Source of the DNA: Bdellovibrionales bacterium GWB1_55_8
GTDB lineage: Bacteria; Bdellovibrionota; UBA1018
Assembly (NCBI GenBank): GCA_001769835.1
Contig: MEPR01000052.1
Location: 61,021 to 125,020 of the forward strand
DNA length: 64,000 nt
Reading direction: 5' to 3'
The position numbers and the translations under genes are program-made. The notes beneath the pieces were generated by a model. It saw only the letters and a list, made by a program, of their open reading frames with translations. It was not told the origin of the DNA and did not search any database. Positions 1 to 64,000 of the stretch are shown piece after piece; the stretch's first letter is position 1, and every line of letters begins with the position of its first letter.

Positions 1-2681
<2,681 letters not shown>

Positions 2682-3905
2682 TCAAGAGACGTTCGTCACA
2701 GCACCATCAGAAATCAAAAACCGCTTTCCCGGATATTTCGGTTCCTCGGTTGTCGTAATGAAAACCTGCAGCCCCGATGCAGACAGGAAGTGTATCAAGA
2801 ATTCACGTCGCTCCTGATCCAGTTCGGAAGAAAAATCATCCAGCAGGAAAAGTGGCCGGTGTCCTGTCTCGCTTTGGAAAAGCTCGATCTCAGCAAGTTT
2901 GAGAGCAAGCAGCATCGATCTTACTTCCCCTTGGGAGCCATGTCCTTTCAGCGGCATCTGCCCAAGGGAAAAGCCCCAATCATCCCGGTGGGGGCCCACT
3001 AGAGTGTGGCCCGCTTTCCATTCCGCGGGGCCTAAGTTCGACACTTGATTCCTAAAAGCTTTTTCTAGAAGTTCTAATGAAGGCAGCGTGCGCTGTCCAG
3101 TGAAATATGCACCCCCCGGCGGCTCGGTAAATCCTGATAATTGCAGAGTTTTTTCAGCCCAACTTGAGAAATAATTCAACCTAAAAAAGGGCAATTTTGG
3201 CGCGATTTTATACAGTGCGTTAATTCCGCGCGTTTCTAACTCTTTCATCGCTTCAAGACGCTTCAAAACCATCTCTGAGCCTGTTTGAGCAAGAGGTTCG
3301 GTAAATCCCGCAAGAAGCGCCGAAGCCGAAGGCTCTCCGTTTCTGAGTACAGCGTTCCGCTGCTCCAGGATTCGTTGGTATCGTTGCGCAAGTCGAAGGT
3401 ATTCAAGATCGCTGGCTGCTAACAGGCGATCCAAATATCCCCGCCGCCCGGCAGGCTCGCCCCTTACAAGATCGTGATCTGAAGGATTGAAAACGACCGC
3501 ATGGAAACCCATATGAAAAGAACCGAACCGTTGGCTGAGGTACTGAGTGGAGCTCTTGTAGGGTTTCCCGTTGATGAAAGCGGTCTTCGCTATCTTATCT
3601 CTCTGGTCAGGGTGAGTGACAAAACTCACTTTCAGCGTCGTCCGCCAATCGCCAGCATCCTCTGCTGTTTGCTTCTCGGGTTGAATGAACGCGGAGATCT
3701 CAGCCAAACTTTCGCCCCAGCGAATGACTTCAGCTGATTTAGATCCGCGAAATGATCGGAGAGAACTCAGATAGCCAATCGCCTCGAGAATCGAAGTCTT
3801 CCCTTGTCCGTTAGAGCCGACAAGAAAATTTAACCGCTCGTCCGGAGCCAGCTCCAAAAAATCCAGGTTCCGGAAATTTCGAACAGTAAGACGCTCGAGT
3901 TTCAC
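2682..3905 (-). CDS. recF: DNA replication/repair protein RecF
   Basis: MKLERLTVRNFRNLDFLELAP, Walker A GSNGQGKTSILEAIGYLS; between gyrB and dnaN. Confidence 0.97.
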   Translation of the reverse strand: MKLERLTVRNFRNLDFLELAPDERLNFLVGSNGQGKTSILEAIGYLSSLRSFRGSKSAEVIRWGESLAEISAFIQPEKQTAEDAGDWRTTLKVSFVTHPDQRDKIAKTAFINGKPYKSSTQYLSQRFGSFHMGFHAVVFNPSDHDLVRGEPAGRRGYLDRLLAASDLEYLRLAQRYQRILEQRNAVLRNGEPSASALLAGFTEPLAQTGSEMVLKRLEAMKELETRGINALYKIAPKLPFFRLNYFSSWAEKTLQLSGFTEPPGGAYFTGQRTLPSLELLEKAFRNQVSNLGPAEWKAGHTLVGPHRDDWGFSLGQMPLKGHGSQGEVRSMLLALKLAEIELFQSETGHRPLFLLDDFSSELDQERREFLIHFLSASGLQVFITTTEEPKYPGKRFLISDGAVTNVS

Positions 3906-5009
3906 TCAAATGCGCATGGGCATGATCACGTAAGTGTGATTTTTTTCACCTACGCCGGACAGCAATCCGGGACTCAGCCGGTCCTTCAAGTGAATCTCAA
4001 GATCTTTGAAGCTCACGACGTTTAGGTACTCGAGCAGATACTTGGAATTGAAACCGATCTCCAGGGGATCCCCCGAATAATCAATGTCGAGTTCCTCGCG
4101 GGCCTCTCCCATATCAGGGTTGCTCGACGTGATGACGAGGGTTCCGGTTTGAACAGAAAGCTTCACACCTTTGCTTTTTTCATGAGCAAGGAGACTGCAA
4201 CGCTTTAAGGCTGACGTGAACGTTTCACGTTCGACCTTCACCGTTCGTGTGGTCTCTTTCGGAATGACCAGGCGGTAGTCAGGGTATTCCCCATCGATCA
4301 GACGAACGAAGAGATAGCAATCCGAAAGGCGGGCAAAGATGTAGCCTCTTTCGAAAGCCAGACCTACGGGACTATCGCTTGTGAGCAACCTTCGAAGTTC
4401 AGCTAATCCTTTTTTCGGGATGATTATTCCGCGCTTCAGTTCGGGAACTGTCCTCAGTACTTCCTGGTCAACGAAGGACAGACGATGGCCATCTGTGGCG
4501 GTCATGCGCATCACATTGCTTTCAAGGTGCTCGAAGAAAACACCATTCAGGTGATAGCGTGTTGCATCAGTCGAGACCGCGAATTGCGTGCGATCAATCA
4601 TATCGATCAATGCTTCAGTGCGTGCTTCCAGATAAGTTTTTTCCTCAAACTGAGGCAGTGAAGGGAATTCATCTGCTGAAAGACTGACAATGTTGAATTT
4701 TGATTTATCGCAGAGAAGTTCGACCCAGTTATTATCTTTCCGCGAAAAGTGAACTGGTTTGTTAGGGAGTTCCTTGACGATGTCTACGAAGTGTTTTGCG
4801 GAAAGTGTAATCTTCCCTTCCTGCTGCATATCGACAGGCACAGTAACCTTGATGCCCACTTCCAAATCTGTTGCAGAAAGCGAAAGGTGATTTCCTTTCA
4901 CAACGCAAAGGATGTTTCCCAGAATTTGAACGGTGCTTCTCTTCTCAACAACAGACTGAACCTTTTGGAGTGCAGCCAATAGAGGCTCACGCTCTACGGT
5001 GAATTTCAT
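3906..5009 (-). CDS. dnaN: DNA polymerase III subunit beta (sliding clamp)
   Basis: MKFTVEREPLLAALQKVQSVVEKRSTVQILGNIL...; C-terminal YVIMPMRI typical of beta clamp. Confidence 0.98.
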   Translation of the reverse strand: MKFTVEREPLLAALQKVQSVVEKRSTVQILGNILCVVKGNHLSLSATDLEVGIKVTVPVDMQQEGKITLSAKHFVDIVKELPNKPVHFSRKDNNWVELLCDKSKFNIVSLSADEFPSLPQFEEKTYLEARTEALIDMIDRTQFAVSTDATRYHLNGVFFEHLESNVMRMTATDGHRLSFVDQEVLRTVPELKRGIIIPKKGLAELRRLLTSDSPVGLAFERGYIFARLSDCYLFVRLIDGEYPDYRLVIPKETTRTVKVERETFTSALKRCSLLAHEKSKGVKLSVQTGTLVITSSNPDMGEAREELDIDYSGDPLEIGFNSKYLLEYLNVVSFKDLEIHLKDRLSPGLLSGVGEKNHTYVIMPMRI

Positions 5010-5039
5010 GACTTATCCTCACTCAGGAGAGCCTTACCA

Positions 5040-5560
5040 TAATGGGGTCTCTTATATAAATTAAAGATAGTAGTAGTAGTAGGGCGTGTGAAGATGTGGA
5101 AAACCGACTTAAGGTACCGGAATTGGTGAGTAAATGGGCGGGAAAACCTGTGGACAAGGGATGGGGATAAGCAGCCGGATTTGGGGATAACTTTGGCGAT
5201 TTCACCTTTCGCGGGTTTTCCACCAGGTTATCCACATCCCGGTTTGCGTGTAGAATTGGAATCGGGCGAAATGCGGCGCGTTAGTTGAGCAATTTATTAC
5301 GGTTTAGAACTTCTAGCGACTTTGAACGACACCAGGGAAGTTTTCTGTCCACAATAATTGAATAGAAAGGTCTGTTTCTCGTTTTTACTTGTGGGTTAAA
5401 TAGATGGGGATATGTGGATCGTTCTGAGGCAAGCCGTAAAAACAAATACTTACACGCGGGGAAGGGGCGTGGAAAACCTGCTTACAGCTTGTGGATAGAA
5501 AAGTTGTCCACAGTTAATTCGAAGTTTATCCACGCGAGATATCCACAGAAAAAGCGATCA
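5040..5560. promoter_or_regulatory. Putative chromosomal replication origin (oriC): AT-rich stretch, TAG x5 tract and DnaA-box cluster
   Basis: Boxes by eye: TGTGGAAAA 5095-5103, TGTGGACAA 5149-5157, TGGGGATAA 5162-5170 and 5182-5190, TTATCCACA 5228-5236 (perfect), TTGTGGATA 5489-5497, TTGTCCACA 5504-5512, TTATCCACG 5526-5534, ATATCCACA 5539-5547; TAG x5 at 5068-5082 flanked by cttatataaattaaaga. Confidence 0.85.
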
Positions 5561-5593
5561 GATCAAATAAGTCCAGTGTTTGAACCGTGGAAA

Positions 5594-6844
5594 TTAGCCG
5601 ACTGATTGAAGACTCGGTCTCCGCAGATAGGAGAAAGCGACAGAAAATAGGACGAAGCTGGCCCACATGTAGAGGCCCACGAAACTTACCCAGTCGGGAA
5701 AATTTACCCCGAGAAGCGGTGAGACCCCTTTCTTTGTGAGGACTGCCAATAGCGCCCAGGCAAGGAGTGGAGTGAGTGTTTTTTTGTCGACGTAAGTCAT
5801 GATCGCGACAAGAGGGACCCATAGAAAAACGAACCATCTCCAGCTCAATGGAGAAACGAGAAGATAGCCGGAAACACCGTATGCGAGCCAGCACAGCTTT
5901 TCTTCTTTGCTTCCGTCCCCGAAACGGTTTCGGCGAAGCACAAACAAAGTGGCGCTGAGGACAAGATAGAGACCGACAAATAGCGTGTTGAAAGTGCCGA
6001 CGGCACTTAGCTGCCCAGATAGTCGCGCCGTGACAGCACCCATCGACTGGTTGATGTTCCCGATCATAAAAATATAATCTTGCTGTTCACGCAAACAGAG
6101 GAACCATTCTCTAAACAGGTCCAGTAATGCAGTGGGGCCGATCCACAGGGCCGGAACGACGTACATAAGAGCCGTGGCGGAAAGGACGGACAAACACTCT
6201 CTCCAGCCAAATGCGAAGCACGCAGGTAGAAGGATCAGAAGCATATGCGGCTTGACGATCAGAATCAGAGCCCACAAAAGGACTCTGAACAAAGAGGACC
6301 TTGATGTTCCTCGTCGAGAGTCATCCAGTGTCGAGGCTGTGATCCAAAGAATGCCGGCCCCAAGCAGGAGGTCTACCTGTCCATAAGAGAGCGTTTCGAG
6401 AAAACCCTGCCAAGATAGAGCAACGCCGACACAAAGGGCCGCGAGAACGCGACGTTGTAAGTCCGTCTTGATCAGAAGGCGTCCTCCGAGCCTGAGGAGC
6501 GCGCCGAAGTAGGTAATTAAGGAGAGCGTCGTCCAGAGCGCTGCCGCAAGTCGGTGCTCCAGGAAAAAAAACGAATATCGAAAAAGATAGAGGTAGGTCG
6601 GAGAGTATTTAAAAGGCGATTCATCAGTGGACCAGTAAATGCGCTGTCCCTGGCTTAGTCTCTCGGCCGCGATCCAGTATACGTTGAAATCCCCGGGAAC
6701 TCGGGCATCCGCCTTCAAATACCAAAGAGGCCCAAACCGAAGAGCGAGATAGAACCCCAGTAGAGAAAGAAAAAGGCCGAGAAGAAATTTAGGACGCCCT
6801 ATTTTTTTAATAATGACGTTCGAATCAATTACGAACGGGCGCAT
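5594..6844 (-). CDS. Polytopic membrane protein, GT87-type (DUF2029-like) glycosyltransferase
   Basis: 416 aa, many TM helices; DFNVYWIAAERLSQGQRIYWSTDESPFKYSPTYLYLF resembles the GT87 N-terminal loop; overlaps the upstream B12-binding gene by 20 nt. Confidence 0.7.
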   Translation of the reverse strand: MRPFVIDSNVIIKKIGRPKFLLGLFLSLLGFYLALRFGPLWYLKADARVPGDFNVYWIAAERLSQGQRIYWSTDESPFKYSPTYLYLFRYSFFFLEHRLAAALWTTLSLITYFGALLRLGGRLLIKTDLQRRVLAALCVGVALSWQGFLETLSYGQVDLLLGAGILWITASTLDDSRRGTSRSSLFRVLLWALILIVKPHMLLILLPACFAFGWRECLSVLSATALMYVVPALWIGPTALLDLFREWFLCLREQQDYIFMIGNINQSMGAVTARLSGQLSAVGTFNTLFVGLYLVLSATLFVLRRNRFGDGSKEEKLCWLAYGVSGYLLVSPLSWRWFVFLWVPLVAIMTYVDKKTLTPLLAWALLAVLTKKGVSPLLGVNFPDWVSFVGLYMWASFVLFSVAFSYLRRPSLQSVG

Positions 6845-7247
6845 ATTTCTGGATATGGTCCACGATATCCTGCAGGGCTGCGCCAGGCGTAAACACCTCG
6901 TGAACTCCGAGTTTTTTCAGTTCCACGATATCGTCATCGGGAATGATGCCGCCGACAAGCACCAGTGCATCATTCAATCCCGCTTTTTTTAGACCATCCA
7001 GGATTTCGGGCACCAGTGCATTGTGGGCGCCTGAAAGGAGGCTAACCGCAACCACCTGGACATCTTCCTGTACGGCGGCGCTGACGACCATTTCCGGCGT
7101 TTGATGAAGTCCCGTATAAACAACCTCGAAGCCCGCATCGCGCAGAGCGCGAGCGATGACCTTAGCGCCGCGATCATGCCCATCCAGGCCGGGTTTTGCG
7201 ACGAGAACGCGTATTTTCTGGTTGGGATTTGTGTCGGTCGAACTCAT
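6825..7247 (-). CDS. Cobalamin-binding small subunit of acyl-CoA mutase (IcmB/McmB-like)
   Basis: 140 aa; KIRVLVAKPGLDGHDRGAKVIARALRDAGFEVVYTGLHQTPE contains the DxHxxG B12 motif; next to large subunit. Confidence 0.93.
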   Translation of the reverse strand: MSSTDTNPNQKIRVLVAKPGLDGHDRGAKVIARALRDAGFEVVYTGLHQTPEMVVSAAVQEDVQVVAVSLLSGAHNALVPEILDGLKKAGLNDALVLVGGIIPDDDIVELKKLGVHEVFTPGAALQDIVDHIQKYAPVRN

Positions 7248-7262
7248 CTGATGCTCCTTATA

Positions 7263-8924
7263 CTAAAAACTTCCGGTTTCGCGGTATTCGCCATATACGC
7301 CGCGAAGGGTGTCACAGACTTCCTGCAGAGTCGCGTACGCTTTCACAGCCTCAATGATCGGACCGACCATGTTCTTGCCACTCTGAGCGGACTCCCGGAC
7401 GTTCTGAAGGGCTGCTGTGTGCGTTGCAGCGGGGCGGGAGCTCTTGAGCGCCTGCAGGCGCTGGATCTGCTGGCGCTCCACTTCACGATTGATCGTGAGG
7501 GTCTGGATGCGCTTGGGTTCGTCGATTCTGTATTTATTCACGCCTACTGTGACCTTTTCTTTCGCTTCGAGCTGGCGTTGGAAATGATAGGCGCTGTTGG
7601 CGATCTCGCTTTGCGGGAAGCCTCGCTCGATCGCTTTCACCATGCCGCCCATTTCATCGATGCGGCGAATGTAATCGATGGCGTCCCGTTCCACGCGATT
7701 GGTCAGGCTTTCCATGAAATAGGAGCCACCAAATGGATCCGCGATGTTCGCGACGCCGCTTTCTTCGGCGATGATCTGTTGAGTACGGAGCGCGATCATG
7801 ACCGATTCATCCGTCGGAAGGGACAGCGTTTCGTCCATGCTGTTTGTATGGAGCGAGTTCGTTCCACCCATGACCGCGGCCAGCGCCTGAACGGCGACTC
7901 GAACAATATTGTTATGCGGCTGCTGCGCGGTCAGCGATACGCCCGCCGTCTGCGCATGAGTGCGCAGCATCCAGGAGCGGGGATCCTGAGCTTTGTAGCG
8001 GTCCTTCATCAACCGAGCCCAAAGCCTGCGGGCAGCGCGGAACTTCGCGACTTCCTCGAAGAAATCGTTGTGAACGTCGAAGAAGAACGACAAACGTGGC
8101 GCGAACTCATCTACGCTCATGCCACGTGCGATGCAGGCATCAATATAGGCAAGTCCGTCAGCGAGCGTGAATGCCAACTCCTGAACGGCGGTCGCACCGG
8201 CTTCCCTGATGTGGTAGCCGCTGATGCTTACTGTGTTCCATTTAGGGTAGTACTTGGAACCGTATTCAATCGTGTCGACGACGAGCTCGACAGCCGGCTT
8301 CACCGGAAAGAGCCACTCTTTCTGCGCGATGTATTCCTTCAGGATATCGTTTTGAAGCGTGCCGCGCACATTTTCCCGCGGCACTCCCTGTTTTTCCGCA
8401 ACGGCCAGATACATCGCAAGCAACACGATGGCTGGACCGTTGATGGTCATCGAGGTGGTTACTTCTCCGAGGGGAATGCCGTCATAAAGGCGCTCCATAT
8501 CCTGCAACGAAGAAACTGCCACTCCGCATTTCCCTATCTCGCCTTTTGAACGCGGACTGTCGGCGTCGTAACCCATGAGCGTCGGCATGTCGAATGCGGT
8601 GGATAGCCCGGTCTGCCCGTGTTGCAGCAGCATTTTAAAGCGCGCATTGGTTTCTTCAGCCGTCGCAAATCCTGCGAACTGCCGCATCGTCCAGAGTTTG
8701 CCGCGATACATGTTCCGTTGAACACCGCGGGTGTAGGGATATTCCCCTGGAAAACCCAGATCTCGAAGATAGTCAAAATCTGAATCCGCCAGATCGGCTG
8801 GTGTGCTGAGCAGAGGCACTTCCATGTCGCTCAGCGTGGTGAAGCGGCCCGGCCGCGGAGCGCCGAGTTGTTTCTCCCATTCCGCCTTGGCTTTACGAAC
8901 TTCTTCCAAATCGGTTGGCGACAT
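7263..8924 (-). CDS. Acyl-CoA mutase large subunit; isobutyryl-CoA mutase (IcmA)-like rather than methylmalonyl-CoA mutase by active-site residues
   Basis: 553 aa B12-dependent mutase ([56 protein letters not shown]). Contains RQFAGF and [11 protein letters not shown] (Phe/Gln at MCM Tyr89/Arg207 positions). Confidence 0.93.
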
Positions 8925-8941
8925 GAACGTTTTCTCCTGAA

Positions 8942-10099
8942 TTAATCGAGATTCGCGAACTCCTGGTCCGCGATGACCAGTCGTTGGATCTCAGATGTGC
9001 CTTCGTAGATTTCCGTGATCTTAGCATCGCGGAAATGACGTTCGACAGGGTAGTCTTTTGTGTATCCGTAACCGCCGTGTACCTGAATCGCCTTGGTGGT
9101 GATCCACATCGCGGCTTCGGCCGCGGCCAATTTCGCCATTGCCGCTTCCTTGCTGTATTTCAGTCCAGCGTCTTTCATCTTCGCTGCGTGCCAGGTCAAC
9201 AGGCGGGCGGCCTGCAGGCGTGTCGCCATGTCTGCGATAAACCATTGAATGGCCTGAAGCTTCGCGATCGGGGCGCCAAACTGTTCACGTTCCAATGCAA
9301 ATTTCTTTGAAGCATTCAGAGCGGCCTGCGCGATGCCGAGAGCTTGCGAGGCGATGCCGATCCTGCCTCCGTCCAGAGTGGAGAGTGCGATCCGGAATCC
9401 CTGACCCTCTTTTCCGAGCAGATTTTCCTGCGGAATGAACACATTGTCGAAGAACAGGGCGGCCGTGGAAGATCCGTTGATACCGAGCTTGTCTTCAAGT
9501 TTTGAAACCTGAAAACCCTGTGACTTGGTGTCTACGATGAAAGCGCAAATACCCTTGTGGCCGATGGAGCGGTCGACGGAAGCAAAGACGATCGCGATAT
9601 CCGCCTCGCGACCGTTCGTGATGAAGTTCTTGGAGCCGTGAAGCTTGTAGCCGCCGGATACTTTCTCTGCCGTGCACTTCAGTCCTCCCGGATCGGAACC
9701 CGCGCCTGGTTCGGAAAGGGCGAAGCAACCCAGCTTTTCACCGCGTGCGAGGGGAGTGAGGAACTTTTTCTTCTGCTCATCATTTCCATAGGTCTGGAGC
9801 GGATAGCAGACCAGCGAATTGTTCACCGACATCACCACGCCAGACGAGGCGCATGCGGCTGAAACGGCTTCCATCGCCATTGCGTAAGAAACAGCATCCA
9901 TTTCGGCTCCGCCCCACTGTTCGGGAACCATCATTCCCATCAGGCCCATTTCGCCGAGCTGTTTCACGATCTCTGTCGGAAACCGATGTTCACGATCGAT
10001 GTCCGCCGCTTTTGGGGCGATTTCCGATTTCGCGAACGCGCGAACTTGTTCAAGCAGAAGCTTCTTGGATTCGTCTGTTTCCGGCCATCCATGCAACAT
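8942..10099 (-). CDS. Acyl-CoA dehydrogenase (short-chain/butyryl-CoA type)
   Basis: ORF 8942..10147; likely start [13 protein letters not shown] at 10099. Motifs [43 protein letters not shown]. Confidence 0.93.
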
Positions 10100-10103
10100 G
10101 TGA

Positions 10104-10895
10104 TCAGTCTCCCTGTTTGCCGACAAAGGCCGGCTTTCTTTTTTCAATGAACGCGGTCATCCCTTCGCGCTGGTCGGCCGTTCCGAGCAGTTGCCCGAAA
10201 GACTGCGCTTCTGAATCCAGCTTGAAATTCAGTCCAACCGATTCCGAGAACTCGGTCAGGAGCCGTTTTGCCGCCGCAACGGCGGTGGCCGATTGTGACG
10301 CGATGTCTTGCGCCACCTCCAGAGCCCGGTTCATGAGATTGGCTGCCGGGACGATTTCATTCGCGAGGCCGATCCTGAGAGCCTCTTCAGCTTTCACGCG
10401 GCGTCCAGAGAAGATCAGCTCTTTCGCGCGCGGATAGCCCACGAACTTGGCCAAACGAAGGGTTCCGCCGAATCCGGGAATGATGCCGAGGCCTACTTCC
10501 GGCTGACCGAAAACGGCTTTGTCGCTGGCGATGATGAAATCGCAGGCGATGGCGAGCTCAGTGCCCCCGCCGAGGGCGAAGCCATTGACGGCAGCGATCG
10601 TCGGTTTGGGCATCAACTCGAGAAGTTTGGTGGCTTCGTGGCCCAGCTGGGAAAAGCGAACACCCTCGGCCATCGTCATGTCCTTCATTTCGGCGATGTC
10701 CGCTCCGGCGATGAAGGCCTTTTCGCCGTCACCCGTGAGCACGACAGCGCGAACGCTGGTGTCATAAGCGATCTTCGTGAGAACCTCCTTGAGCTCAAGG
10801 AGAGTTTCGGTGTTGAGCGCATTCAGCGCCTGAGGGCGGGATATCTTGACGATGGCGACACCCGGGCTCGCAGACTCAAGAATGACGCTATTCAT
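10104..10895 (-). CDS. Enoyl-CoA hydratase / crotonase
   Basis: Likely start MNSVILESASPG at 10895. KAFIAGADIAEM, AVNGFALGGGTELAIACDFIIAS, PEVGLGIIPGFGGTLRL. Confidence 0.93.
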   Translation of the reverse strand: MNSVILESASPGVAIVKISRPQALNALNTETLLELKEVLTKIAYDTSVRAVVLTGDGEKAFIAGADIAEMKDMTMAEGVRFSQLGHEATKLLELMPKPTIAAVNGFALGGGTELAIACDFIIASDKAVFGQPEVGLGIIPGFGGTLRLAKFVGYPRAKELIFSGRRVKAEEALRIGLANEIVPAANLMNRALEVAQDIASQSATAVAAAKRLLTEFSESVGLNFKLDSEAQSFGQLLGTADQREGMTAFIEKRKPAFVGKQGD

Positions 10896-11745
10896 ATTTG
10901 TAAAATCCGCGTCCGGTTTTTTTCCCGAGCCAGCCCGCTGCCACATATTGTTTCAGCAACGGTGACGGACGATATTTGGAATCGCCCAGGCCTTCGTGCA
11001 AGACATTCATGATGGCCAGGCACGTGTCCAGGCCAATGAAATCCGCCAAGGTGAGCGGTCCCATGGGCTGGTTTGTTCCAAGTTTCATTGCGGTATCAAT
11101 GTCTTCAACAGAGGCGACACCTTCATGAAGCGCAGTGACCGCCTCATTGATCATGGGCATCAGGATACGGTTCACGGCGAAACCGGGCATGTCCTTGGCA
11201 ACGACAAACGTTTTGCCCATTTTTTCCGAAACCGCGCGAACGATCGCGAAGGTTTCGTCGGAGGTCTGGAGGCCTCGGATGCCTTCGACCAATTTCATGA
11301 TCGGAACCGGATTCATAAAGTGCATGCCTGCGATTTTTTCAGGTCTGCGCGTCTGGGCGGCAATGGCCGTGATGCTGATGGAGGAGGTATTCGTCGCAAG
11401 GATCGTGTCCGCTGGGCAGACTTCATCGAGCTGACGGAAAAGCTGGTATTTCAATTCGGGTTTCTCCGTCGCCGCTTCGACGACGAGATCCGCGCCTGCG
11501 AGATCGGCCAGTCCCTTCATCGGATGAATGGCAGATAGGATGCGTTGCTGTTCCGCCTCCGTGAGCTTTCCTTTTTCAACAAGCTTTTTAAGTTGTGACG
11601 CGATCTTGCCTTTTCCTTTTTCAGCAAGTTCCAGCGACATGTCGGCGAGCAGAACCTCATAACCGACCTGAGCGGCGGTTTGAGCGATTCCGATTCCCAT
11701 TTGACCTGATCCGAGCACACCAATTTTCTGGACTGTTTTCGTCAT
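10888..11745 (-). CDS. 3-hydroxybutyryl-CoA (3-hydroxyacyl-CoA) dehydrogenase
   Basis: 285 aa; KIGVLGSGQMGIGIAQTAAQVGYEVLLADM (Rossmann), MHFMNPVPIMKLVE, AVNRILMPMINEAV. Confidence 0.95.
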   Translation of the reverse strand: MTKTVQKIGVLGSGQMGIGIAQTAAQVGYEVLLADMSLELAEKGKGKIASQLKKLVEKGKLTEAEQQRILSAIHPMKGLADLAGADLVVEAATEKPELKYQLFRQLDEVCPADTILATNTSSISITAIAAQTRRPEKIAGMHFMNPVPIMKLVEGIRGLQTSDETFAIVRAVSEKMGKTFVVAKDMPGFAVNRILMPMINEAVTALHEGVASVEDIDTAMKLGTNQPMGPLTLADFIGLDTCLAIMNVLHEGLGDSKYRPSPLLKQYVAAGWLGKKTGRGFYKYE

Positions 11746-11812
11746 ATACTCTCCTGAGATTTGGGCGTCTGTATCCCCGAATCAATACACGAAGAGTCGC
11801 TAAAACTGAATC

Positions 11813-13243
11813 CTATTTACCGATGCAAAACTTTGAAAAAATGGCGTTCAGAATGTCATCCGGAACCGTTTCTCCGATGAGAGGAGACAGGGAATGCAAG
11901 GCTTGCCGGATATCCGAGGCAAAGAGGTCCACCTCAGGCGCAGCAGAAGCTCTTTCGAGGTGTTGAACAGCGTTCTGAACCGCGGTGGCGTGCTCCATCT
12001 GAGTCAAAATGAACTCTCCGGGGTCCCGCTGGTACCAGTGGGAGCTGAATTGAACCATTTCCTGCACTAATTCATTCACGCCTGCGCCCGTCTGCGCTGA
12101 GCAGGAAACCCATTTTTTCACGCGGATGGTCGAGGTTTCCGGCGCGGACCCCTTGGCGGGTTCTGCCAGATCGGTTTTGGTCAGAACACCCAGACTTTTT
12201 TCAAAGGGGAGTCCTAGCGCTACCCACTCTTTTTCGGACGCAGAAATAGCGTCGGGATGAGAAGCATCAACCAAAAAGAGAATGAGATCGGCGTCCTGGC
12301 CCGCACGGAGTGATCGCTGAATCCCAAGCGATTCCACTTCGTCGGTCGACGCCCTGAGGCCAGCTGTGTCCTCAAGTCGAAATGTTGCTGAGGCGCCCTG
12401 AGCACTCAGCGTGACATGTTCGCCGACCACGTCACGAGTGGTCCCCGGGATTCCGGATACGATGGAGCGATCCTCACCCAGCAAGGCGTTGAACAAGCTC
12501 GATTTTCCTGCATTCGGTAATCCGAGAAAGGCAACCCGCACGCCGGACTGAATCCGGCTTCCGCGCTTGAAGGACCCCGCTAATCTCTGCAGCTTGCTCA
12601 CAATGTTGGCGGTTTCTTTGATCAGATCGGGAAGGAGTGATTCCCCGAAGTCTTGCTCTGAGAAGTCGATTTCGGATTCCGCCCGCAGCGCTAAACCCCG
12701 AAGGCTCTCCCCCAGTTCCTGAATCCAGCGATTTTGCTGACCGGACAGTTTCTCGAGAGCCAGTTGAACCGCGGTTTCGTTCGCCGCACTCACGAGATCG
12801 GATATCCCGGTGGCCTGAGACAGCGACAGTTTCCCGTTTCTGACAGCCCGAAACGAGAACTCGCCTGGTAACGCACGCCGCACCCCAAGTTCTTCGAGTG
12901 AGGTCACCAGATTACGCGCGATCAAGGGATTTCCGTGTGTATGATACTCAACGCAGTCCTCGCCGGTGTAGCTTTCCGGAGAGACGAACCGAAGTACCAC
13001 CGCATGGTCGAGCAGGGTGCCGTTTGGGGATCTGAGATAGCAGCGCACGGCAGTTCTTGGCGGACGCTCGAAAATGGAGGAGCCGGACGCCAATCTGGCA
13101 AGCGAAGGAAAAGCGCCGGGTCCGCTTACCCGAATAATTCCCACGGCCCCGCCGAAAGAACTCGCGGGCGCTGCAATCGTGTCTTCTGAAAAGTAGCTTG
13201 CCGGCCTTCCGGCATCAGCCTTTCGCTGGTGTCGGTGCGGCAT
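11813..13243 (-). CDS. mnmE: tRNA uridine-5-carboxymethylaminomethyl(34) synthesis GTPase MnmE
   Basis: EDTIAAPASSFGGAVGIIRVSGPGAF; G-domain LGLPNAGKSSLFNALLGEDRSIVSGIPGTTRDVVGE; C-terminal IFSKFCIGK. Confidence 0.96.
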   Translation of the reverse strand: MPHRHQRKADAGRPASYFSEDTIAAPASSFGGAVGIIRVSGPGAFPSLARLASGSSIFERPPRTAVRCYLRSPNGTLLDHAVVLRFVSPESYTGEDCVEYHTHGNPLIARNLVTSLEELGVRRALPGEFSFRAVRNGKLSLSQATGISDLVSAANETAVQLALEKLSGQQNRWIQELGESLRGLALRAESEIDFSEQDFGESLLPDLIKETANIVSKLQRLAGSFKRGSRIQSGVRVAFLGLPNAGKSSLFNALLGEDRSIVSGIPGTTRDVVGEHVTLSAQGASATFRLEDTAGLRASTDEVESLGIQRSLRAGQDADLILFLVDASHPDAISASEKEWVALGLPFEKSLGVLTKTDLAEPAKGSAPETSTIRVKKWVSCSAQTGAGVNELVQEMVQFSSHWYQRDPGEFILTQMEHATAVQNAVQHLERASAAPEVDLFASDIRQALHSLSPLIGETVPDDILNAIFSKFCIGK

Positions 13244-14801
13244 TCGGCGTAATTCCGAGCTTCTTGTTCAGGACCAGTTGCTGCGCAATGCTCGCGATCG
13301 CGTTTACCAGCATGTACAGAGTGAGGCCCGAGGGGAGCGCGAACATCATGGCTCCGAAAATGAGCGGCATCATTTTCATCATCTTGGCCTGCGTGGGATC
13401 CATTGCCGTGGTGGGGGTCAGGCTTTGCTGGATGAACATCGTCGCCGAAAGAAGTACAGGCGTGACGTAGTACGGATCCTTGCTCGAAAGATCCAGAATC
13501 CACAGTGCGAAAGGCGCATGATAAAGTTCGATCGAGCTATACAGAACCCGATAAAGCGCGAAGAAGATCGGCATCTGTATAAGGATAGGTAAACAGCCGG
13601 CCATCGGGTTGTAGCCGTGGCTGCGCATGAGAGTCAGCATCTCGCGGTTCAGGGCCTCTTTGTCATCCTTGTACTTCTCACGAACGCGTTGAAGTTGTGG
13701 TTGGATTTTCGCCATGTCCTTCATGCTTTTCATGCTCTTGTACGTGAGCGGATAGGTGACGATCTTCAGCAAAAGAGTGAGAAGGATGATAGCGATCCCG
13801 TAATTCTCAACATATTTGTAGAACCACTTGAGTAGCTTCAGAAGGGGGTAAGCGAATGCGGTAAACCAGCCGAAGTCCACCGTGTGGTCGAGGAGCGGTT
13901 CGGCACTTCGCATGGTCTCTAGCTCTTTCGGTCCAAAATAGACCCGCAGCGGAATGGAAATGGTATCACCCGAGATCGGGTAAGCCAGGCTCATGCGGCC
14001 GGCGCCAGAACCAGCAGGCTGAAGCAGCCCGCGTGGGTCAAGTCCCTGCGAAACCACAGCTAGAAGGAAGTAACGGCTTGCTGCGCCGATATATTTTACA
14101 GGCGTCTGAACGTCTTGGACTTCTTTAACATCGGACGCCTGTACTCGCTCTATGTCCTGCTTGGTCCAGTAAAGCAGCTGCCGATCAACGGCTTCAGGAT
14201 CGTCCGCTATACTTTGGGAGTTGATGCTGACAAATGCGAAGCGAGGGGCGGCAGTTTTGAATTTCGCTTCGATTTTAACATCGAGAAAATTCTGATCCGC
14301 ACCCGTCTGAATTTCGCGCCGGAGCGAGACGTTGGCGTCTTCGTAGCTCCAGACGGCTCCTTGCGGGGTTGTCGTAAGGTCGCCTTTTTGCTGATTCAAG
14401 TAGGCCAGTGAAGGCGCATCAAAGCCCAGGAGAACTTCGCCATCCTGGTGAGTGACCGCGCGAAGATCCACGCCAGCTGTGTCCGCGGCAATGCCGAGGC
14501 GGTATCCTTTTAAATCCCATCCTGAAAGGAGGTATGCGCCATTGTTCAGGAGAACTTTTCCGGTCCCGGATTCAAGAGTGAGTTCCTGGTGAGGACGATC
14601 GGCCGAAGACTTGGGAACCTCGGGGGCAGCCTGGATCCCCTGGCCGGTCGGAAGCTGAGGTGCGGAGGCGCTCGGAGGCGGAACTGCCTGTGTGGCAACC
14701 GGCGCGTTTCGCGGGGTCGTCATGGGCTCGAGATAAAACTTCTGCCAAAGGACAAAAATTGCGAACGAGAGGGTAATCGCCAGAAGAGTTCTGCGGTCCA
14801 T
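13215..14801 (-). CDS. yidC: Membrane protein insertase YidC
   Basis: MDRRTLLAITLSFAIFVLWQKFY; periplasmic domain; YKSMKSMKDMAKIQPQLQRVREKYKDDKEALNREMLTLMRSHGYNPMAGCLPILIQMPIFFALYRVL. Confidence 0.97.
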   Translation of the reverse strand: MDRRTLLAITLSFAIFVLWQKFYLEPMTTPRNAPVATQAVPPPSASAPQLPTGQGIQAAPEVPKSSADRPHQELTLESGTGKVLLNNGAYLLSGWDLKGYRLGIAADTAGVDLRAVTHQDGEVLLGFDAPSLAYLNQQKGDLTTTPQGAVWSYEDANVSLRREIQTGADQNFLDVKIEAKFKTAAPRFAFVSINSQSIADDPEAVDRQLLYWTKQDIERVQASDVKEVQDVQTPVKYIGAASRYFLLAVVSQGLDPRGLLQPAGSGAGRMSLAYPISGDTISIPLRVYFGPKELETMRSAEPLLDHTVDFGWFTAFAYPLLKLLKWFYKYVENYGIAIILLTLLLKIVTYPLTYKSMKSMKDMAKIQPQLQRVREKYKDDKEALNREMLTLMRSHGYNPMAGCLPILIQMPIFFALYRVLYSSIELYHAPFALWILDLSSKDPYYVTPVLLSATMFIQQSLTPTTAMDPTQAKMMKMMPLIFGAMMFALPSGLTLYMLVNAIASIAQQLVLNKKLGITPNAAPTPAKG

Positions 14802-14804
14802 TCT

Positions 14805-15137
14805 TTACCTTTCCTTACATTTACAGACGGGTGCTCGGATACCACATGTCTCGGCGGAACGCACGGACGGGGGTACAGGATCGTAACCTGAAGATCCGAA
14901 CGGTTGACACTTAGAAATACGACGAATCGTCAGCCAGCTTCCATGGATGGGACCGTGTGTACGGAGCGCGGTTTGCGCGTACTCACTACAGGTGGGTTGA
15001 AAGCGGCATCCGTAGCCAGGCCCTGCGAGCAGATGAATCAAGGGCGAGATCACCCACCGGTAAATCAGTGAGACCAGTAGCACAAGGAAGTCGAAAATCG
15101 CGTTAATGACAAAGCACATGAGCTGCGTCCTGATCAA
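14805..15137 (-). CDS. yidD: Membrane protein insertion efficiency factor YidD
   Basis: [54 protein letters not shown]. Confidence 0.95.
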
Positions 15138-15532
15138 TTACTGGAACGTTTACTTCGGGCGGCCGGCACCGGTTGAGTCTGGCCGGGGCGAAATTCATTT
15201 TTGAGGCATTCCCGAAGTTTCAAGTGGTACGGGAAACCGATCTTTTTTGAAACCGGAATTACAACATTATAGTCGTAAGAGCCCAAGGCGGCCGACCTTA
15301 ACCGGAAGAATTCGCGTAGCTGCCGCTTGATACGATTTCGCTCAACAGCATTGCCCCTCGCTTTAATGGTCACCCCAAGCCGAAAGTTCCCGAGCGTGTT
15401 CGGTATACGAAAAATCGAGCACTCAGTGAGCCTGAAGACAGAACTCTGCTCAAAGAAGCGCCTGTACTCCCACGGATAATGGAGCCGCTTCTGTGGCGTG
15501 AAGGCGTTGGGACGAGCTTTTCGGGTCGTAAT
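15134..15532 (-). CDS. rnpA: Ribonuclease P protein component, full homologous frame (apparent AUU start)
   Basis: ORF track gives only 15134..15373 (GTG start inside the conserved core). The frame stays open upstream to the rpmH stop: [78 protein letters not shown]...; it matches the RnpA N-terminal pattern but contains no ATG/GTG/TTG/CTG. Confidence 0.85.
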
Positions 15533-15535
15533 AGA

Positions 15536-15685
15536 TTACTTGCCGGCGAGCTTGGGGGTGAGTCGCTTGCGGCCTTTTGCGCGGCGACTGGCTAGGACTT
15601 TTTGCCCGTTTTTGGTCTTCATGCGGGCGCGGAAACCGTGGCGGCGACGGCGTTTTGTACGACTGGGTTGAAAGGTCCTCTTCAT
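15536..15685 (-). CDS. rpmH: 50S ribosomal protein L34
   Basis: Reverse complement from ATG 15685: [49 protein letters not shown], 49 aa, too short for the ORF track. Confidence 0.97.
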
Positions 15686-15802
15686 AACTCACTCCTGAAT
15701 GCTCGCAGCGATGCTCACTTTTTTAAGATTCACAAGGAATTATCGGACAGGCGATCCGTTGTCAAGGAGAAGACCACGTGCTATTCGACTTCACCTCGCT
15801 CT

Positions 15803-17257
15803 ATGAGAACATCTTTGAACATCGACACCAAGCAATGGCCGGAACTTTGGCAGGCAGCGTATCAGCTGCTGGAGCAGGAAGTCGTTGCGAGCAAATTGCA
15901 AACATGGATTCAGCCCCTCGAATTCGTCAGGACGGAGGAAGCCATTGGCGGCCTCAAGGTCTATCTGGCAGCGCCCAACGAGTTTTCTGCACAGTGGATC
16001 CGGGAGTATTACAAGAAATCGCTGGAAGCCGCTTTTTCCCAGGTCACAGGCTCTCATTGTGAGGCGCTGATCATTGTTCGCGAGGCGCCGCGTGATGCGG
16101 ATTCCCCTCGCGAGAGGCCCGGTTCGGAGCCCGAGGCGCTGCCGGAGCCTCCGGCGGAGCGTCGCAACGTCAGAGCGGAGTCTTTTCCTGGCAGTCCAGG
16201 GCAGACCAGTGGCTATGGTATAGTGAGAAGTGGCGGGGGAGAGATTTCTCTCGATCAGCGTTACACCTTTGACAGTTTTGTGGTGGGCGCCAGCAATCAA
16301 TTCGCGCACGCCTCTTGTGTTGCGGTTGCTGAACAGCCGGGCCGTCAATACAACCCTCTTTTCATTTACGGACCGCCAGGGCTGGGAAAAACGCATCTTT
16401 TGCATGCAATTGGGAATCACCTATTATCGAAGACGCCTGGTGCGCGCGTCGGATACTTTTCCGCCGAGACATTTGTTAATGAATTAATCGACTCCCTGCA
16501 GCACAAGAAGATGCCCCATTTTAGGGCAAAGTACCGCGATGGCTTCGACGTGCTCTTGATTGACGACATCCAGTTCATCGCCGGGAAGAAGTCGAGCGAG
16601 GAAGAATTTTTTCATACGTTTAACGCCCTTCATGGCTCCAGACGACAAATCGTTGTCAGCAGTGACCGGCCGCCTAAAGAGATTGAAGGTCTTGAAGAGC
16701 GGATTCGTACCCGTTTCGAATGGGGTTTGATTTCGGACATCGCGCCGCCGGAAATTGAAACCCGAATTGCTATTCTGAAGGCCAAGGCAGAGAGGGATGA
16801 CATTTATCTCCCCGACGACGTTTCCACTTTTCTGGCGACGTATATACGGTCGAATGTTCGCGAGCTTGAAGGCGTCTTGATTGGCTTGCAAGCGCAGGCC
16901 TCGCTGACCGGGGCTGAAATATCGCTCGAAATGGCGAAGCACGAACTGAGAAAGGCAGTGCCGGAAGAGGGCTCGCATTTCACAATCGAGTCGATTCTGG
17001 CGGCCGTAGCGAAGCACTTTCATTTGAAAGTGCAGGACTTGAAATCTCCCACTCGGACGCGCGCCATCGCGCGGCCCAGGCAAATCGCCATGTACCTCAT
17101 CCGAAAATATACGGGGGCCGGCTTCAAGGAAATCGGGCAATATTTCGGCGGAAAAGATCATACGACCATTCTTCATGGCGTGAACAAGATCGAGCAGGAA
17201 ATGGAGTCCGACGGAGAAATTCGGGACGCCGTGGAGAAGATTCAAAATCTGCTGTGA
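15803..17257 (+). CDS. dnaA: Chromosomal replication initiator protein DnaA
   Basis: ORF 15602..17257; likely start MRTSLNIDTKQWPELW at 15803. NPLFIYGPPGLGKTHLLHAIGN, DVLLIDDIQFIAGK, C-terminal FGGKDHTTILHGVNKIEQ. Confidence 0.97.
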   Translation: MRTSLNIDTKQWPELWQAAYQLLEQEVVASKLQTWIQPLEFVRTEEAIGGLKVYLAAPNEFSAQWIREYYKKSLEAAFSQVTGSHCEALIIVREAPRDADSPRERPGSEPEALPEPPAERRNVRAESFPGSPGQTSGYGIVRSGGGEISLDQRYTFDSFVVGASNQFAHASCVAVAEQPGRQYNPLFIYGPPGLGKTHLLHAIGNHLLSKTPGARVGYFSAETFVNELIDSLQHKKMPHFRAKYRDGFDVLLIDDIQFIAGKKSSEEEFFHTFNALHGSRRQIVVSSDRPPKEIEGLEERIRTRFEWGLISDIAPPEIETRIAILKAKAERDDIYLPDDVSTFLATYIRSNVRELEGVLIGLQAQASLTGAEISLEMAKHELRKAVPEEGSHFTIESILAAVAKHFHLKVQDLKSPTRTRAIARPRQIAMYLIRKYTGAGFKEIGQYFGGKDHTTILHGVNKIEQEMESDGEIRDAVEKIQNLL

Positions 17258-17340
17258 TCCGGCCGCCTGAGTTTTGAATTTGTTCAGCTTGTGTCTTGAG
17301 TAATAGATTTGTTTGGGCTAGATTGAGAACCTCTGATCGG

Positions 17341-17417
17341 GCGGGTGTAGCTCAGTTGGCTAGAGCGCGAGCTTCCCAAGCTTGAGGTCGAGGGTTCGAG
17401 CCCCTCTACCCGCTCCA
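17341..17417 (+). tRNA. tRNA-Gly (anticodon CCC), CCA encoded
   Basis: GCGGGTGTAGCTCAGTTGGCTAGAGCGCGAGCTTCCCAAGCTTGAGGTCGAGGGTTCGAGCCCCTCTACCCGCTCCA; acceptor GCGGGTG/TACCCGC, anticodon loop TTCCCAA, T-arm GAGGG-TTCGAGC-CCCTC. Confidence 0.95.
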
Positions 17418-17473
17418 TTTTCTTATTTCAAAGTAACTCTCTTTTGCACCCGCATTGACACGCATGGCTATCC

Positions 17474-19432
17474 GTGGCAGTTTGCGCCACGTTACGCTTA
17501 ACCAATGAGTATCTCGTGAGTATTCAGGACAATCACTTTGACGTCATCGTTCTCGGAGGGGGGCATGCAGGGGCAGAGGCCGCTCACGCCGCCGCTCGGA
17601 TGGGGGCTCGCACGGCGCTTGTGACGATGCGTCGCGATCGAATCGGGACGATGTCTTGTAATCCAGCGATCGGCGGAATAGCGAAGGGGCAGCTTGTTAA
17701 GGAAATCGATGCGCTAGGCGGATTGATGGGACGGGTGACTGATTTGTCAGCGATTCAATACCGACGCTTGAATGCCAGCAAGGGGCCGGCCGTTCGATCC
17801 TCTCGCGCGCAGTGCGATAAATACCTTTATGCGGCCCGGATGTCTGAAGCCCTTCTGGGAATTTCGAATCTCACCATTGTTGAAGGTGAGGTGTCCGAGA
17901 TTCTGGAGGCCTCGCGGAAGGTGACGGGAGTCCGCTTGGCGGACGGACGCGAGTTGCCCGCAAAGGCAGTCGTTGTGACTACCGGCACCTTCATGGGCGG
18001 CATCCTTTATACAGGGTTTTCGCAGACTCCCGGGGGGCGGGTTGAAGAGGCGCCGTCAACAGAATTAAGCCTTAGTTTACAGAGACTTGGCATGCGAGTT
18101 CGGCGGCTGAAGACGGGGACACCCCCGCGGCTTAGTGGAAAATCACTAAATTTCAGCAACTTAGAGCCGCAGCCCGGCGATGAGACGCCGTCGGCGTTTT
18201 CTTTTTTCTGGAGACCAAACCCTTTTCCGGCGCTTCCACAGGTGAACTGCCACATTACCTACACAAACCGACAAACGCACGAAATCATTGAAAAAAACTT
18301 TGACCGGTCGCCGATGTTTACCGGTATGATTCAGGGAATTGGACCCAGGTATTGTCCTTCTATTGAGGACAAGGTGAAGCGGTTTTCGGAGCGCGAGAGG
18401 CATCAGCTCTTTCTGGAGCCCGAGGGGCTTCATACAGACGAGATCTATGTAAATGGTCTATCCACCAGTTTGCCGACCGATGTGCAGGAAGAGATGCTCC
18501 GAACGATTCCCGGTTTGGAAAAAGCCGAGGTACTTCGTTTTGGATATGCTGTGGAGTACGATGCGATTGACGCCAGGCAGCTCCGCACTACTTTAGAATC
18601 CAAAGATGTGTACGGGCTTTTTTGTGCCGGCCAGGTGAACGGAACTTCCGGGTACGAAGAGGCTGCCGCGCAAGGTTTAGTTGCTGGCGTGAATGCAGCG
18701 GCTCTGATCCTGGGGGGGCCCGAATTTGTCCTTTCACGCAGTGAAGGCTATATCGGCGTTTTGATCGACGATCTGGTTACACGCGGATCAGACGAGCCGT
18801 ACAGAATGTTTACCTCCCGCGCGGAGTTTCGTCTCCTGCTCCGCGAGGACAATGCTGATTTGCGCCTGAGTGAGCGTGGCCATCGAGTGGGGCTGTTGCC
18901 TGCGGAGCATTTCAACGAAGTTGTCCAAAGGAGATTCCGCATCCAGCAGCGCCGGGCGGACCTCGAGGGTTTTTATCTCAGTCCTGGGGGCGTTGCCGAT
19001 GCCTGGCTGCTGGCAAATCAGCTGACGCCCTTAAAAGATCGAACGAGCGGCGCGCAGTTTCTTAAGAGGCCGGAAGTGAATTGGGACACTCTGTGTGCGC
19101 TCGGATTCGCTGGCGAGGGAGAGCAGCCTGCTGTTGCCGAGCAGGTCGAAATTTCGATCAAATACCAGGGATACATTGAAAGAGAGCTTGAGCTGTGGAA
19201 AAGGGTGGGGAACAGCGACCTGCTTTCGGTGCCTTTAGATTTGGATTTCGAGAAAGTGCCCGGCTTGTCGACCGAAATTCGCGCTCGACTGAAGGCTTCG
19301 CGGCCAGAAACGTTGGGCCACGCCGCACGAATGCAAGGGGTGACCCCCGCAGCGGTTGCGAGCCTTGCTGTTTACCTTAAATTGCGCGAGAGACGGCTTG
19401 AAACACAGAAAGATGAGGTTGTCGCCGAATGA
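17474..19432 (+). CDS. mnmG: tRNA uridine-5-carboxymethylaminomethyl(34) synthesis enzyme MnmG
   Basis: [70 protein letters not shown]. True start may be GTG preceding SIQDNHFDV. Confidence 0.97.
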
Positions 19433-20091
19433 GTAACCCAGGGGCTTCTCAGGTTTTACGGGGACTCATCGGAGCGCGCCTATCCGAATGGAGTACGGGT
19501 AGTCAGGAAAGGGTTGTTCGTTTTTATGACCTCCTTGTGGAAGAGAACAGCGTACAGAACCTGACAAGGCTTACCTCGCCGGAGGACTTTCTCAATGGTC
19601 ATCTGGAAGATGTTCTGGCGCTCTTAAGGTCTGAGCTTCTGGGGCCTTCTGCAATGGATTTGGGTTCTGGAGGCGGTGTACCGGGCCTTTTGGCGGCCTG
19701 TTTAGAGGAGCGCCCCTGGATTCTGGTCGATTCCGAGAAGAGGAAAGCAGAATTTCTGGAAAAAGCGCGCAGTCAGCTCGATCTTCCACATGTTCGAGTA
19801 TTTCACGGACGCGGGGAGGATGTTCTTCTTAGAACCAGCGCGGATTCCATTGTTGCAAGAGCCGTTGGCCCGGCAGAGCGAATTTTTGCGTGGATTGGTA
19901 AATGTTCCACGTGGAACAATCTAGTTCTCTTGAAGGGGCCCGGCTGGGCAGATGAATGGGGAGCCTTTTCTCGCGGACGATATCGAGACAAGCTAAAGAT
20001 CGGCGGTGAGTTCGAGTACGCAGTGGGCCCTGAATTAAAACAGCGCCGAATTGTTCGCTTAAACCGTGTTCCACGTGGAACAATCGCGTAG
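19429..20091 (+). CDS. rsmG: 16S rRNA (guanine(527)-N(7))-methyltransferase RsmG
   Basis: [63 protein letters not shown]; overlaps mnmG stop by 4 nt. Confidence 0.94.
19903..19918. promoter_or_regulatory. parS: parS-like centromere site, TGTTCCACGTGGAACA
   Basis: Perfect 16-bp palindrome close to the parS consensus TGTTTCACGTGAAACA; just upstream of parAB. Confidence 0.92.
20067..20082. promoter_or_regulatory. parS: parS-like centromere site, TGTTCCACGTGGAACA (second copy)
   Basis: Identical palindrome 164 bp downstream, within the last codons of rsmG. Confidence 0.92.
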
Positions 20092-20251
20092 ACGAACTAG
20101 AAGAGTAGTCAGCGGCCGAGTACAGGTTGAGCGCGAGTATCTGTTTCCAAAAAAAACAACGCAGCAGAAAAAAACTGTTGCTCCGTTAGCTAATCACGGT
20201 TAGCCTCTCGAAATAGTTGCTCAGCAATAAAAGTTTTGTTTCCAAAATCGA

Positions 20252-20260
20252 TTATCCACA
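20252..20260 (+). promoter_or_regulatory. Consensus DnaA box TTATCCACA upstream of parA
   Basis: Exact 9-mer in the rsmG-parA intergenic region. Confidence 0.55.
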
Positions 20261-20283
20261 CCAACCACAACCACATCAGGATG

Positions 20284-20305
20284 GGGGGCGCTGAAAGGCG
20301 CCCCC
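20284..20305 (+). other. GC-rich hairpin GGGGGCGC-tgaaag-GCGCCCCC upstream of parA
   Basis: 8-bp perfect inverted repeat, 6-nt loop; no U-run follows. Confidence 0.6.
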
Positions 20306-20354
20306 GTCGAGTTGGTCAAGGCGCGGAAAAGTCGATGAGTAAGAGAGCGGGGGT

Positions 20355-21203
20355 ATGGGAAAAATCATCGCAGTGGCAAATCAAAAGGGCGGCGTTGGAA
20401 AAACGACTACGACGGTGAATCTCGCCGCGTCTTTGGCCCTCGCAGAGCGGAAGACACTCGTTGTTGATTTTGATCCGCAGGGAAACGCCTCATCAGCCCT
20501 GGGGGTGGATGCGGCAAGTCTGGTGGATTCTCCGACTGTCTATCATGCGTTGATCGGGCAGGCTCGAATCTCTGAGACGGTGCGTCCCACTGAGATGGAT
20601 TGTCTATTTGTCGTTCCAGCGAATACAAATCTGACCGGCGCTGAAATTGAGCTCGTAAGTGCATTTGCGCGCGAGAACCGTCTGAAGTCTGCGTTGGCCG
20701 AGATCAAAGATCAGTACGACTACATTCTACTCGATTGTCCTCCGTCTCTTGGAATGCTGACCGTGAACGCCCTGACCGCAGCGGATAGTTTTCTTGTGCC
20801 GCTTCAGTGCGAGTACTTTGCGCTGGAAGGGCTTTCGCAACTCCTCCATACGGTTTCTCTCGTCCGGCAGAGCCTGAACCCCGCGATCAAAGACGAAGGC
20901 ATTGTTCTGACCATGTTTGACGGCAGGAACAATCTTGCGAACGAAGTCGTGAAGGAAGTGCGCACTCATTTTGGTGCCAAGGTGTTTGATACCATCGTTC
21001 CGCGGAATGTTCGTCTGAGCGAGTGCTGTAGCTTCGGTAAACCCATTCTTCTATACGACATTGATTCGAAGGGCTGTCTTGCCTACTTGAATCTTGCGAA
21101 GGAGTTGCTGGGCCGTAATCAGCCGGAGACGGCATACAGCAAACAAACAACGGAAGCGCCGCCCTTCAGCCGCGAAGCTGAAGCCAGTGCCGCGTTAGTC
21201 TGA
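20355..21203 (+). CDS. parA: Chromosome partitioning ATPase ParA/Soj
   Basis: MGKIIAVANQKGGVGKTTTTVNLAASLA (deviant Walker A), VDFDPQGNASSALG, YILLDCPPSLGMLTVNAL. Confidence 0.96.
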   Translation: MGKIIAVANQKGGVGKTTTTVNLAASLALAERKTLVVDFDPQGNASSALGVDAASLVDSPTVYHALIGQARISETVRPTEMDCLFVVPANTNLTGAEIELVSAFARENRLKSALAEIKDQYDYILLDCPPSLGMLTVNALTAADSFLVPLQCEYFALEGLSQLLHTVSLVRQSLNPAIKDEGIVLTMFDGRNNLANEVVKEVRTHFGAKVFDTIVPRNVRLSECCSFGKPILLYDIDSKGCLAYLNLAKELLGRNQPETAYSKQTTEAPPFSREAEASAALV

Positions 21204-21212
21204 TCAAACGAA

Positions 21213-22223
21213 ATGTCCGGAGAGCTTGTGGAGGAAGTTGTGGCTCAAAAACAGGTCTTGGGAAAAGGATTGGCATCACTGTTTCCGGGGGTAGCGGCGG
21301 CTGGAGCCAGCGCAAGTGTACCCGCTTCACCCGTTCCTGCGGGCGCCACGGTTGTCGCGCCAGCGCCTGGTCAGCAGCAACAAGAACTCAGCAATCGTGA
21401 TCGGCACCCCGGCATTAGCTTGGCGGCGGTCGATGAAATTCAGGTGAATCAGTATCAGCCCCGTCGCGATTTCGATCAGGCGGCGCTCGAGGAACTCGCC
21501 CAGTCCATTCGGGCTAACGGGATTATCCAGCCGCTAATTGTGCGCAAGACCGCCCTCGGCGCCTATGAGCTCATTGCCGGCGAAAGACGTCTTCGCGCAT
21601 CGAAACTGGCGGGACTGAAGCACGTTCCAATCGTCATTCGCCGATCCACCGATCGCGAAGCACTGGAGCTGGCGCTTATCGAAAACATTCAGCGGCAAGA
21701 TCTGAATTGCGTCGACGAAGCATTGGCCTATTTTCAACTCGTTCAGGATTTTTCGTTGACCCAGGAGGAGGTTGCTGTCCGCGTGGGCAAAGAGCGGGCA
21801 ACCATAGCAAACACGCTCCGCCTTCTGCGTCTTCCGGAAGCCGTCTTGGATGATCTGAAAAAGCAGGTTCTCACCCCTGGCCACGGCAAAGCTCTTCTGG
21901 CGCTCGAAGACAACGACGCCCGCCTGCGTGCGCGTGCCCAGATTCTTGAAAAGCGCATGAGTGTTCGCGATACCGAAGCGCTCGTCGAGCAAATCAAACA
22001 ACAGCAGGCGGCCCAAGACACTGGCGTTCCCATGATGCAGACAGAAAAACCCGTGACGGCTCTGCAATCCCGGCTGCAGAATCTCTCGCAAGAGCTCACG
22101 CGCCAGTGGTCGCAGAAGATTGAAATTCGCGGTTCGGAGCGGCGCGGCAAAATCGTTCTTCATTATGCCTCGCGACAGGAGCTTGATCGTCTGATCGAGA
22201 CCATGCAGAATCAGAAGCTATGA
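21213..22223 (+). CDS. parB: Chromosome partitioning protein ParB
   Basis: IQVNQYQPRRDFDQAALEELAQSIRANGIIQPLIVRK, YELIAGERRLRASKLAGLKHVPIVIR, HTH VAVRVGKERATIANTLRLLRLP. Confidence 0.96.
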   Translation: MSGELVEEVVAQKQVLGKGLASLFPGVAAAGASASVPASPVPAGATVVAPAPGQQQQELSNRDRHPGISLAAVDEIQVNQYQPRRDFDQAALEELAQSIRANGIIQPLIVRKTALGAYELIAGERRLRASKLAGLKHVPIVIRRSTDREALELALIENIQRQDLNCVDEALAYFQLVQDFSLTQEEVAVRVGKERATIANTLRLLRLPEAVLDDLKKQVLTPGHGKALLALEDNDARLRARAQILEKRMSVRDTEALVEQIKQQQAAQDTGVPMMQTEKPVTALQSRLQNLSQELTRQWSQKIEIRGSERRGKIVLHYASRQELDRLIETMQNQKL

Positions 22224-22615
22224 CTCATCCCAATCTCAGTGTTCCGGCCGCTGACTCCGCTGTTACGGGAGTGATCGATCATGGCTGCGAATTCGAGGGG
22301 AAGCTTTGTTTCCGTGGCACTGTTCGCATCGGCGGCAGCTTTCGGGGCGAAATTTTTACCCCTGACACGCTCGTTATCGGCGAAGGTGCGCGAGTACAGG
22401 GGCAGATCGAAGCCGGTACCGTCATTATCAGTGGCGAGGTTAACGGAAGTGTTCGCGCGAAGCATCGCGTGGAAATTCATCGCCCAGCGATTTTTCGCGG
22501 AAACATACTTACTCCGAGCCTGAGCGTTGCCGAAGGCGTGATCTTCGAAGGCAACAGCAAGATGGTCCATTCTTCCGCGGAGCCCGCGAAATCTTTTTTG
22601 GGTTCCAAATCCTAG
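22220..22615 (+). CDS. Bactofilin family cytoskeletal protein
   Basis: 131 aa; VTGVIDHGCEFEGKLCFRGTVRIGGSFRGEIFTPDTLVIGEGARVQGQIEAGTVIISGEVNGSVRAKHRVEIH beta-helix pattern. Confidence 0.92.
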   Translation: MTHPNLSVPAADSAVTGVIDHGCEFEGKLCFRGTVRIGGSFRGEIFTPDTLVIGEGARVQGQIEAGTVIISGEVNGSVRAKHRVEIHRPAIFRGNILTPSLSVAEGVIFEGNSKMVHSSAEPAKSFLGSKS

Positions 22616-22710
22616 CTTGACCGCCCGGACCAGTACATGTTAGCCACGTCATGGTTTCCAACCAAATAGTGTTTATTTATCGCGAGTTTCGGAATTCCGG
22701 AGTCTAAGAC

Positions 22711-23160
22711 GTGAGCGCCATTCTCGAACAACTGGAATTGAATAAAACTTTTTTTGCTCAACTCGTTACGTTCACGATTTTATTTTTCGTGCTCTCACGG
22801 GTGTACTTCAGGCCATTTATGAAGCTGATTGCGGTCAGGCACGCGCGTACGGTGCAAGACAAAGAGGCGGCTGAAAAGCTTCGCGCTCAGGCTGAATCAA
22901 AACTGGCGGATTACAAGAACCAGCTTTCCAGCGCGCGAGCGGCCGCTCGGAAAGAGTATGAGGCGGTTCTGGATGAGGCGAAGAAGCAGGAGTCCACGAT
23001 TCTTGCCGCCGCACGAGAAGAGGCAAAAAAAATAACTCAGGCCACTGCCGAGCAGATTGCCCAGCAACGCGTCGTCGCGAGCCGGCATCTGGATGGAGAA
23101 GTTGAGCGTCTGGCGCAGGTGGTTTCTGATCGGCTCCTGTCCAGGAAGGGGTCTGAGTAA
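22711..23160 (+). CDS. F0F1 ATP synthase subunit B'
   Basis: Single N-terminal TM then charged helix: FFAQLVTFTILFFVLSRVYFRPFMKLIAVRHARTVQDKEAAEKLR. Confidence 0.88.
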   Translation: MSAILEQLELNKTFFAQLVTFTILFFVLSRVYFRPFMKLIAVRHARTVQDKEAAEKLRAQAESKLADYKNQLSSARAAARKEYEAVLDEAKKQESTILAAAREEAKKITQATAEQIAQQRVVASRHLDGEVERLAQVVSDRLLSRKGSE

Positions 23161-23633
23161 TGGGCAGTCTTGTGTCGCCAATTATCAATCTGACTATCTT
23201 GGTTGCCGTTATGGCCTACTATCTGCGGCAGCCCATTCGCGATTTTGTCCGCGGCCGTCATCAAACCATTGCTGCGGAATTGAGAGCGGCTCAGGAGCAG
23301 CTTCGCGCCGCACAGAAGGATAATGAGGAGTTTTCCGCTAAGCTGAAGGCAGTCAGTGCGGAACTTGAGGCAATCCGTGAGCAGACCCAGCAGGATGCCC
23401 GAGCCTCTCGCGAGCGTATCCTGACGGAGGCGCACCAACTTTCGGAGCGTGTGGTCGCTGATGCGAAGAGCACGTCTGAGGGGATGGCTCACGAGCTTCA
23501 GGCACAGCTTTACGTCCAGACGGCGGATCAGGTCCTGGCCCGCGTCGAACGGATGTTGAAGGAGCGCCTAACGGGAGAAGATCGGGTGCGAATTCGTCGC
23601 CAATTTTCTGAACAGGTGGGGTCAGCCCTATGA
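23160..23633 (+). CDS. atpF: F0F1 ATP synthase subunit B
   Basis: N-terminal TM plus long coiled coil; tandem with B' and followed by atpH. Confidence 0.88.
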   Translation: MGSLVSPIINLTILVAVMAYYLRQPIRDFVRGRHQTIAAELRAAQEQLRAAQKDNEEFSAKLKAVSAELEAIREQTQQDARASRERILTEAHQLSERVVADAKSTSEGMAHELQAQLYVQTADQVLARVERMLKERLTGEDRVRIRRQFSEQVGSAL

Positions 23634-24187
23634 GCGTCGCGAACACTTACGCACGAGCTTTGTTCGAAGCCGCTTCTGACGCAAAAACCAGCAAGGCTGA
23701 CCTGGGTCAGATTGAGCTGGAGCTTTCGGAATTTGACAAGATGATCGAGTCCTCGCGAGAGGTTCGAATTGCCCTTTATGGACCGCTGATCACCGCCAAG
23801 GAAAAGGTGACCTTGGTTCATGCATTGAATGCCAAAGCCGGTTTTCTGCCGTTAGTTTCGAGCTTTCTTGAGCTCCTGGCGCGTAAGAATCGGATTTCGT
23901 CTCTTCCGAAGATCCGCGATGAACTTCGGTCCGTCCGGTTGACCTCCGAAGGCGGACTTCCTGGCAAGCTTGTCTCGGCGGACGCGATGAGCGAGGCAGA
24001 TGTGGCAGATCTTTCGCAAGCATTTACGAAAAAGTTTGGAAAGCGCGTGGCGTTCCAGGTTGAAACGGACCCCGCGCTACTCGCAGGTGTGAAGGTGACC
24101 GTGAACGGCGTGACTTATGATGGCACGCTCCGTTCAGAGCTTCAGCGACTTCGTGACCGCGTATCACGAGGCGCCGCAGTAAAGTAA
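23630..24187 (+). CDS. atpH: F0F1 ATP synthase subunit delta
   Basis: MSVANTYARALFEAA... C-terminal DPALLAGVKVTVNGVTYDGTLRSELQRLRDRV. Confidence 0.94.
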   Translation: MSVANTYARALFEAASDAKTSKADLGQIELELSEFDKMIESSREVRIALYGPLITAKEKVTLVHALNAKAGFLPLVSSFLELLARKNRISSLPKIRDELRSVRLTSEGGLPGKLVSADAMSEADVADLSQAFTKKFGKRVAFQVETDPALLAGVKVTVNGVTYDGTLRSELQRLRDRVSRGAAVK

Positions 24188-24236
24188 GAATCAAGATCAA
24201 AGACTGATAAACGATTAGGACACGACCGAGGAAAGT

Positions 24237-25745
24237 ATGCAGATTCGTCCAGAAGAAATTACTCAGATCCTGAAGACCCAGCTCACCGGTTTCGAAAAGA
24301 AACTGGATGTATCCGAAACCGGAACGGTGGTTTCCGTCGGTGACAGCGTCGCGAAAGTCTATGGCCTCGAAAAAGCCATGGCGGGCGAGCTTGTGGATTT
24401 CGGAAATGGTGTTTCCGGCATGGTGCTCAATCTGGAGGACGAAACGGTCGGCATCGCGGTGCTCGGTGATGACACCCTGATTAAGGAAGGCAGCACCGTC
24501 AAGCGCACCAATAAGATCGTTCAGGTCCCGGTTGGTCCGGGACTCCTGGGACGTGTTGTGAATGCGCTCGGACAGCCCATCGACGGGAAAGGTCCGGTCG
24601 AATCAACAGAGTCTCGCAAAATTGAAATCAAAGCCCCCGGCATCGTCGCTAGACAATCCGTCAAGGAGCCGTTGCAGACCGGGATCAAGGCCATCGATTC
24701 GATGATCCCGATCGGCCGCGGACAACGCGAGCTGATCATCGGGGACCGCCAGACCGGGAAAACGGCCGTGGCGCTCGATACAATCATCAATCAGAAGGGC
24801 CGCGGCGTTTTCTGTATTTACGTCGCCATCGGGCAGAAGCAATCCACTGTTGCGCAGGTTGTTGACAAGCTTCGCGCACAGGGCGCCCTTGAGCACACGA
24901 TCGTCGTTTCAGCTACAGCTTCAGAGCAGGCGCCGATGCAGTTTCTTGCTGCCTACGCCGGCGTGACCATGGGTGAATGGTTCCGTGATAATGGAAAGCA
25001 TGCATTGATCGTGTATGACGATCTCACCAAGCAGGCTCAGGCGTACCGTCAGCTCTCGCTTCTCTTGCGTCGTCCTCCGGGTCGTGAAGCTTATCCTGGT
25101 GACGTGTTCTATCTGCATTCGCGTTTGCTGGAGCGCGCAGCGAAACTGTCTGACAAAGAAGGGGGCGGCTCCTTGACCGCTCTTCCGATCATCGAAACCC
25201 AGGCCGGCGACGTCTCGGCCTATATTCCGACGAACGTTATTTCGATTACGGATGGTCAGATTTTTCTCGAAACGGACCTTTTCTATTCCGGCATTCGTCC
25301 CGCGGTGAACGTCGGTCTTTCTGTCTCTCGCGTGGGTGGTAGTGCTCAGGTGAAAGCCATGCGGCAGGTGGCGGGCACGCTTCGCCTGGACCTTGCCCAA
25401 TATCGCGAAAAAGCTGCCTTCGCCCAGTTTGGTAGCGACCTGGACGCCGCGACGCAACGGCAGCTCGCGCGCGGTCAGCGCCTTGTTGAGATCCTGAAAC
25501 AGGGTCAGTACGTACCGATGGAAGTGGAAAAACAGGTTCTGGTGATTTTCGCGGGCATCAATGGCTATCTCGACAATTATCCTGTTGATAAGATCGGCGC
25601 ATACGAAAAGCAGCTGTTCGAGTTTATGAGCAGGAAACATCCTGAGGTGCTGAAAGACATCCGGGAGCAGGGCAAGATCGAAGACGCCTTGAAGGCCAAA
25701 ATTGGCGCGGCACTCAAGGAATTCGATGGGGTCTTCACGCAGTAA
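24237..25745 (+). CDS. atpA: F0F1 ATP synthase subunit alpha
   Basis: [56 protein letters not shown]. Confidence 0.98.
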
Positions 25746-25766
25746 CCTTCGGGGATCGGATCACTC

Positions 25767-26693
25767 ATGGCGAGTATCAAGGACCTAAAAAAGCGGATCA
25801 CATCCGTGAAGAACACGCAGCAGACGACGAAAGCCATGAAAATGGTTTCCGCCGCGAAACTGCGTCGCGCGCAAGACGCGATCACCAACCAGCGTCCATA
25901 CGCCAAGCGGATTGACGCGTTGATACGCCAGGTATCCGCGATGGTGGAATCTCCGGCGAAGTCACCGCTCATCGAACGCGAGCCGACATTATCGTCCGAA
26001 GGCGGCAACGGTAAGAAAAAAGTTCTGCTTGTGCTTGTCACCTCGGATCGCGGCCTATGTGGCGCTTTCAATGCAAACGTCATCAAGGCGGGCGGTCGTT
26101 GGCTAACGGCGCATGCTGCTGATTACGACAGCATCGAGCTCGCCTTCGCCGGACGAAAGGGCTTCGATTTTTACAAAACCAAGAAGGTCACCCTTGGACC
26201 CTATTGGGCGGAAGTGGGCGGAAAAGTCACTTTTGTCAAAGCCCGTAAGCTTGCCGATGCCGTGATCAAGCGGTACCTCGATGGAGACGTCGACGAGGTC
26301 AAGTTCGTCTATAACGAATTCAAGAACGTCATGAGCCAGCGCGTGGTGGTGGAGAATTTCCTTCCGTTGTCCCAGCCCGCCTTTGACGAGACTGAGGGAA
26401 CAACGTCCAATAAAACCGAAGAGCCCGGCATTTTCATCGTGAAGCCGGACCTCCAGGGCGTGCTCGACCAGCTGCTGTCGAAGCACTTCGGCATCCAGGC
26501 GTTCCGAATTCTGCTCGAGTCCCAGGCGGGTGAACATGGTGCGCGGATGTCGGCGATGGAAAATGCCACAAAGAACGCAGGCGAAATGATTCGCAAACTG
26601 ACGTTGCAGTACAACAAGCAACGTCAGGCCGGAATTACAAAAGAGTTGCTCGAGATCATCTCGGGAAGCGAATCTCAAAAAAGTTCAGCGTAG
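25767..26693 (+). CDS. atpG: F0F1 ATP synthase subunit gamma
   Basis: MASIKDLKKRITSVKNTQQTTKAMKMVSAAKLRRAQ, VTSDRGLCGAFNANVIK, ENATKNAGEMIRKLTLQYNKQRQAGITKELLEIISG. Confidence 0.98.
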   Translation: MASIKDLKKRITSVKNTQQTTKAMKMVSAAKLRRAQDAITNQRPYAKRIDALIRQVSAMVESPAKSPLIEREPTLSSEGGNGKKKVLLVLVTSDRGLCGAFNANVIKAGGRWLTAHAADYDSIELAFAGRKGFDFYKTKKVTLGPYWAEVGGKVTFVKARKLADAVIKRYLDGDVDEVKFVYNEFKNVMSQRVVVENFLPLSQPAFDETEGTTSNKTEEPGIFIVKPDLQGVLDQLLSKHFGIQAFRILLESQAGEHGARMSAMENATKNAGEMIRKLTLQYNKQRQAGITKELLEIISGSESQKSSA

Positions 26694-26697
26694 TTAA

Positions 26698-28170
<1,473 letters not shown>

Positions 28171-28189
28171 GAGCAAGCGATTTAAGGCT

Positions 28190-28228
28190 GTCTTGTGACA
28201 GGCCCCTTCGGGGCGCCTGTTACAAGAC
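28190..28228 (+). other. Strong intra-operon hairpin between atpD and atpC
   Basis: GTCTTGTGACAGGCCCCTTCGGGGCGCCTGTTACAAGAC: arms pair throughout except a small bulge, TTCG tetraloop; no U-run, directly precedes the atpC SD (aaaggagg). Confidence 0.85.
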
Positions 28229-28244
28229 TCTTAAAGGAGGCACA

Positions 28245-28646
28245 GTGTCCCTAAAACTGACGATTCTTTCGCCTGAGCGGCGCCTGCTGGAAGGGGCTTC
28301 GGTTCAAGAGGTAACTCTTTTTGGAACCGAGGGCCAGATCCAGATTTTGGAAGGGCATGCGCCGATGATCGGTACGCTTGAAACCGGGCCTTTTTTCTAC
28401 CGTACGCAGGACGGGGTTCAGCATGCGGGTGTGATCAGCACCGGATTTTTTGAGGTCGTTGATGACAAGGTTGTTGTCACTGCTGAAACCCTCGAACTCC
28501 AGGGTGAGATCGATGTTGAGCGCGCGAAGCGCGCACAAAAGCTAGCCGAAGACGCGTTGAAAGATGCGAATTTGGACGAGCATCAGTTCAGAAAGTATCA
28601 GCTGAAGCTTCAGCGTTCGTTCATTCGCCAACAAATTGGCAGTTGA
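28245..28646 (+). CDS. atpC: F0F1 ATP synthase subunit epsilon
   Basis: LKLTILSPERRLLEGASVQEVTLFGTEGQIQILEGHAPMIGTLETG. Confidence 0.95.
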   Translation: MSLKLTILSPERRLLEGASVQEVTLFGTEGQIQILEGHAPMIGTLETGPFFYRTQDGVQHAGVISTGFFEVVDDKVVVTAETLELQGEIDVERAKRAQKLAEDALKDANLDEHQFRKYQLKLQRSFIRQQIGS

Positions 28647-28852
28647 ACCGTTTTGGAGCACCAAGCGATTTGCTTGCGTGTACTGAACAACGGCGTTACC
28701 GTTAAGGTAAGGAAGCTTAAGGAATAGCTTTGTGCGCTTGTCTTTTTTTGGGTGAGTGCCAGCGCATTTGCACTTAGAAGAGCCAAAAATGGCTCAAGCT
28801 GAGTGTGAGTCGTCCGAAAAGTATTGCGAAGTTCTGAAAGGACTCTGACTTC

Positions 28853-31138
28853 GTGAATTTTAACGAAACGAGAACAGCCGCAGTTTCTGGCCTCCTGTTG
28901 AAGACGGGCGCAATTGCGCTGTTCGCAGGGTTCTCGCTTTCGCTCGCCGTTTCTGCCGGGCCTCGGCTGTTCCTTTCGGGGCAACAGGTGAAGGTGGATC
29001 TCGAACGCTGGCGCTGGCTTGGAAAAGTTGAGCTCGGAATTCAGTCTTCCGCGACTATCCAGGCCGAACAGGCGCAGCCCACTTCAATCGCGCAGCTGGT
29101 TGCGGAAACGGTGGTGGCCAAGCCGGTTATCGCGCGTAAACCAGCTCGTCGAGTTCGCGCTGTCAAAAAAATCAACGTCCTGACAAAGATCGCGCACGTA
29201 GATCGCGTTTCCATTCAATCCTCAGCGCCAACATCGGAAAGAATCATAAGCCTTTCCGAGCGCGCCCGCCTGCGTGGTGTGTACGGCCTGTTGCGTGGCC
29301 GGTTCCATGCGGCCCTGTCTCCCCAGACAGCTCACTCGGTAGCCCAATTGACTACTCAGCCAGCGATCGTGCTGAGTAGTCACAGCAAAGCCGCCGCAAA
29401 GTTGCCGACGAAATCCGCGGCGAAGCGAGCTGAGAGAAAAACTCAAACCACAGTGGGTAGTCAGAAGGCCTCGCAGCTGGCGGATCGTCCGCAGGCGTTA
29501 GGACCTTCGCGGACCCCGACAGGACAAGCCAAAGTAAAAGCGCCGGTTCTCCTTCATGAAATCAAGCCCATTTCAATGAACATAGATCCTAGCGTGGATT
29601 CCCGGAGCGAGGCGGCTTCAGCGATAACGAGTGAACATGGAGAGTCTCCGAGCGCGAGCGCTGAATCAAATACGCTTCCACCTTCTTCGAACGATATCAG
29701 ATCAAACATTTCGAGTTCCGCCCCGGGCACGCTCTTGGCCGAACCGAAAGCGGAAATAGCTCGAACGATCTCTGCTTCCGAGCAGCAGGAGCGCGCGCCA
29801 GCGATCTCTGGTCAGTGGGTGAGTACCCAGGCGACCGTGACTACTCTTGCATCGCCGAAGTCAAATGGCTACTCGGCGGCTACTCGCGTTGTTTATGGTC
29901 CCTGGCCGGTGGCGACGCCTCCTGGACCAGCGACGGTTGTCGATCCAATCATCGCAGCGGACGATAGTAAGAAGCCCGACCCCGAAGCGGACGATTCAGT
30001 CGACTGGGGAATGTCATCGGTCGATGATTCATCGGACGATGAGTCAGCAGATGGGCAGCTTCCGGAGTTTGTGGAGGCTTATCGCTGGGAAGAGGGTGTG
30101 CCTTCTGTCTCGACCGAGTGGATCTCAAGGGACTTGGATTCACGACGCGGATGGGCGTTGCATCGCAGCGTTGGCTTTGTTCCGATGATTGCCTGGCACG
30201 CACCAGAACAGAAGGCACCTGTACCGCTTCTATCGCACAATTCCGCATTGAGTTTGGCAAGACTTGCCGATGTGGATTCTCATCCCGCTCTGGGCATGGT
30301 GTTCGGAAAGATTCCGGCGGGATGGGCGGTTGAACTTTCAGGCCGCGCAGAGCAGCCAGTCTTCATTAACGGCACCTTCGCTTTCCTGAATGTCGAACCG
30401 GGGGCGCGCATCCTTTATCTCAGTAAGCGAAACGGCGCCGCGCCAGGTTTGTTGTCAGAGCATGATGAAACCGCCATCGGAATACCCGTCCTCGCGGGCA
30501 AGGCGACATTCGTCGACATCGTCGAACCCCGGAAGCGTTCGATCGCGGGTCGCGTTTTGAAGGCGGATGAACAGGGCGCACACGGACTTGATGGAATTCA
30601 AGTAAGCGTGCCTGGACAGTCGAACACCGCGATCACCGACCGTCAGGGGCTCTTTTCTCTCTCGAACGTCGGGACCATTGGCTCATATCCCATTTATCTG
30701 GAAGCCCAGGCCACCACTGGTTTCACCCACCGTTACACCTTTGATCCGGACAGCCTCGATTCGGTTGAGTTGTTTCATTTCAGTGCGGAACAAGTTGATC
30801 TATGGCTTCGACAGGTCGAAGGCGATGTCAGTTTTCAAAGTGGTCTCGTTGTGGGGGCGCTGAAGGGCCTTACGGCAAAGCATTGTACGCCGGGCACGGA
30901 ATTTTATCCCGGAGTTGCCCCCCTGATCGAAGGAATTCTGGCGCCCGAATCTTATGTGCTCTCACCCGAGGGCGAAATGCTTGCGGCAACACCTATGGCA
31001 AAGGGCAGGTCGCGATTTGTTTCTCTCGAGATACCCGAAGGTCCGGTGGTCGCTTTTTTCGGTGACAAACAGGGCCGGCGTTGGTCGGAGTTGATTGTCT
31101 CGCAGCGAGGCGTGATAAATGTGATCGGGCCGCGCTGA
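28853..31138 (+). CDS. Large membrane-anchored/secreted protein of unknown function with carboxypeptidase-regulatory-like (beta-sandwich) region
   Basis: 761 aa; N-terminal hydrophobic segment (GAIALFAGFSLSLAVSAGP), long Ser/Ala/Pro-rich middle, acidic linker (DDSKKPDPEADDSVDWG), then RSIAGRVLKADEQGAHGLDGIQVSVPGQSNTAITDRQGLFSLSNV. Confidence 0.7.
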   Translation: MNFNETRTAAVSGLLLKTGAIALFAGFSLSLAVSAGPRLFLSGQQVKVDLERWRWLGKVELGIQSSATIQAEQAQPTSIAQLVAETVVAKPVIARKPARRVRAVKKINVLTKIAHVDRVSIQSSAPTSERIISLSERARLRGVYGLLRGRFHAALSPQTAHSVAQLTTQPAIVLSSHSKAAAKLPTKSAAKRAERKTQTTVGSQKASQLADRPQALGPSRTPTGQAKVKAPVLLHEIKPISMNIDPSVDSRSEAASAITSEHGESPSASAESNTLPPSSNDIRSNISSSAPGTLLAEPKAEIARTISASEQQERAPAISGQWVSTQATVTTLASPKSNGYSAATRVVYGPWPVATPPGPATVVDPIIAADDSKKPDPEADDSVDWGMSSVDDSSDDESADGQLPEFVEAYRWEEGVPSVSTEWISRDLDSRRGWALHRSVGFVPMIAWHAPEQKAPVPLLSHNSALSLARLADVDSHPALGMVFGKIPAGWAVELSGRAEQPVFINGTFAFLNVEPGARILYLSKRNGAAPGLLSEHDETAIGIPVLAGKATFVDIVEPRKRSIAGRVLKADEQGAHGLDGIQVSVPGQSNTAITDRQGLFSLSNVGTIGSYPIYLEAQATTGFTHRYTFDPDSLDSVELFHFSAEQVDLWLRQVEGDVSFQSGLVVGALKGLTAKHCTPGTEFYPGVAPLIEGILAPESYVLSPEGEMLAATPMAKGRSRFVSLEIPEGPVVAFFGDKQGRRWSELIVSQRGVINVIGPR

Positions 31139-31140
31139 TA

Positions 31141-32040
31141 TCAATGCGCCGGAATCGGATCCGTCAGTCGGCGCTTCACGCTCAGCACCAATGAAATCGG
31201 CTTGTGGTCCGAGGATTCGATCTCGTCCATCAGTTCGGCGTCTTCGACGCCCAGTTCGCGAACTAAAACGTGATCCAATCTGAGGAAACGGCTGTCACGT
31301 TTGAAGCTGACGCTCTTCAGTCGATTCCTGAACGCCATCAGGCCCAGAAATGCCAGACGAGAGGGGCTCCAGGTATTGAAATCTCCGGCGAGAATCACCG
31401 GTCCGTCGTGATCCTTTATGGCGCGCTCGATTTTGGTCATGCTCGCGAAAAACGAAATGCGATCCACGAAGTTGATGGCATGGACGTTCACGACCAGAAG
31501 TCGACGGATCATCCCGCGTAGTTTGTAGGAAGATATAAGTGTCATTTTTGGGGTCCAGACGAAAAGTTCACCCATTGGACTTCTCACGAAACCTACTGAG
31601 AAGGGCGCAGCACGCGCCCCGGTCGCAACGCCTGTGCCGATTCCGCCATCAAAGAAGAAGCTCGAGGCCATGTGCCATTCGTGTTCGGAGCTGATTCCGA
31701 GGAAATCGCGATCACGCGGATTCAAAACGGCCTCTTGGAGTATCATGAGGTCGGACCGGGAGGCGAGCCGGGCCAAATCATGGCTAAAGCGCTGATCCAC
31801 CGCCTTATGAACATTCCACACCAAAACACGGAGATGATCGGGAATCAGAGATTTCTCGCCACTCGAGCCAAACTGGCTGAGGACCTCGTTGTCGCGCGCG
31901 ACTCTTTCGAATTCGCTGATCTCGCGTGGTAACGCGCTCAGCACCCCTTGCGCATTAACCAACCCCGGGCCGGCAGCAACCGCAACAAGCAGGATTCCGG
32001 CCGCGACCCGCCGCGAAGTTGCGCTAAAATTGGATATCAT
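31141..32040 (-). CDS. Secreted endonuclease/exonuclease/phosphatase (EEP) family protein
   Basis: Start ATG at 32040 overlapping the upstream stop; signal-like MISNFSATSRRVAAGILLVAVAAGPGLVNA; RVLVWNVHK, MILQEAVL, ILAGDFNTWS, RLDHVLV, SSDHKPISLVL. The longer ORF (to 32430) is an artefact of overlap. Confidence 0.88.
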   Translation of the reverse strand: MISNFSATSRRVAAGILLVAVAAGPGLVNAQGVLSALPREISEFERVARDNEVLSQFGSSGEKSLIPDHLRVLVWNVHKAVDQRFSHDLARLASRSDLMILQEAVLNPRDRDFLGISSEHEWHMASSFFFDGGIGTGVATGARAAPFSVGFVRSPMGELFVWTPKMTLISSYKLRGMIRRLLVVNVHAINFVDRISFFASMTKIERAIKDHDGPVILAGDFNTWSPSRLAFLGLMAFRNRLKSVSFKRDSRFLRLDHVLVRELGVEDAELMDEIESSDHKPISLVLSVKRRLTDPIPAH

Positions 32041-33551
32041 CACCGACGTCCTCGTTTCTTGCGAGCCTGCTCTGAGTGAGAGGCAACGGAGAACCCGCCT
32101 GTTAGAGAGCGGCCGTTCAATTTCGGGGGCTGGTAGAAACGGGAACGGCTGATCAGCAAGTCGATCTCGTCCTGTTGCGAAGGGATCGTGAGGATAAAGC
32201 CCCTGGGCAATGCAACCCGGAAATCTCCCACTTCCTGATTCAATTGAACCATCTCGTGCAACGAAAGGCCGCGGCTCATCGCGAATTCCGAGAGAGAGGT
32301 GGGTGCCTTCAGTTCCGCGAAAGTCACCGCGCGGGAATTGGGCTTGCGAAGGTCGTTGTAGAGAAGATCGCGGTAGGCTTCGGCGTGGACCATTGCGAGG
32401 AATTCGGCGTAGTAGTTTCGACTGGCCCAACCAACGCCATGGCGATGCGGTCCGCAGGTCTTGAAAACATGCGCGACTGACCTGAATTCATCGGACGTGC
32501 GCGAGGCGATATTTCGGAGGTGGCGCATTCCATGATTGTAGGAGGTCACGGCAAGAGCCCAATTGCCAAGTATCCGGCGGTTGCGCTTCAGAAGCTTCGC
32601 CGCAGCAACGGTTGATTTCAGGGGGGAGAGTCTTTCGTCGATTTTGCTCGCCGGATGAACCAGGAGGTATTCCTTGGCTGAATCCGGCATGAACTGCCAC
32701 ACGCCCGCCGCACCAACGCGAGACGTGACCCCGACATTAAATGAGCTTTCCACAAGGCTTAATCTGACAAGCTCCTTCGGCAGGTCGAATCCGGCAAAAA
32801 CTTTTTCCATCTTCGGAAAAAAATCCTCCGCCGTGGCGAGACCGGCAATGACATTATCGCGCTGTCCGGTTTGAGAGCGGAACGTGCCGGCCAGGTCTTT
32901 AAATGAATGCTTATGGGGGATTTTCTTCAAAGCAGCCAGGATGTTCGCTTCCTCCGGGGTTGGCTTGCGGGGCCTCGGGTTTTTCATCAGGCGAGCGAAC
33001 GCCGCTTTGTATTTTTTGATTTTGGTTGCAATCGCCTTCTTTGAGACAAGCTCATAAACAATCTTATTTCGTGCAGTGGCTGCGAGATCGCTGAAGTCCA
33101 ATGCTTCGTAAATGATCTCAGGATGTTTTGAATCGAAGAGAACGATGTTTCGGGTGCTGTATTGCGCGTATATCTTGAACCAGAATTCGACGTTGTTCTT
33201 GATCTCCGGTGGAACCTTGAATTCGTTCGAAATTCTATTCTGCGAATCGGTCAGAACCTGTTTCGAAAGCGCAGCCGAGAGGCCCTGCTCGTTCCCAGCC
33301 AGGTGAGAGTTAAGCTGAGCATTAAAAAACGCCACTTCGTCAAACGCCCCGGCCGTGCTTCCGACCATAGCGGCAGGATTGGCGTAGGCTGCCCAGACAG
33401 GACCGGGCAGCGCTTGTACCAAAGCCGCCAATGTCCCGGTGGCCACCGCGAATGCAACCAGTCCGTGTCTGCGAAATCCAACTTTTGAGCGCGCACAAGT
33501 TCCCATTTCAGCACTTCCTGGTTCACCACAAAGCAAGGAGCTTGCCGGCAA
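32040..33551 (-). CDS. Lytic murein transglycosylase with SLT domain and C-terminal LysM-like region (MltD-like)
   Basis: LVRLSLVESSFNVGVTSRVGAAGVWQFMPDSAKEYL, NWALAVTSYNHGMRHL; C-terminal LHEMVQLNQEVGDFRVALPRGFILTIP. Confidence 0.88.
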   Translation of the reverse strand: MPASSLLCGEPGSAEMGTCARSKVGFRRHGLVAFAVATGTLAALVQALPGPVWAAYANPAAMVGSTAGAFDEVAFFNAQLNSHLAGNEQGLSAALSKQVLTDSQNRISNEFKVPPEIKNNVEFWFKIYAQYSTRNIVLFDSKHPEIIYEALDFSDLAATARNKIVYELVSKKAIATKIKKYKAAFARLMKNPRPRKPTPEEANILAALKKIPHKHSFKDLAGTFRSQTGQRDNVIAGLATAEDFFPKMEKVFAGFDLPKELVRLSLVESSFNVGVTSRVGAAGVWQFMPDSAKEYLLVHPASKIDERLSPLKSTVAAAKLLKRNRRILGNWALAVTSYNHGMRHLRNIASRTSDEFRSVAHVFKTCGPHRHGVGWASRNYYAEFLAMVHAEAYRDLLYNDLRKPNSRAVTFAELKAPTSLSEFAMSRGLSLHEMVQLNQEVGDFRVALPRGFILTIPSQQDEIDLLISRSRFYQPPKLNGRSLTGGFSVASHSEQARKKRGRR

Positions 33552-33724
33552 AAATTCGAGCTAAGTGGTTGAATTCAGGTGTGTCTTTTAATACGCCCCT
33601 GTCTAAACTTCAGACAGGTGCTCAGTAGCCAATGGGCGGCTGCCGAAACCGCTAAAAATCGGACCTGCGGGGAGCATTTGTGGTTCCCGTGGCGCTGACC
33701 CGAAGGGAGTGCTAAAACCGAAGA

Positions 33725-33982
33725 ATGGCAGAAAATTCAACAGCTAGCACTGCGGGGGCGCTCCGTTTTGAAGAGGCGCTTGAACAACTTCAATCAGCGG
33801 TGAAGCGCCTCGAAGGTGGCGAACTGGGCCTCGAAGACGCCCTCCGTTGCTTTGAGGATGGAGTTCGGCTCACGCGCATCTGCCAGGAACATCTTTCAGT
33901 CGCAGAACAGCGGGTCGATGTATTGATGAAATCCGCCACGGGCGAACCAGAAATGCAACCCTTTCCCGGAAACAAGACCTGA
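33725..33982 (+). CDS. xseB: Exodeoxyribonuclease VII small subunit
   Basis: 85 aa; FEEALEQLQSAVKRLEGGELGLEDALRCFEDGVRLTRICQEHLSVAEQRV; adjacent to dxs. Confidence 0.93.
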   Translation: MAENSTASTAGALRFEEALEQLQSAVKRLEGGELGLEDALRCFEDGVRLTRICQEHLSVAEQRVDVLMKSATGEPEMQPFPGNKT

Positions 33983-33987
33983 GCGTC

Positions 33988-35745
33988 ATGTCGAGCTTCA
34001 AGATCCGGGGACCTGAGGATCTCCGCAACCTCAGCCTCACGGAATTGGAGCACCTGGCACAGGACCTTCGCCAAACGATTCTTTCCGTATCCCTCAGGAA
34101 CGGAGGACATCTCGGGGCCAGTCTGGGCGCCGTTGAACTCGCAATCGCGCTGCATCGGATGTTTGATTCGCCTTCCGAGCCGGTCCTTTGGGACGTCGGT
34201 CATCAGGCCTATGCACACAAGCTTCTGACAGGCCGCTGGGAGCAGTTTGACAGCATGAGACTGCGCGGCGGTGTTTCCGGATTTCCCACTCGCGCCGAAA
34301 GCCAGCACGACGTTTTCGGTACGGGCCATAGCAGTACGGCGGTTTCTGCCGCGCTGGCAATGGCGTGGGCCAGGCGCGGAACTCAGCAATGGACGGTCGC
34401 GGTGGTCGGTGACGGGGGCCTGAGCGCCGGCCTTTCATTTGAGGCGTTGAACAATATCAAATCCCTGGATCTCGGTCCGCTCCTCATCGTGCTCAATGAC
34501 AATCATATGTCCATTTCCAGGAGTGTCGGGGCGCTCCCGAGTATTCTCTCAGGTTCGGCACCAGATTACTTTCAGGCATTCGGCCTCGATTTTCACGGAC
34601 CGGTCGACGGTAATCATATTCCTTCATTGATTAACGTGTTTTCGTCCATCAAGACGTCAACCCCCGAGCGGCCCTTGATTCTTCACGCGCTTACAGAGAA
34701 GGGCCGCGGATACGCGCCAGCCGAAGAGTTTCCCGGTGTTTACCACGGTGTGAGCCCAGTGAAGAAAATGTCGACCGAGAAAATCACTGGTTCTCATTTT
34801 TTGCGCAAGAGACCGGCAGTGAGTTTCAGTGAGGAGCTCGGGAAGTGCCTTTGTGAAGCAGCCGCACGGGATCCAAAAGTGGTGGCGATTAGTGCCGCCA
34901 TGCTTGAGGGCACGGGACTTTCTGAATTCGCGCGGCGCTTTCCTGAGCGGACCTTCGACGTGGGAATTGCGGAGCCTCACGCGGTCACTTTTGCAGCGGG
35001 CCTGGCAACCCAGGGGTATCGGCCAGTGGTCGCAATATACAGCACATTTCTGCAGCGAGCGCTCGATTCGATTGTGCACGATGTCGTTTTGCAGAAACTT
35101 CCGGTGGTCTTTGCGATAGATCGCGCCGGCCTCGTCGGACCCGACGGACCCACTCATCACGGAGTCTTTGATCTGAGCTATCTGGGGATGCTTCCGGGGA
35201 TCAGGATATATGCTCCGGCTTGTATTTCCGATCTGAGAGCGCTGCTCAGTCGAGCACTGAACGACAGCGGGCCGGTTGCGATCCGTTTTCCGCGGGGTGG
35301 GGCAGAGACCGAGTTCGCGCCCCTCGCGGAAAATTCAGGTATGCGGACGCTCCGCGCTGTCGCCGATCCTGACCTCATTGTCGTGGCGTTGGGCACCACG
35401 ACGGCGAACGCTTGGACGGCTATCGAGGCGAGTGATCCCGGGGGCGAAAAGGTCTCCATTGTAAGCGTTGTTTGCGCCAAGCCGATTCCAGAGGAGCTTC
35501 ATGAATTCTTGCGTGCTTACCCCGCAATTTCGGTGGCAGTGGTCGAGGCGGGGGTGGTCTCTGGCGGATTTGGGCAGCAACTCGCGGTCCATCACGCTGA
35601 CCGGAACTTTGAATTCATCGGTATACCGGACCGGTTCATAGCCCACGGTTCTCTTCTAGAGCTGGAGGAGGACGTCGGGCTATCCGCTAGGGCACTCGAG
35701 GAACGTTTCCGTGCATTGCTCGCGATTCGGGGAGGCGTCGGGTGA
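33988..35745 (+). CDS. dxs: 1-deoxy-D-xylulose-5-phosphate synthase
   Basis: HLGASLGAVELAIALHRMFDSPSEPVLWDVGHQAYAHKLLTGR, VVGDGGLSAGLSFEALNN, DRAGLVGPDGPTHHGVFDLSYL. Confidence 0.97.
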   Translation: MSSFKIRGPEDLRNLSLTELEHLAQDLRQTILSVSLRNGGHLGASLGAVELAIALHRMFDSPSEPVLWDVGHQAYAHKLLTGRWEQFDSMRLRGGVSGFPTRAESQHDVFGTGHSSTAVSAALAMAWARRGTQQWTVAVVGDGGLSAGLSFEALNNIKSLDLGPLLIVLNDNHMSISRSVGALPSILSGSAPDYFQAFGLDFHGPVDGNHIPSLINVFSSIKTSTPERPLILHALTEKGRGYAPAEEFPGVYHGVSPVKKMSTEKITGSHFLRKRPAVSFSEELGKCLCEAAARDPKVVAISAAMLEGTGLSEFARRFPERTFDVGIAEPHAVTFAAGLATQGYRPVVAIYSTFLQRALDSIVHDVVLQKLPVVFAIDRAGLVGPDGPTHHGVFDLSYLGMLPGIRIYAPACISDLRALLSRALNDSGPVAIRFPRGGAETEFAPLAENSGMRTLRAVADPDLIVVALGTTTANAWTAIEASDPGGEKVSIVSVVCAKPIPEELHEFLRAYPAISVAVVEAGVVSGGFGQQLAVHHADRNFEFIGIPDRFIAHGSLLELEEDVGLSARALEERFRALLAIRGGVG

Positions 35746-36473
35746 AAAAACGAATCGATCTTCTCCTGCTGGAGCGCGGTATGGTTGATAGCCGGGCGAA
35801 GGCACAGGCCCTGATCCTGAGTGGAAACGTCTTGGTGGCGGATGTGCCGGTCACCAAACCCGGGCAGCTTGTCTCGGACGAGTTGCCGTTGAGAATCCGC
35901 GGTGAGGATCATCCCTGGGTTTCTCGCGGCGGAATCAAGCTGGCCGGCGCCTTGAAGGAATTTCAGATTCCGGTGAAGGGGCGCACGGCTCTTGACGTGG
36001 GTGCATCAACCGGGGGTTTCACGCACGTGCTTCTTGCGAACGGAATTGAGCGGGTATTTGCGGTCGACGTGGGACACAACCAGCTTGATTGGAAAATCCG
36101 TTCAGATGAGCGAGTGAGCGTTTATGAAAAGGTGAACGCAAGGCATATGACTCCGGATCTCATCGGCCGTCAGGTCGACCTGATCGTTGTTGACGTTTCG
36201 TTTATTTCCCTCGAAAAGATTTTTCCGGCCCTTATGGCATTTGCGCACGCGGAGACGGACTGGGTTACACTTATCAAGCCGCAGTTTGAGGTCGGGAAGG
36301 AAAAGGTCGGCAAGGGCGGACTTGTCTCTTCGGATTCCGATCGGGAAGACGCGGTGAAGCGGCTTACTGATTTTGGTGAAACGCTTGGCTTGCGGAGGCT
36401 GGGCTTGATAGAATCCCCGATAACCGGGGCTACCGGTAACAAGGAGTATTTGGCGCATTGGAGAAAAGCGTGA
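35742..36473 (+). CDS. TlyA family rRNA methyltransferase / S4-domain protein
   Basis: KKRIDLLLLERGMVDSRAKAQALILSGNVLV, YVSRGGIKLAGAL-type motif (WVSRGGIKLAGALKEF), LDVGASTGGFTHVLL. Confidence 0.95.
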   Translation: MKKRIDLLLLERGMVDSRAKAQALILSGNVLVADVPVTKPGQLVSDELPLRIRGEDHPWVSRGGIKLAGALKEFQIPVKGRTALDVGASTGGFTHVLLANGIERVFAVDVGHNQLDWKIRSDERVSVYEKVNARHMTPDLIGRQVDLIVVDVSFISLEKIFPALMAFAHAETDWVTLIKPQFEVGKEKVGKGGLVSSDSDREDAVKRLTDFGETLGLRRLGLIESPITGATGNKEYLAHWRKA

Positions 36474-37360
36474 TTCGTTCATCGTTGGTTATGCTTACGG
36501 TTCTGACATGGCTGGTCTCCGGGTGTTCGACCGCGCGCAAATCTGCGATGCCGGAGGATGCGGATCAGGATTCTTCGGTCAGCGCGGATGTCGCCGGCCC
36601 TCCCGAGGCTTACGGTCCGCTACCAGCGCCAAAATACGGCCCTGACCCCGTGAAGCTGCGGCCTGTTGTTCTTGTTCTCAGTCCCGGAATGGCGAGAGGG
36701 TTCGCGCATGCCGGTGTGCTTCGCGTCCTGGCGGAAAATTCAATACCGATCGGCGCGATCGTTGGATCAGAAATGGGCGCACTCATTGGGGCGCTCTATG
36801 CATTGGACCCGAACATGAACCGACTTGAATGGTCCATGATGAAATTCGAGAAGGAAGTTTTCGCGAAAAAAGGTCTGTTCGCTGCTGTGTTTTCGGGTGC
36901 GGAGCCTCGGCTCGAGGCGGAATTGAAGCGGACGTTTTCGTCACGTGAAATAAGCGATGCGCAAATCCCGATGCGCCTGGCGCTTCGGATCAAGGGCGCG
37001 TCCATGCCCACGCTCGTGGATCGAGGTCCCGTCACAGAAGGACTTCGTGCGGCGCTCGCGGCCGACGGCTTTTTCAGTCCGGCGATCTGGAATGACGGCC
37101 TTGCGGTGTCAGCCAAGGAATCCTGGAACAGTCTCGTGCGAGAGGCGCGGGATCTTGCAATCGGTCCGTTACTTATCGTTAACGTCACAGGATCCGCCGA
37201 TCCTGCCGTACGGACAGACGAAGTGGTTCTTTCACCGGATTTGAACGGCCTTGGCGACAAGGACTTCACCAAGAGAACAGAACTTACGTTTCGAGGGGCC
37301 AATTCGGCAAAGCGTGCATTGTCCCGAATTCGAGAGTTAACGGGAGCGAAAGCTCGATGA
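36470..37360 (+). CDS. Patatin-like lipoprotein with altered nucleophile elbow (probable pseudo-phospholipase)
   Basis: Probable GTG start at 36470 overlapping tlyA stop; lipobox LVSGC; RPVVLVLSPGMARGFAHAGVLRVL...IVGSEMGALIGALYAL aligns to the patatin/RssA core. Confidence 0.85.
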   Translation: MIRSSLVMLTVLTWLVSGCSTARKSAMPEDADQDSSVSADVAGPPEAYGPLPAPKYGPDPVKLRPVVLVLSPGMARGFAHAGVLRVLAENSIPIGAIVGSEMGALIGALYALDPNMNRLEWSMMKFEKEVFAKKGLFAAVFSGAEPRLEAELKRTFSSREISDAQIPMRLALRIKGASMPTLVDRGPVTEGLRAALAADGFFSPAIWNDGLAVSAKESWNSLVREARDLAIGPLLIVNVTGSADPAVRTDEVVLSPDLNGLGDKDFTKRTELTFRGANSAKRALSRIRELTGAKAR

Positions 37361-39927
37361 AAACAAAAACGGGCGCATTCATTCGCATTTTATTTTTCAC
37401 GATGCTCGGCGGGACGGCACTTACTCTGGTCGGCGTCGGCATTGTCGGCTGGTATTTTTCCCGGGATCTGCCGGACATCGTCACGGCAAACGATTATCGT
37501 CCGCTAGGCGTGACCCAGATCATCGCAACGGGCAGCTCGGCCCCGGATGCTCCGCAACAGGTCATCGGTGAGTTCTACAAAGAACGCCGGTATCTCATCC
37601 CTTATGACAAAATTCCTGAGCAAGTCGTGCACGCATTCATCTCGGCCGAGGACGATCAGTTTTTTGAACACTCTGGAATCAACATCGCGAGTATCATTAG
37701 GGCCGGTATCGCCAATTTTAAGGCCGGCCATGTGGTGCAGGGTGGAAGTACGATCACGCAGCAGGTCGCCAAATCACTTGTTCTTACCTCCGAGCGAAGC
37801 TTCGTCAGGAAGGCGAAAGAAGTCATCGTCGCGTCGCGGATCGAGAAAAATCTCTCGAAGTCCCAGATTCTTTATCTGTATTTGAATCAGATTTATCTGG
37901 GTCATGGCGCTTATGGCGTGCAGTCGGCGGCTAAGACATATTTCCGGAAAGATATTTCTGAGGTTTCAGTGGCGGAGGCGGCGCTTCTCGCCGGGCTTCC
38001 GCAGGCTCCTGGCAAATACAGTCCCGTTCAGAATCCTAAAAAGGCCAAGGAGCGGCAGATTTATGTGCTCCGTCGGATGGCTGAAAATCATTTCATCACC
38101 AAGGATCAGATGACCGAGGCCGTCGCTCAGCCGATGCGCATTCATTATGACGAGGACGTGAACAAGAGGGTGGCGGCATATTTTGTCGAGCATCTTCGCA
38201 GGTATCTTGTCGAGAAGTACGGCGACAAGGCCGTTTATGAGGATGCCCTCACGATCCGAATCCCGCTCAAGCCGGAACTGGCCAAGGCATCGACGCGCGG
38301 CCTTCGTGAAGGCATCGAGGCCATCGATAAGCGTATTGGATACCGCGGGCCGATCAGCAAGTTGAAAAGTCCGGCTGAAATTGACGAGGCATTGCAGAAC
38401 ATACGCCTTAAACTGATCGAAACAAAAATCGGCTATCAGATGCTGATGCCTGATGGACGCCTGGACCCGATTGAGGCAGTTCAGGATGCCGGTTTCAGTA
38501 ATGATCGCGATCTTCTTGAGACTGGCGAGATTTACCGCGCAGTCGTCATGGGCGTGAATGACAAGGAGAAGGCTGCTACCGTCCGGATCGGCGGGGTAGA
38601 CGCCAGGTTGCCTATTGAGCACTTGAAATGGGCGAGATTGATTCGCGAAGACCGCGTAGGGGCAGCGCCGTCCCTGCCCTCGCATGTGCTGGCCAAAGGA
38701 GACCTAATCCTGGTGAAAGTCCAGGAGGCAGCGTTGGATAAACCGATCGTAGTGTCTCTGGAGCAGGTTCCGCAAGTTCAGGGAGCACTCTTCTCCGTCG
38801 ACGTGACCACTGGAGAAGTGCTGGCTATGGAGGGCGGATACGATTTTGAAACATCGGAGTTCAACCGCGCAGTCCAGGCTCAACGTCAACCCGGCTCGGC
38901 TTTCAAGCCCATCATCTATTCCGCAGGACTGGAGAAGGGCTATACGCCCGCTTCCATCATCGTGGATTCCCCGGTTGTTTACGAAGACACGGAATCAGGG
39001 AAGTGGAAGCCCACCAACTTTGAAGAAAAATTTTATGGCGACACGACATTTCGCCAGGCGCTCATCAAATCGCGCAACGTCCCCACCATCAAGATTGTGC
39101 AAGAGCTGCAGGTCGGACGAATGATTGAATACGCACGGCGTATCGGCATGAGCGGACAGTTCAATCAGGATCTGTCCATTGCCCTTGGAAGCGGTTCCGT
39201 GAGTCTGATGGATCTTACGCGCGCTTACGCTGTTTTTCCCAGGCTTGGCAGGAAGCTGAATCCCGTTTTCATTCATTCGATTATGGATCGCGATGGACGC
39301 GTGCTTGAAGAATCAGACCCGGAAGAGAACAAGATGCGCTTCGCCTTCGCGGATGCGCAGGAAGCGGCAGAGCCTGATCCGGAATCCAGTGCAACGCCAA
39401 CGCCGTCGAATTTGTCGGACTACCCCCTTTCCACCGATTCCGGACAAGTGCTGGATCCGCGCGTGGCTTACGTGATGACCCATCTTTTGAAAGAAGTGGT
39501 GAATTCCGGCACGGGTCAGGCTGCGAAGACGCTTGGCCGTCCGGCTGCCGGGAAGACCGGCACAACCAATGATTACCTGGATGCCTGGTTCGTAGGGTTC
39601 ACTCCGAATGTCCTCACTGGCGTCTGGGTTGGCCACGACAACCTAAAGAGCATGGGTCAAAGCGAAACGGGCGCTCGAGCGGCTTTACCGATCTGGCTGA
39701 GTTTTATGAAAGAGGCTGTGAAGTCGTACCCTGAAGGGGATTTCACTGTTCCGCCGGGGGTTGTGTTTGCAACGATTCACCCGGTTTCCGGCAAGCTTGT
39801 TCCGCCTAACTCCCCGAATTCCATAAAAGAAGCGTTTATTGAAGGCACTGAGCCGACCGAAACGGAGCCCGCCGGGCGTGGGATTCCTGACGCAGGGAGT
39901 GATTTCTTTAAAGAAGATCGAGAATGA
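37357..39927 (+). CDS. Penicillin-binding protein 1A (bifunctional GT51 / transpeptidase)
   Basis: FISAEDDQFFEHSGINIASIIRAG, GGSTITQQVAKSLVL, RQPGSAFKPIIYSAGLEKG, AAGKTGTTNDYLDAWFVGFTP. Confidence 0.96.
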   Translation: MKTKTGAFIRILFFTMLGGTALTLVGVGIVGWYFSRDLPDIVTANDYRPLGVTQIIATGSSAPDAPQQVIGEFYKERRYLIPYDKIPEQVVHAFISAEDDQFFEHSGINIASIIRAGIANFKAGHVVQGGSTITQQVAKSLVLTSERSFVRKAKEVIVASRIEKNLSKSQILYLYLNQIYLGHGAYGVQSAAKTYFRKDISEVSVAEAALLAGLPQAPGKYSPVQNPKKAKERQIYVLRRMAENHFITKDQMTEAVAQPMRIHYDEDVNKRVAAYFVEHLRRYLVEKYGDKAVYEDALTIRIPLKPELAKASTRGLREGIEAIDKRIGYRGPISKLKSPAEIDEALQNIRLKLIETKIGYQMLMPDGRLDPIEAVQDAGFSNDRDLLETGEIYRAVVMGVNDKEKAATVRIGGVDARLPIEHLKWARLIREDRVGAAPSLPSHVLAKGDLILVKVQEAALDKPIVVSLEQVPQVQGALFSVDVTTGEVLAMEGGYDFETSEFNRAVQAQRQPGSAFKPIIYSAGLEKGYTPASIIVDSPVVYEDTESGKWKPTNFEEKFYGDTTFRQALIKSRNVPTIKIVQELQVGRMIEYARRIGMSGQFNQDLSIALGSGSVSLMDLTRAYAVFPRLGRKLNPVFIHSIMDRDGRVLEESDPEENKMRFAFADAQEAAEPDPESSATPTPSNLSDYPLSTDSGQVLDPRVAYVMTHLLKEVVNSGTGQAAKTLGRPAAGKTGTTNDYLDAWFVGFTPNVLTGVWVGHDNLKSMGQSETGARAALPIWLSFMKEAVKSYPEGDFTVPPGVVFATIHPVSGKLVPPNSPNSIKEAFIEGTEPTETEPAGRGIPDAGSDFFKEDRE

Positions 39928-39961
39928 TGCCGACACGCCATTGGGAGCTGTTACAATCTCA

Positions 39962-40852
39962 ATGGGAGTACGAAGTAGTCTGCGTAGTTCATTTTCCGTC
40001 TCTGTTTTTCTCCATGCCCTTCTCGTCACGTTGTTTTGGGTGCTAGGGCGCCAATCAACACCGACGAGTCCGCCTTCGCGGTTGACCTGGGTGGAGTTGG
40101 AGCCGCAATCGGCATCCAAACAGGTGCAGCCTCGTTCAAAGGCTGAAGAAAAAATTCGTAAACAGTTGGTTCAAACCGAGAAGGGCAGCCTGACGGACAA
40201 GGCTACGCCGAATGCGTTTCTAGGCGAACGGACTCAAACCGTCGAGAAACAGACAGTCAGCACACGACGTCTAATGGATCCCTCACCCATGGGCTCTCGG
40301 GCCCACGAGAAGCCAACAGCACGGTCCGAAAACATTCGCCAGAAGGCCGAGAAACTTCAGCCCCAGAAGGAGCTGGCGAATCTTGGTTTGCCCATCTTGC
40401 CCACAGCGAAGCCACGGGACTTTTTTGAAGACGCTTCCCGTTGGGCAGCGCAGGGGACGGGCGCTCCTCAAGATTTTGTCCGAGGAGTTCAGCTCAGCGA
40501 CAGGACAGCCCTGAATACAAAAGAATTTATATTTTTCGGATATTTTCAGCGCATTCGCGAAAGGCTCGACCGCGCATGGGTGCCGATCTTAAGGCACAAG
40601 TTGGTCACTTATAATCGTACAGGGCGCCGACTTGCGAGCGATATGGATTACACCACCAAGGTTTTGGTCACGTTGAATCCGACCGGTGAAATTGTCAGGG
40701 TCCAGGTGATGGGTGAGTCGGGTACGCGCGATTTGGATGAAGCCGCCGTGAATGCATTCAATCAGGCGGGCCCGTTTCCGAATCCTCCCAAGGGGATTAT
40801 CGATCGCAATGGCGAGATTCAGATTCCTTGGGAATTCATTCTCAAAACCTAG
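39962..40852 (+). CDS. TonB-like energy transducer / periplasmic protein with TonB C-terminal domain
   Basis: N-terminal TM (SVSVFLHALLVTLFWVLG), Pro/Lys-rich linker, C-terminal VLVTLNPTGEIVRVQVMGESGTRDLDEAAVNAFNQAGPFPNPPKGII. Confidence 0.82.
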   Translation: MGVRSSLRSSFSVSVFLHALLVTLFWVLGRQSTPTSPPSRLTWVELEPQSASKQVQPRSKAEEKIRKQLVQTEKGSLTDKATPNAFLGERTQTVEKQTVSTRRLMDPSPMGSRAHEKPTARSENIRQKAEKLQPQKELANLGLPILPTAKPRDFFEDASRWAAQGTGAPQDFVRGVQLSDRTALNTKEFIFFGYFQRIRERLDRAWVPILRHKLVTYNRTGRRLASDMDYTTKVLVTLNPTGEIVRVQVMGESGTRDLDEAAVNAFNQAGPFPNPPKGIIDRNGEIQIPWEFILKT

Positions 40853-40858
40853 TAAGTC

Positions 40859-41272
40859 CTAGGATTTAAGCCGCAAGACGGCTTCCATTCCCTCGCGAGT
40901 AAGATAGTCGCCCCAGAGGCGATCGACTTTTCTGAACGTCGCGATCACCTGCTCAGCGGCGACTCTTTCGTCAATGCCCTCATCGACCGAAAGGCGATGA
41001 ACGGCGCCCAGAATCGCACGGAACGCGGGTGAGGCAACAGATTTCATCAGTTCGCGGGAAATCTCTTCCGCGGACAGGGACGGCTGCGTACGCACGAGCG
41101 CCGTATTGAAAATTTGTTGCAGTGCTTCCGGCGCGCGAGGGGCCGTTGATTGAGACGACGAATGAAGCAGGCTCGGATTCGAACCTTCTTTCGAATCATT
41201 TCGAGAATCCATGGGCCTCCGGATGGGAGCGGCGATGCTTGCTTGAGAACTCATGTGCATGGTGATGACCAA
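40859..41272 (-). CDS. Hypothetical protein
   Basis: Non-overlapping ORF in a convergent arrangement with the TonB-like gene; helical C-terminus (RTQPSLSAEEISRELMKSV...); no family recognised. Confidence 0.5.
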   Translation of the reverse strand: MVITMHMSSQASIAAPIRRPMDSRNDSKEGSNPSLLHSSSQSTAPRAPEALQQIFNTALVRTQPSLSAEEISRELMKSVASPAFRAILGAVHRLSVDEGIDERVAAEQVIATFRKVDRLWGDYLTREGMEAVLRLKS

Positions 41273-41406
41273 TTCCTAACATTGTCCGGCTGAAACGGAG
41301 GGCCACCATAACTCCAAAATGATGAAGGGAACAAGTCGATAACCCAAGAAAGTGGTCAAGAGTTTTTTTAAGGAGAAAGAAAAAAACAGTTGGTAAGAAG
41401 GAGTAT

Positions 41407-44310
41407 ATGAACAATCAAGATCAAGTCCTGCCGTCGTCGCTCCGTTACACTGATCATTTCACAGACAGACACCTTGGGCCGAACTCCAGCGAGATTGAAC
41501 ACATGCTGAAGTTTCTCGGCTTCGCATCGTTGGATGACATGGTGAATGCAACGGTGCCCAAACAGATCCGCAGCGCGCGCCCGCTTCAGCTTCCAGATGC
41601 GCGCTCAGAGAGCGAAGCACTTTCTGAACTCTTTGCGCTTGCTTCTGAGAATCGCATCGCTCGCAGCTTTATCGGAACAGGTTACGCAAATTGTCTTATG
41701 CCTTCCGTTCTCCGGCGAAACCTTCTCGAAAATCCGGGCTGGTACACGCAGTACACTCCATATCAAGCTGAGATTTCGCAAGGACGTCTGGAAGCGCTGC
41801 TTAATTTCCAGACGATGGTCATGGAGCTGACCGGACTTCCGATTGCAAATGCCTCACTGCTGGATGAGGGCACGGCCGCGGCGGAAGCCATGGCCATGTT
41901 CCATGCCATCAAAGGACGCCCGGAAGCCGGAGCTTTTTTTGTTTCAAGTGGCTGCCATCCGCAGACCATCGCGGTTGTGCGCACGCGTTGCAGGCCCATC
42001 GGAGTGGAGGTGATCGTTGGGGATCACAAGGTTTTCGATTTCTCCAAGCACTCCGTTTTTGGAGCGCTGCTGTCCTATCCTTCAACTGATGGCACGGTTG
42101 AGAACTATCGTGGTTTCATTGATAGGGCTCACGCCGCTGGGGCGCTTGTAGCGATCTCCGCGGACATTCTGGCTCTTACTATCCTAACCCCTCCCGGGGA
42201 ATTGGGTGCGGACGTCGCTCTCGGTAGCACGCAACGGTTCGGAGTTCCGATGGGATTTGGCGGTCCTCATGCTGCCTTTTTTGCCACCAAAGACGAATAC
42301 AAGCGCCAGATTTCCGGCCGCATTGTGGGCGTGTCGAAGGATGCGGACGGCAGGCCGGCGATTCGCTTGGCTTTGCAGACTCGCGAACAGCACATTCGTC
42401 GCGACAAGGCCACGAGTAACATCTGCACCGCGCAGGTTCTCCTCGCGATCATCGCAAGCATGTATGCAGTGTATCACGGACCCGAAGGCCTTCGCCGCAT
42501 AGCGGAACGAGTGCACGGGCTGACGTTAGCGCTGCGTAACGCAGTCAAACGCCTTGGCTACAACACCGGCGATGCGAACTTCTTTGATACTATCACCGTG
42601 AGCGCTGATGTGAAAACAGCACACGACCTGGTAGCGGCAGCGCTTAAGCGAAATATTAATATCAGGGATTTCGGAGACGGCCGCGTTGGGGTCACGCTTG
42701 ATGAAACAACTTCCGGAGACGATCTGGAAAAACTTCTCGCTGCATTCGCCGAGGTAAAAGGAACTAAGGCGTCGTTTAGCCCGGCTGAGCTCTCAGCGGC
42801 AGGCGACGCGCGGATCCCGGCGGAGTTAGCCCGGAAATCGGCTTGCCTTCAGCACCCGATCTTCAGCCGCTACCATTCGGAAACGGAAATGCTGCGTTAC
42901 CTTTATCGGTTGCAGTCCAAAGATCTTTCTTTGACTGCTTCCATGATTCCTCTCGGCTCCTGCACGATGAAACTCAATGCGGCCGCCGAGATGTTCCCCA
43001 TCAGCTGGCGCGAATTCGCGGAAATGCATCCTTTTGCTCCCGCGGATCAGACAAAGGGCTACAAAAAAATGATCGGACAGCTCGAGTCGATGCTCGCCGA
43101 GGTGACGGGTTTCGAGGCGATCTCCGTCCAGCCCAATGCGGGCTCGCAGGGCGAGTACACGGGCCTTCTTGTTATTCGACAGTACCATGAGAGCCGAGGC
43201 GATCTGAAACGGAACGTCTGTCTGATTCCGCGCTCTGCGCATGGGACGAATCCGGCCAGCGCGGCGCTTGCCGGGATGAATGTGGTTGTCGTGGATTGCG
43301 ACACGATGGGAAATATCGATGTTCAAGATCTGCGCACGAAAGCCAAGGAGCATGCCGATACACTTGGCGCATTGATGGTGACTTACCCTTCCACGCATGG
43401 CGTTTTTGAGGAGGCCATTCGTGAAATCTGCGACATCGTTCATCAGCACGGTGGCCAGGTCTACATGGATGGCGCCAATATGAACGCCCAGATCGGCCTT
43501 TGTCGGCCCGCAGAGATTGGGGCGGATGTTTGCCATTTGAACCTTCACAAAACTTTCGCCATCCCGCACGGCGGCGGAGGCCCTGGTGTCGGACCGATCG
43601 GCGTCAAAGCGCATCTGAAGCCCTTCCTTCCATCTCACCCGATTGTGGCGACCGGTGGTCAGCAGGGAATTGGTCCCGTTTCCGCGGCTCCCTGGGGAAG
43701 TGCGGGAATTTTGCCGATTTCTTGGATGTACATTCGGATGATGGGCGCAGAGGGGCTCAAGAAAGCCACGCAAGTGGCGATCCTGAACGCGAACTACATC
43801 GCAAAGCGGCTCCAACCTCATTACCCGGTTCTTTATCGCGGAAAAGAAGGAATGGTCGCGCACGAGTGCATTTTTGATGTTCATCAGATCAAGGATGCTA
43901 CGGGAGTGGACGTTGAGGACATTGCGAAGCGGTTGATGGATTATGGCTTCCACGCGCCAACGATCTCGTTTCCGGTTCCCGGCACGCTCATGGTGGAGCC
44001 CACCGAGAGTGAATCCAAGCGTGAGCTGGATCGCTTCTGCGAAGCCATGATCTCGATCAGAGAAGAGATTGCTGAAATTGCATCCGGTAAAGCGGATCGC
44101 CAGAATAACCTCCTGAAGAATGCGCCCCACACAGCGGAACGGATTTCCCGTACTGAGTGGACGCATCCCTACGGCCGCGAAAGGGCGGCCTTTCCGGTTG
44201 CATCCCTTCGGGATTACAAATTCTGGCCGGCCGTTGGACGAATCAATAACGTCCTCGGTGATCGGCAGCTGATTTGTGCGTGCCCGCCCATCGAAGAATA
44301 CGCTAAGTAA
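41407..44310 (+). CDS. gcvP: Glycine dehydrogenase (aminomethyl-transferring), P protein
   Basis: 967 aa single chain; [52 protein letters not shown]. Confidence 0.98.
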
Positions 44311-44461
44311 TTCGAGACTTAGGGTTCGACCACATGCCGAGATTTCTAACCGCAAACGGCCATAAAAAAACGAGCCTAAACTTGACAACTTTCATCAGTT
44401 ATTAGACAAGGTGTTCCTCCGGGCCAACTTTCTGGCCGGAAACGAAAGAGGAACAACGGTG

Positions 44462-45241
44462 ATGATTAAAAGTCGCGTCCCCTTCCGATGGCTTCATGGC
44501 TCGATGGCCGTACTCACAGTCGCGGCTATGGGTTCCGCGGCTGCATGGGCTGCGCCGGAAATAGCCGGTGGTACCCGTGTTTATTCGGGACACCCGATCG
44601 CCCGTTCGACAGTGATGTTGCAATCCGAGACGCCGGCAGGCACCAGCCTGTGCTCAGCCTCGATTCTGGCATCAGACATCATTCTGACCGCAGCTCACTG
44701 CGTGACGGATGCGAGCGATGTGAAGATCATCTTTGGAATCAGCGCAAAAGAGGCTGTACATGTCGCCTCGGCCCAGAAGGTCCTCGTGCCCGAACTCTAC
44801 ACTCAAAAAGGAGTGTTCGATATTGCGCTGATCCGCTTCTCCGGGGGATTGCCGAAAAGTTATCGAGCTGCTGAACTGCTGCCGAGTCCTCGTTTACTCA
44901 AGGCGAACACGCCGATCATTGTGGCGGGCTTCGGAATCACAAACATGAAAACGCATGAAGGCGCAGGAATTCTTCGAATGGTTGGAGAAAAGATTCACCC
45001 CAAGAACAAACCAGGCGTTGAGGTGGTGTTTAATCACGCTGTTAACACCAGTGTTTGCCCCGGAGACTCCGGCGGGCCCGCGTTCTTGCGCGTAGGGACC
45101 AGTTATCAACTGTTTGGTGTGGCCAGTCGGATAGCGGTCTCGGATGGTCCATGTGGGTCGTTGTCGATATACACCGATATTCATGACGTGCGCGTCATGG
45201 GGTACATCAAGGACGCAATCAAGTTACTTCGAAAAGACTAG
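44462..45241 (+). CDS. Secreted trypsin-like serine protease (S1)
   Basis: Signal peptide MIKSRVPFRWLHGSMAVLTVAAMGSAAAWA; triad motifs LTAAHCV, GVFDIALIRF, CPGDSGGPAF. Confidence 0.92.
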   Translation: MIKSRVPFRWLHGSMAVLTVAAMGSAAAWAAPEIAGGTRVYSGHPIARSTVMLQSETPAGTSLCSASILASDIILTAAHCVTDASDVKIIFGISAKEAVHVASAQKVLVPELYTQKGVFDIALIRFSGGLPKSYRAAELLPSPRLLKANTPIIVAGFGITNMKTHEGAGILRMVGEKIHPKNKPGVEVVFNHAVNTSVCPGDSGGPAFLRVGTSYQLFGVASRIAVSDGPCGSLSIYTDIHDVRVMGYIKDAIKLLRKD

Positions 45242-45259
45242 AATTTTGTCGAGGAGGGG

Positions 45260-45309
45260 CGCTTTTTTCCGCGCGTCCGAATTACTGCACGGGCGCGCGG
45301 AAAAAAGCG
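45260..45309. terminator. Bidirectional Rho-independent terminator between convergent protease and gcvH genes
   Basis: Perfect 16-nt inverted repeat CGCTTTTTTCCGCGCG (45260-45275) / CGCGCGGAAAAAAGCG (45294-45309). Confidence 0.8.
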
Positions 45310-45312
45310 GTC

Positions 45313-45699
45313 TTACTTCAGCGAGGCGACGTATTTTGAATACGAATCAGCGTCCATCAGATCTTTGATCGAAGCCGGATCGGTCAGTTCGATTTTAACC
45401 ATCCAGGCTTTTCCATGCGGATCCTTGTTCAGCTGGCCGGGTTCATCGCCGATGGCGGCGTTCACTTCGACCACTTTTCCGGTAGCAGGCGAGTAAAGGT
45501 CGGATACGGCCTTGATGCTTTCGACGACGCCGAAGGTGTCACCTTTTTTAAGTGTGCGTCCGACAGAGGGAAGCTCCGCGAAAACGATATCGCCGAGTGA
45601 GCTTTGCGCATGATCGGTGATGCCAACAGTGACGACATTCCCGTCGATCTTGGCCCACTCATGTTCTTTCGTGTACTTCAAATTAGCTGGGTAATTCAT
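45313..45699 (-). CDS. gcvH: Glycine cleavage system H protein
   Basis: LKYTKEHEWAKIDGNVVTVGITDHAQSSLGDIVFAELPSVG...GVVESIKAVSDLYSP. Confidence 0.97.
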   Translation of the reverse strand: MNYPANLKYTKEHEWAKIDGNVVTVGITDHAQSSLGDIVFAELPSVGRTLKKGDTFGVVESIKAVSDLYSPATGKVVEVNAAIGDEPGQLNKDPHGKAWMVKIELTDPASIKDLMDADSYSKYVASLK

Positions 45700-45716
45700 G
45701 GTGTTCTCCTTATTAG

Positions 45717-46841
45717 TCAGTAGGGACGTTTGTAAAATGGTGTCGGAATCACTTCTGCCGCAAGTTTCTTTCCGCGAATGTCCACGGTCAGGCGCGTGCC
45801 GATGGCGGCCTGGTTTTTCGCGACATACGCGATTCCGATGGCCTGGTTCAATGAGGGTGCAAGAGTTCCACTGGTGATCGCACCCAGCTGCGTCTTTCCG
45901 TCCTCGGAAAACACGCTGTAGCCCTGGCGCGGCACGCCCTTGTCCAAAAGCTTCAGCCCGACGAGCTGCTGCGGCAAGCCTTTCTGCTTGCCCTGGATGA
46001 TCGCGGCTTTGCCGACAAAGTCCCCCTTGTCGAGCTTCACAACCCAGCCGACGCCGGCTGCAAATGGGTTCGTCTGTTCGGAGAGCTCGTGTCCATAGAG
46101 CGGAAACTTCATCTCAAGACGTAAAGTGTCGCGAGCGCCAAGGCCCACCGGCTTCAACCCGAGCGGAGTGCCTGCTTCGAGCAGAGCGCGCCAGACCTCG
46201 GGACCTTTGTTCCATGGAATATAAAGTTCGAAACCATCTTCGCCTGTGTAGCCGGTCCGGGCGATGATGGCAGGAATGCCGCCCAGAAGGGCGCCTTCCG
46301 TGAACCAGTAATATTTAACGGACGAGAGCGGGACCTTCGTCAGTTTTTGGGTGATCTTTTCCGCCAGAGGACCCTGAATGGCGATCTGGGTGTAATTCGA
46401 GCTCTCGTTGGAGATGCGAAGGTCCGATGCCTGCGGATTTGCCTGGCGAAATTCCTTCTCGATCTGAAGCATGTGCGCGAAGTCTTTATCCGTGTTGCTT
46501 GCATTGATCACCAGGAAGTAGCGGTCTTTTGCGCGACGATAGACCAGCAGGTCATCCACGATTCCGCCCTGATGGTTGCACATTTCCGTATAGAGCGCTT
46601 GATTGATCGCGAGTTTGGCGGCGTCATTCGTGACCAGATAGTTCACGAAGGCTTCCGATGCCGCGCCTTCCACGTGAACTTCGCCCATGTGGCTGACATC
46701 GAAAAGTCCGGCAGTGGTTCGGCACGCGATGTGTTCATCCATCACGCCCGTATATTGAACCGGCAGTTCCCAGCCACCAAAGTCGACAATGCGACCTCCG
46801 AGTTTCACGTGTTCTTCATATAAAGACGTTCTCTTCAGCAT
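45717..46841 (-). CDS. gcvT: Glycine cleavage system aminomethyltransferase (T protein)
   Basis: LKRTSLYEEHVKLGGRIVDFGGWELPVQYTGVMDEH, TGLFDVSHMGEV, GYTGEDGFELY. Confidence 0.97.
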   Translation of the reverse strand: MLKRTSLYEEHVKLGGRIVDFGGWELPVQYTGVMDEHIACRTTAGLFDVSHMGEVHVEGAASEAFVNYLVTNDAAKLAINQALYTEMCNHQGGIVDDLLVYRRAKDRYFLVINASNTDKDFAHMLQIEKEFRQANPQASDLRISNESSNYTQIAIQGPLAEKITQKLTKVPLSSVKYYWFTEGALLGGIPAIIARTGYTGEDGFELYIPWNKGPEVWRALLEAGTPLGLKPVGLGARDTLRLEMKFPLYGHELSEQTNPFAAGVGWVVKLDKGDFVGKAAIIQGKQKGLPQQLVGLKLLDKGVPRQGYSVFSEDGKTQLGAITSGTLAPSLNQAIGIAYVAKNQAAIGTRLTVDIRGKKLAAEVIPTPFYKRPY

Positions 46842-46908
46842 AGAAATTTCTCTCTCTTTCCCATTTGAATAGGAGGGTTTTACCGCACCAGGCGGCCCAG
46901 TGTCCAGT

Positions 46909-47760
46909 TCAGCGGGATCGCTCTTCAGCTGCCCAGATGGTATTCTGCAGAAGGACGGCGATCGTCATGGGCCCGACGCCCCCAGGAACGGGCGTCATAG
47001 CCGACGCTTTACGCGCGACGTCGTCAAAAACGACATCGCCCACGACCTTTCCCTCTGCATTGCGATGAATGCCGACATCCACTACGACGGCTCCTTCGCG
47101 AACATATGAAGAGTCGATCAAGCCGGGTTTTCCAGCGGCAACGACGACGATGTCAGCCTGAGAAGAGATCGCCCGGAGGTTGGGGGTTCTGCTGTGGCAG
47201 TGCAGGACGGTAGCATCCGCCTGCAAGAGCATCGCAGCCATCGGTTTTCCGACAATCGAGCTTCTTCCGATCACACAGGCGAGCTTTCCTGCGGGCTGGA
47301 CCTCATAATGTTTCAATAGTTCCATTACACCAGCGGGGGTGCAGGGCTGAAAACAAGGTAATCCGAGCGCAAGTCTTCCGGTATTCACCGGGTGAAAGGC
47401 ATCAACGTCCTTCTCGGGTGCAACCCAATAGAGGACTTCTTCCTCTCGAAAGCCCTTTGGAAGCGGACGCTGGATCAGGATTCCGTCCACCCTTGGGTCT
47501 GCGTTGAGGCGATCAATGACGTTTTTCACCTCGACCGGCGTGGAGGTCACGGGAAGTGTGATGGTCTCATGCTCCATCCCGCATGCAATCGCGGCTTCCC
47601 CTTTTTTCCGCGTATAGATCACGCTTGCCGGATCTGTTCCGACGAGGACCACGGAAAGCTTCGGAGCTCTGTGATGCCTGACTAAAAAAGCGGCGGATCT
47701 TTCCTGGACAGATTTGCGGATTTTTTCGGCAACGGGCTTGGCGGCAAGCGTAAGCATCAA
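46909..47760 (-). CDS. folD: Methylenetetrahydrofolate dehydrogenase/cyclohydrolase FolD
   Basis: LSVVLVGTDPASVIYTRKKGEAAIACGME, VDGILIQRPLPK, GRSSIVGKPMAAMLLQADATVLHCHSRT, PVPGGVGPMTIAVLLQNT. Confidence 0.97.
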   Translation of the reverse strand: MMLTLAAKPVAEKIRKSVQERSAAFLVRHHRAPKLSVVLVGTDPASVIYTRKKGEAAIACGMEHETITLPVTSTPVEVKNVIDRLNADPRVDGILIQRPLPKGFREEEVLYWVAPEKDVDAFHPVNTGRLALGLPCFQPCTPAGVMELLKHYEVQPAGKLACVIGRSSIVGKPMAAMLLQADATVLHCHSRTPNLRAISSQADIVVVAAGKPGLIDSSYVREGAVVVDVGIHRNAEGKVVGDVVFDDVARKASAMTPVPGGVGPMTIAVLLQNTIWAAEERSR

Positions 47761-48013
47761 ATTCTCCTTAGAAGATAGTTCTTCGTACCACTGAAAAGGC
47801 TCGGCAACCGCAAAAACACAGCAAAGAACTCCCGGTAAGTTTTTCCCTTTTGTCTGGTGATTATTGCCGGGTGGGAAAAAGCTGCAGGGAAAAAAACCGC
47901 CACCCTGTTCCTGTGAGATTCCTGGTTAAATTGAGCCCGCCGGAAAAGCACCTAAATTCCAAACACCTACATGGGGAACTGATCCTGCCGGCCGTCCTCA
48001 AGAAAAAAAGACT

Positions 48014-48040
48014 CAAGGTTTTCGTGCGGCATGCCGATTG
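48014..48040 (+). promoter_or_regulatory. Putative sigma-28 (FliA)-type promoter upstream of flagellar operon
   Basis: CAAGGTTT-N11-GCCGATTG; 6/8 match to each half of the FliA consensus TAAAGTTT-N11-GCCGATAA, about 95 nt upstream of the first flagellar ORF start. Confidence 0.55.
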
Positions 48041-48133
48041 CTCTAGTTACTCTTTGAGGCGGAGGGGTTTCCCCTGGAAGAAACCCAAGCCTGACCATGA
48101 AGGTTGGGGAGCCGTCTCGGGGGGAGTGAAGCG

Positions 48134-49027
48134 TTGGCTACGGGAATGTGGACCGCCGTTTCAGGTGCGTCCGCGCAAATGCAGAACGTGGAGATGGTCG
48201 CCAATAATCTGGCGAACGCCAACACGCCTGGATTCAAGAAAGATCTGCCGACGTTCAAGGAATATCTGGCCGTGCGCGAGCGCGAACCGGAACCACAGGA
48301 CATTCCCCGCGGGCCCATCAAAGACAAGGATTTTTATCCACTCGATGGCCGAGATCAATCCTTTGTCGTTGTGGATGGGACCTATTCAAGTTTCAAACAG
48401 GGCGCACTTCAGGTCACCAATTCGCCACTCGACGTGGCGTTGGACGGACCTGGTCTGATCGAAGTCAGTACCCCTTCGGGAACGCGTTTCACGCGACATG
48501 GAAGTCTGAAGCTGGCCATGGATGGCCAACTCGTGACCTCCGAAGGACATCCCGTGCTGGCTTCAAAACCTGCAGGGCTAGCGGGGGCGCTGGCAACTGC
48601 TGAAGCTCAACCGGGCCAAGGAGGGCTCGAGACTCAAGGAGGAGTCGCGGTTGGGCGGAGTCCCGAAGACGCAGCGCGTTTCATTAATCTTCGGGACAAA
48701 GGGCCACGCGTCACGATCAATGATGCGGGCGAGATCTACGCGGGCGAAGAGTTTATTGCGAAGCTGAGCGTCGTGGAATTTCAAGACGCGCGAAAGCTCC
48801 GGAAGACCGGAGCGCAGTTGTTCGAAAACCGTGATGCCACGAACATTGTGGCGGATCAGGCAAGGACCGTTCTCAGACAAGGCATGATCGAGACCTCGAA
48901 TGTCAATCCGATCGAGGAAATGACGAATTTGATCAAGGCGAACCGGCTCTTTGAGCACGACCTCAAGGTGATGAAGACCTTTGGCGAGATGCTTGGCCGT
49001 GAGGCCAATGACATCGGCAGATTGTAA
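48134..49027 (+). CDS. flgF: Flagellar basal-body rod protein FlgF
   Basis: Likely TTG start at 48134 after ggggggag; MATGMWTAVSGASAQMQNVEMVANNLANANTPGFKKDLPTF; C-terminal ETSNVNPIEEMTNLIKANRLFEHDLKVMKTFGEM. Confidence 0.88.
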   Translation: MATGMWTAVSGASAQMQNVEMVANNLANANTPGFKKDLPTFKEYLAVREREPEPQDIPRGPIKDKDFYPLDGRDQSFVVVDGTYSSFKQGALQVTNSPLDVALDGPGLIEVSTPSGTRFTRHGSLKLAMDGQLVTSEGHPVLASKPAGLAGALATAEAQPGQGGLETQGGVAVGRSPEDAARFINLRDKGPRVTINDAGEIYAGEEFIAKLSVVEFQDARKLRKTGAQLFENRDATNIVADQARTVLRQGMIETSNVNPIEEMTNLIKANRLFEHDLKVMKTFGEMLGREANDIGRL

Positions 49028-49043
49028 GCGAGAGGGATAAGGA

Positions 49044-49826
49044 ATGATTCGGGCATTAACCACATCAGCAACGGGACTCGAGGCGCAGCAGGCGAATATT
49101 GAGCGCATCTCGAATGACCTCGCTAACGTGAATACCGATGGCTACAAGCGTTCGCGCACGGAATTCCAGGAGCTGATGTACGAGACGATCAAAGAGGCGG
49201 GCGGATCCTTGGGTGCGGGAAGTCAGACACCTGTCGGCATCCAGAATGGCATGGGCGTGAAAGTCGGTGCGAACTACAAAATCTTCGCTCAGGGCAGCGC
49301 GAAGATGACCTATCATGATTATGATCTCATGATCGAAGGTCCGGGGTTCTTTCCGGTTCAGATGCAGAACGGTGAAGTGGGTTACACGCGTACCGGTGCC
49401 TTTCACGTGGACGCCCAGGGAAGGCTGATGCTTTCCAATGGTGCGACTATGATTCCTCAGATCACGATTCCGGCAAATGCGCAGAATGTCCTCGTCAATA
49501 ATGCCGGCGAGGTGAAGGTCACGCTTCCGGGTCAGGGCGAGGCGGTTGTCGGGCAGATTCAGCTCATAACGTTCCCGAATGAGCAGGCCCTCACCGCGAT
49601 CGGGAATGGGATTTACAAACCCAACGCGGGCACGGGAAATCCCATGCAGGGAATTCCTGGCGAGAATGGCGTGGGCGTGATTCAGCAGGGAGCGCTTGAA
49701 GGTTCGAACGTCGATGTGGCGAAAAGCATGGTCGACATGATCGCGACCCAGCGAGCGTATGAGATGGGAACGAAAGTAATGGGCGTGGCGGATCAGATGT
49801 GGGGGGCCACTGCGAATATCAAGTAG
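49044..49826 (+). CDS. flgG: Flagellar basal-body distal rod protein FlgG
   Basis: MIRALTTSATGLEAQQANIERISNDLANVNTDGYKRSRTEFQELMYET; EGSNVDVAKSMVDMIATQRAYEM. Confidence 0.96.
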   Translation: MIRALTTSATGLEAQQANIERISNDLANVNTDGYKRSRTEFQELMYETIKEAGGSLGAGSQTPVGIQNGMGVKVGANYKIFAQGSAKMTYHDYDLMIEGPGFFPVQMQNGEVGYTRTGAFHVDAQGRLMLSNGATMIPQITIPANAQNVLVNNAGEVKVTLPGQGEAVVGQIQLITFPNEQALTAIGNGIYKPNAGTGNPMQGIPGENGVGVIQQGALEGSNVDVAKSMVDMIATQRAYEMGTKVMGVADQMWGATANIK

Positions 49827-49926
49827 TGAAGGGGCTTTCTGATCCCGCTTGGGGAGGTGGGTGAAGTGAGCTGAGCAAGAGCACAGGATGTGCTCTGGAA
49901 GTTATGAAAAGCCAGGAGGGCGACCG

Positions 49927-50643
49927 GTGTTTCGGACATTTTTCTTACCATTAATAGCGCTGACCGTGCTGTTCAGCCTGGGCTGGACTCGCGCGGATGA
50001 GTTGGGCCGCAGGACGGATTCCAATGCGTCGAAACCGATTGATGCTCTCTTGCGCGCGGAATTTGAACACAAGTATCCCGGTGCACGGATTGATCTGAAT
50101 AGTGAAATTCGTTGGACTCGTGGAGAGCCGGCGCTCAATCCGCGCGAAGTCCGCATTCTTGAGGAGACCGCCAGGGGAGAGGCGCGGTTCTCAATGCAGG
50201 ACACCGTGGGCGTGCGCGCCGAAGGCTGGATCTCGTTCTCCGCCTGGGTTCCCACCTGGGTCGCTGCAAGGAGGATTCGCCCAGGCGAGAAAATTCGCCC
50301 TGACATGGTGAGCGCCCAGGAAGTGAACGTCGCCACCGGACAGGCGCGCGAGTATCGCGGAGTCATTCTTCAGCGCGATACCCAGCTCTCGGGGCTTGAG
50401 GCGCGCCAGACCATCATCGAAGGCCAGTTCTTCACAACTACCGCAGTTCAGAAGGTTCCCGATATTCGTCGCGGAGACGCGGTCACGGTGCGCATCCACT
50501 CCGGCGAGCTCCTGCTTACGACGCGAGCGGTGGCGGAAGAACCCGCCTATATTGACGGCTCCGTCCGGGTGATCACCTCAAAAACAAAACGTCAGCTCGT
50601 GGGAAGCCTGATCGCTGATGGAATCGTGGAGGTGAGGCTGTGA
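49927..50643 (+). CDS. flgA: Flagella basal body P-ring formation protein FlgA
   Basis: SAF-type C-terminus: RRIRPGEKIRPDMVSAQEVNVA..., RGDAVTVRIHSGELLLTTRAVAEEPAYIDGSVRVITSKTKRQLVG. Probable GTG start at 49927. Confidence 0.9.
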   Translation: MFRTFFLPLIALTVLFSLGWTRADELGRRTDSNASKPIDALLRAEFEHKYPGARIDLNSEIRWTRGEPALNPREVRILEETARGEARFSMQDTVGVRAEGWISFSAWVPTWVAARRIRPGEKIRPDMVSAQEVNVATGQAREYRGVILQRDTQLSGLEARQTIIEGQFFTTTAVQKVPDIRRGDAVTVRIHSGELLLTTRAVAEEPAYIDGSVRVITSKTKRQLVGSLIADGIVEVRL

Positions 50644-51674
50644 AACATCTCCTTGTCGCGGTTCTTCTGATCGGGTCCGCGTTTGCGAGCACGGGTTGCT
50701 CACGAATGATGGGTGACCTCAGGCGGGATTTTGATGATGACGTCTATGCGACCAGTTCCGAGCCCCCGGTTACGGGCGGACGCTGGGCTGAGCGCGGATT
50801 TCTAGAGGAGAGCACGCCGGGTGGCGGTTATCGCGCGGACCGGTACGCCGCCGTCGGGCACGCGGAGAGACGCCCCGCGTCCGCCGGGACCGATTACTCC
50901 GGCAGCTCAGAAAGATCGTGGATTACGCCGGAGCGCGCGCAGGCGAATCGGCGCGAAACTTATCGGAGCCCGGCCAGCCTTGAGGGAGCGGCCGCAGCTT
51001 CCGGCCAGTTCGTCGTCAATGAACCTTCCCGCCCGCGCACTTACTATAAAAACGGGGAGCGCGCGACGCGATCGGACTTCGTCGACGATTCACAGACAGA
51101 GGGGTCCCTCTGGGCTTCAAACGGGCAGACGAATTACTATTTCAGTAAAAACCGCGTGCGTGGCGTCGGAGACATCGTCTCGATCATCGTCGAAGATGAT
51201 CTGCTGAAGGATGTGGTCCAGGAGATGAAGCGGTCCCTGAACCCCGCGGAAAAGCAGGCGGAACTCAGCATCGCGCAGGAACGTCTCACAGCGAAGTTTT
51301 TGATGGCGAGCGCCGAGAAAAGCCGCGCGGATTCAATTCAGGCGGTGGCTGCCGCGCCGGAGCGAAAGCCTGCTGCCGAGCAGACCCAGGGAGTGGTTCC
51401 GCTCGAGGAGCCGGTGCTCCCGACCGCGACGATGGCCGATGTGGACATCGCTGGTGCCGTCGAACTCAAGGCCACCGATACGATGCTTGCTGAAATTATG
51501 GAGCGCTATCCAAATGGGAATTTTAGGATCCGCGGGACCAAGCGCGTCCGCTACAGGAACGGCAGTCCGCGCTTACTGACGCTCGTTGGAATTGTCCGCG
51601 CGCAGGACATCACTGAAGAAGACATTTTGAACTCGGGGAAGCTCTATGAATATCGCCTTGAAGCCATTCAATAG
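50640..51674 (+). CDS. flgH: Flagellar L-ring protein FlgH (long, divergent)
   Basis: Lipoprotein signal FASTGCS; SLWASNGQTNYYFSKNRVRGVGDIVSIIVEDD; C-terminal GNFRIRGTKRVRYRNGSPRLLTLVGIVRAQDITEEDILNSGKLYEYRLE. Confidence 0.9.
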   Translation: MKHLLVAVLLIGSAFASTGCSRMMGDLRRDFDDDVYATSSEPPVTGGRWAERGFLEESTPGGGYRADRYAAVGHAERRPASAGTDYSGSSERSWITPERAQANRRETYRSPASLEGAAAASGQFVVNEPSRPRTYYKNGERATRSDFVDDSQTEGSLWASNGQTNYYFSKNRVRGVGDIVSIIVEDDLLKDVVQEMKRSLNPAEKQAELSIAQERLTAKFLMASAEKSRADSIQAVAAAPERKPAAEQTQGVVPLEEPVLPTATMADVDIAGAVELKATDTMLAEIMERYPNGNFRIRGTKRVRYRNGSPRLLTLVGIVRAQDITEEDILNSGKLYEYRLEAIQ

Positions 51675-52695
51675 GTCGACGGGCCTGATCGCCGTTTTCG
51701 TCGGTGCATTTCTGGTAAGTCTAGCGCTTCCGAGTTCCGCGATGGCAGCGCGCCTCAAGGACCTTTGCACCGTCAAGGGTGTGAGGGAAAACATCCTGAT
51801 CGGTTACGGAATCGTGACCGGTTTGAAGGGAACCGGGGATTCCAGTGCGGACGTTACCGGTCAATCGCTCAGCAGGCTTTTCGGAAAGCTCGGGTTGGAC
51901 GTCCAGGGCGGCGGTGCGATCAAGTCGAAGAATTCGGCGGCAGTCATTGTCACTGCGAAATTGCCGCCCTTCGCGCGCGTTGGTAACGTCATAGACGTAA
52001 CTGTCAGTTCCGTGGGTGACTCCGGCAGCCTCGAAGGCGGCATCCTCCTTGTCACGCCTCTTCGCGCGGGCGACCAGAATGTTTATGCCGTTGCGCAGGG
52101 GCCGATCAGCATCGGCAGCGTCGCGGACGGATCCGGAAAAACTTTTCCGACTGTCGGACGGGTGGTCTCCGGAGCAACGATAGAAAAAGACGTCGACGTG
52201 AATTTCGCCGGCAAAAAGAGTTTCCGTCTTTCACTCCACAATCCTGATTTCACGACGGCGGCTCGCGTTTCGGCATTAATCAACGCGGAAATGGGCGGCA
52301 AGTACGCAACCTCGCGCGACAGTGGCACGATCGACATGGTGGTTCCATTCAACTATGAGGGAAATTCCGTCGAGCTTCTGGCGCGGATCGAAAACATATC
52401 GGTGAACGTCGACACGAAGGCAAAGGTCGTTCTCAATGAACGGACGGGCACCGTGGTGATGGGTGAAAATGTTCGTCTGAGTCCCGTTGCCATCGCGCAT
52501 GGCGAGCTCGCAATCGAGGTGAAGAGCTCTGACAAGAGCGCGCGCTCGGAGCGATTGATGGAGCTCAAGGGAGCTAACGTATCGGATCTTGTGAAGGCGC
52601 TGAATACGCTGGGCGTTCAGCCGAGAGATCTTACGGCGATTTTCCAAACCCTGAAGCAGGTGGGTGCGCTTCAAGCGGAATTGGAGATCATGTGA
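51646..52695 (+). CDS. flgI: Flagellar P-ring protein FlgI
   Basis: ARLKDLCTVKGVRENILIGYGIVTGLKGTGDSS...; VQPRDLTAIFQTLKQVGALQAELEIM. Confidence 0.96.
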   Translation: MNIALKPFNRSTGLIAVFVGAFLVSLALPSSAMAARLKDLCTVKGVRENILIGYGIVTGLKGTGDSSADVTGQSLSRLFGKLGLDVQGGGAIKSKNSAAVIVTAKLPPFARVGNVIDVTVSSVGDSGSLEGGILLVTPLRAGDQNVYAVAQGPISIGSVADGSGKTFPTVGRVVSGATIEKDVDVNFAGKKSFRLSLHNPDFTTAARVSALINAEMGGKYATSRDSGTIDMVVPFNYEGNSVELLARIENISVNVDTKAKVVLNERTGTVVMGENVRLSPVAIAHGELAIEVKSSDKSARSERLMELKGANVSDLVKALNTLGVQPRDLTAIFQTLKQVGALQAELEIM

Positions 52696-52916
52696 TGGAA
52701 AAGGAGAGAATAACGCACGCCGAGGCGTGCGATGAAATCCGCGAACGGTGTTCTGGTGGCCCGAACGTCATGGAAGATGAGGGCATCCAGGAAACGAGAC
52801 AGGAACAACGGCCTGCTAGGATGGTGGGTTATACTGCTCTTGAATTCGCCCAGACCGGCATGGAAGCCGGGCGTGGCTGCTCGAACACTGAATCGCGGCG
52901 GAGGGGGGAAGGATGA
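52695..52916 (+). CDS. Candidate small ORF between flgI and flgJ, overlapping both neighbours
   Basis: ATG overlaps flgI TGA (TGATG); its TGA overlaps flgJ ATG (ATGA); no family recognised. Confidence 0.3.
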   Translation: MEKERITHAEACDEIRERCSGGPNVMEDEGIQETRQEQRPARMVGYTALEFAQTGMEAGRGCSNTESRRRGEG

Positions 52917-53419
52917 GTGCGCCGATCGCCCCGGTGCGACCAGCCCTTCCCCCCTCTCCCCCCAAAGAGCCTGGTGGCAGGGCATTGACGGGCGCCAGTA
53001 CTCCAGCCAGGCGAGCGGTAAACATAGATCGTTCCCGAGTGGATCCGGCAACTATTCAGGTGGCCGAGGGCATGGAAGCCATGTTCGTGGATTACATGAT
53101 GAAAGTGATGCGGGAAACCGTCCCGGAAAATGAAATGAGCATGAGTTCTCCGGCAACCAAGATCTACCAGAGCATGCTCGATTCGGAATACGCTCAGAAG
53201 GCGGCACGAGCCGGCGGATTCGGTCTTGCCGACCAGGTCATTGCTTATCTCGAATCACAAAGATACACTCAGAGACAGGGGAGATTGGCCCCACCTGCGA
53301 AGGCAGCAGGGGTGAACCAGGGAGCGGTTCATCATCAGGACCCGACGGGCTCTGCCCGTCCAACAGGAGGTACAAATGAGGGTCAATTCGACGATTCATC
53401 ACCCAGCGCAAACCGCTGA
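52913..53419 (+). CDS. flgJ: Rod-binding protein FlgJ (N-terminal domain only, no muramidase)
   Basis: GMEAMFVDYMMKVMRETVPENEMSMSSPATKIYQSMLDSEYAQKAARAGGFGLADQVIAYL; 168 aa. Confidence 0.88.
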   Translation: MSAPIAPVRPALPPSPPKEPGGRALTGASTPARRAVNIDRSRVDPATIQVAEGMEAMFVDYMMKVMRETVPENEMSMSSPATKIYQSMLDSEYAQKAARAGGFGLADQVIAYLESQRYTQRQGRLAPPAKAAGVNQGAVHHQDPTGSARPTGGTNEGQFDDSSPSANR

Positions 53420-53708
53420 TGCTGGCGCCGCCAAGAAGGCGGGAAAAACAGATCAGGCCGACTCGCGACGCAATGATCGCGCGAGCGCGCCGCAAACGAC
53501 CATTCCCGGCAGCGTGAACGCGGAGATCTCGTCGCGTGGTCGAGAGTTGGCGCGCGCGAAAAGTGTCGCTGAATCAGCGCCTGATATTCGCGAAGGCAAA
53601 ATCGCCGAACTCAAGCAAAGAATTGCAGCAGGCAAATACAATGTGAGTCCCGAGGCGATTTCGGATCGGCTCGTTGACGAGCATCTTAGCACTTCCGGTC
53701 TCTCTTAG
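53376..53708 (+). CDS. flgM: Negative regulator of flagellin synthesis FlgM (anti-sigma-28)
   Basis: C-terminal REGKIAELKQRIAAGKYNVSPEAISDRLVDEHL. Confidence 0.88.
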   Translation: MRVNSTIHHPAQTADAGAAKKAGKTDQADSRRNDRASAPQTTIPGSVNAEISSRGRELARAKSVAESAPDIREGKIAELKQRIAAGKYNVSPEAISDRLVDEHLSTSGLS

Positions 53709-53764
53709 AGAGTGTGCTGGGCCTGCTACAGCGGGCCTGAAGCCGGAATCCGCGCTCTTCCAGG

Positions 53765-54310
53765 ATGGAAGAGGAAAGCGATCAGGAGGATTGCGAAGTG
53801 GAACGACCGCTCAGTCAGATTCATGAAGCGCTCCAGAGGCTCGTCGGTCTTCACCGACAGCTGCTGGACACCGTTCGAATGGAGCGGGAGGCGCTCGTTC
53901 AGGCGGACGCCCCAAGGATCCAGGAAGCCACATGTGCCAAGCAGGCTTTGATAGAGGCCATTCGGCAGGCCGAATCAGAACGATTGAAGCGGACCGGAGA
54001 ACTTGCCCTTCTCTGGAAGAAGCCGCTCCGCGAACTCACGATCACGAACATCGTGCTCGCGATCCAGGGCGTGGACCCGAAATCCGCTGAACAGTTCCGA
54101 AGCATTCAGAACACGCTGGTGATCATGGTTCAGCGAATCAGCGATCAAAACAGGGACAATCAGACTTTTGTCGAGCGCTCACTCGAGCATGTGAAGAACA
54201 TGAAAAAGAATGTGCTTGGGGAAAGCGCGCCCAAGACCAACACCTATACGCAACAGGGGCAACGCTCGAATCCCGTGGCAGGCGCGCGTCTGATTTCCAA
54301 GGAGGCATGA
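53765..54310 (+). CDS. flgN: Flagellar export chaperone FlgN-like
   Basis: Helical 181-aa protein between flgM and flgK; LHRQLLDTVRMEREALVQADAPRIQEATCAKQALIEAIRQAE. Confidence 0.8.
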   Translation: MEEESDQEDCEVERPLSQIHEALQRLVGLHRQLLDTVRMEREALVQADAPRIQEATCAKQALIEAIRQAESERLKRTGELALLWKKPLRELTITNIVLAIQGVDPKSAEQFRSIQNTLVIMVQRISDQNRDNQTFVERSLEHVKNMKKNVLGESAPKTNTYTQQGQRSNPVAGARLISKEA

Positions 54311-54317
54311 GGTAGAG

Positions 54318-55739
54318 ATGGGACTTCCGAACGTATTCAATACCGGCCGCTCAGGAATGATGGCATCGAAAGCCGCGATCGCCACCGCCGGTCACAATAT
54401 TTCAAATGCGAATACGGAAGGATTTTCCCGGCAGCGCGTCCAGACATCGCCGGATACACCAAGACCCGCACTGGGCTCTCACGCGCTGGTGGGAACCGGC
54501 ACTCTTGTTTCACGTGTGGAGCGCATCAACGACGAATATGTGGAAAAGCAGATTCGAAACGGCACGCGGGACATGTCTCACATGGAAGAAAAGGACATGG
54601 CGCTACGCCAGACCGAGGATATTTTCAACGAAATGAACGGGGAGGGCCTGAATCGGCTTGTCGCACGGTTCTTCAATGAGTTCCGGAAGCTCGGAAACGA
54701 GCCTGACAATGAAGCTGTCAGACAGTCGGTCCGTGAGGCCTCGCAGGCGATGGTGAACGACTTTCACCGGCTCCGCAATTCGGTTCAAGAGGTCCGGACG
54801 CACATTGATTCAAGGCTTGATGGCTACACCTCGGAAGTAAATTCAATCGTCGATGACCTGAAGGAGCTGAATCAGAAGATCAAAGCGGTGGAAATCGGCG
54901 GGGCATCGCCGAATGATCTTCTGGACAAGCGTGATGCCGCCCTGAGAAAACTCAGTTCGTACATGGACCTCAACATGCACAAGGACTCATCGGGCGGGTA
55001 CGTCGTCGATATCAAGGGAGTGGGCCCGCTCATCGTTGGAAGCCAGGCAGAGAAGTTCTCGGTGTTTCGGTCGCCGGCAGATGATCAGGGCAAGCCGGAA
55101 AACGCGCTCGACATCTCCTCGTCTTCCAGTGTCGCTTCCACCGTCACGCACCAGATCAAAGGTGGCAAGATCGGGGCTCTTCTCGAAGTCCGCGATCAGA
55201 CCCTTTCGACGATCATTGATCGCCTGGATGAGCTCGCATTCAATGTCGGAAACGCCGTGAACCGCATTCATCAGCAGGGTTTCACCCGAGACGGTCTGCA
55301 GGGTGTGGCCTTTTTCCGCAATATCCAGAACAGGGAGCGCGCCGCTGAGTTCATCGGATTGTCTGATGCGGTTTCCGCAAGCGTGAATAACATCGCTACG
55401 GCAGCGCAGCCGGACTCACCCGGAGACAACCGCATCGCGATCGCAATCTCCGGCATTCAGTACCAGCAGCTCATGAACGACAACAAATCCACACTCGACG
55501 ATTTTTATAACTCGATCGTCAGTGATGTGGGCGTGGCGACTTCCCGGAACCGTTCAGCCCTGAATCAGCAGAAGGATATCGTGACGCAGTTGAACAAGAT
55601 GCGGGACCGGATTTCCGGTGTTTCCATAGACGAGGAGACGGCCAATTTGATGCAGTATCAGCATACTTTCGACGCTTCAGCCAAGGTTATTCAGGTGGCC
55701 GATGAATTGCTGAAGACCATTCTGGATCTGAAGCGATGA
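54318..55739 (+). CDS. flgK: Flagellar hook-associated protein 1 FlgK
   Basis: NTGRSGMMASKAAIATAGHNISNANTEGFSRQRV; C-terminal GVSIDEETANLMQYQHTFDASAKVIQVADELLKTILDL. Confidence 0.96.
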   Translation: MGLPNVFNTGRSGMMASKAAIATAGHNISNANTEGFSRQRVQTSPDTPRPALGSHALVGTGTLVSRVERINDEYVEKQIRNGTRDMSHMEEKDMALRQTEDIFNEMNGEGLNRLVARFFNEFRKLGNEPDNEAVRQSVREASQAMVNDFHRLRNSVQEVRTHIDSRLDGYTSEVNSIVDDLKELNQKIKAVEIGGASPNDLLDKRDAALRKLSSYMDLNMHKDSSGGYVVDIKGVGPLIVGSQAEKFSVFRSPADDQGKPENALDISSSSSVASTVTHQIKGGKIGALLEVRDQTLSTIIDRLDELAFNVGNAVNRIHQQGFTRDGLQGVAFFRNIQNRERAAEFIGLSDAVSASVNNIATAAQPDSPGDNRIAIAISGIQYQQLMNDNKSTLDDFYNSIVSDVGVATSRNRSALNQQKDIVTQLNKMRDRISGVSIDEETANLMQYQHTFDASAKVIQVADELLKTILDLKR

Positions 55740-55764
55740 CAGCGCGGGATGAAACGGTGATTGG

Positions 55765-56742
55765 ATGAGAGTGACTCAGAACTCAAATTTCGAGACGATT
55801 CGCGACAGCATCCAGCGGAGCAAGGGCCGGATGGAGAATCTGCAGCAGCAGTCGGCGACGCTGAAGAAGCTGAATACGCCTTCGGATGACCCGATCGGCG
55901 CAGCCAAGGTTTTAGAGGTCAGGACGGACAAGGTGATTAACGATCAATTTCAGATGAACACCAAGCTGGCGGAGACCTTTTTGCAGAACACCGACCATGC
56001 GGTGGGTGAGCTGGCGGATATCATGGTCCGGGCGAAGGAAATCGCTCTGGGTCAGGCCAGCGGCGCGAGCTCTAACGAAAGCACGCGCCTGGGGGTGGCC
56101 GAAGAGGTGACCCAGCTCTTCCAGCAGGCAGTCGCAGCGGCAAATCGACGAATCGGGGACAATTACCTTTTAGGTGGTTATAAGAGTTCTCGGCCGCCGG
56201 TGGACCCGGATGGCCGCTATACGGGCGACGACGGCCAAAGAATGGTCGAGATCGCGAAGGACATCTTCATTTCCACGAACATCCCGGGATTGGATGTTTT
56301 CAACACGAACCCGAAAGGGTCGAGTGACGGCAATCAGGTTTATGGAAGACGGCCCGCCAGCCTTCTTTCAGAGGCAGGAGCGCCCTCGGGGCAGGGTTTT
56401 CAGGAAAACGTAAATGTGTTCGACGAAATTCAGAATCTCCGCATTGCATTATTAACAGGGGATCTGGAAGGGGTGCGTGGAACGCTTGACCGATTTGATC
56501 AGGCACACGGAAAGCTCATAGCCGTTCGAGCCAAAATTGGTTCCCGATTACAGGGGCTCCAAAGCGCGGGTCAGGCCACTGAGCGTCATAATTTGACTAA
56601 TGCTCAGCTCACCTCCGCCTTGGAGGATGCAGATATGGCCCAAGTTGTAAGCGACCTGGCAAAGGAAGAAACTGTCTTCCGAAGCGCACTTGCCAGCTCG
56701 CAAAAGCTCATTCAACCGACTTTGTTGGATTTTCTAAAATGA
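55765..56742 (+). CDS. flgL: Flagellar hook-associated protein 3 FlgL
   Basis: MRVTQNSNFETIRDSIQRSKGRMENLQQQSATLKKLNTPSDDPIGA; C-terminal LAKEETVFRSALASSQKLIQPTLLDFLK. Confidence 0.95.
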   Translation: MRVTQNSNFETIRDSIQRSKGRMENLQQQSATLKKLNTPSDDPIGAAKVLEVRTDKVINDQFQMNTKLAETFLQNTDHAVGELADIMVRAKEIALGQASGASSNESTRLGVAEEVTQLFQQAVAAANRRIGDNYLLGGYKSSRPPVDPDGRYTGDDGQRMVEIAKDIFISTNIPGLDVFNTNPKGSSDGNQVYGRRPASLLSEAGAPSGQGFQENVNVFDEIQNLRIALLTGDLEGVRGTLDRFDQAHGKLIAVRAKIGSRLQGLQSAGQATERHNLTNAQLTSALEDADMAQVVSDLAKEETVFRSALASSQKLIQPTLLDFLK

Positions 56743-56854
56743 TATTAAGCATTTTCCTCGACGCTCGGGGACAAAAACATTGCATCAAGCTGGGCGTTGG
56801 AATAATAGTTCCTCCGGTAAAGGATTACACGCCTTTCGCAGAGATGGAGATCTT

Positions 56855-57076
56855 ATGTTAGTGTTAACCCGGAAGTTGGGGGAAAGTATTGCCATTGATG
56901 ACCACATAAAGATCGTTGTGGTTCAAATCAAAGGCAAGCAGGTGCGACTGGGCATTCAGGCACCAAAGGAAACTAAGATCCACCGTGAAGAGGTCTATAC
57001 GGCCATTCAGGATCAGAACAAACAGGCTGCAAAGCCAGTGGCGATGGCCCAAGTTTCGAAGATCCTGAAAGGGTAG
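56855..57076 (+). CDS. csrA: Carbon storage regulator CsrA
   Basis: MLVLTRKLGESIAIDDHIKIVVVQIKGKQVRLGIQAPKETKIHREEVYTAIQ; start at 56855 (ORF track starts upstream). Confidence 0.97.
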   Translation: MLVLTRKLGESIAIDDHIKIVVVQIKGKQVRLGIQAPKETKIHREEVYTAIQDQNKQAAKPVAMAQVSKILKG

Positions 57077-57103
57077 TAGACCATTTTAACCAAGGGGCAA
57101 GGC

Positions 57104-57646
57104 GTGATTATAAAAACTGAAAGCTTTGGCCAGCTGACAGTGAGCGATGAGGAGATCATCCTCATTCCGCAGGGCATTCTGGGATTTCCTGAGTGCAAGC
57201 GATACTGCCTTGTTGACCCGGGTGACGAGACCTTGATCGTCTGGTTGCAGTCGCTCGACAATCCGGCCATCTCATTTCCTTTGCTCGAGCCGAAAATTTT
57301 CCGACCCGACTATACGGCGCGACTTTCAGCGGCCGAACTTCGCGAACTCAAACTCGAGAACATCAATCAGTCGGCCGTCTTCAGCATTCTCACGATTTCC
57401 GAGGATGTCACGCAGATGACCGCAAACCTCAAAGCACCTCTTGTCATCAACCTGAAAGAAAAGCTGGCGAGGCAGGTCGTACTTCAGGAGAACGAGTACA
57501 GCATCAAGCACCTCATGTTCAAGGAATTGCGGGCACACCTGATCACCATTCAGGCGCAACACCGTAAGCCGACTCAGCATGCGGTTTCGACCATCCCAAT
57601 TCGGGATATTCCGCCGTCTCTTACCGTAAAGACACTTCACGCCTGA
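57104..57646 (+). CDS. fliW: Flagellar assembly factor FliW
   Basis: FGQLTVSDEEIILIPQGILGFPECKRYCLVDPGDETLIVWLQSLDNPAISFPLLEP; directly after csrA. Confidence 0.96.
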   Translation: MIIKTESFGQLTVSDEEIILIPQGILGFPECKRYCLVDPGDETLIVWLQSLDNPAISFPLLEPKIFRPDYTARLSAAELRELKLENINQSAVFSILTISEDVTQMTANLKAPLVINLKEKLARQVVLQENEYSIKHLMFKELRAHLITIQAQHRKPTQHAVSTIPIRDIPPSLTVKTLHA

Positions 57647-57652
57647 ACGTGA

Positions 57653-57671
57653 GGAGCCAAGGAATGGCTTC
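57653..57671 (+). promoter_or_regulatory. Putative CsrA-type site: hairpin GGAGCCA-AGGAA-TGGCTTC enclosing SD/start codon of the caspase-like gene
   Basis: 7-bp stem (one G-U), pentaloop AGGAA with GGA; start ATG 57664-57666 begins in the loop. Confidence 0.45.
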
Positions 57672-59025
57672 CGTGCAAATTCGGAAATTTCTGACTACCG
57701 GCCTGATGATCGTGTTTTCAGCTGGTTTGCCTCCCGCACAGGCCGGAGGAGCGAAGACGCATACCTTGTTCCTCGGCGCCGCGGGTGAGCCCGCTGGCAG
57801 CACGACTTTATTTGACCTATCACTTCGAACCGCCGGAGCCTATTTTTCGACTGCAAAGCACCCCGTGAAGCTTGTCTTCGACGGAGGACATTCGGTGACA
57901 GAAAAAATCGCGGCCCAGTTTTACGATGAGCGTGAGGACATTTCGCCCGAAACGGCCAAGGGATCCCTGCGCGCACTCAAAAAAGACATTGAGCGCGGCA
58001 AAATAAAAAAGGGCGAACAGGTGTTGGTGGCGCTCGTATCTCACGGCGCACGTCGCGAGGGGGACGAAGCCGCAACTCACGGAGTCAGCATTGGAAGGCA
58101 GCAGTTGTTGCAGAGCAGGGAGTTGATCCCGCTCCGGGATGCCGCCGAAAAAGCCGGCGTTCGTCTTGCGATCATCGATCAATCCTGTTTTTCCGGCGAT
58201 ACGCTTGCGATCGCCAGCGACAAGACGTGCGTTGTGTCTGCGACGGGAGAGGATGTCGTCAGCTATCCCGTGGAATCGGAGAGTTTCTGGAAAAATGTGA
58301 ACCCAGGAGTCTCGCTCGAGGAAGCATTTCTCAGGGGCCGCAGCCAACGCGCATATCCATCTGTCCCGATGATTTCCACCGCGGCCGGCAAGGCCACGGC
58401 CGAGCTCATCCGGGAAGTGTCGGCTTCATTGATAGGATGGGTGAGTGATCTCGAGAAGCAGGCGGATAAACATTGCGTTGCCGGTTGTTCACAGAATTTT
58501 CCAGCTGAGGACACTACGGCGAAGCTTGATCACGCGATGACAAAAATAGCGAAGACCGCAATCATGGATTCCGAGGCGCTCAAGAAATTTCGAGTGGCGC
58601 TTGAAGAACAATATCGGTTTTTGCACGAATTGTTTTTCCTCACCAGTGATCTCAAGGCCAAGGATAAGCGACAGGAAAAGCTGGTCGACGGCGCCAAGGT
58701 GGATTGGAAATACATGGTTGGCTTTGATCAGGCCGAATTGCGGCAGATGCTCGAGACTGAGCTGGCCTCAGGGGGTTCGATGAAATTCGCCCTCGAAGAG
58801 GAGCTCAAGCAGCTTCCACTGGTCGAGGAGGTTCGTGCTCGCCTCTTGTCCGAGAACGAGGAGTTCCGGAAGTATGTCGAGGCCCACGCACGGTATAAGC
58901 AACTTTTCGGCAAGATGTGGCAAGAGTCGGTGAGGGTTTCTTTGCTTGAGCGTGGCGCGTACGACCGCATTTATAGAAGCATGAAAAGCGAGGGAGCCAA
59001 TCCATGCAGAGATTTCGTATTCTGA
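57664..59025 (+). CDS. Secreted caspase-like (clan CD) protein
   Basis: Signal-like MASVQIRKFLTTGLMIVFSAGLPPAQAGG; dyad-type motifs VLVALVSHGARREG (His) and RLAIIDQSCFSGDT (Cys), the HG...DxCxSG pattern of caspase-like folds. Confidence 0.75.
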   Translation: MASVQIRKFLTTGLMIVFSAGLPPAQAGGAKTHTLFLGAAGEPAGSTTLFDLSLRTAGAYFSTAKHPVKLVFDGGHSVTEKIAAQFYDEREDISPETAKGSLRALKKDIERGKIKKGEQVLVALVSHGARREGDEAATHGVSIGRQQLLQSRELIPLRDAAEKAGVRLAIIDQSCFSGDTLAIASDKTCVVSATGEDVVSYPVESESFWKNVNPGVSLEEAFLRGRSQRAYPSVPMISTAAGKATAELIREVSASLIGWVSDLEKQADKHCVAGCSQNFPAEDTTAKLDHAMTKIAKTAIMDSEALKKFRVALEEQYRFLHELFFLTSDLKAKDKRQEKLVDGAKVDWKYMVGFDQAELRQMLETELASGGSMKFALEEELKQLPLVEEVRARLLSENEEFRKYVEAHARYKQLFGKMWQESVRVSLLERGAYDRIYRSMKSEGANPCRDFVF

Positions 59026-59399
59026 TTTTATTGTTCTCCGCGATGTTTCTCTCGACTGCTCATGCGACTGCACCCCTGGTGTGCGGCACGTATTCGATCG
59101 TGGGCATAGTTGAAGTCAGAGGCCCGAGCGCAACGCTGGTGATTTTTCCGGGCAGTTTGAGTGAAACCCGCCTTCGGTTACGGGCTTCCGCGGCGGACCC
59201 TCGCGCAGGAGTGAGTGCGTTGATGTCAATCCGCGCGTTTTCCGGTGCCAAGGTAAGGGTCGAGGGGCGTATCCGGAAAACGGTTTCCGATCGCAGTGGC
59301 GAGCTTGAGTTGCTGTCTTTCGAACGAGCCATCGGGTCGGAGATCAAAGAGGGTGGCGCTGAGGCTCTCAAGCTGCTCGAAAAGATTCAGTGCGGCTGA
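59004..59399 (+). CDS. Small secreted protein of unknown function, coupled to caspase-like gene
   Basis: Signal-like MQRFRILILLFSAMFLSTAHA; 22-nt overlap with the upstream gene; two Cys in the mature part (LVCGTYS, IQCG). Confidence 0.65.
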   Translation: MQRFRILILLFSAMFLSTAHATAPLVCGTYSIVGIVEVRGPSATLVIFPGSLSETRLRLRASAADPRAGVSALMSIRAFSGAKVRVEGRIRKTVSDRSGELELLSFERAIGSEIKEGGAEALKLLEKIQCG

Positions 59400-59402
59400 G
59401 AA

Positions 59403-60101
59403 TCAGCCCTTTCGCGCACGCTTAGCCATTTCGAGATACGCGATGGCTTCGCGATTTCCGGGATCCTGCCTCGCTACCATCTCCCACTCCAGCTCAGCAT
59501 CAAGAACATTTCCCTGACTGTAGTGAAGGAGGCCTAATTGGAGGCTTGCGGGTGTGTAGTCGGGGCGCTCCCTTTTGAGGGATTGGAGCTCCTGCATTGC
59601 GCGTGAAAGGAATCCCTTTTTTGCATACGCTTTCGCCAAGCGGATGCGGATCTCTGGGGTCATCGGGTCGAGGCCCGCGGCAGTGGCGTATTCGTCGATG
59701 GCTTCATCGTAGCGACGGTATCTGAAATAGAGGTCCGCCAGCTCCAGATGTTTCACCGCGAACTTCTTGTCCACCTCCGTATTCGGATCTCCCGGCTTTC
59801 TGGATACGGACTGGTTTGCCAGCTCGAACACCCGTCGCGCCTCATCGTACTTGCCCACGTCATTGAACAGAACCGAAAGGCAAATGGCTGCATCGGTGTG
59901 ATGAGGATCGATGGCGAGAGCGCGCTTAAGCGATTCCACGGTTTTTCCAAGCTGGCCCTGGAAGTAGTGGAACATGCCGACAAAGTAATGTGAATCAGCC
60001 GAGTTCGGCTGCTCCTGCATTCGTTGCTGAATCAGGACGTCTGCCTTCTGGAATTCTCTCCGGCTCAGGAGATCCTGGATTTCGCGATCTCTGCCCTGCA
60101 T
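59403..60101 (-). CDS. TPR-repeat protein
   Basis: Repeated TPR motifs (ADSHYFVGMFHYFQGQLGKTVESLKRALAIDP, ADLYFRYRRYDEAIDEYATAAGLDP). Confidence 0.88.
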   Translation of the reverse strand: MQGRDREIQDLLSRREFQKADVLIQQRMQEQPNSADSHYFVGMFHYFQGQLGKTVESLKRALAIDPHHTDAAICLSVLFNDVGKYDEARRVFELANQSVSRKPGDPNTEVDKKFAVKHLELADLYFRYRRYDEAIDEYATAAGLDPMTPEIRIRLAKAYAKKGFLSRAMQELQSLKRERPDYTPASLQLGLLHYSQGNVLDAELEWEMVARQDPGNREAIAYLEMAKRARKG

Positions 60102-60742
60102 TAATTTCCTTCACCCATGATGCGGGCGAGCTTCTGCTTGGCTTCTGTGGCGGCTTGGGTTTCCGGGTAGGCTTCGATCAACTTTTTAAAGCGCGGACCG
60201 GCGGCACCCAGGTGGCCACGGGTATAGTAAAAATTTCCCACATAAAGTTCTTTTCTCGCGAGCATCTCGCGTGCGCGATTAATGTCTTCTCGTGCTTCCT
60301 TGACGAATTCGGAGTTCGGATTGCGTGCTATAAACTCGTTGTAGGCAGCCAGCGACTTCTGCGCAGAGGAGAGGTCCTTCGAGACGTTTTCCGGAATATC
60401 CATGAAGTACGATTTTCCGATCCGGAAATTCGCATAAGCGGCTTTCTCGTGTTTTGGATGAAGATCGCGGAACGACTCGTAGGAAACGGCGGCCTCCAGA
60501 AACGATTCCTGAAGAAAATAAACATCCGCTATTCGCAGGAGGGACTCGGCAGCGAACTTCGAGTATGGAAACTTGTTTTTGACGGACTTGAACTTATCGA
60601 TGGCGATCTGGTAATGGCTGCTTTCCACTTCAGCTTCAGCATCACGAAACAAGGATTCAGGATCGGCCTCATCGACTCCTTTTCCCGAACAGCCGGCGAC
60701 CATCAATGATAATGCAACCATCCATGTCCATAGCGCGCGCAT
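60101..60742 (-). CDS. bamD: Outer membrane protein assembly factor BamD
   Basis: Lipobox LMVAGCSGKG; YQIAIDKFKSVKNKFPYSKFAAESLLRIADVYFLQESFLEAAVSYESFRDLHPKHEKAAYANFRIGKSYF. Confidence 0.9.
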   Translation of the reverse strand: MRALWTWMVALSLMVAGCSGKGVDEADPESLFRDAEAEVESSHYQIAIDKFKSVKNKFPYSKFAAESLLRIADVYFLQESFLEAAVSYESFRDLHPKHEKAAYANFRIGKSYFMDIPENVSKDLSSAQKSLAAYNEFIARNPNSEFVKEAREDINRAREMLARKELYVGNFYYTRGHLGAAGPRFKKLIEAYPETQAATEAKQKLARIMGEGN

Positions 60743-60765
60743 AACTCAGATGTAGACCATGGCGC

Positions 60766-61632
60766 CTATAAGAGCAACAAGCTCGACGCCCGGACCCACC
60801 CGATTTCGTCGGCGGAATATCGCACCTGGAGCCACTTTGAGGGCTCGGGGGTTCCGCCGCCTTGTTCAGGGCTTCCGGCTGTATTGACTATTCGCAGCTT
60901 GGTACCGGCCTCAACTCGAGCAAGTTCCAGAAAACTGTTTCCGGGTCCGCTGCGAACCGCTTGTGGTTCGAGCAGTACGCCTGATGGGTGAAGCTCAGTA
61001 TACCGTTGCGCGCCAAAGAGGAGCAGTGTGATCGACAGAGCGAACAGAAGCAGCAAGGAAGCGGGCTGAAGAAGTACTCTTCGGACCGATCGTGACTTCA
61101 TATAGGACCGCAGCCAGAGAGCGGAAATAAGGAAAGCAAGAAGGCCGAGCGTTCCCCTGACCTCTTCTAGTGAGATACGATCGGCAAGCCGCTCCACAGC
61201 GGTGGAAGCCGGGTCGAGGCGATCGGCACCGAGTAGTTTCGAGACCTCTGAGCGCGCGAGTTGGAGGTTGTACTGGATGTCGGCATCATGCCGCTTGAGG
61301 GTATTGGCCTTCTCCAGGTGTGCGACCGACAGCCCGGCCACCCCGGTCTTGAGATAAAGAGTGCCCAGATTGTAGTGGTATGCGGTGCTATCGTGTTCAG
61401 GCGATGCCAAAAGTCGGGTGATCGCCTCCTGGAATTTCGACTCTTGATAGAGAATCTGCAGTTCCGTGCCGCTGTCCCGCCTGGCGTCCTCCGAAGCAAT
61501 GCCGAACCCACAGTTTAACGCAATGAGTAAAAAACTCATCACAGCAAAGCAGCCGGTCAAAATGCGTTTAGGAGTGAGCATCTTTCGAGGATATCGGCGT
61601 GTTGGCGGTTCTTGCAACAAAAATAAGCTCAT
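60766..61632 (-). CDS. BatE-like membrane protein with TPR-like N-terminus and C-terminal SH3-like domain
   Basis: AYHYNLGTLYLKTGVAGLSVAHLEKANTLKRHDADIQYNLQLAR; two TM segments; AVRSGPGNSFLELARVEAGTKLRIV...WLQVRYSADEIGWVRASSL. True start probably the internal M of MLTPKRILTG. Confidence 0.75.
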   Translation of the reverse strand: MSLFLLQEPPTRRYPRKMLTPKRILTGCFAVMSFLLIALNCGFGIASEDARRDSGTELQILYQESKFQEAITRLLASPEHDSTAYHYNLGTLYLKTGVAGLSVAHLEKANTLKRHDADIQYNLQLARSEVSKLLGADRLDPASTAVERLADRISLEEVRGTLGLLAFLISALWLRSYMKSRSVRRVLLQPASLLLLFALSITLLLFGAQRYTELHPSGVLLEPQAVRSGPGNSFLELARVEAGTKLRIVNTAGSPEQGGGTPEPSKWLQVRYSADEIGWVRASSLLLL

Positions 61633-61748
61633 GATATCTAAGGAAAACCAGCGGTACGTTAACGAATTCGAACTGAGTCACTGGGGTTTTGCTCAGTCGC
61701 TCAGCTTACATATTTCATTTCAGTAAACGGCAAGTAAAAGGATGAATA

Positions 61749-63173
61749 ATGGCCAGTTTGCGACCTGAGTTCCACACCGAAGCACAGTGCTTGGCGCGGT
61801 CAGAAAAGTTTTTGGCCGCTAAAAAAGAACTCATCCGATCCCTGGAGGAGAGTTCGGCAAAGATCCGCGGGGTCCGTCCTGCTTCCGGCACGGAGGGGGC
61901 TCGTCAGGCCTATTCAGAGTTGATCACGCGATACGTTTCGGAGAGGGGGCGTGAACTCTATTTTCCCTTTCTCGGGTCTGGAATCGGTAGCGGTCCCTAC
62001 GTTGAACTGATGGACGGTAGCGTGAAGATGGACCTGATTACCGGAATCGGGATCAATTTTTTCGGACATTCGAACCCGGAAATGATTTCAGAGATGATAG
62101 ATGGCATTGCCGCAGATCCGATGCAGGGAAATCTGCAGCCCGGTGTTGAGGCGCATGAATTCAGCGAGGCGCTGTTGTCTCGCCTGGGCGGCGGGAGCCG
62201 CCTTCGTTACGTCTGGCCCATGTGCAGCGGCACGATGGTAAATGAGGTTGCGCTTAAAATCATTCGTCAGAAGCGCGCTCCGGCCACTCGTGTGTTTGCA
62301 TTTGAGGATTGTTTCGCAGGCAGGTCGACAGCCATGCAGGAACTCACGGACAATCCCAAGTATCGTGAGGGCCAGCCGGTCTACGGAGAGGTTTTCCACC
62401 TGCCATTTTACAGCAAAACAGCAGGGCTTGAGCGCAGCCTGACGCTCTCGCTCGGGCGAATGCGCGAAGAAATCAAAAGATACCCGAACCGGTATGCCGC
62501 GCTGATGATTGAACTGGTTCAAGGTGAAGGCGGATTTAATTTCGCGCCTCGCGAATTTTACGTGGCACTGTTTGAGGAGGCGAAGAGAGCCGGGATCGCG
62601 GTGTGGGTGGATGAGATACAGACATTCGGACGAACGGGAGAACTGTTTGCATATCAGAAATTCAACCTGAATGAATGGGTGGACGTTGTCACCGTCGGGA
62701 AAATGCTCCAGGCGTGCGCTGTTATTTTTTCCGAAGAGTACAATCCCAAGCCCGGACTCGTCGCCGGGACCTTTACTGGCAGCACGGCAGCACTCCGTAC
62801 GGCGCGAAAGACTCTTGAGCTGCTGTCGGACGGCTACTTCGGCGCGGACGGAAAAATTGAACGCCTGTCCTCGAGGTTTGTCAGAAACCTGAATGCTCTC
62901 GCCGACGGGGAATGCAAGGGCATGATCTCCGACGTTCGTGCCATCGGGGGAATGATCGCCTTTTCGCCCTTTTCCGGCACGATGGACGAAGTGAAGAGTT
63001 CACTGCTTCGCTTCTTTGATAATGGCGTCATTGCCTTTCAGTGCGGTCATGGACCCTACTCCGTGCGTCTGCTCCCGCCTCTCGGCGCGATGACGGATGC
63101 GGATGTCGATGTGGCTTGCCGAATCATGGGTGAGTGCATTTCCGCAATCGGCGCGGAACGGAGGCTTTCGTGA
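61749..63173 (+). CDS. Class III PLP-dependent aminotransferase
   Basis: WVDEIQTFGRTGELFAYQKFN, VTVGKMLQACAVIF, TFTGSTAALRTARKTLELL; MCSGTMVNEVALKIIR. Confidence 0.9.
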   Translation: MASLRPEFHTEAQCLARSEKFLAAKKELIRSLEESSAKIRGVRPASGTEGARQAYSELITRYVSERGRELYFPFLGSGIGSGPYVELMDGSVKMDLITGIGINFFGHSNPEMISEMIDGIAADPMQGNLQPGVEAHEFSEALLSRLGGGSRLRYVWPMCSGTMVNEVALKIIRQKRAPATRVFAFEDCFAGRSTAMQELTDNPKYREGQPVYGEVFHLPFYSKTAGLERSLTLSLGRMREEIKRYPNRYAALMIELVQGEGGFNFAPREFYVALFEEAKRAGIAVWVDEIQTFGRTGELFAYQKFNLNEWVDVVTVGKMLQACAVIFSEEYNPKPGLVAGTFTGSTAALRTARKTLELLSDGYFGADGKIERLSSRFVRNLNALADGECKGMISDVRAIGGMIAFSPFSGTMDEVKSSLLRFFDNGVIAFQCGHGPYSVRLLPPLGAMTDADVDVACRIMGECISAIGAERRLS

Positions 63174-64000
63174 AAAGATTTCTTGAAGAAGCCAAGAAGA
63201 TGATCCGCATCAATTCCGTGACCTCAAACGGAAACGAGGAACTTTCAAATTATGCCGCCAGTCTTCTTGAGGACCGCGGATTCAAGGTGCAGCGTCAGCA
63301 GGTGACGCACTCGATCGAGGGCTTTTCGAAGAGACAGTACAACGTGATCGGGATCATGGGGGATCCTCTTGTGGACAGAAAGATCCGGAAGGGTCTTCTC
63401 ATGAATACACATCTGGATACCGTCAATCCCGGGATTCTCACGAACTGGACCGAAACGGGGGCGGACCCTTTTTGCGCCACGATTCGGGACGGAAAAATAT
63501 TCGGGCTCGGCGCGGTTGATGTGAAGCTTGATTTTCTTTGCAAGCTGCATGCGGCCGCAAAGCTTCGGGAAAGAAAGCTCCGAAATCCGTTGTATCTGGT
63601 GGGGACCTGTGGCGAAGAGACCGGAATGTTCGGGGCGCGCTATCTCATCAAGGCGCTTACGTTGAATCCCAAGTACGTGCTGGTTGGGGAACCATCAGAG
63701 CTGAAGCTCATCCATGCCCACAAATGCCTGAACGTTTTCAAGGTATCCGTCGGTTATCAGCAGGTTGAGCGGGATGCACGGGGTTTCAATCGCTACGTCA
63801 GTTTTCATTCCTTCGGAAAGTCCGCTCATGCGTCCTATCCTGATCGCGGCGTTAACGCGATCCGGCTTCTTTTTGATTTCCTGCAGCGCGCATCTGATAG
63901 CGGCTTTGAGTTGCGGTTCACCGAATTCAATGCCGGCGACACCGTGAATCGCGTTCCGGATGTGGCGAATTCCCGATTCTATCTGACGTCGCATCAGCTT
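63170..64000 (+). CDS. M20-family metallopeptidase/deacylase, truncated by window edge
   Basis: GTG at 63170 overlapping the aminotransferase TGA; MKRFLEEAKKMIRINSVTSNGNEELSNYAASLLEDRGF..., LLMNTHLDTVNPG, GTCGEETGMFGARYL, GEPSELKLIHAHKCL. Confidence 0.88.
   Translation, partial: MKRFLEEAKKMIRINSVTSNGNEELSNYAASLLEDRGFKVQRQQVTHSIEGFSKRQYNVIGIMGDPLVDRKIRKGLLMNTHLDTVNPGILTNWTETGADPFCATIRDGKIFGLGAVDVKLDFLCKLHAAAKLRERKLRNPLYLVGTCGEETGMFGARYLIKALTLNPKYVLVGEPSELKLIHAHKCLNVFKVSVGYQQVERDARGFNRYVSFHSFGKSAHASYPDRGVNAIRLLFDFLQRASDSGFELRFTEFNAGDTVNRVPDVANSRFYLTSHQL

Follow-up and report, generated by a model that had tools for sequence, protein, structure and literature searches.

Two overlapping genes stand directly behind the flagellar genes of a 3.78 Mb genome from the phylum Bdellovibrionota, and they raise the question of whether they serve the flagellum or form a system of their own. 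The window, a stretch of 64,000 nucleotides, had been read in an initial annotation as encoding a secreted caspase-like protein and a small secreted partner, placed together behind a flagellar operon as an undescribed two-gene system. The exported caspase-fold enzyme (as predicted) and its conserved small partner both stand; the connection to the flagellum does not.

The gene pair and its setting

Gene 1 (57664..59025, + strand, 453 aa) is predicted to encode an exported caspase-like (clan CD) cysteine peptidase and gene 2 (59004..59399, + strand, 131 aa) a small exported OB-fold protein. The boundaries of both reading frames, and the 22 nt by which they overlap (59004..59025, + strand), agree with those initially assigned. 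The ATG at 57664 is supported as the start of gene 1 by a Shine-Dalgarno-like GAGGAG (57651..57656, + strand) positioned 7 nt 5' of it. The start codon of gene 2 sits in the Pro-Cys codons of an NPC motif of gene 1, and the corresponding Shine-Dalgarno-like GAGGGAG (58990..58996, + strand), again 7 nt 5' of the ATG, also falls within gene 1. Since the ribosome-binding site of gene 2 is inside gene 1, translation of the two genes is probably coupled. A signal-peptide-like stretch opens both proteins, as had been recognized at the outset, covering residues about 1–27 of gene 1 and about 1–21 of gene 2.

The flagellar genes before the pair end in a csrA-like gene, followed by fliW (57104..57646, + strand; Pfam FliW, 2.6e-38), which is the last gene of the flagellar run and lies 17 nt upstream of gene 1. 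Read-through transcription from fliW may reach the pair, with fliW itself remaining outside the system. On the 3' side, the next gene encodes a TPR protein on the opposite strand, 3 nt from gene 2.

Predicted structure and family of gene 1

AlphaFold2 predicts (pLDDT = 84.7) that gene 1 is composed of a caspase domain (residues about 31–245), a flexible linker (about 255–280) that bears C275 and is of low model confidence at residues 266–280, and an all-helical C-terminal domain (about 281–445), with approximately 200 helical residues following the caspase domain. A C-terminal NPCxxF motif contains C448. When the model was searched against the PDB with Foldseek, the top match was the GPI transamidase PIGK (E = 5.5e-5), followed by caspase-9 (8.4e-5), MALT1 (4.5e-4) and the bacterial protein GSU0716 (1e-3), all four with a probability of 1.00; procaspase-1 was also among the matches. 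The caspase fold and the helical C-terminal region had been proposed from the letters alone, and the predicted structure contains both.

The dyad motifs named in the initial annotation are SHG (residues 126–128), with H127 as the predicted catalytic His (codon 58042..58044, + strand), and DQSCFSGD (residues 172–179), with C175 as the predicted catalytic Cys (codon 58186..58188, + strand). His-Gly and Asp-x-Ser-Cys are invariant among the aligned relatives. Residues were counted over 88 distinct relatives, using the rows that cover each site: H127 is kept in 86/86 and C175 in 87/87, and so the motifs did not arise by chance. Beyond the dyad, C189 is kept in 87/87 and C448 in 83/83 covering rows, and C275 in 82. 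The residue two positions before the catalytic Cys is variable; thus, P1 specificity is not predictable from the S1 pocket.

The gene 1 protein of the window matched no Pfam or NCBIfam model at cut-off, Pfam C13 (22.8 bits) included. Two solitary relatives did pass the C13 cut-off, L019 with 32.2 bits and L021 with 25.5 bits; the match spans the dyad region in both and neither has a partner gene. These are the same genes as L144 and L145 of the survey below, and they are the nearest to Pfam C13. Against Pfam C14 (cut-off 21.4 bits) gene 1 gave no match, and the best relative examined scored 15.4 bits. Based on the fold matches, the invariant dyad and the relatives that pass C13, gene 1 is predicted to belong to clan CD with C13 as the nearest family, and it is very probably an active peptidase of that clan.

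Gene 1 resembles C13 enzymes (legumain, PIGK/GPI8) in its caspase-type fold, its HG...C dyad and its best PDB fold match. It differs in presenting DxSC rather than the E/D-x-C usual for C13, and in being bacterial, exported, provided with an OB-fold partner gene and without a Pfam match. Legumain likewise has a helical C-terminal domain. The caspase fold is also shared with C14, metacaspases and orthocaspases, and most gene 1 relatives carry the C14-like C-H-S-G after the catalytic Cys; however, the family does not keep the metacaspase Asp two residues before that Cys and falls below the C14 cut-off. A text search of a 2012 survey of prokaryotic caspase homologs finds no mention of Bdellovibrio (PMC3501461), and a literature search for caspase in Bdellovibrio or Bacteriovorax returned no papers.

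Predicted structure of gene 2

The AlphaFold2 model of gene 2 (pLDDT = 88.5) has the order β-β-β-α-β-β plus one strand, which is an OB fold, and forms a compact barrel spanning almost the whole mature chain. The family is marked by conserved C-G-x-Y and S-E motifs. The mature protein contains exactly two Cys, C27 and C130, in keeping with the two first noticed, and these flank the barrel. C27 is present in 87/88 relatives and C130 in 85/88. The sole relative without C27 (L004:1124-1519, genome G021) has lost C130 too, and given this joint loss a disulfide between C27 and C130 is likely.

Foldseek matched gene 2 best to a wide variety of OB folds, which makes the fold clear without revealing the function. 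Among them was Potempin A, an OB-fold bacterial protease inhibitor, as a weak match (E = 0.036) no better than other OB folds. By sequence, homology to staphostatins or potempins was not detectable, and neither the protein nor its profile had a significant Pfam, NCBIfam or PDB-sequence match. The NCBIfam model NF033674 (NirD/YgiW/YdeI OB-fold) did not match the window, and one relative reached 15.9 bits against a threshold of 35 (E = 0.011). The NirD/YgiW/YdeI proteins are small exported OB folds like gene 2, but they have no known linkage to proteases. OB folds also bind nucleic acids, sugars or proteins.

The structural models bear on whether gene 2 could be a substrate, or an attached cargo, that gene 1 processes or transpeptidates. 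C13 enzymes such as GPI transamidase carry out reactions of both types, the transamidase PIGK is the best structural match, and the gene for a substrate can be linked to that of its enzyme. This role is nonetheless quite improbable, as gene 2 has no conserved flexible tail or segment resembling a cleavage site and its barrel takes up almost the entire mature chain.

Conservation of the pair

A survey of 369 Bdellovibrionota genomes was made by independent profile searches with each protein. Strong enzyme matches (E below 1e-20) were found at 87 places, and 80 of these have the small gene no more than 1 kb away; it shares the strand of the enzyme in every case and lies downstream in 47 and upstream in 33. 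The small gene does therefore co-occur with the enzyme elsewhere, as the initial annotation expected of a genuine pair, and its standing as a conserved family ruled out gene 2 being a spurious small ORF or chance overlap. The seven exceptions comprise two enzymes truncated at contig ends, one piece of a gene divided between contigs, one decayed copy that nevertheless adjoins a small gene, and three full-length solitary enzymes (L144, L145 and L147). From the solitary enzymes, it is clear that the partner is not required by every member of the family.

Viewed from the other side, 79 of the 93 small-gene matches adjoin a strong enzyme. Eleven of the other 14 adjoin a divergent caspase-like gene missed by the strict cut-off, often with the motif HCF(S/G)GG; the last three comprise two at contig ends and one broken gene. 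Members of this divergent branch (L152, L154, L158 and similar) have an OB partner too, and several of the loci show what resembles an EF-hand calcium loop, placed after the dyad and ahead of the C-terminal helices.

As a rule, the two genes overlap or nearly abut in the 92 pairs for which spacing was determined, with a 4-nt overlap commonest in both orders. No in-frame fusion of the two genes was found among the loci examined. A maximum-likelihood tree built from 83 enzymes shows 9 switches of gene order, at least 7 of which are forced by well-supported branches. The order of the pair is free; its linkage is not. At L081 / L213, from a Bacteriovorax MAG, both orders occur side by side on one strand as enzyme-small-small-enzyme.

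Where a genome carries two or more pairs, as 16 do, the distances between enzymes track those between partners (r = 0.70). Shuffling the partners within genomes gave r = 0.26 ± 0.06, and 0 of 5000 trials reached 0.70; the agreement goes further than species history would take it. This co-divergence denotes a stable module and is not proof of binding, since linked inheritance alone could produce it. Signal peptides were scored by a crude test in 80/83 and 79/83 of the two proteins, respectively. The few pairs usable for dN/dS suggest purifying selection on both genes, with synonymous sites nearly saturated. Decayed copies with in-frame stops exist (L148; G102:C22:4089-4463; G109:C31), from which it follows that the module can be lost. 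No paper on this gene pair was found, and with its coupling conserved across genomes, the description of an undescribed system has held up: the pair is almost certainly a real two-gene module.

Near-obligate pairing and co-divergence would suit any stable complex. The main rival to an inhibitor or chaperone is that the OB protein acts as an activating or targeting subunit, whether as a cofactor, a specificity factor or a cell-wall/surface-binding module, of a two-subunit exported protease. Sugars or peptides are frequent ligands of OB folds, and GPI transamidase, represented by the best fold match PIGK, functions only with partner subunits. Against such a subunit stand the three solitary enzymes and the size, export and layout of the pair, which resemble those of known protease-inhibitor operons (PMC3462683, PMC7296668). 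On the whole this reading is an unlikely one.

Distribution and genomic surroundings

A second pair (L002), also with a 22-nt overlap, occurs in the genome from which the window comes and lies behind an SDH iron-sulfur-like gene. A third gene at that locus (L002:3248-4177), exported and kinase- or phosphotransferase-like in appearance, shares 4 nt with the small gene and has no counterpart in the window. By eye, the Bdellovibrio-type pairs are located between a lipoprotein gene and a queF-like gene with a tadA-like gene also nearby, and other pairs are near glycerol-kinase-like, aldolase-like or lipoamide-dehydrogenase-like genes. Across distant genomes nothing recurs except the pair itself.

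These surroundings decide the question posed by fliW. The position of the pair in the window, on the same strand and 17 nt behind fliW, would suit a flagellar accessory purposely placed there. The second pair of the same genome follows a gene unrelated to the flagellum, pairs elsewhere adjoin the queF-, tadA-, glycerol kinase- and aldolase-like genes, and the single fliJ-like gene near a pair in one other genome makes no pattern. Since the second pair and the others adjoin unrelated genes, the flagellar neighborhood of the window is accidental. With no conserved linkage to flagellar genes in the synteny survey, a flagellar role was ruled out as extremely improbable, and the corresponding part of the initial annotation falls.

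When 84,980 species of bacteria and archaea were searched, the family turned up in Bdellovibrionota only, within the sensitivity that a single exact peptide pattern from a 6-row alignment affords. A scan of genome contigs with a single protein gave no matches. Mobile or phage cargo was rejected as an explanation, tblastn having found no copy of the enzyme in phage and plasmid collections. An anti-phage defense system was likewise set aside: PADLOC reported none in the window, and one of 24 relatives matched 'caspase' at 0.0046.

Some Bdellovibrio- and Bacteriovorax-type genomes hold 2–4 diverged paralogous pairs. Such hosts, and the pairwise co-divergence that is typical of toxin-immunity pairs, would be compatible with an enzyme delivered to prey or competitors and an OB protein that shields the periplasm of the producer. 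However, neither protein showed a domain for secretion or delivery, and no delivery genes are conserved among the neighbors of the pair; the target alone would distinguish this proposal from inhibition. A toxin-immunity role is considered improbable.

Comparison with known protease-inhibitor pairs

Among clan CD proteases (caspases, legumain, gingipains), activity is as a rule restrained by prodomains or by inhibitors encoded separately. The KLIKK group, by contrast with gene 1, consists of metalloproteases and serine proteases. As secreted proteases of Tannerella forsythia, they have an adjacent small exported specific inhibitor, or potempin (PMC7296668), which is the arrangement proposed here, and Potempin A is among the OB matches of gene 2. 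The potempins differ in being lipoproteins, and no sequence relationship to the pair was detected. In Bacteroides, C10 proteases have staphostatin-like inhibitor genes upstream or downstream (PMC3462683). Together with staphopain-staphostatin and SpeB-Spi, these C10-Bfi/Bti systems resemble the pair in coupling a cysteine protease to a small, mostly-β inhibitor gene (PMC3462683). They differ in that the enzymes have a papain fold rather than a caspase fold and that staphostatins are lipocalin-like rather than OB-fold, with staphostatins and Spi acting in the cytoplasm. The pair has in common with bicistronic protease-inhibitor pairs a direct gene coupling conserved across genomes and a predicted exported, small β-barrel partner.

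Proposed mechanism and significance

The OB fold of gene 2, its coupling to gene 1 and the resemblance to known systems favor an inhibitor or chaperone role: gene 2 probably, though far from certainly, inhibits or chaperones gene 1. On balance, then, the protease would be made with its own cognate OB-fold inhibitor or chaperone, with activity, binding and inhibition all proposed. Gene 1 would be a clan CD (caspase/C13-like) cysteine peptidase with an H127 and C175 dyad, exported by Sec, whose helical C-terminal domain on the Cys-bearing linker might serve as a prodomain. Gene 2, whose translation would be coupled to that of gene 1 on a shared mRNA, would be exported as a disulfide-closed OB fold, bind its cognate enzyme in the periplasm during folding and block it until release. 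The enzyme may thus be harmless until it leaves the cell, should export proceed beyond the periplasm, or until it is triggered.

To our knowledge, the gene 2 family would be the first inhibitor family co-encoded with a caspase-fold protease. More tentatively, and as a possibility rather than an expectation, OB-fold inhibitors of this family may control a new lineage of exported C13-like enzymes, a paired set that diversified in predatory Bdellovibrionota and is directed at prey or at self. If the proposal is true, a clan CD protease with a dedicated OB-fold protein would represent a new class of inhibitor or activator. The pair also suggests that predatory bacteria have an exported protease system that is as yet unstudied, one that is present in Bdellovibrio-type genomes.
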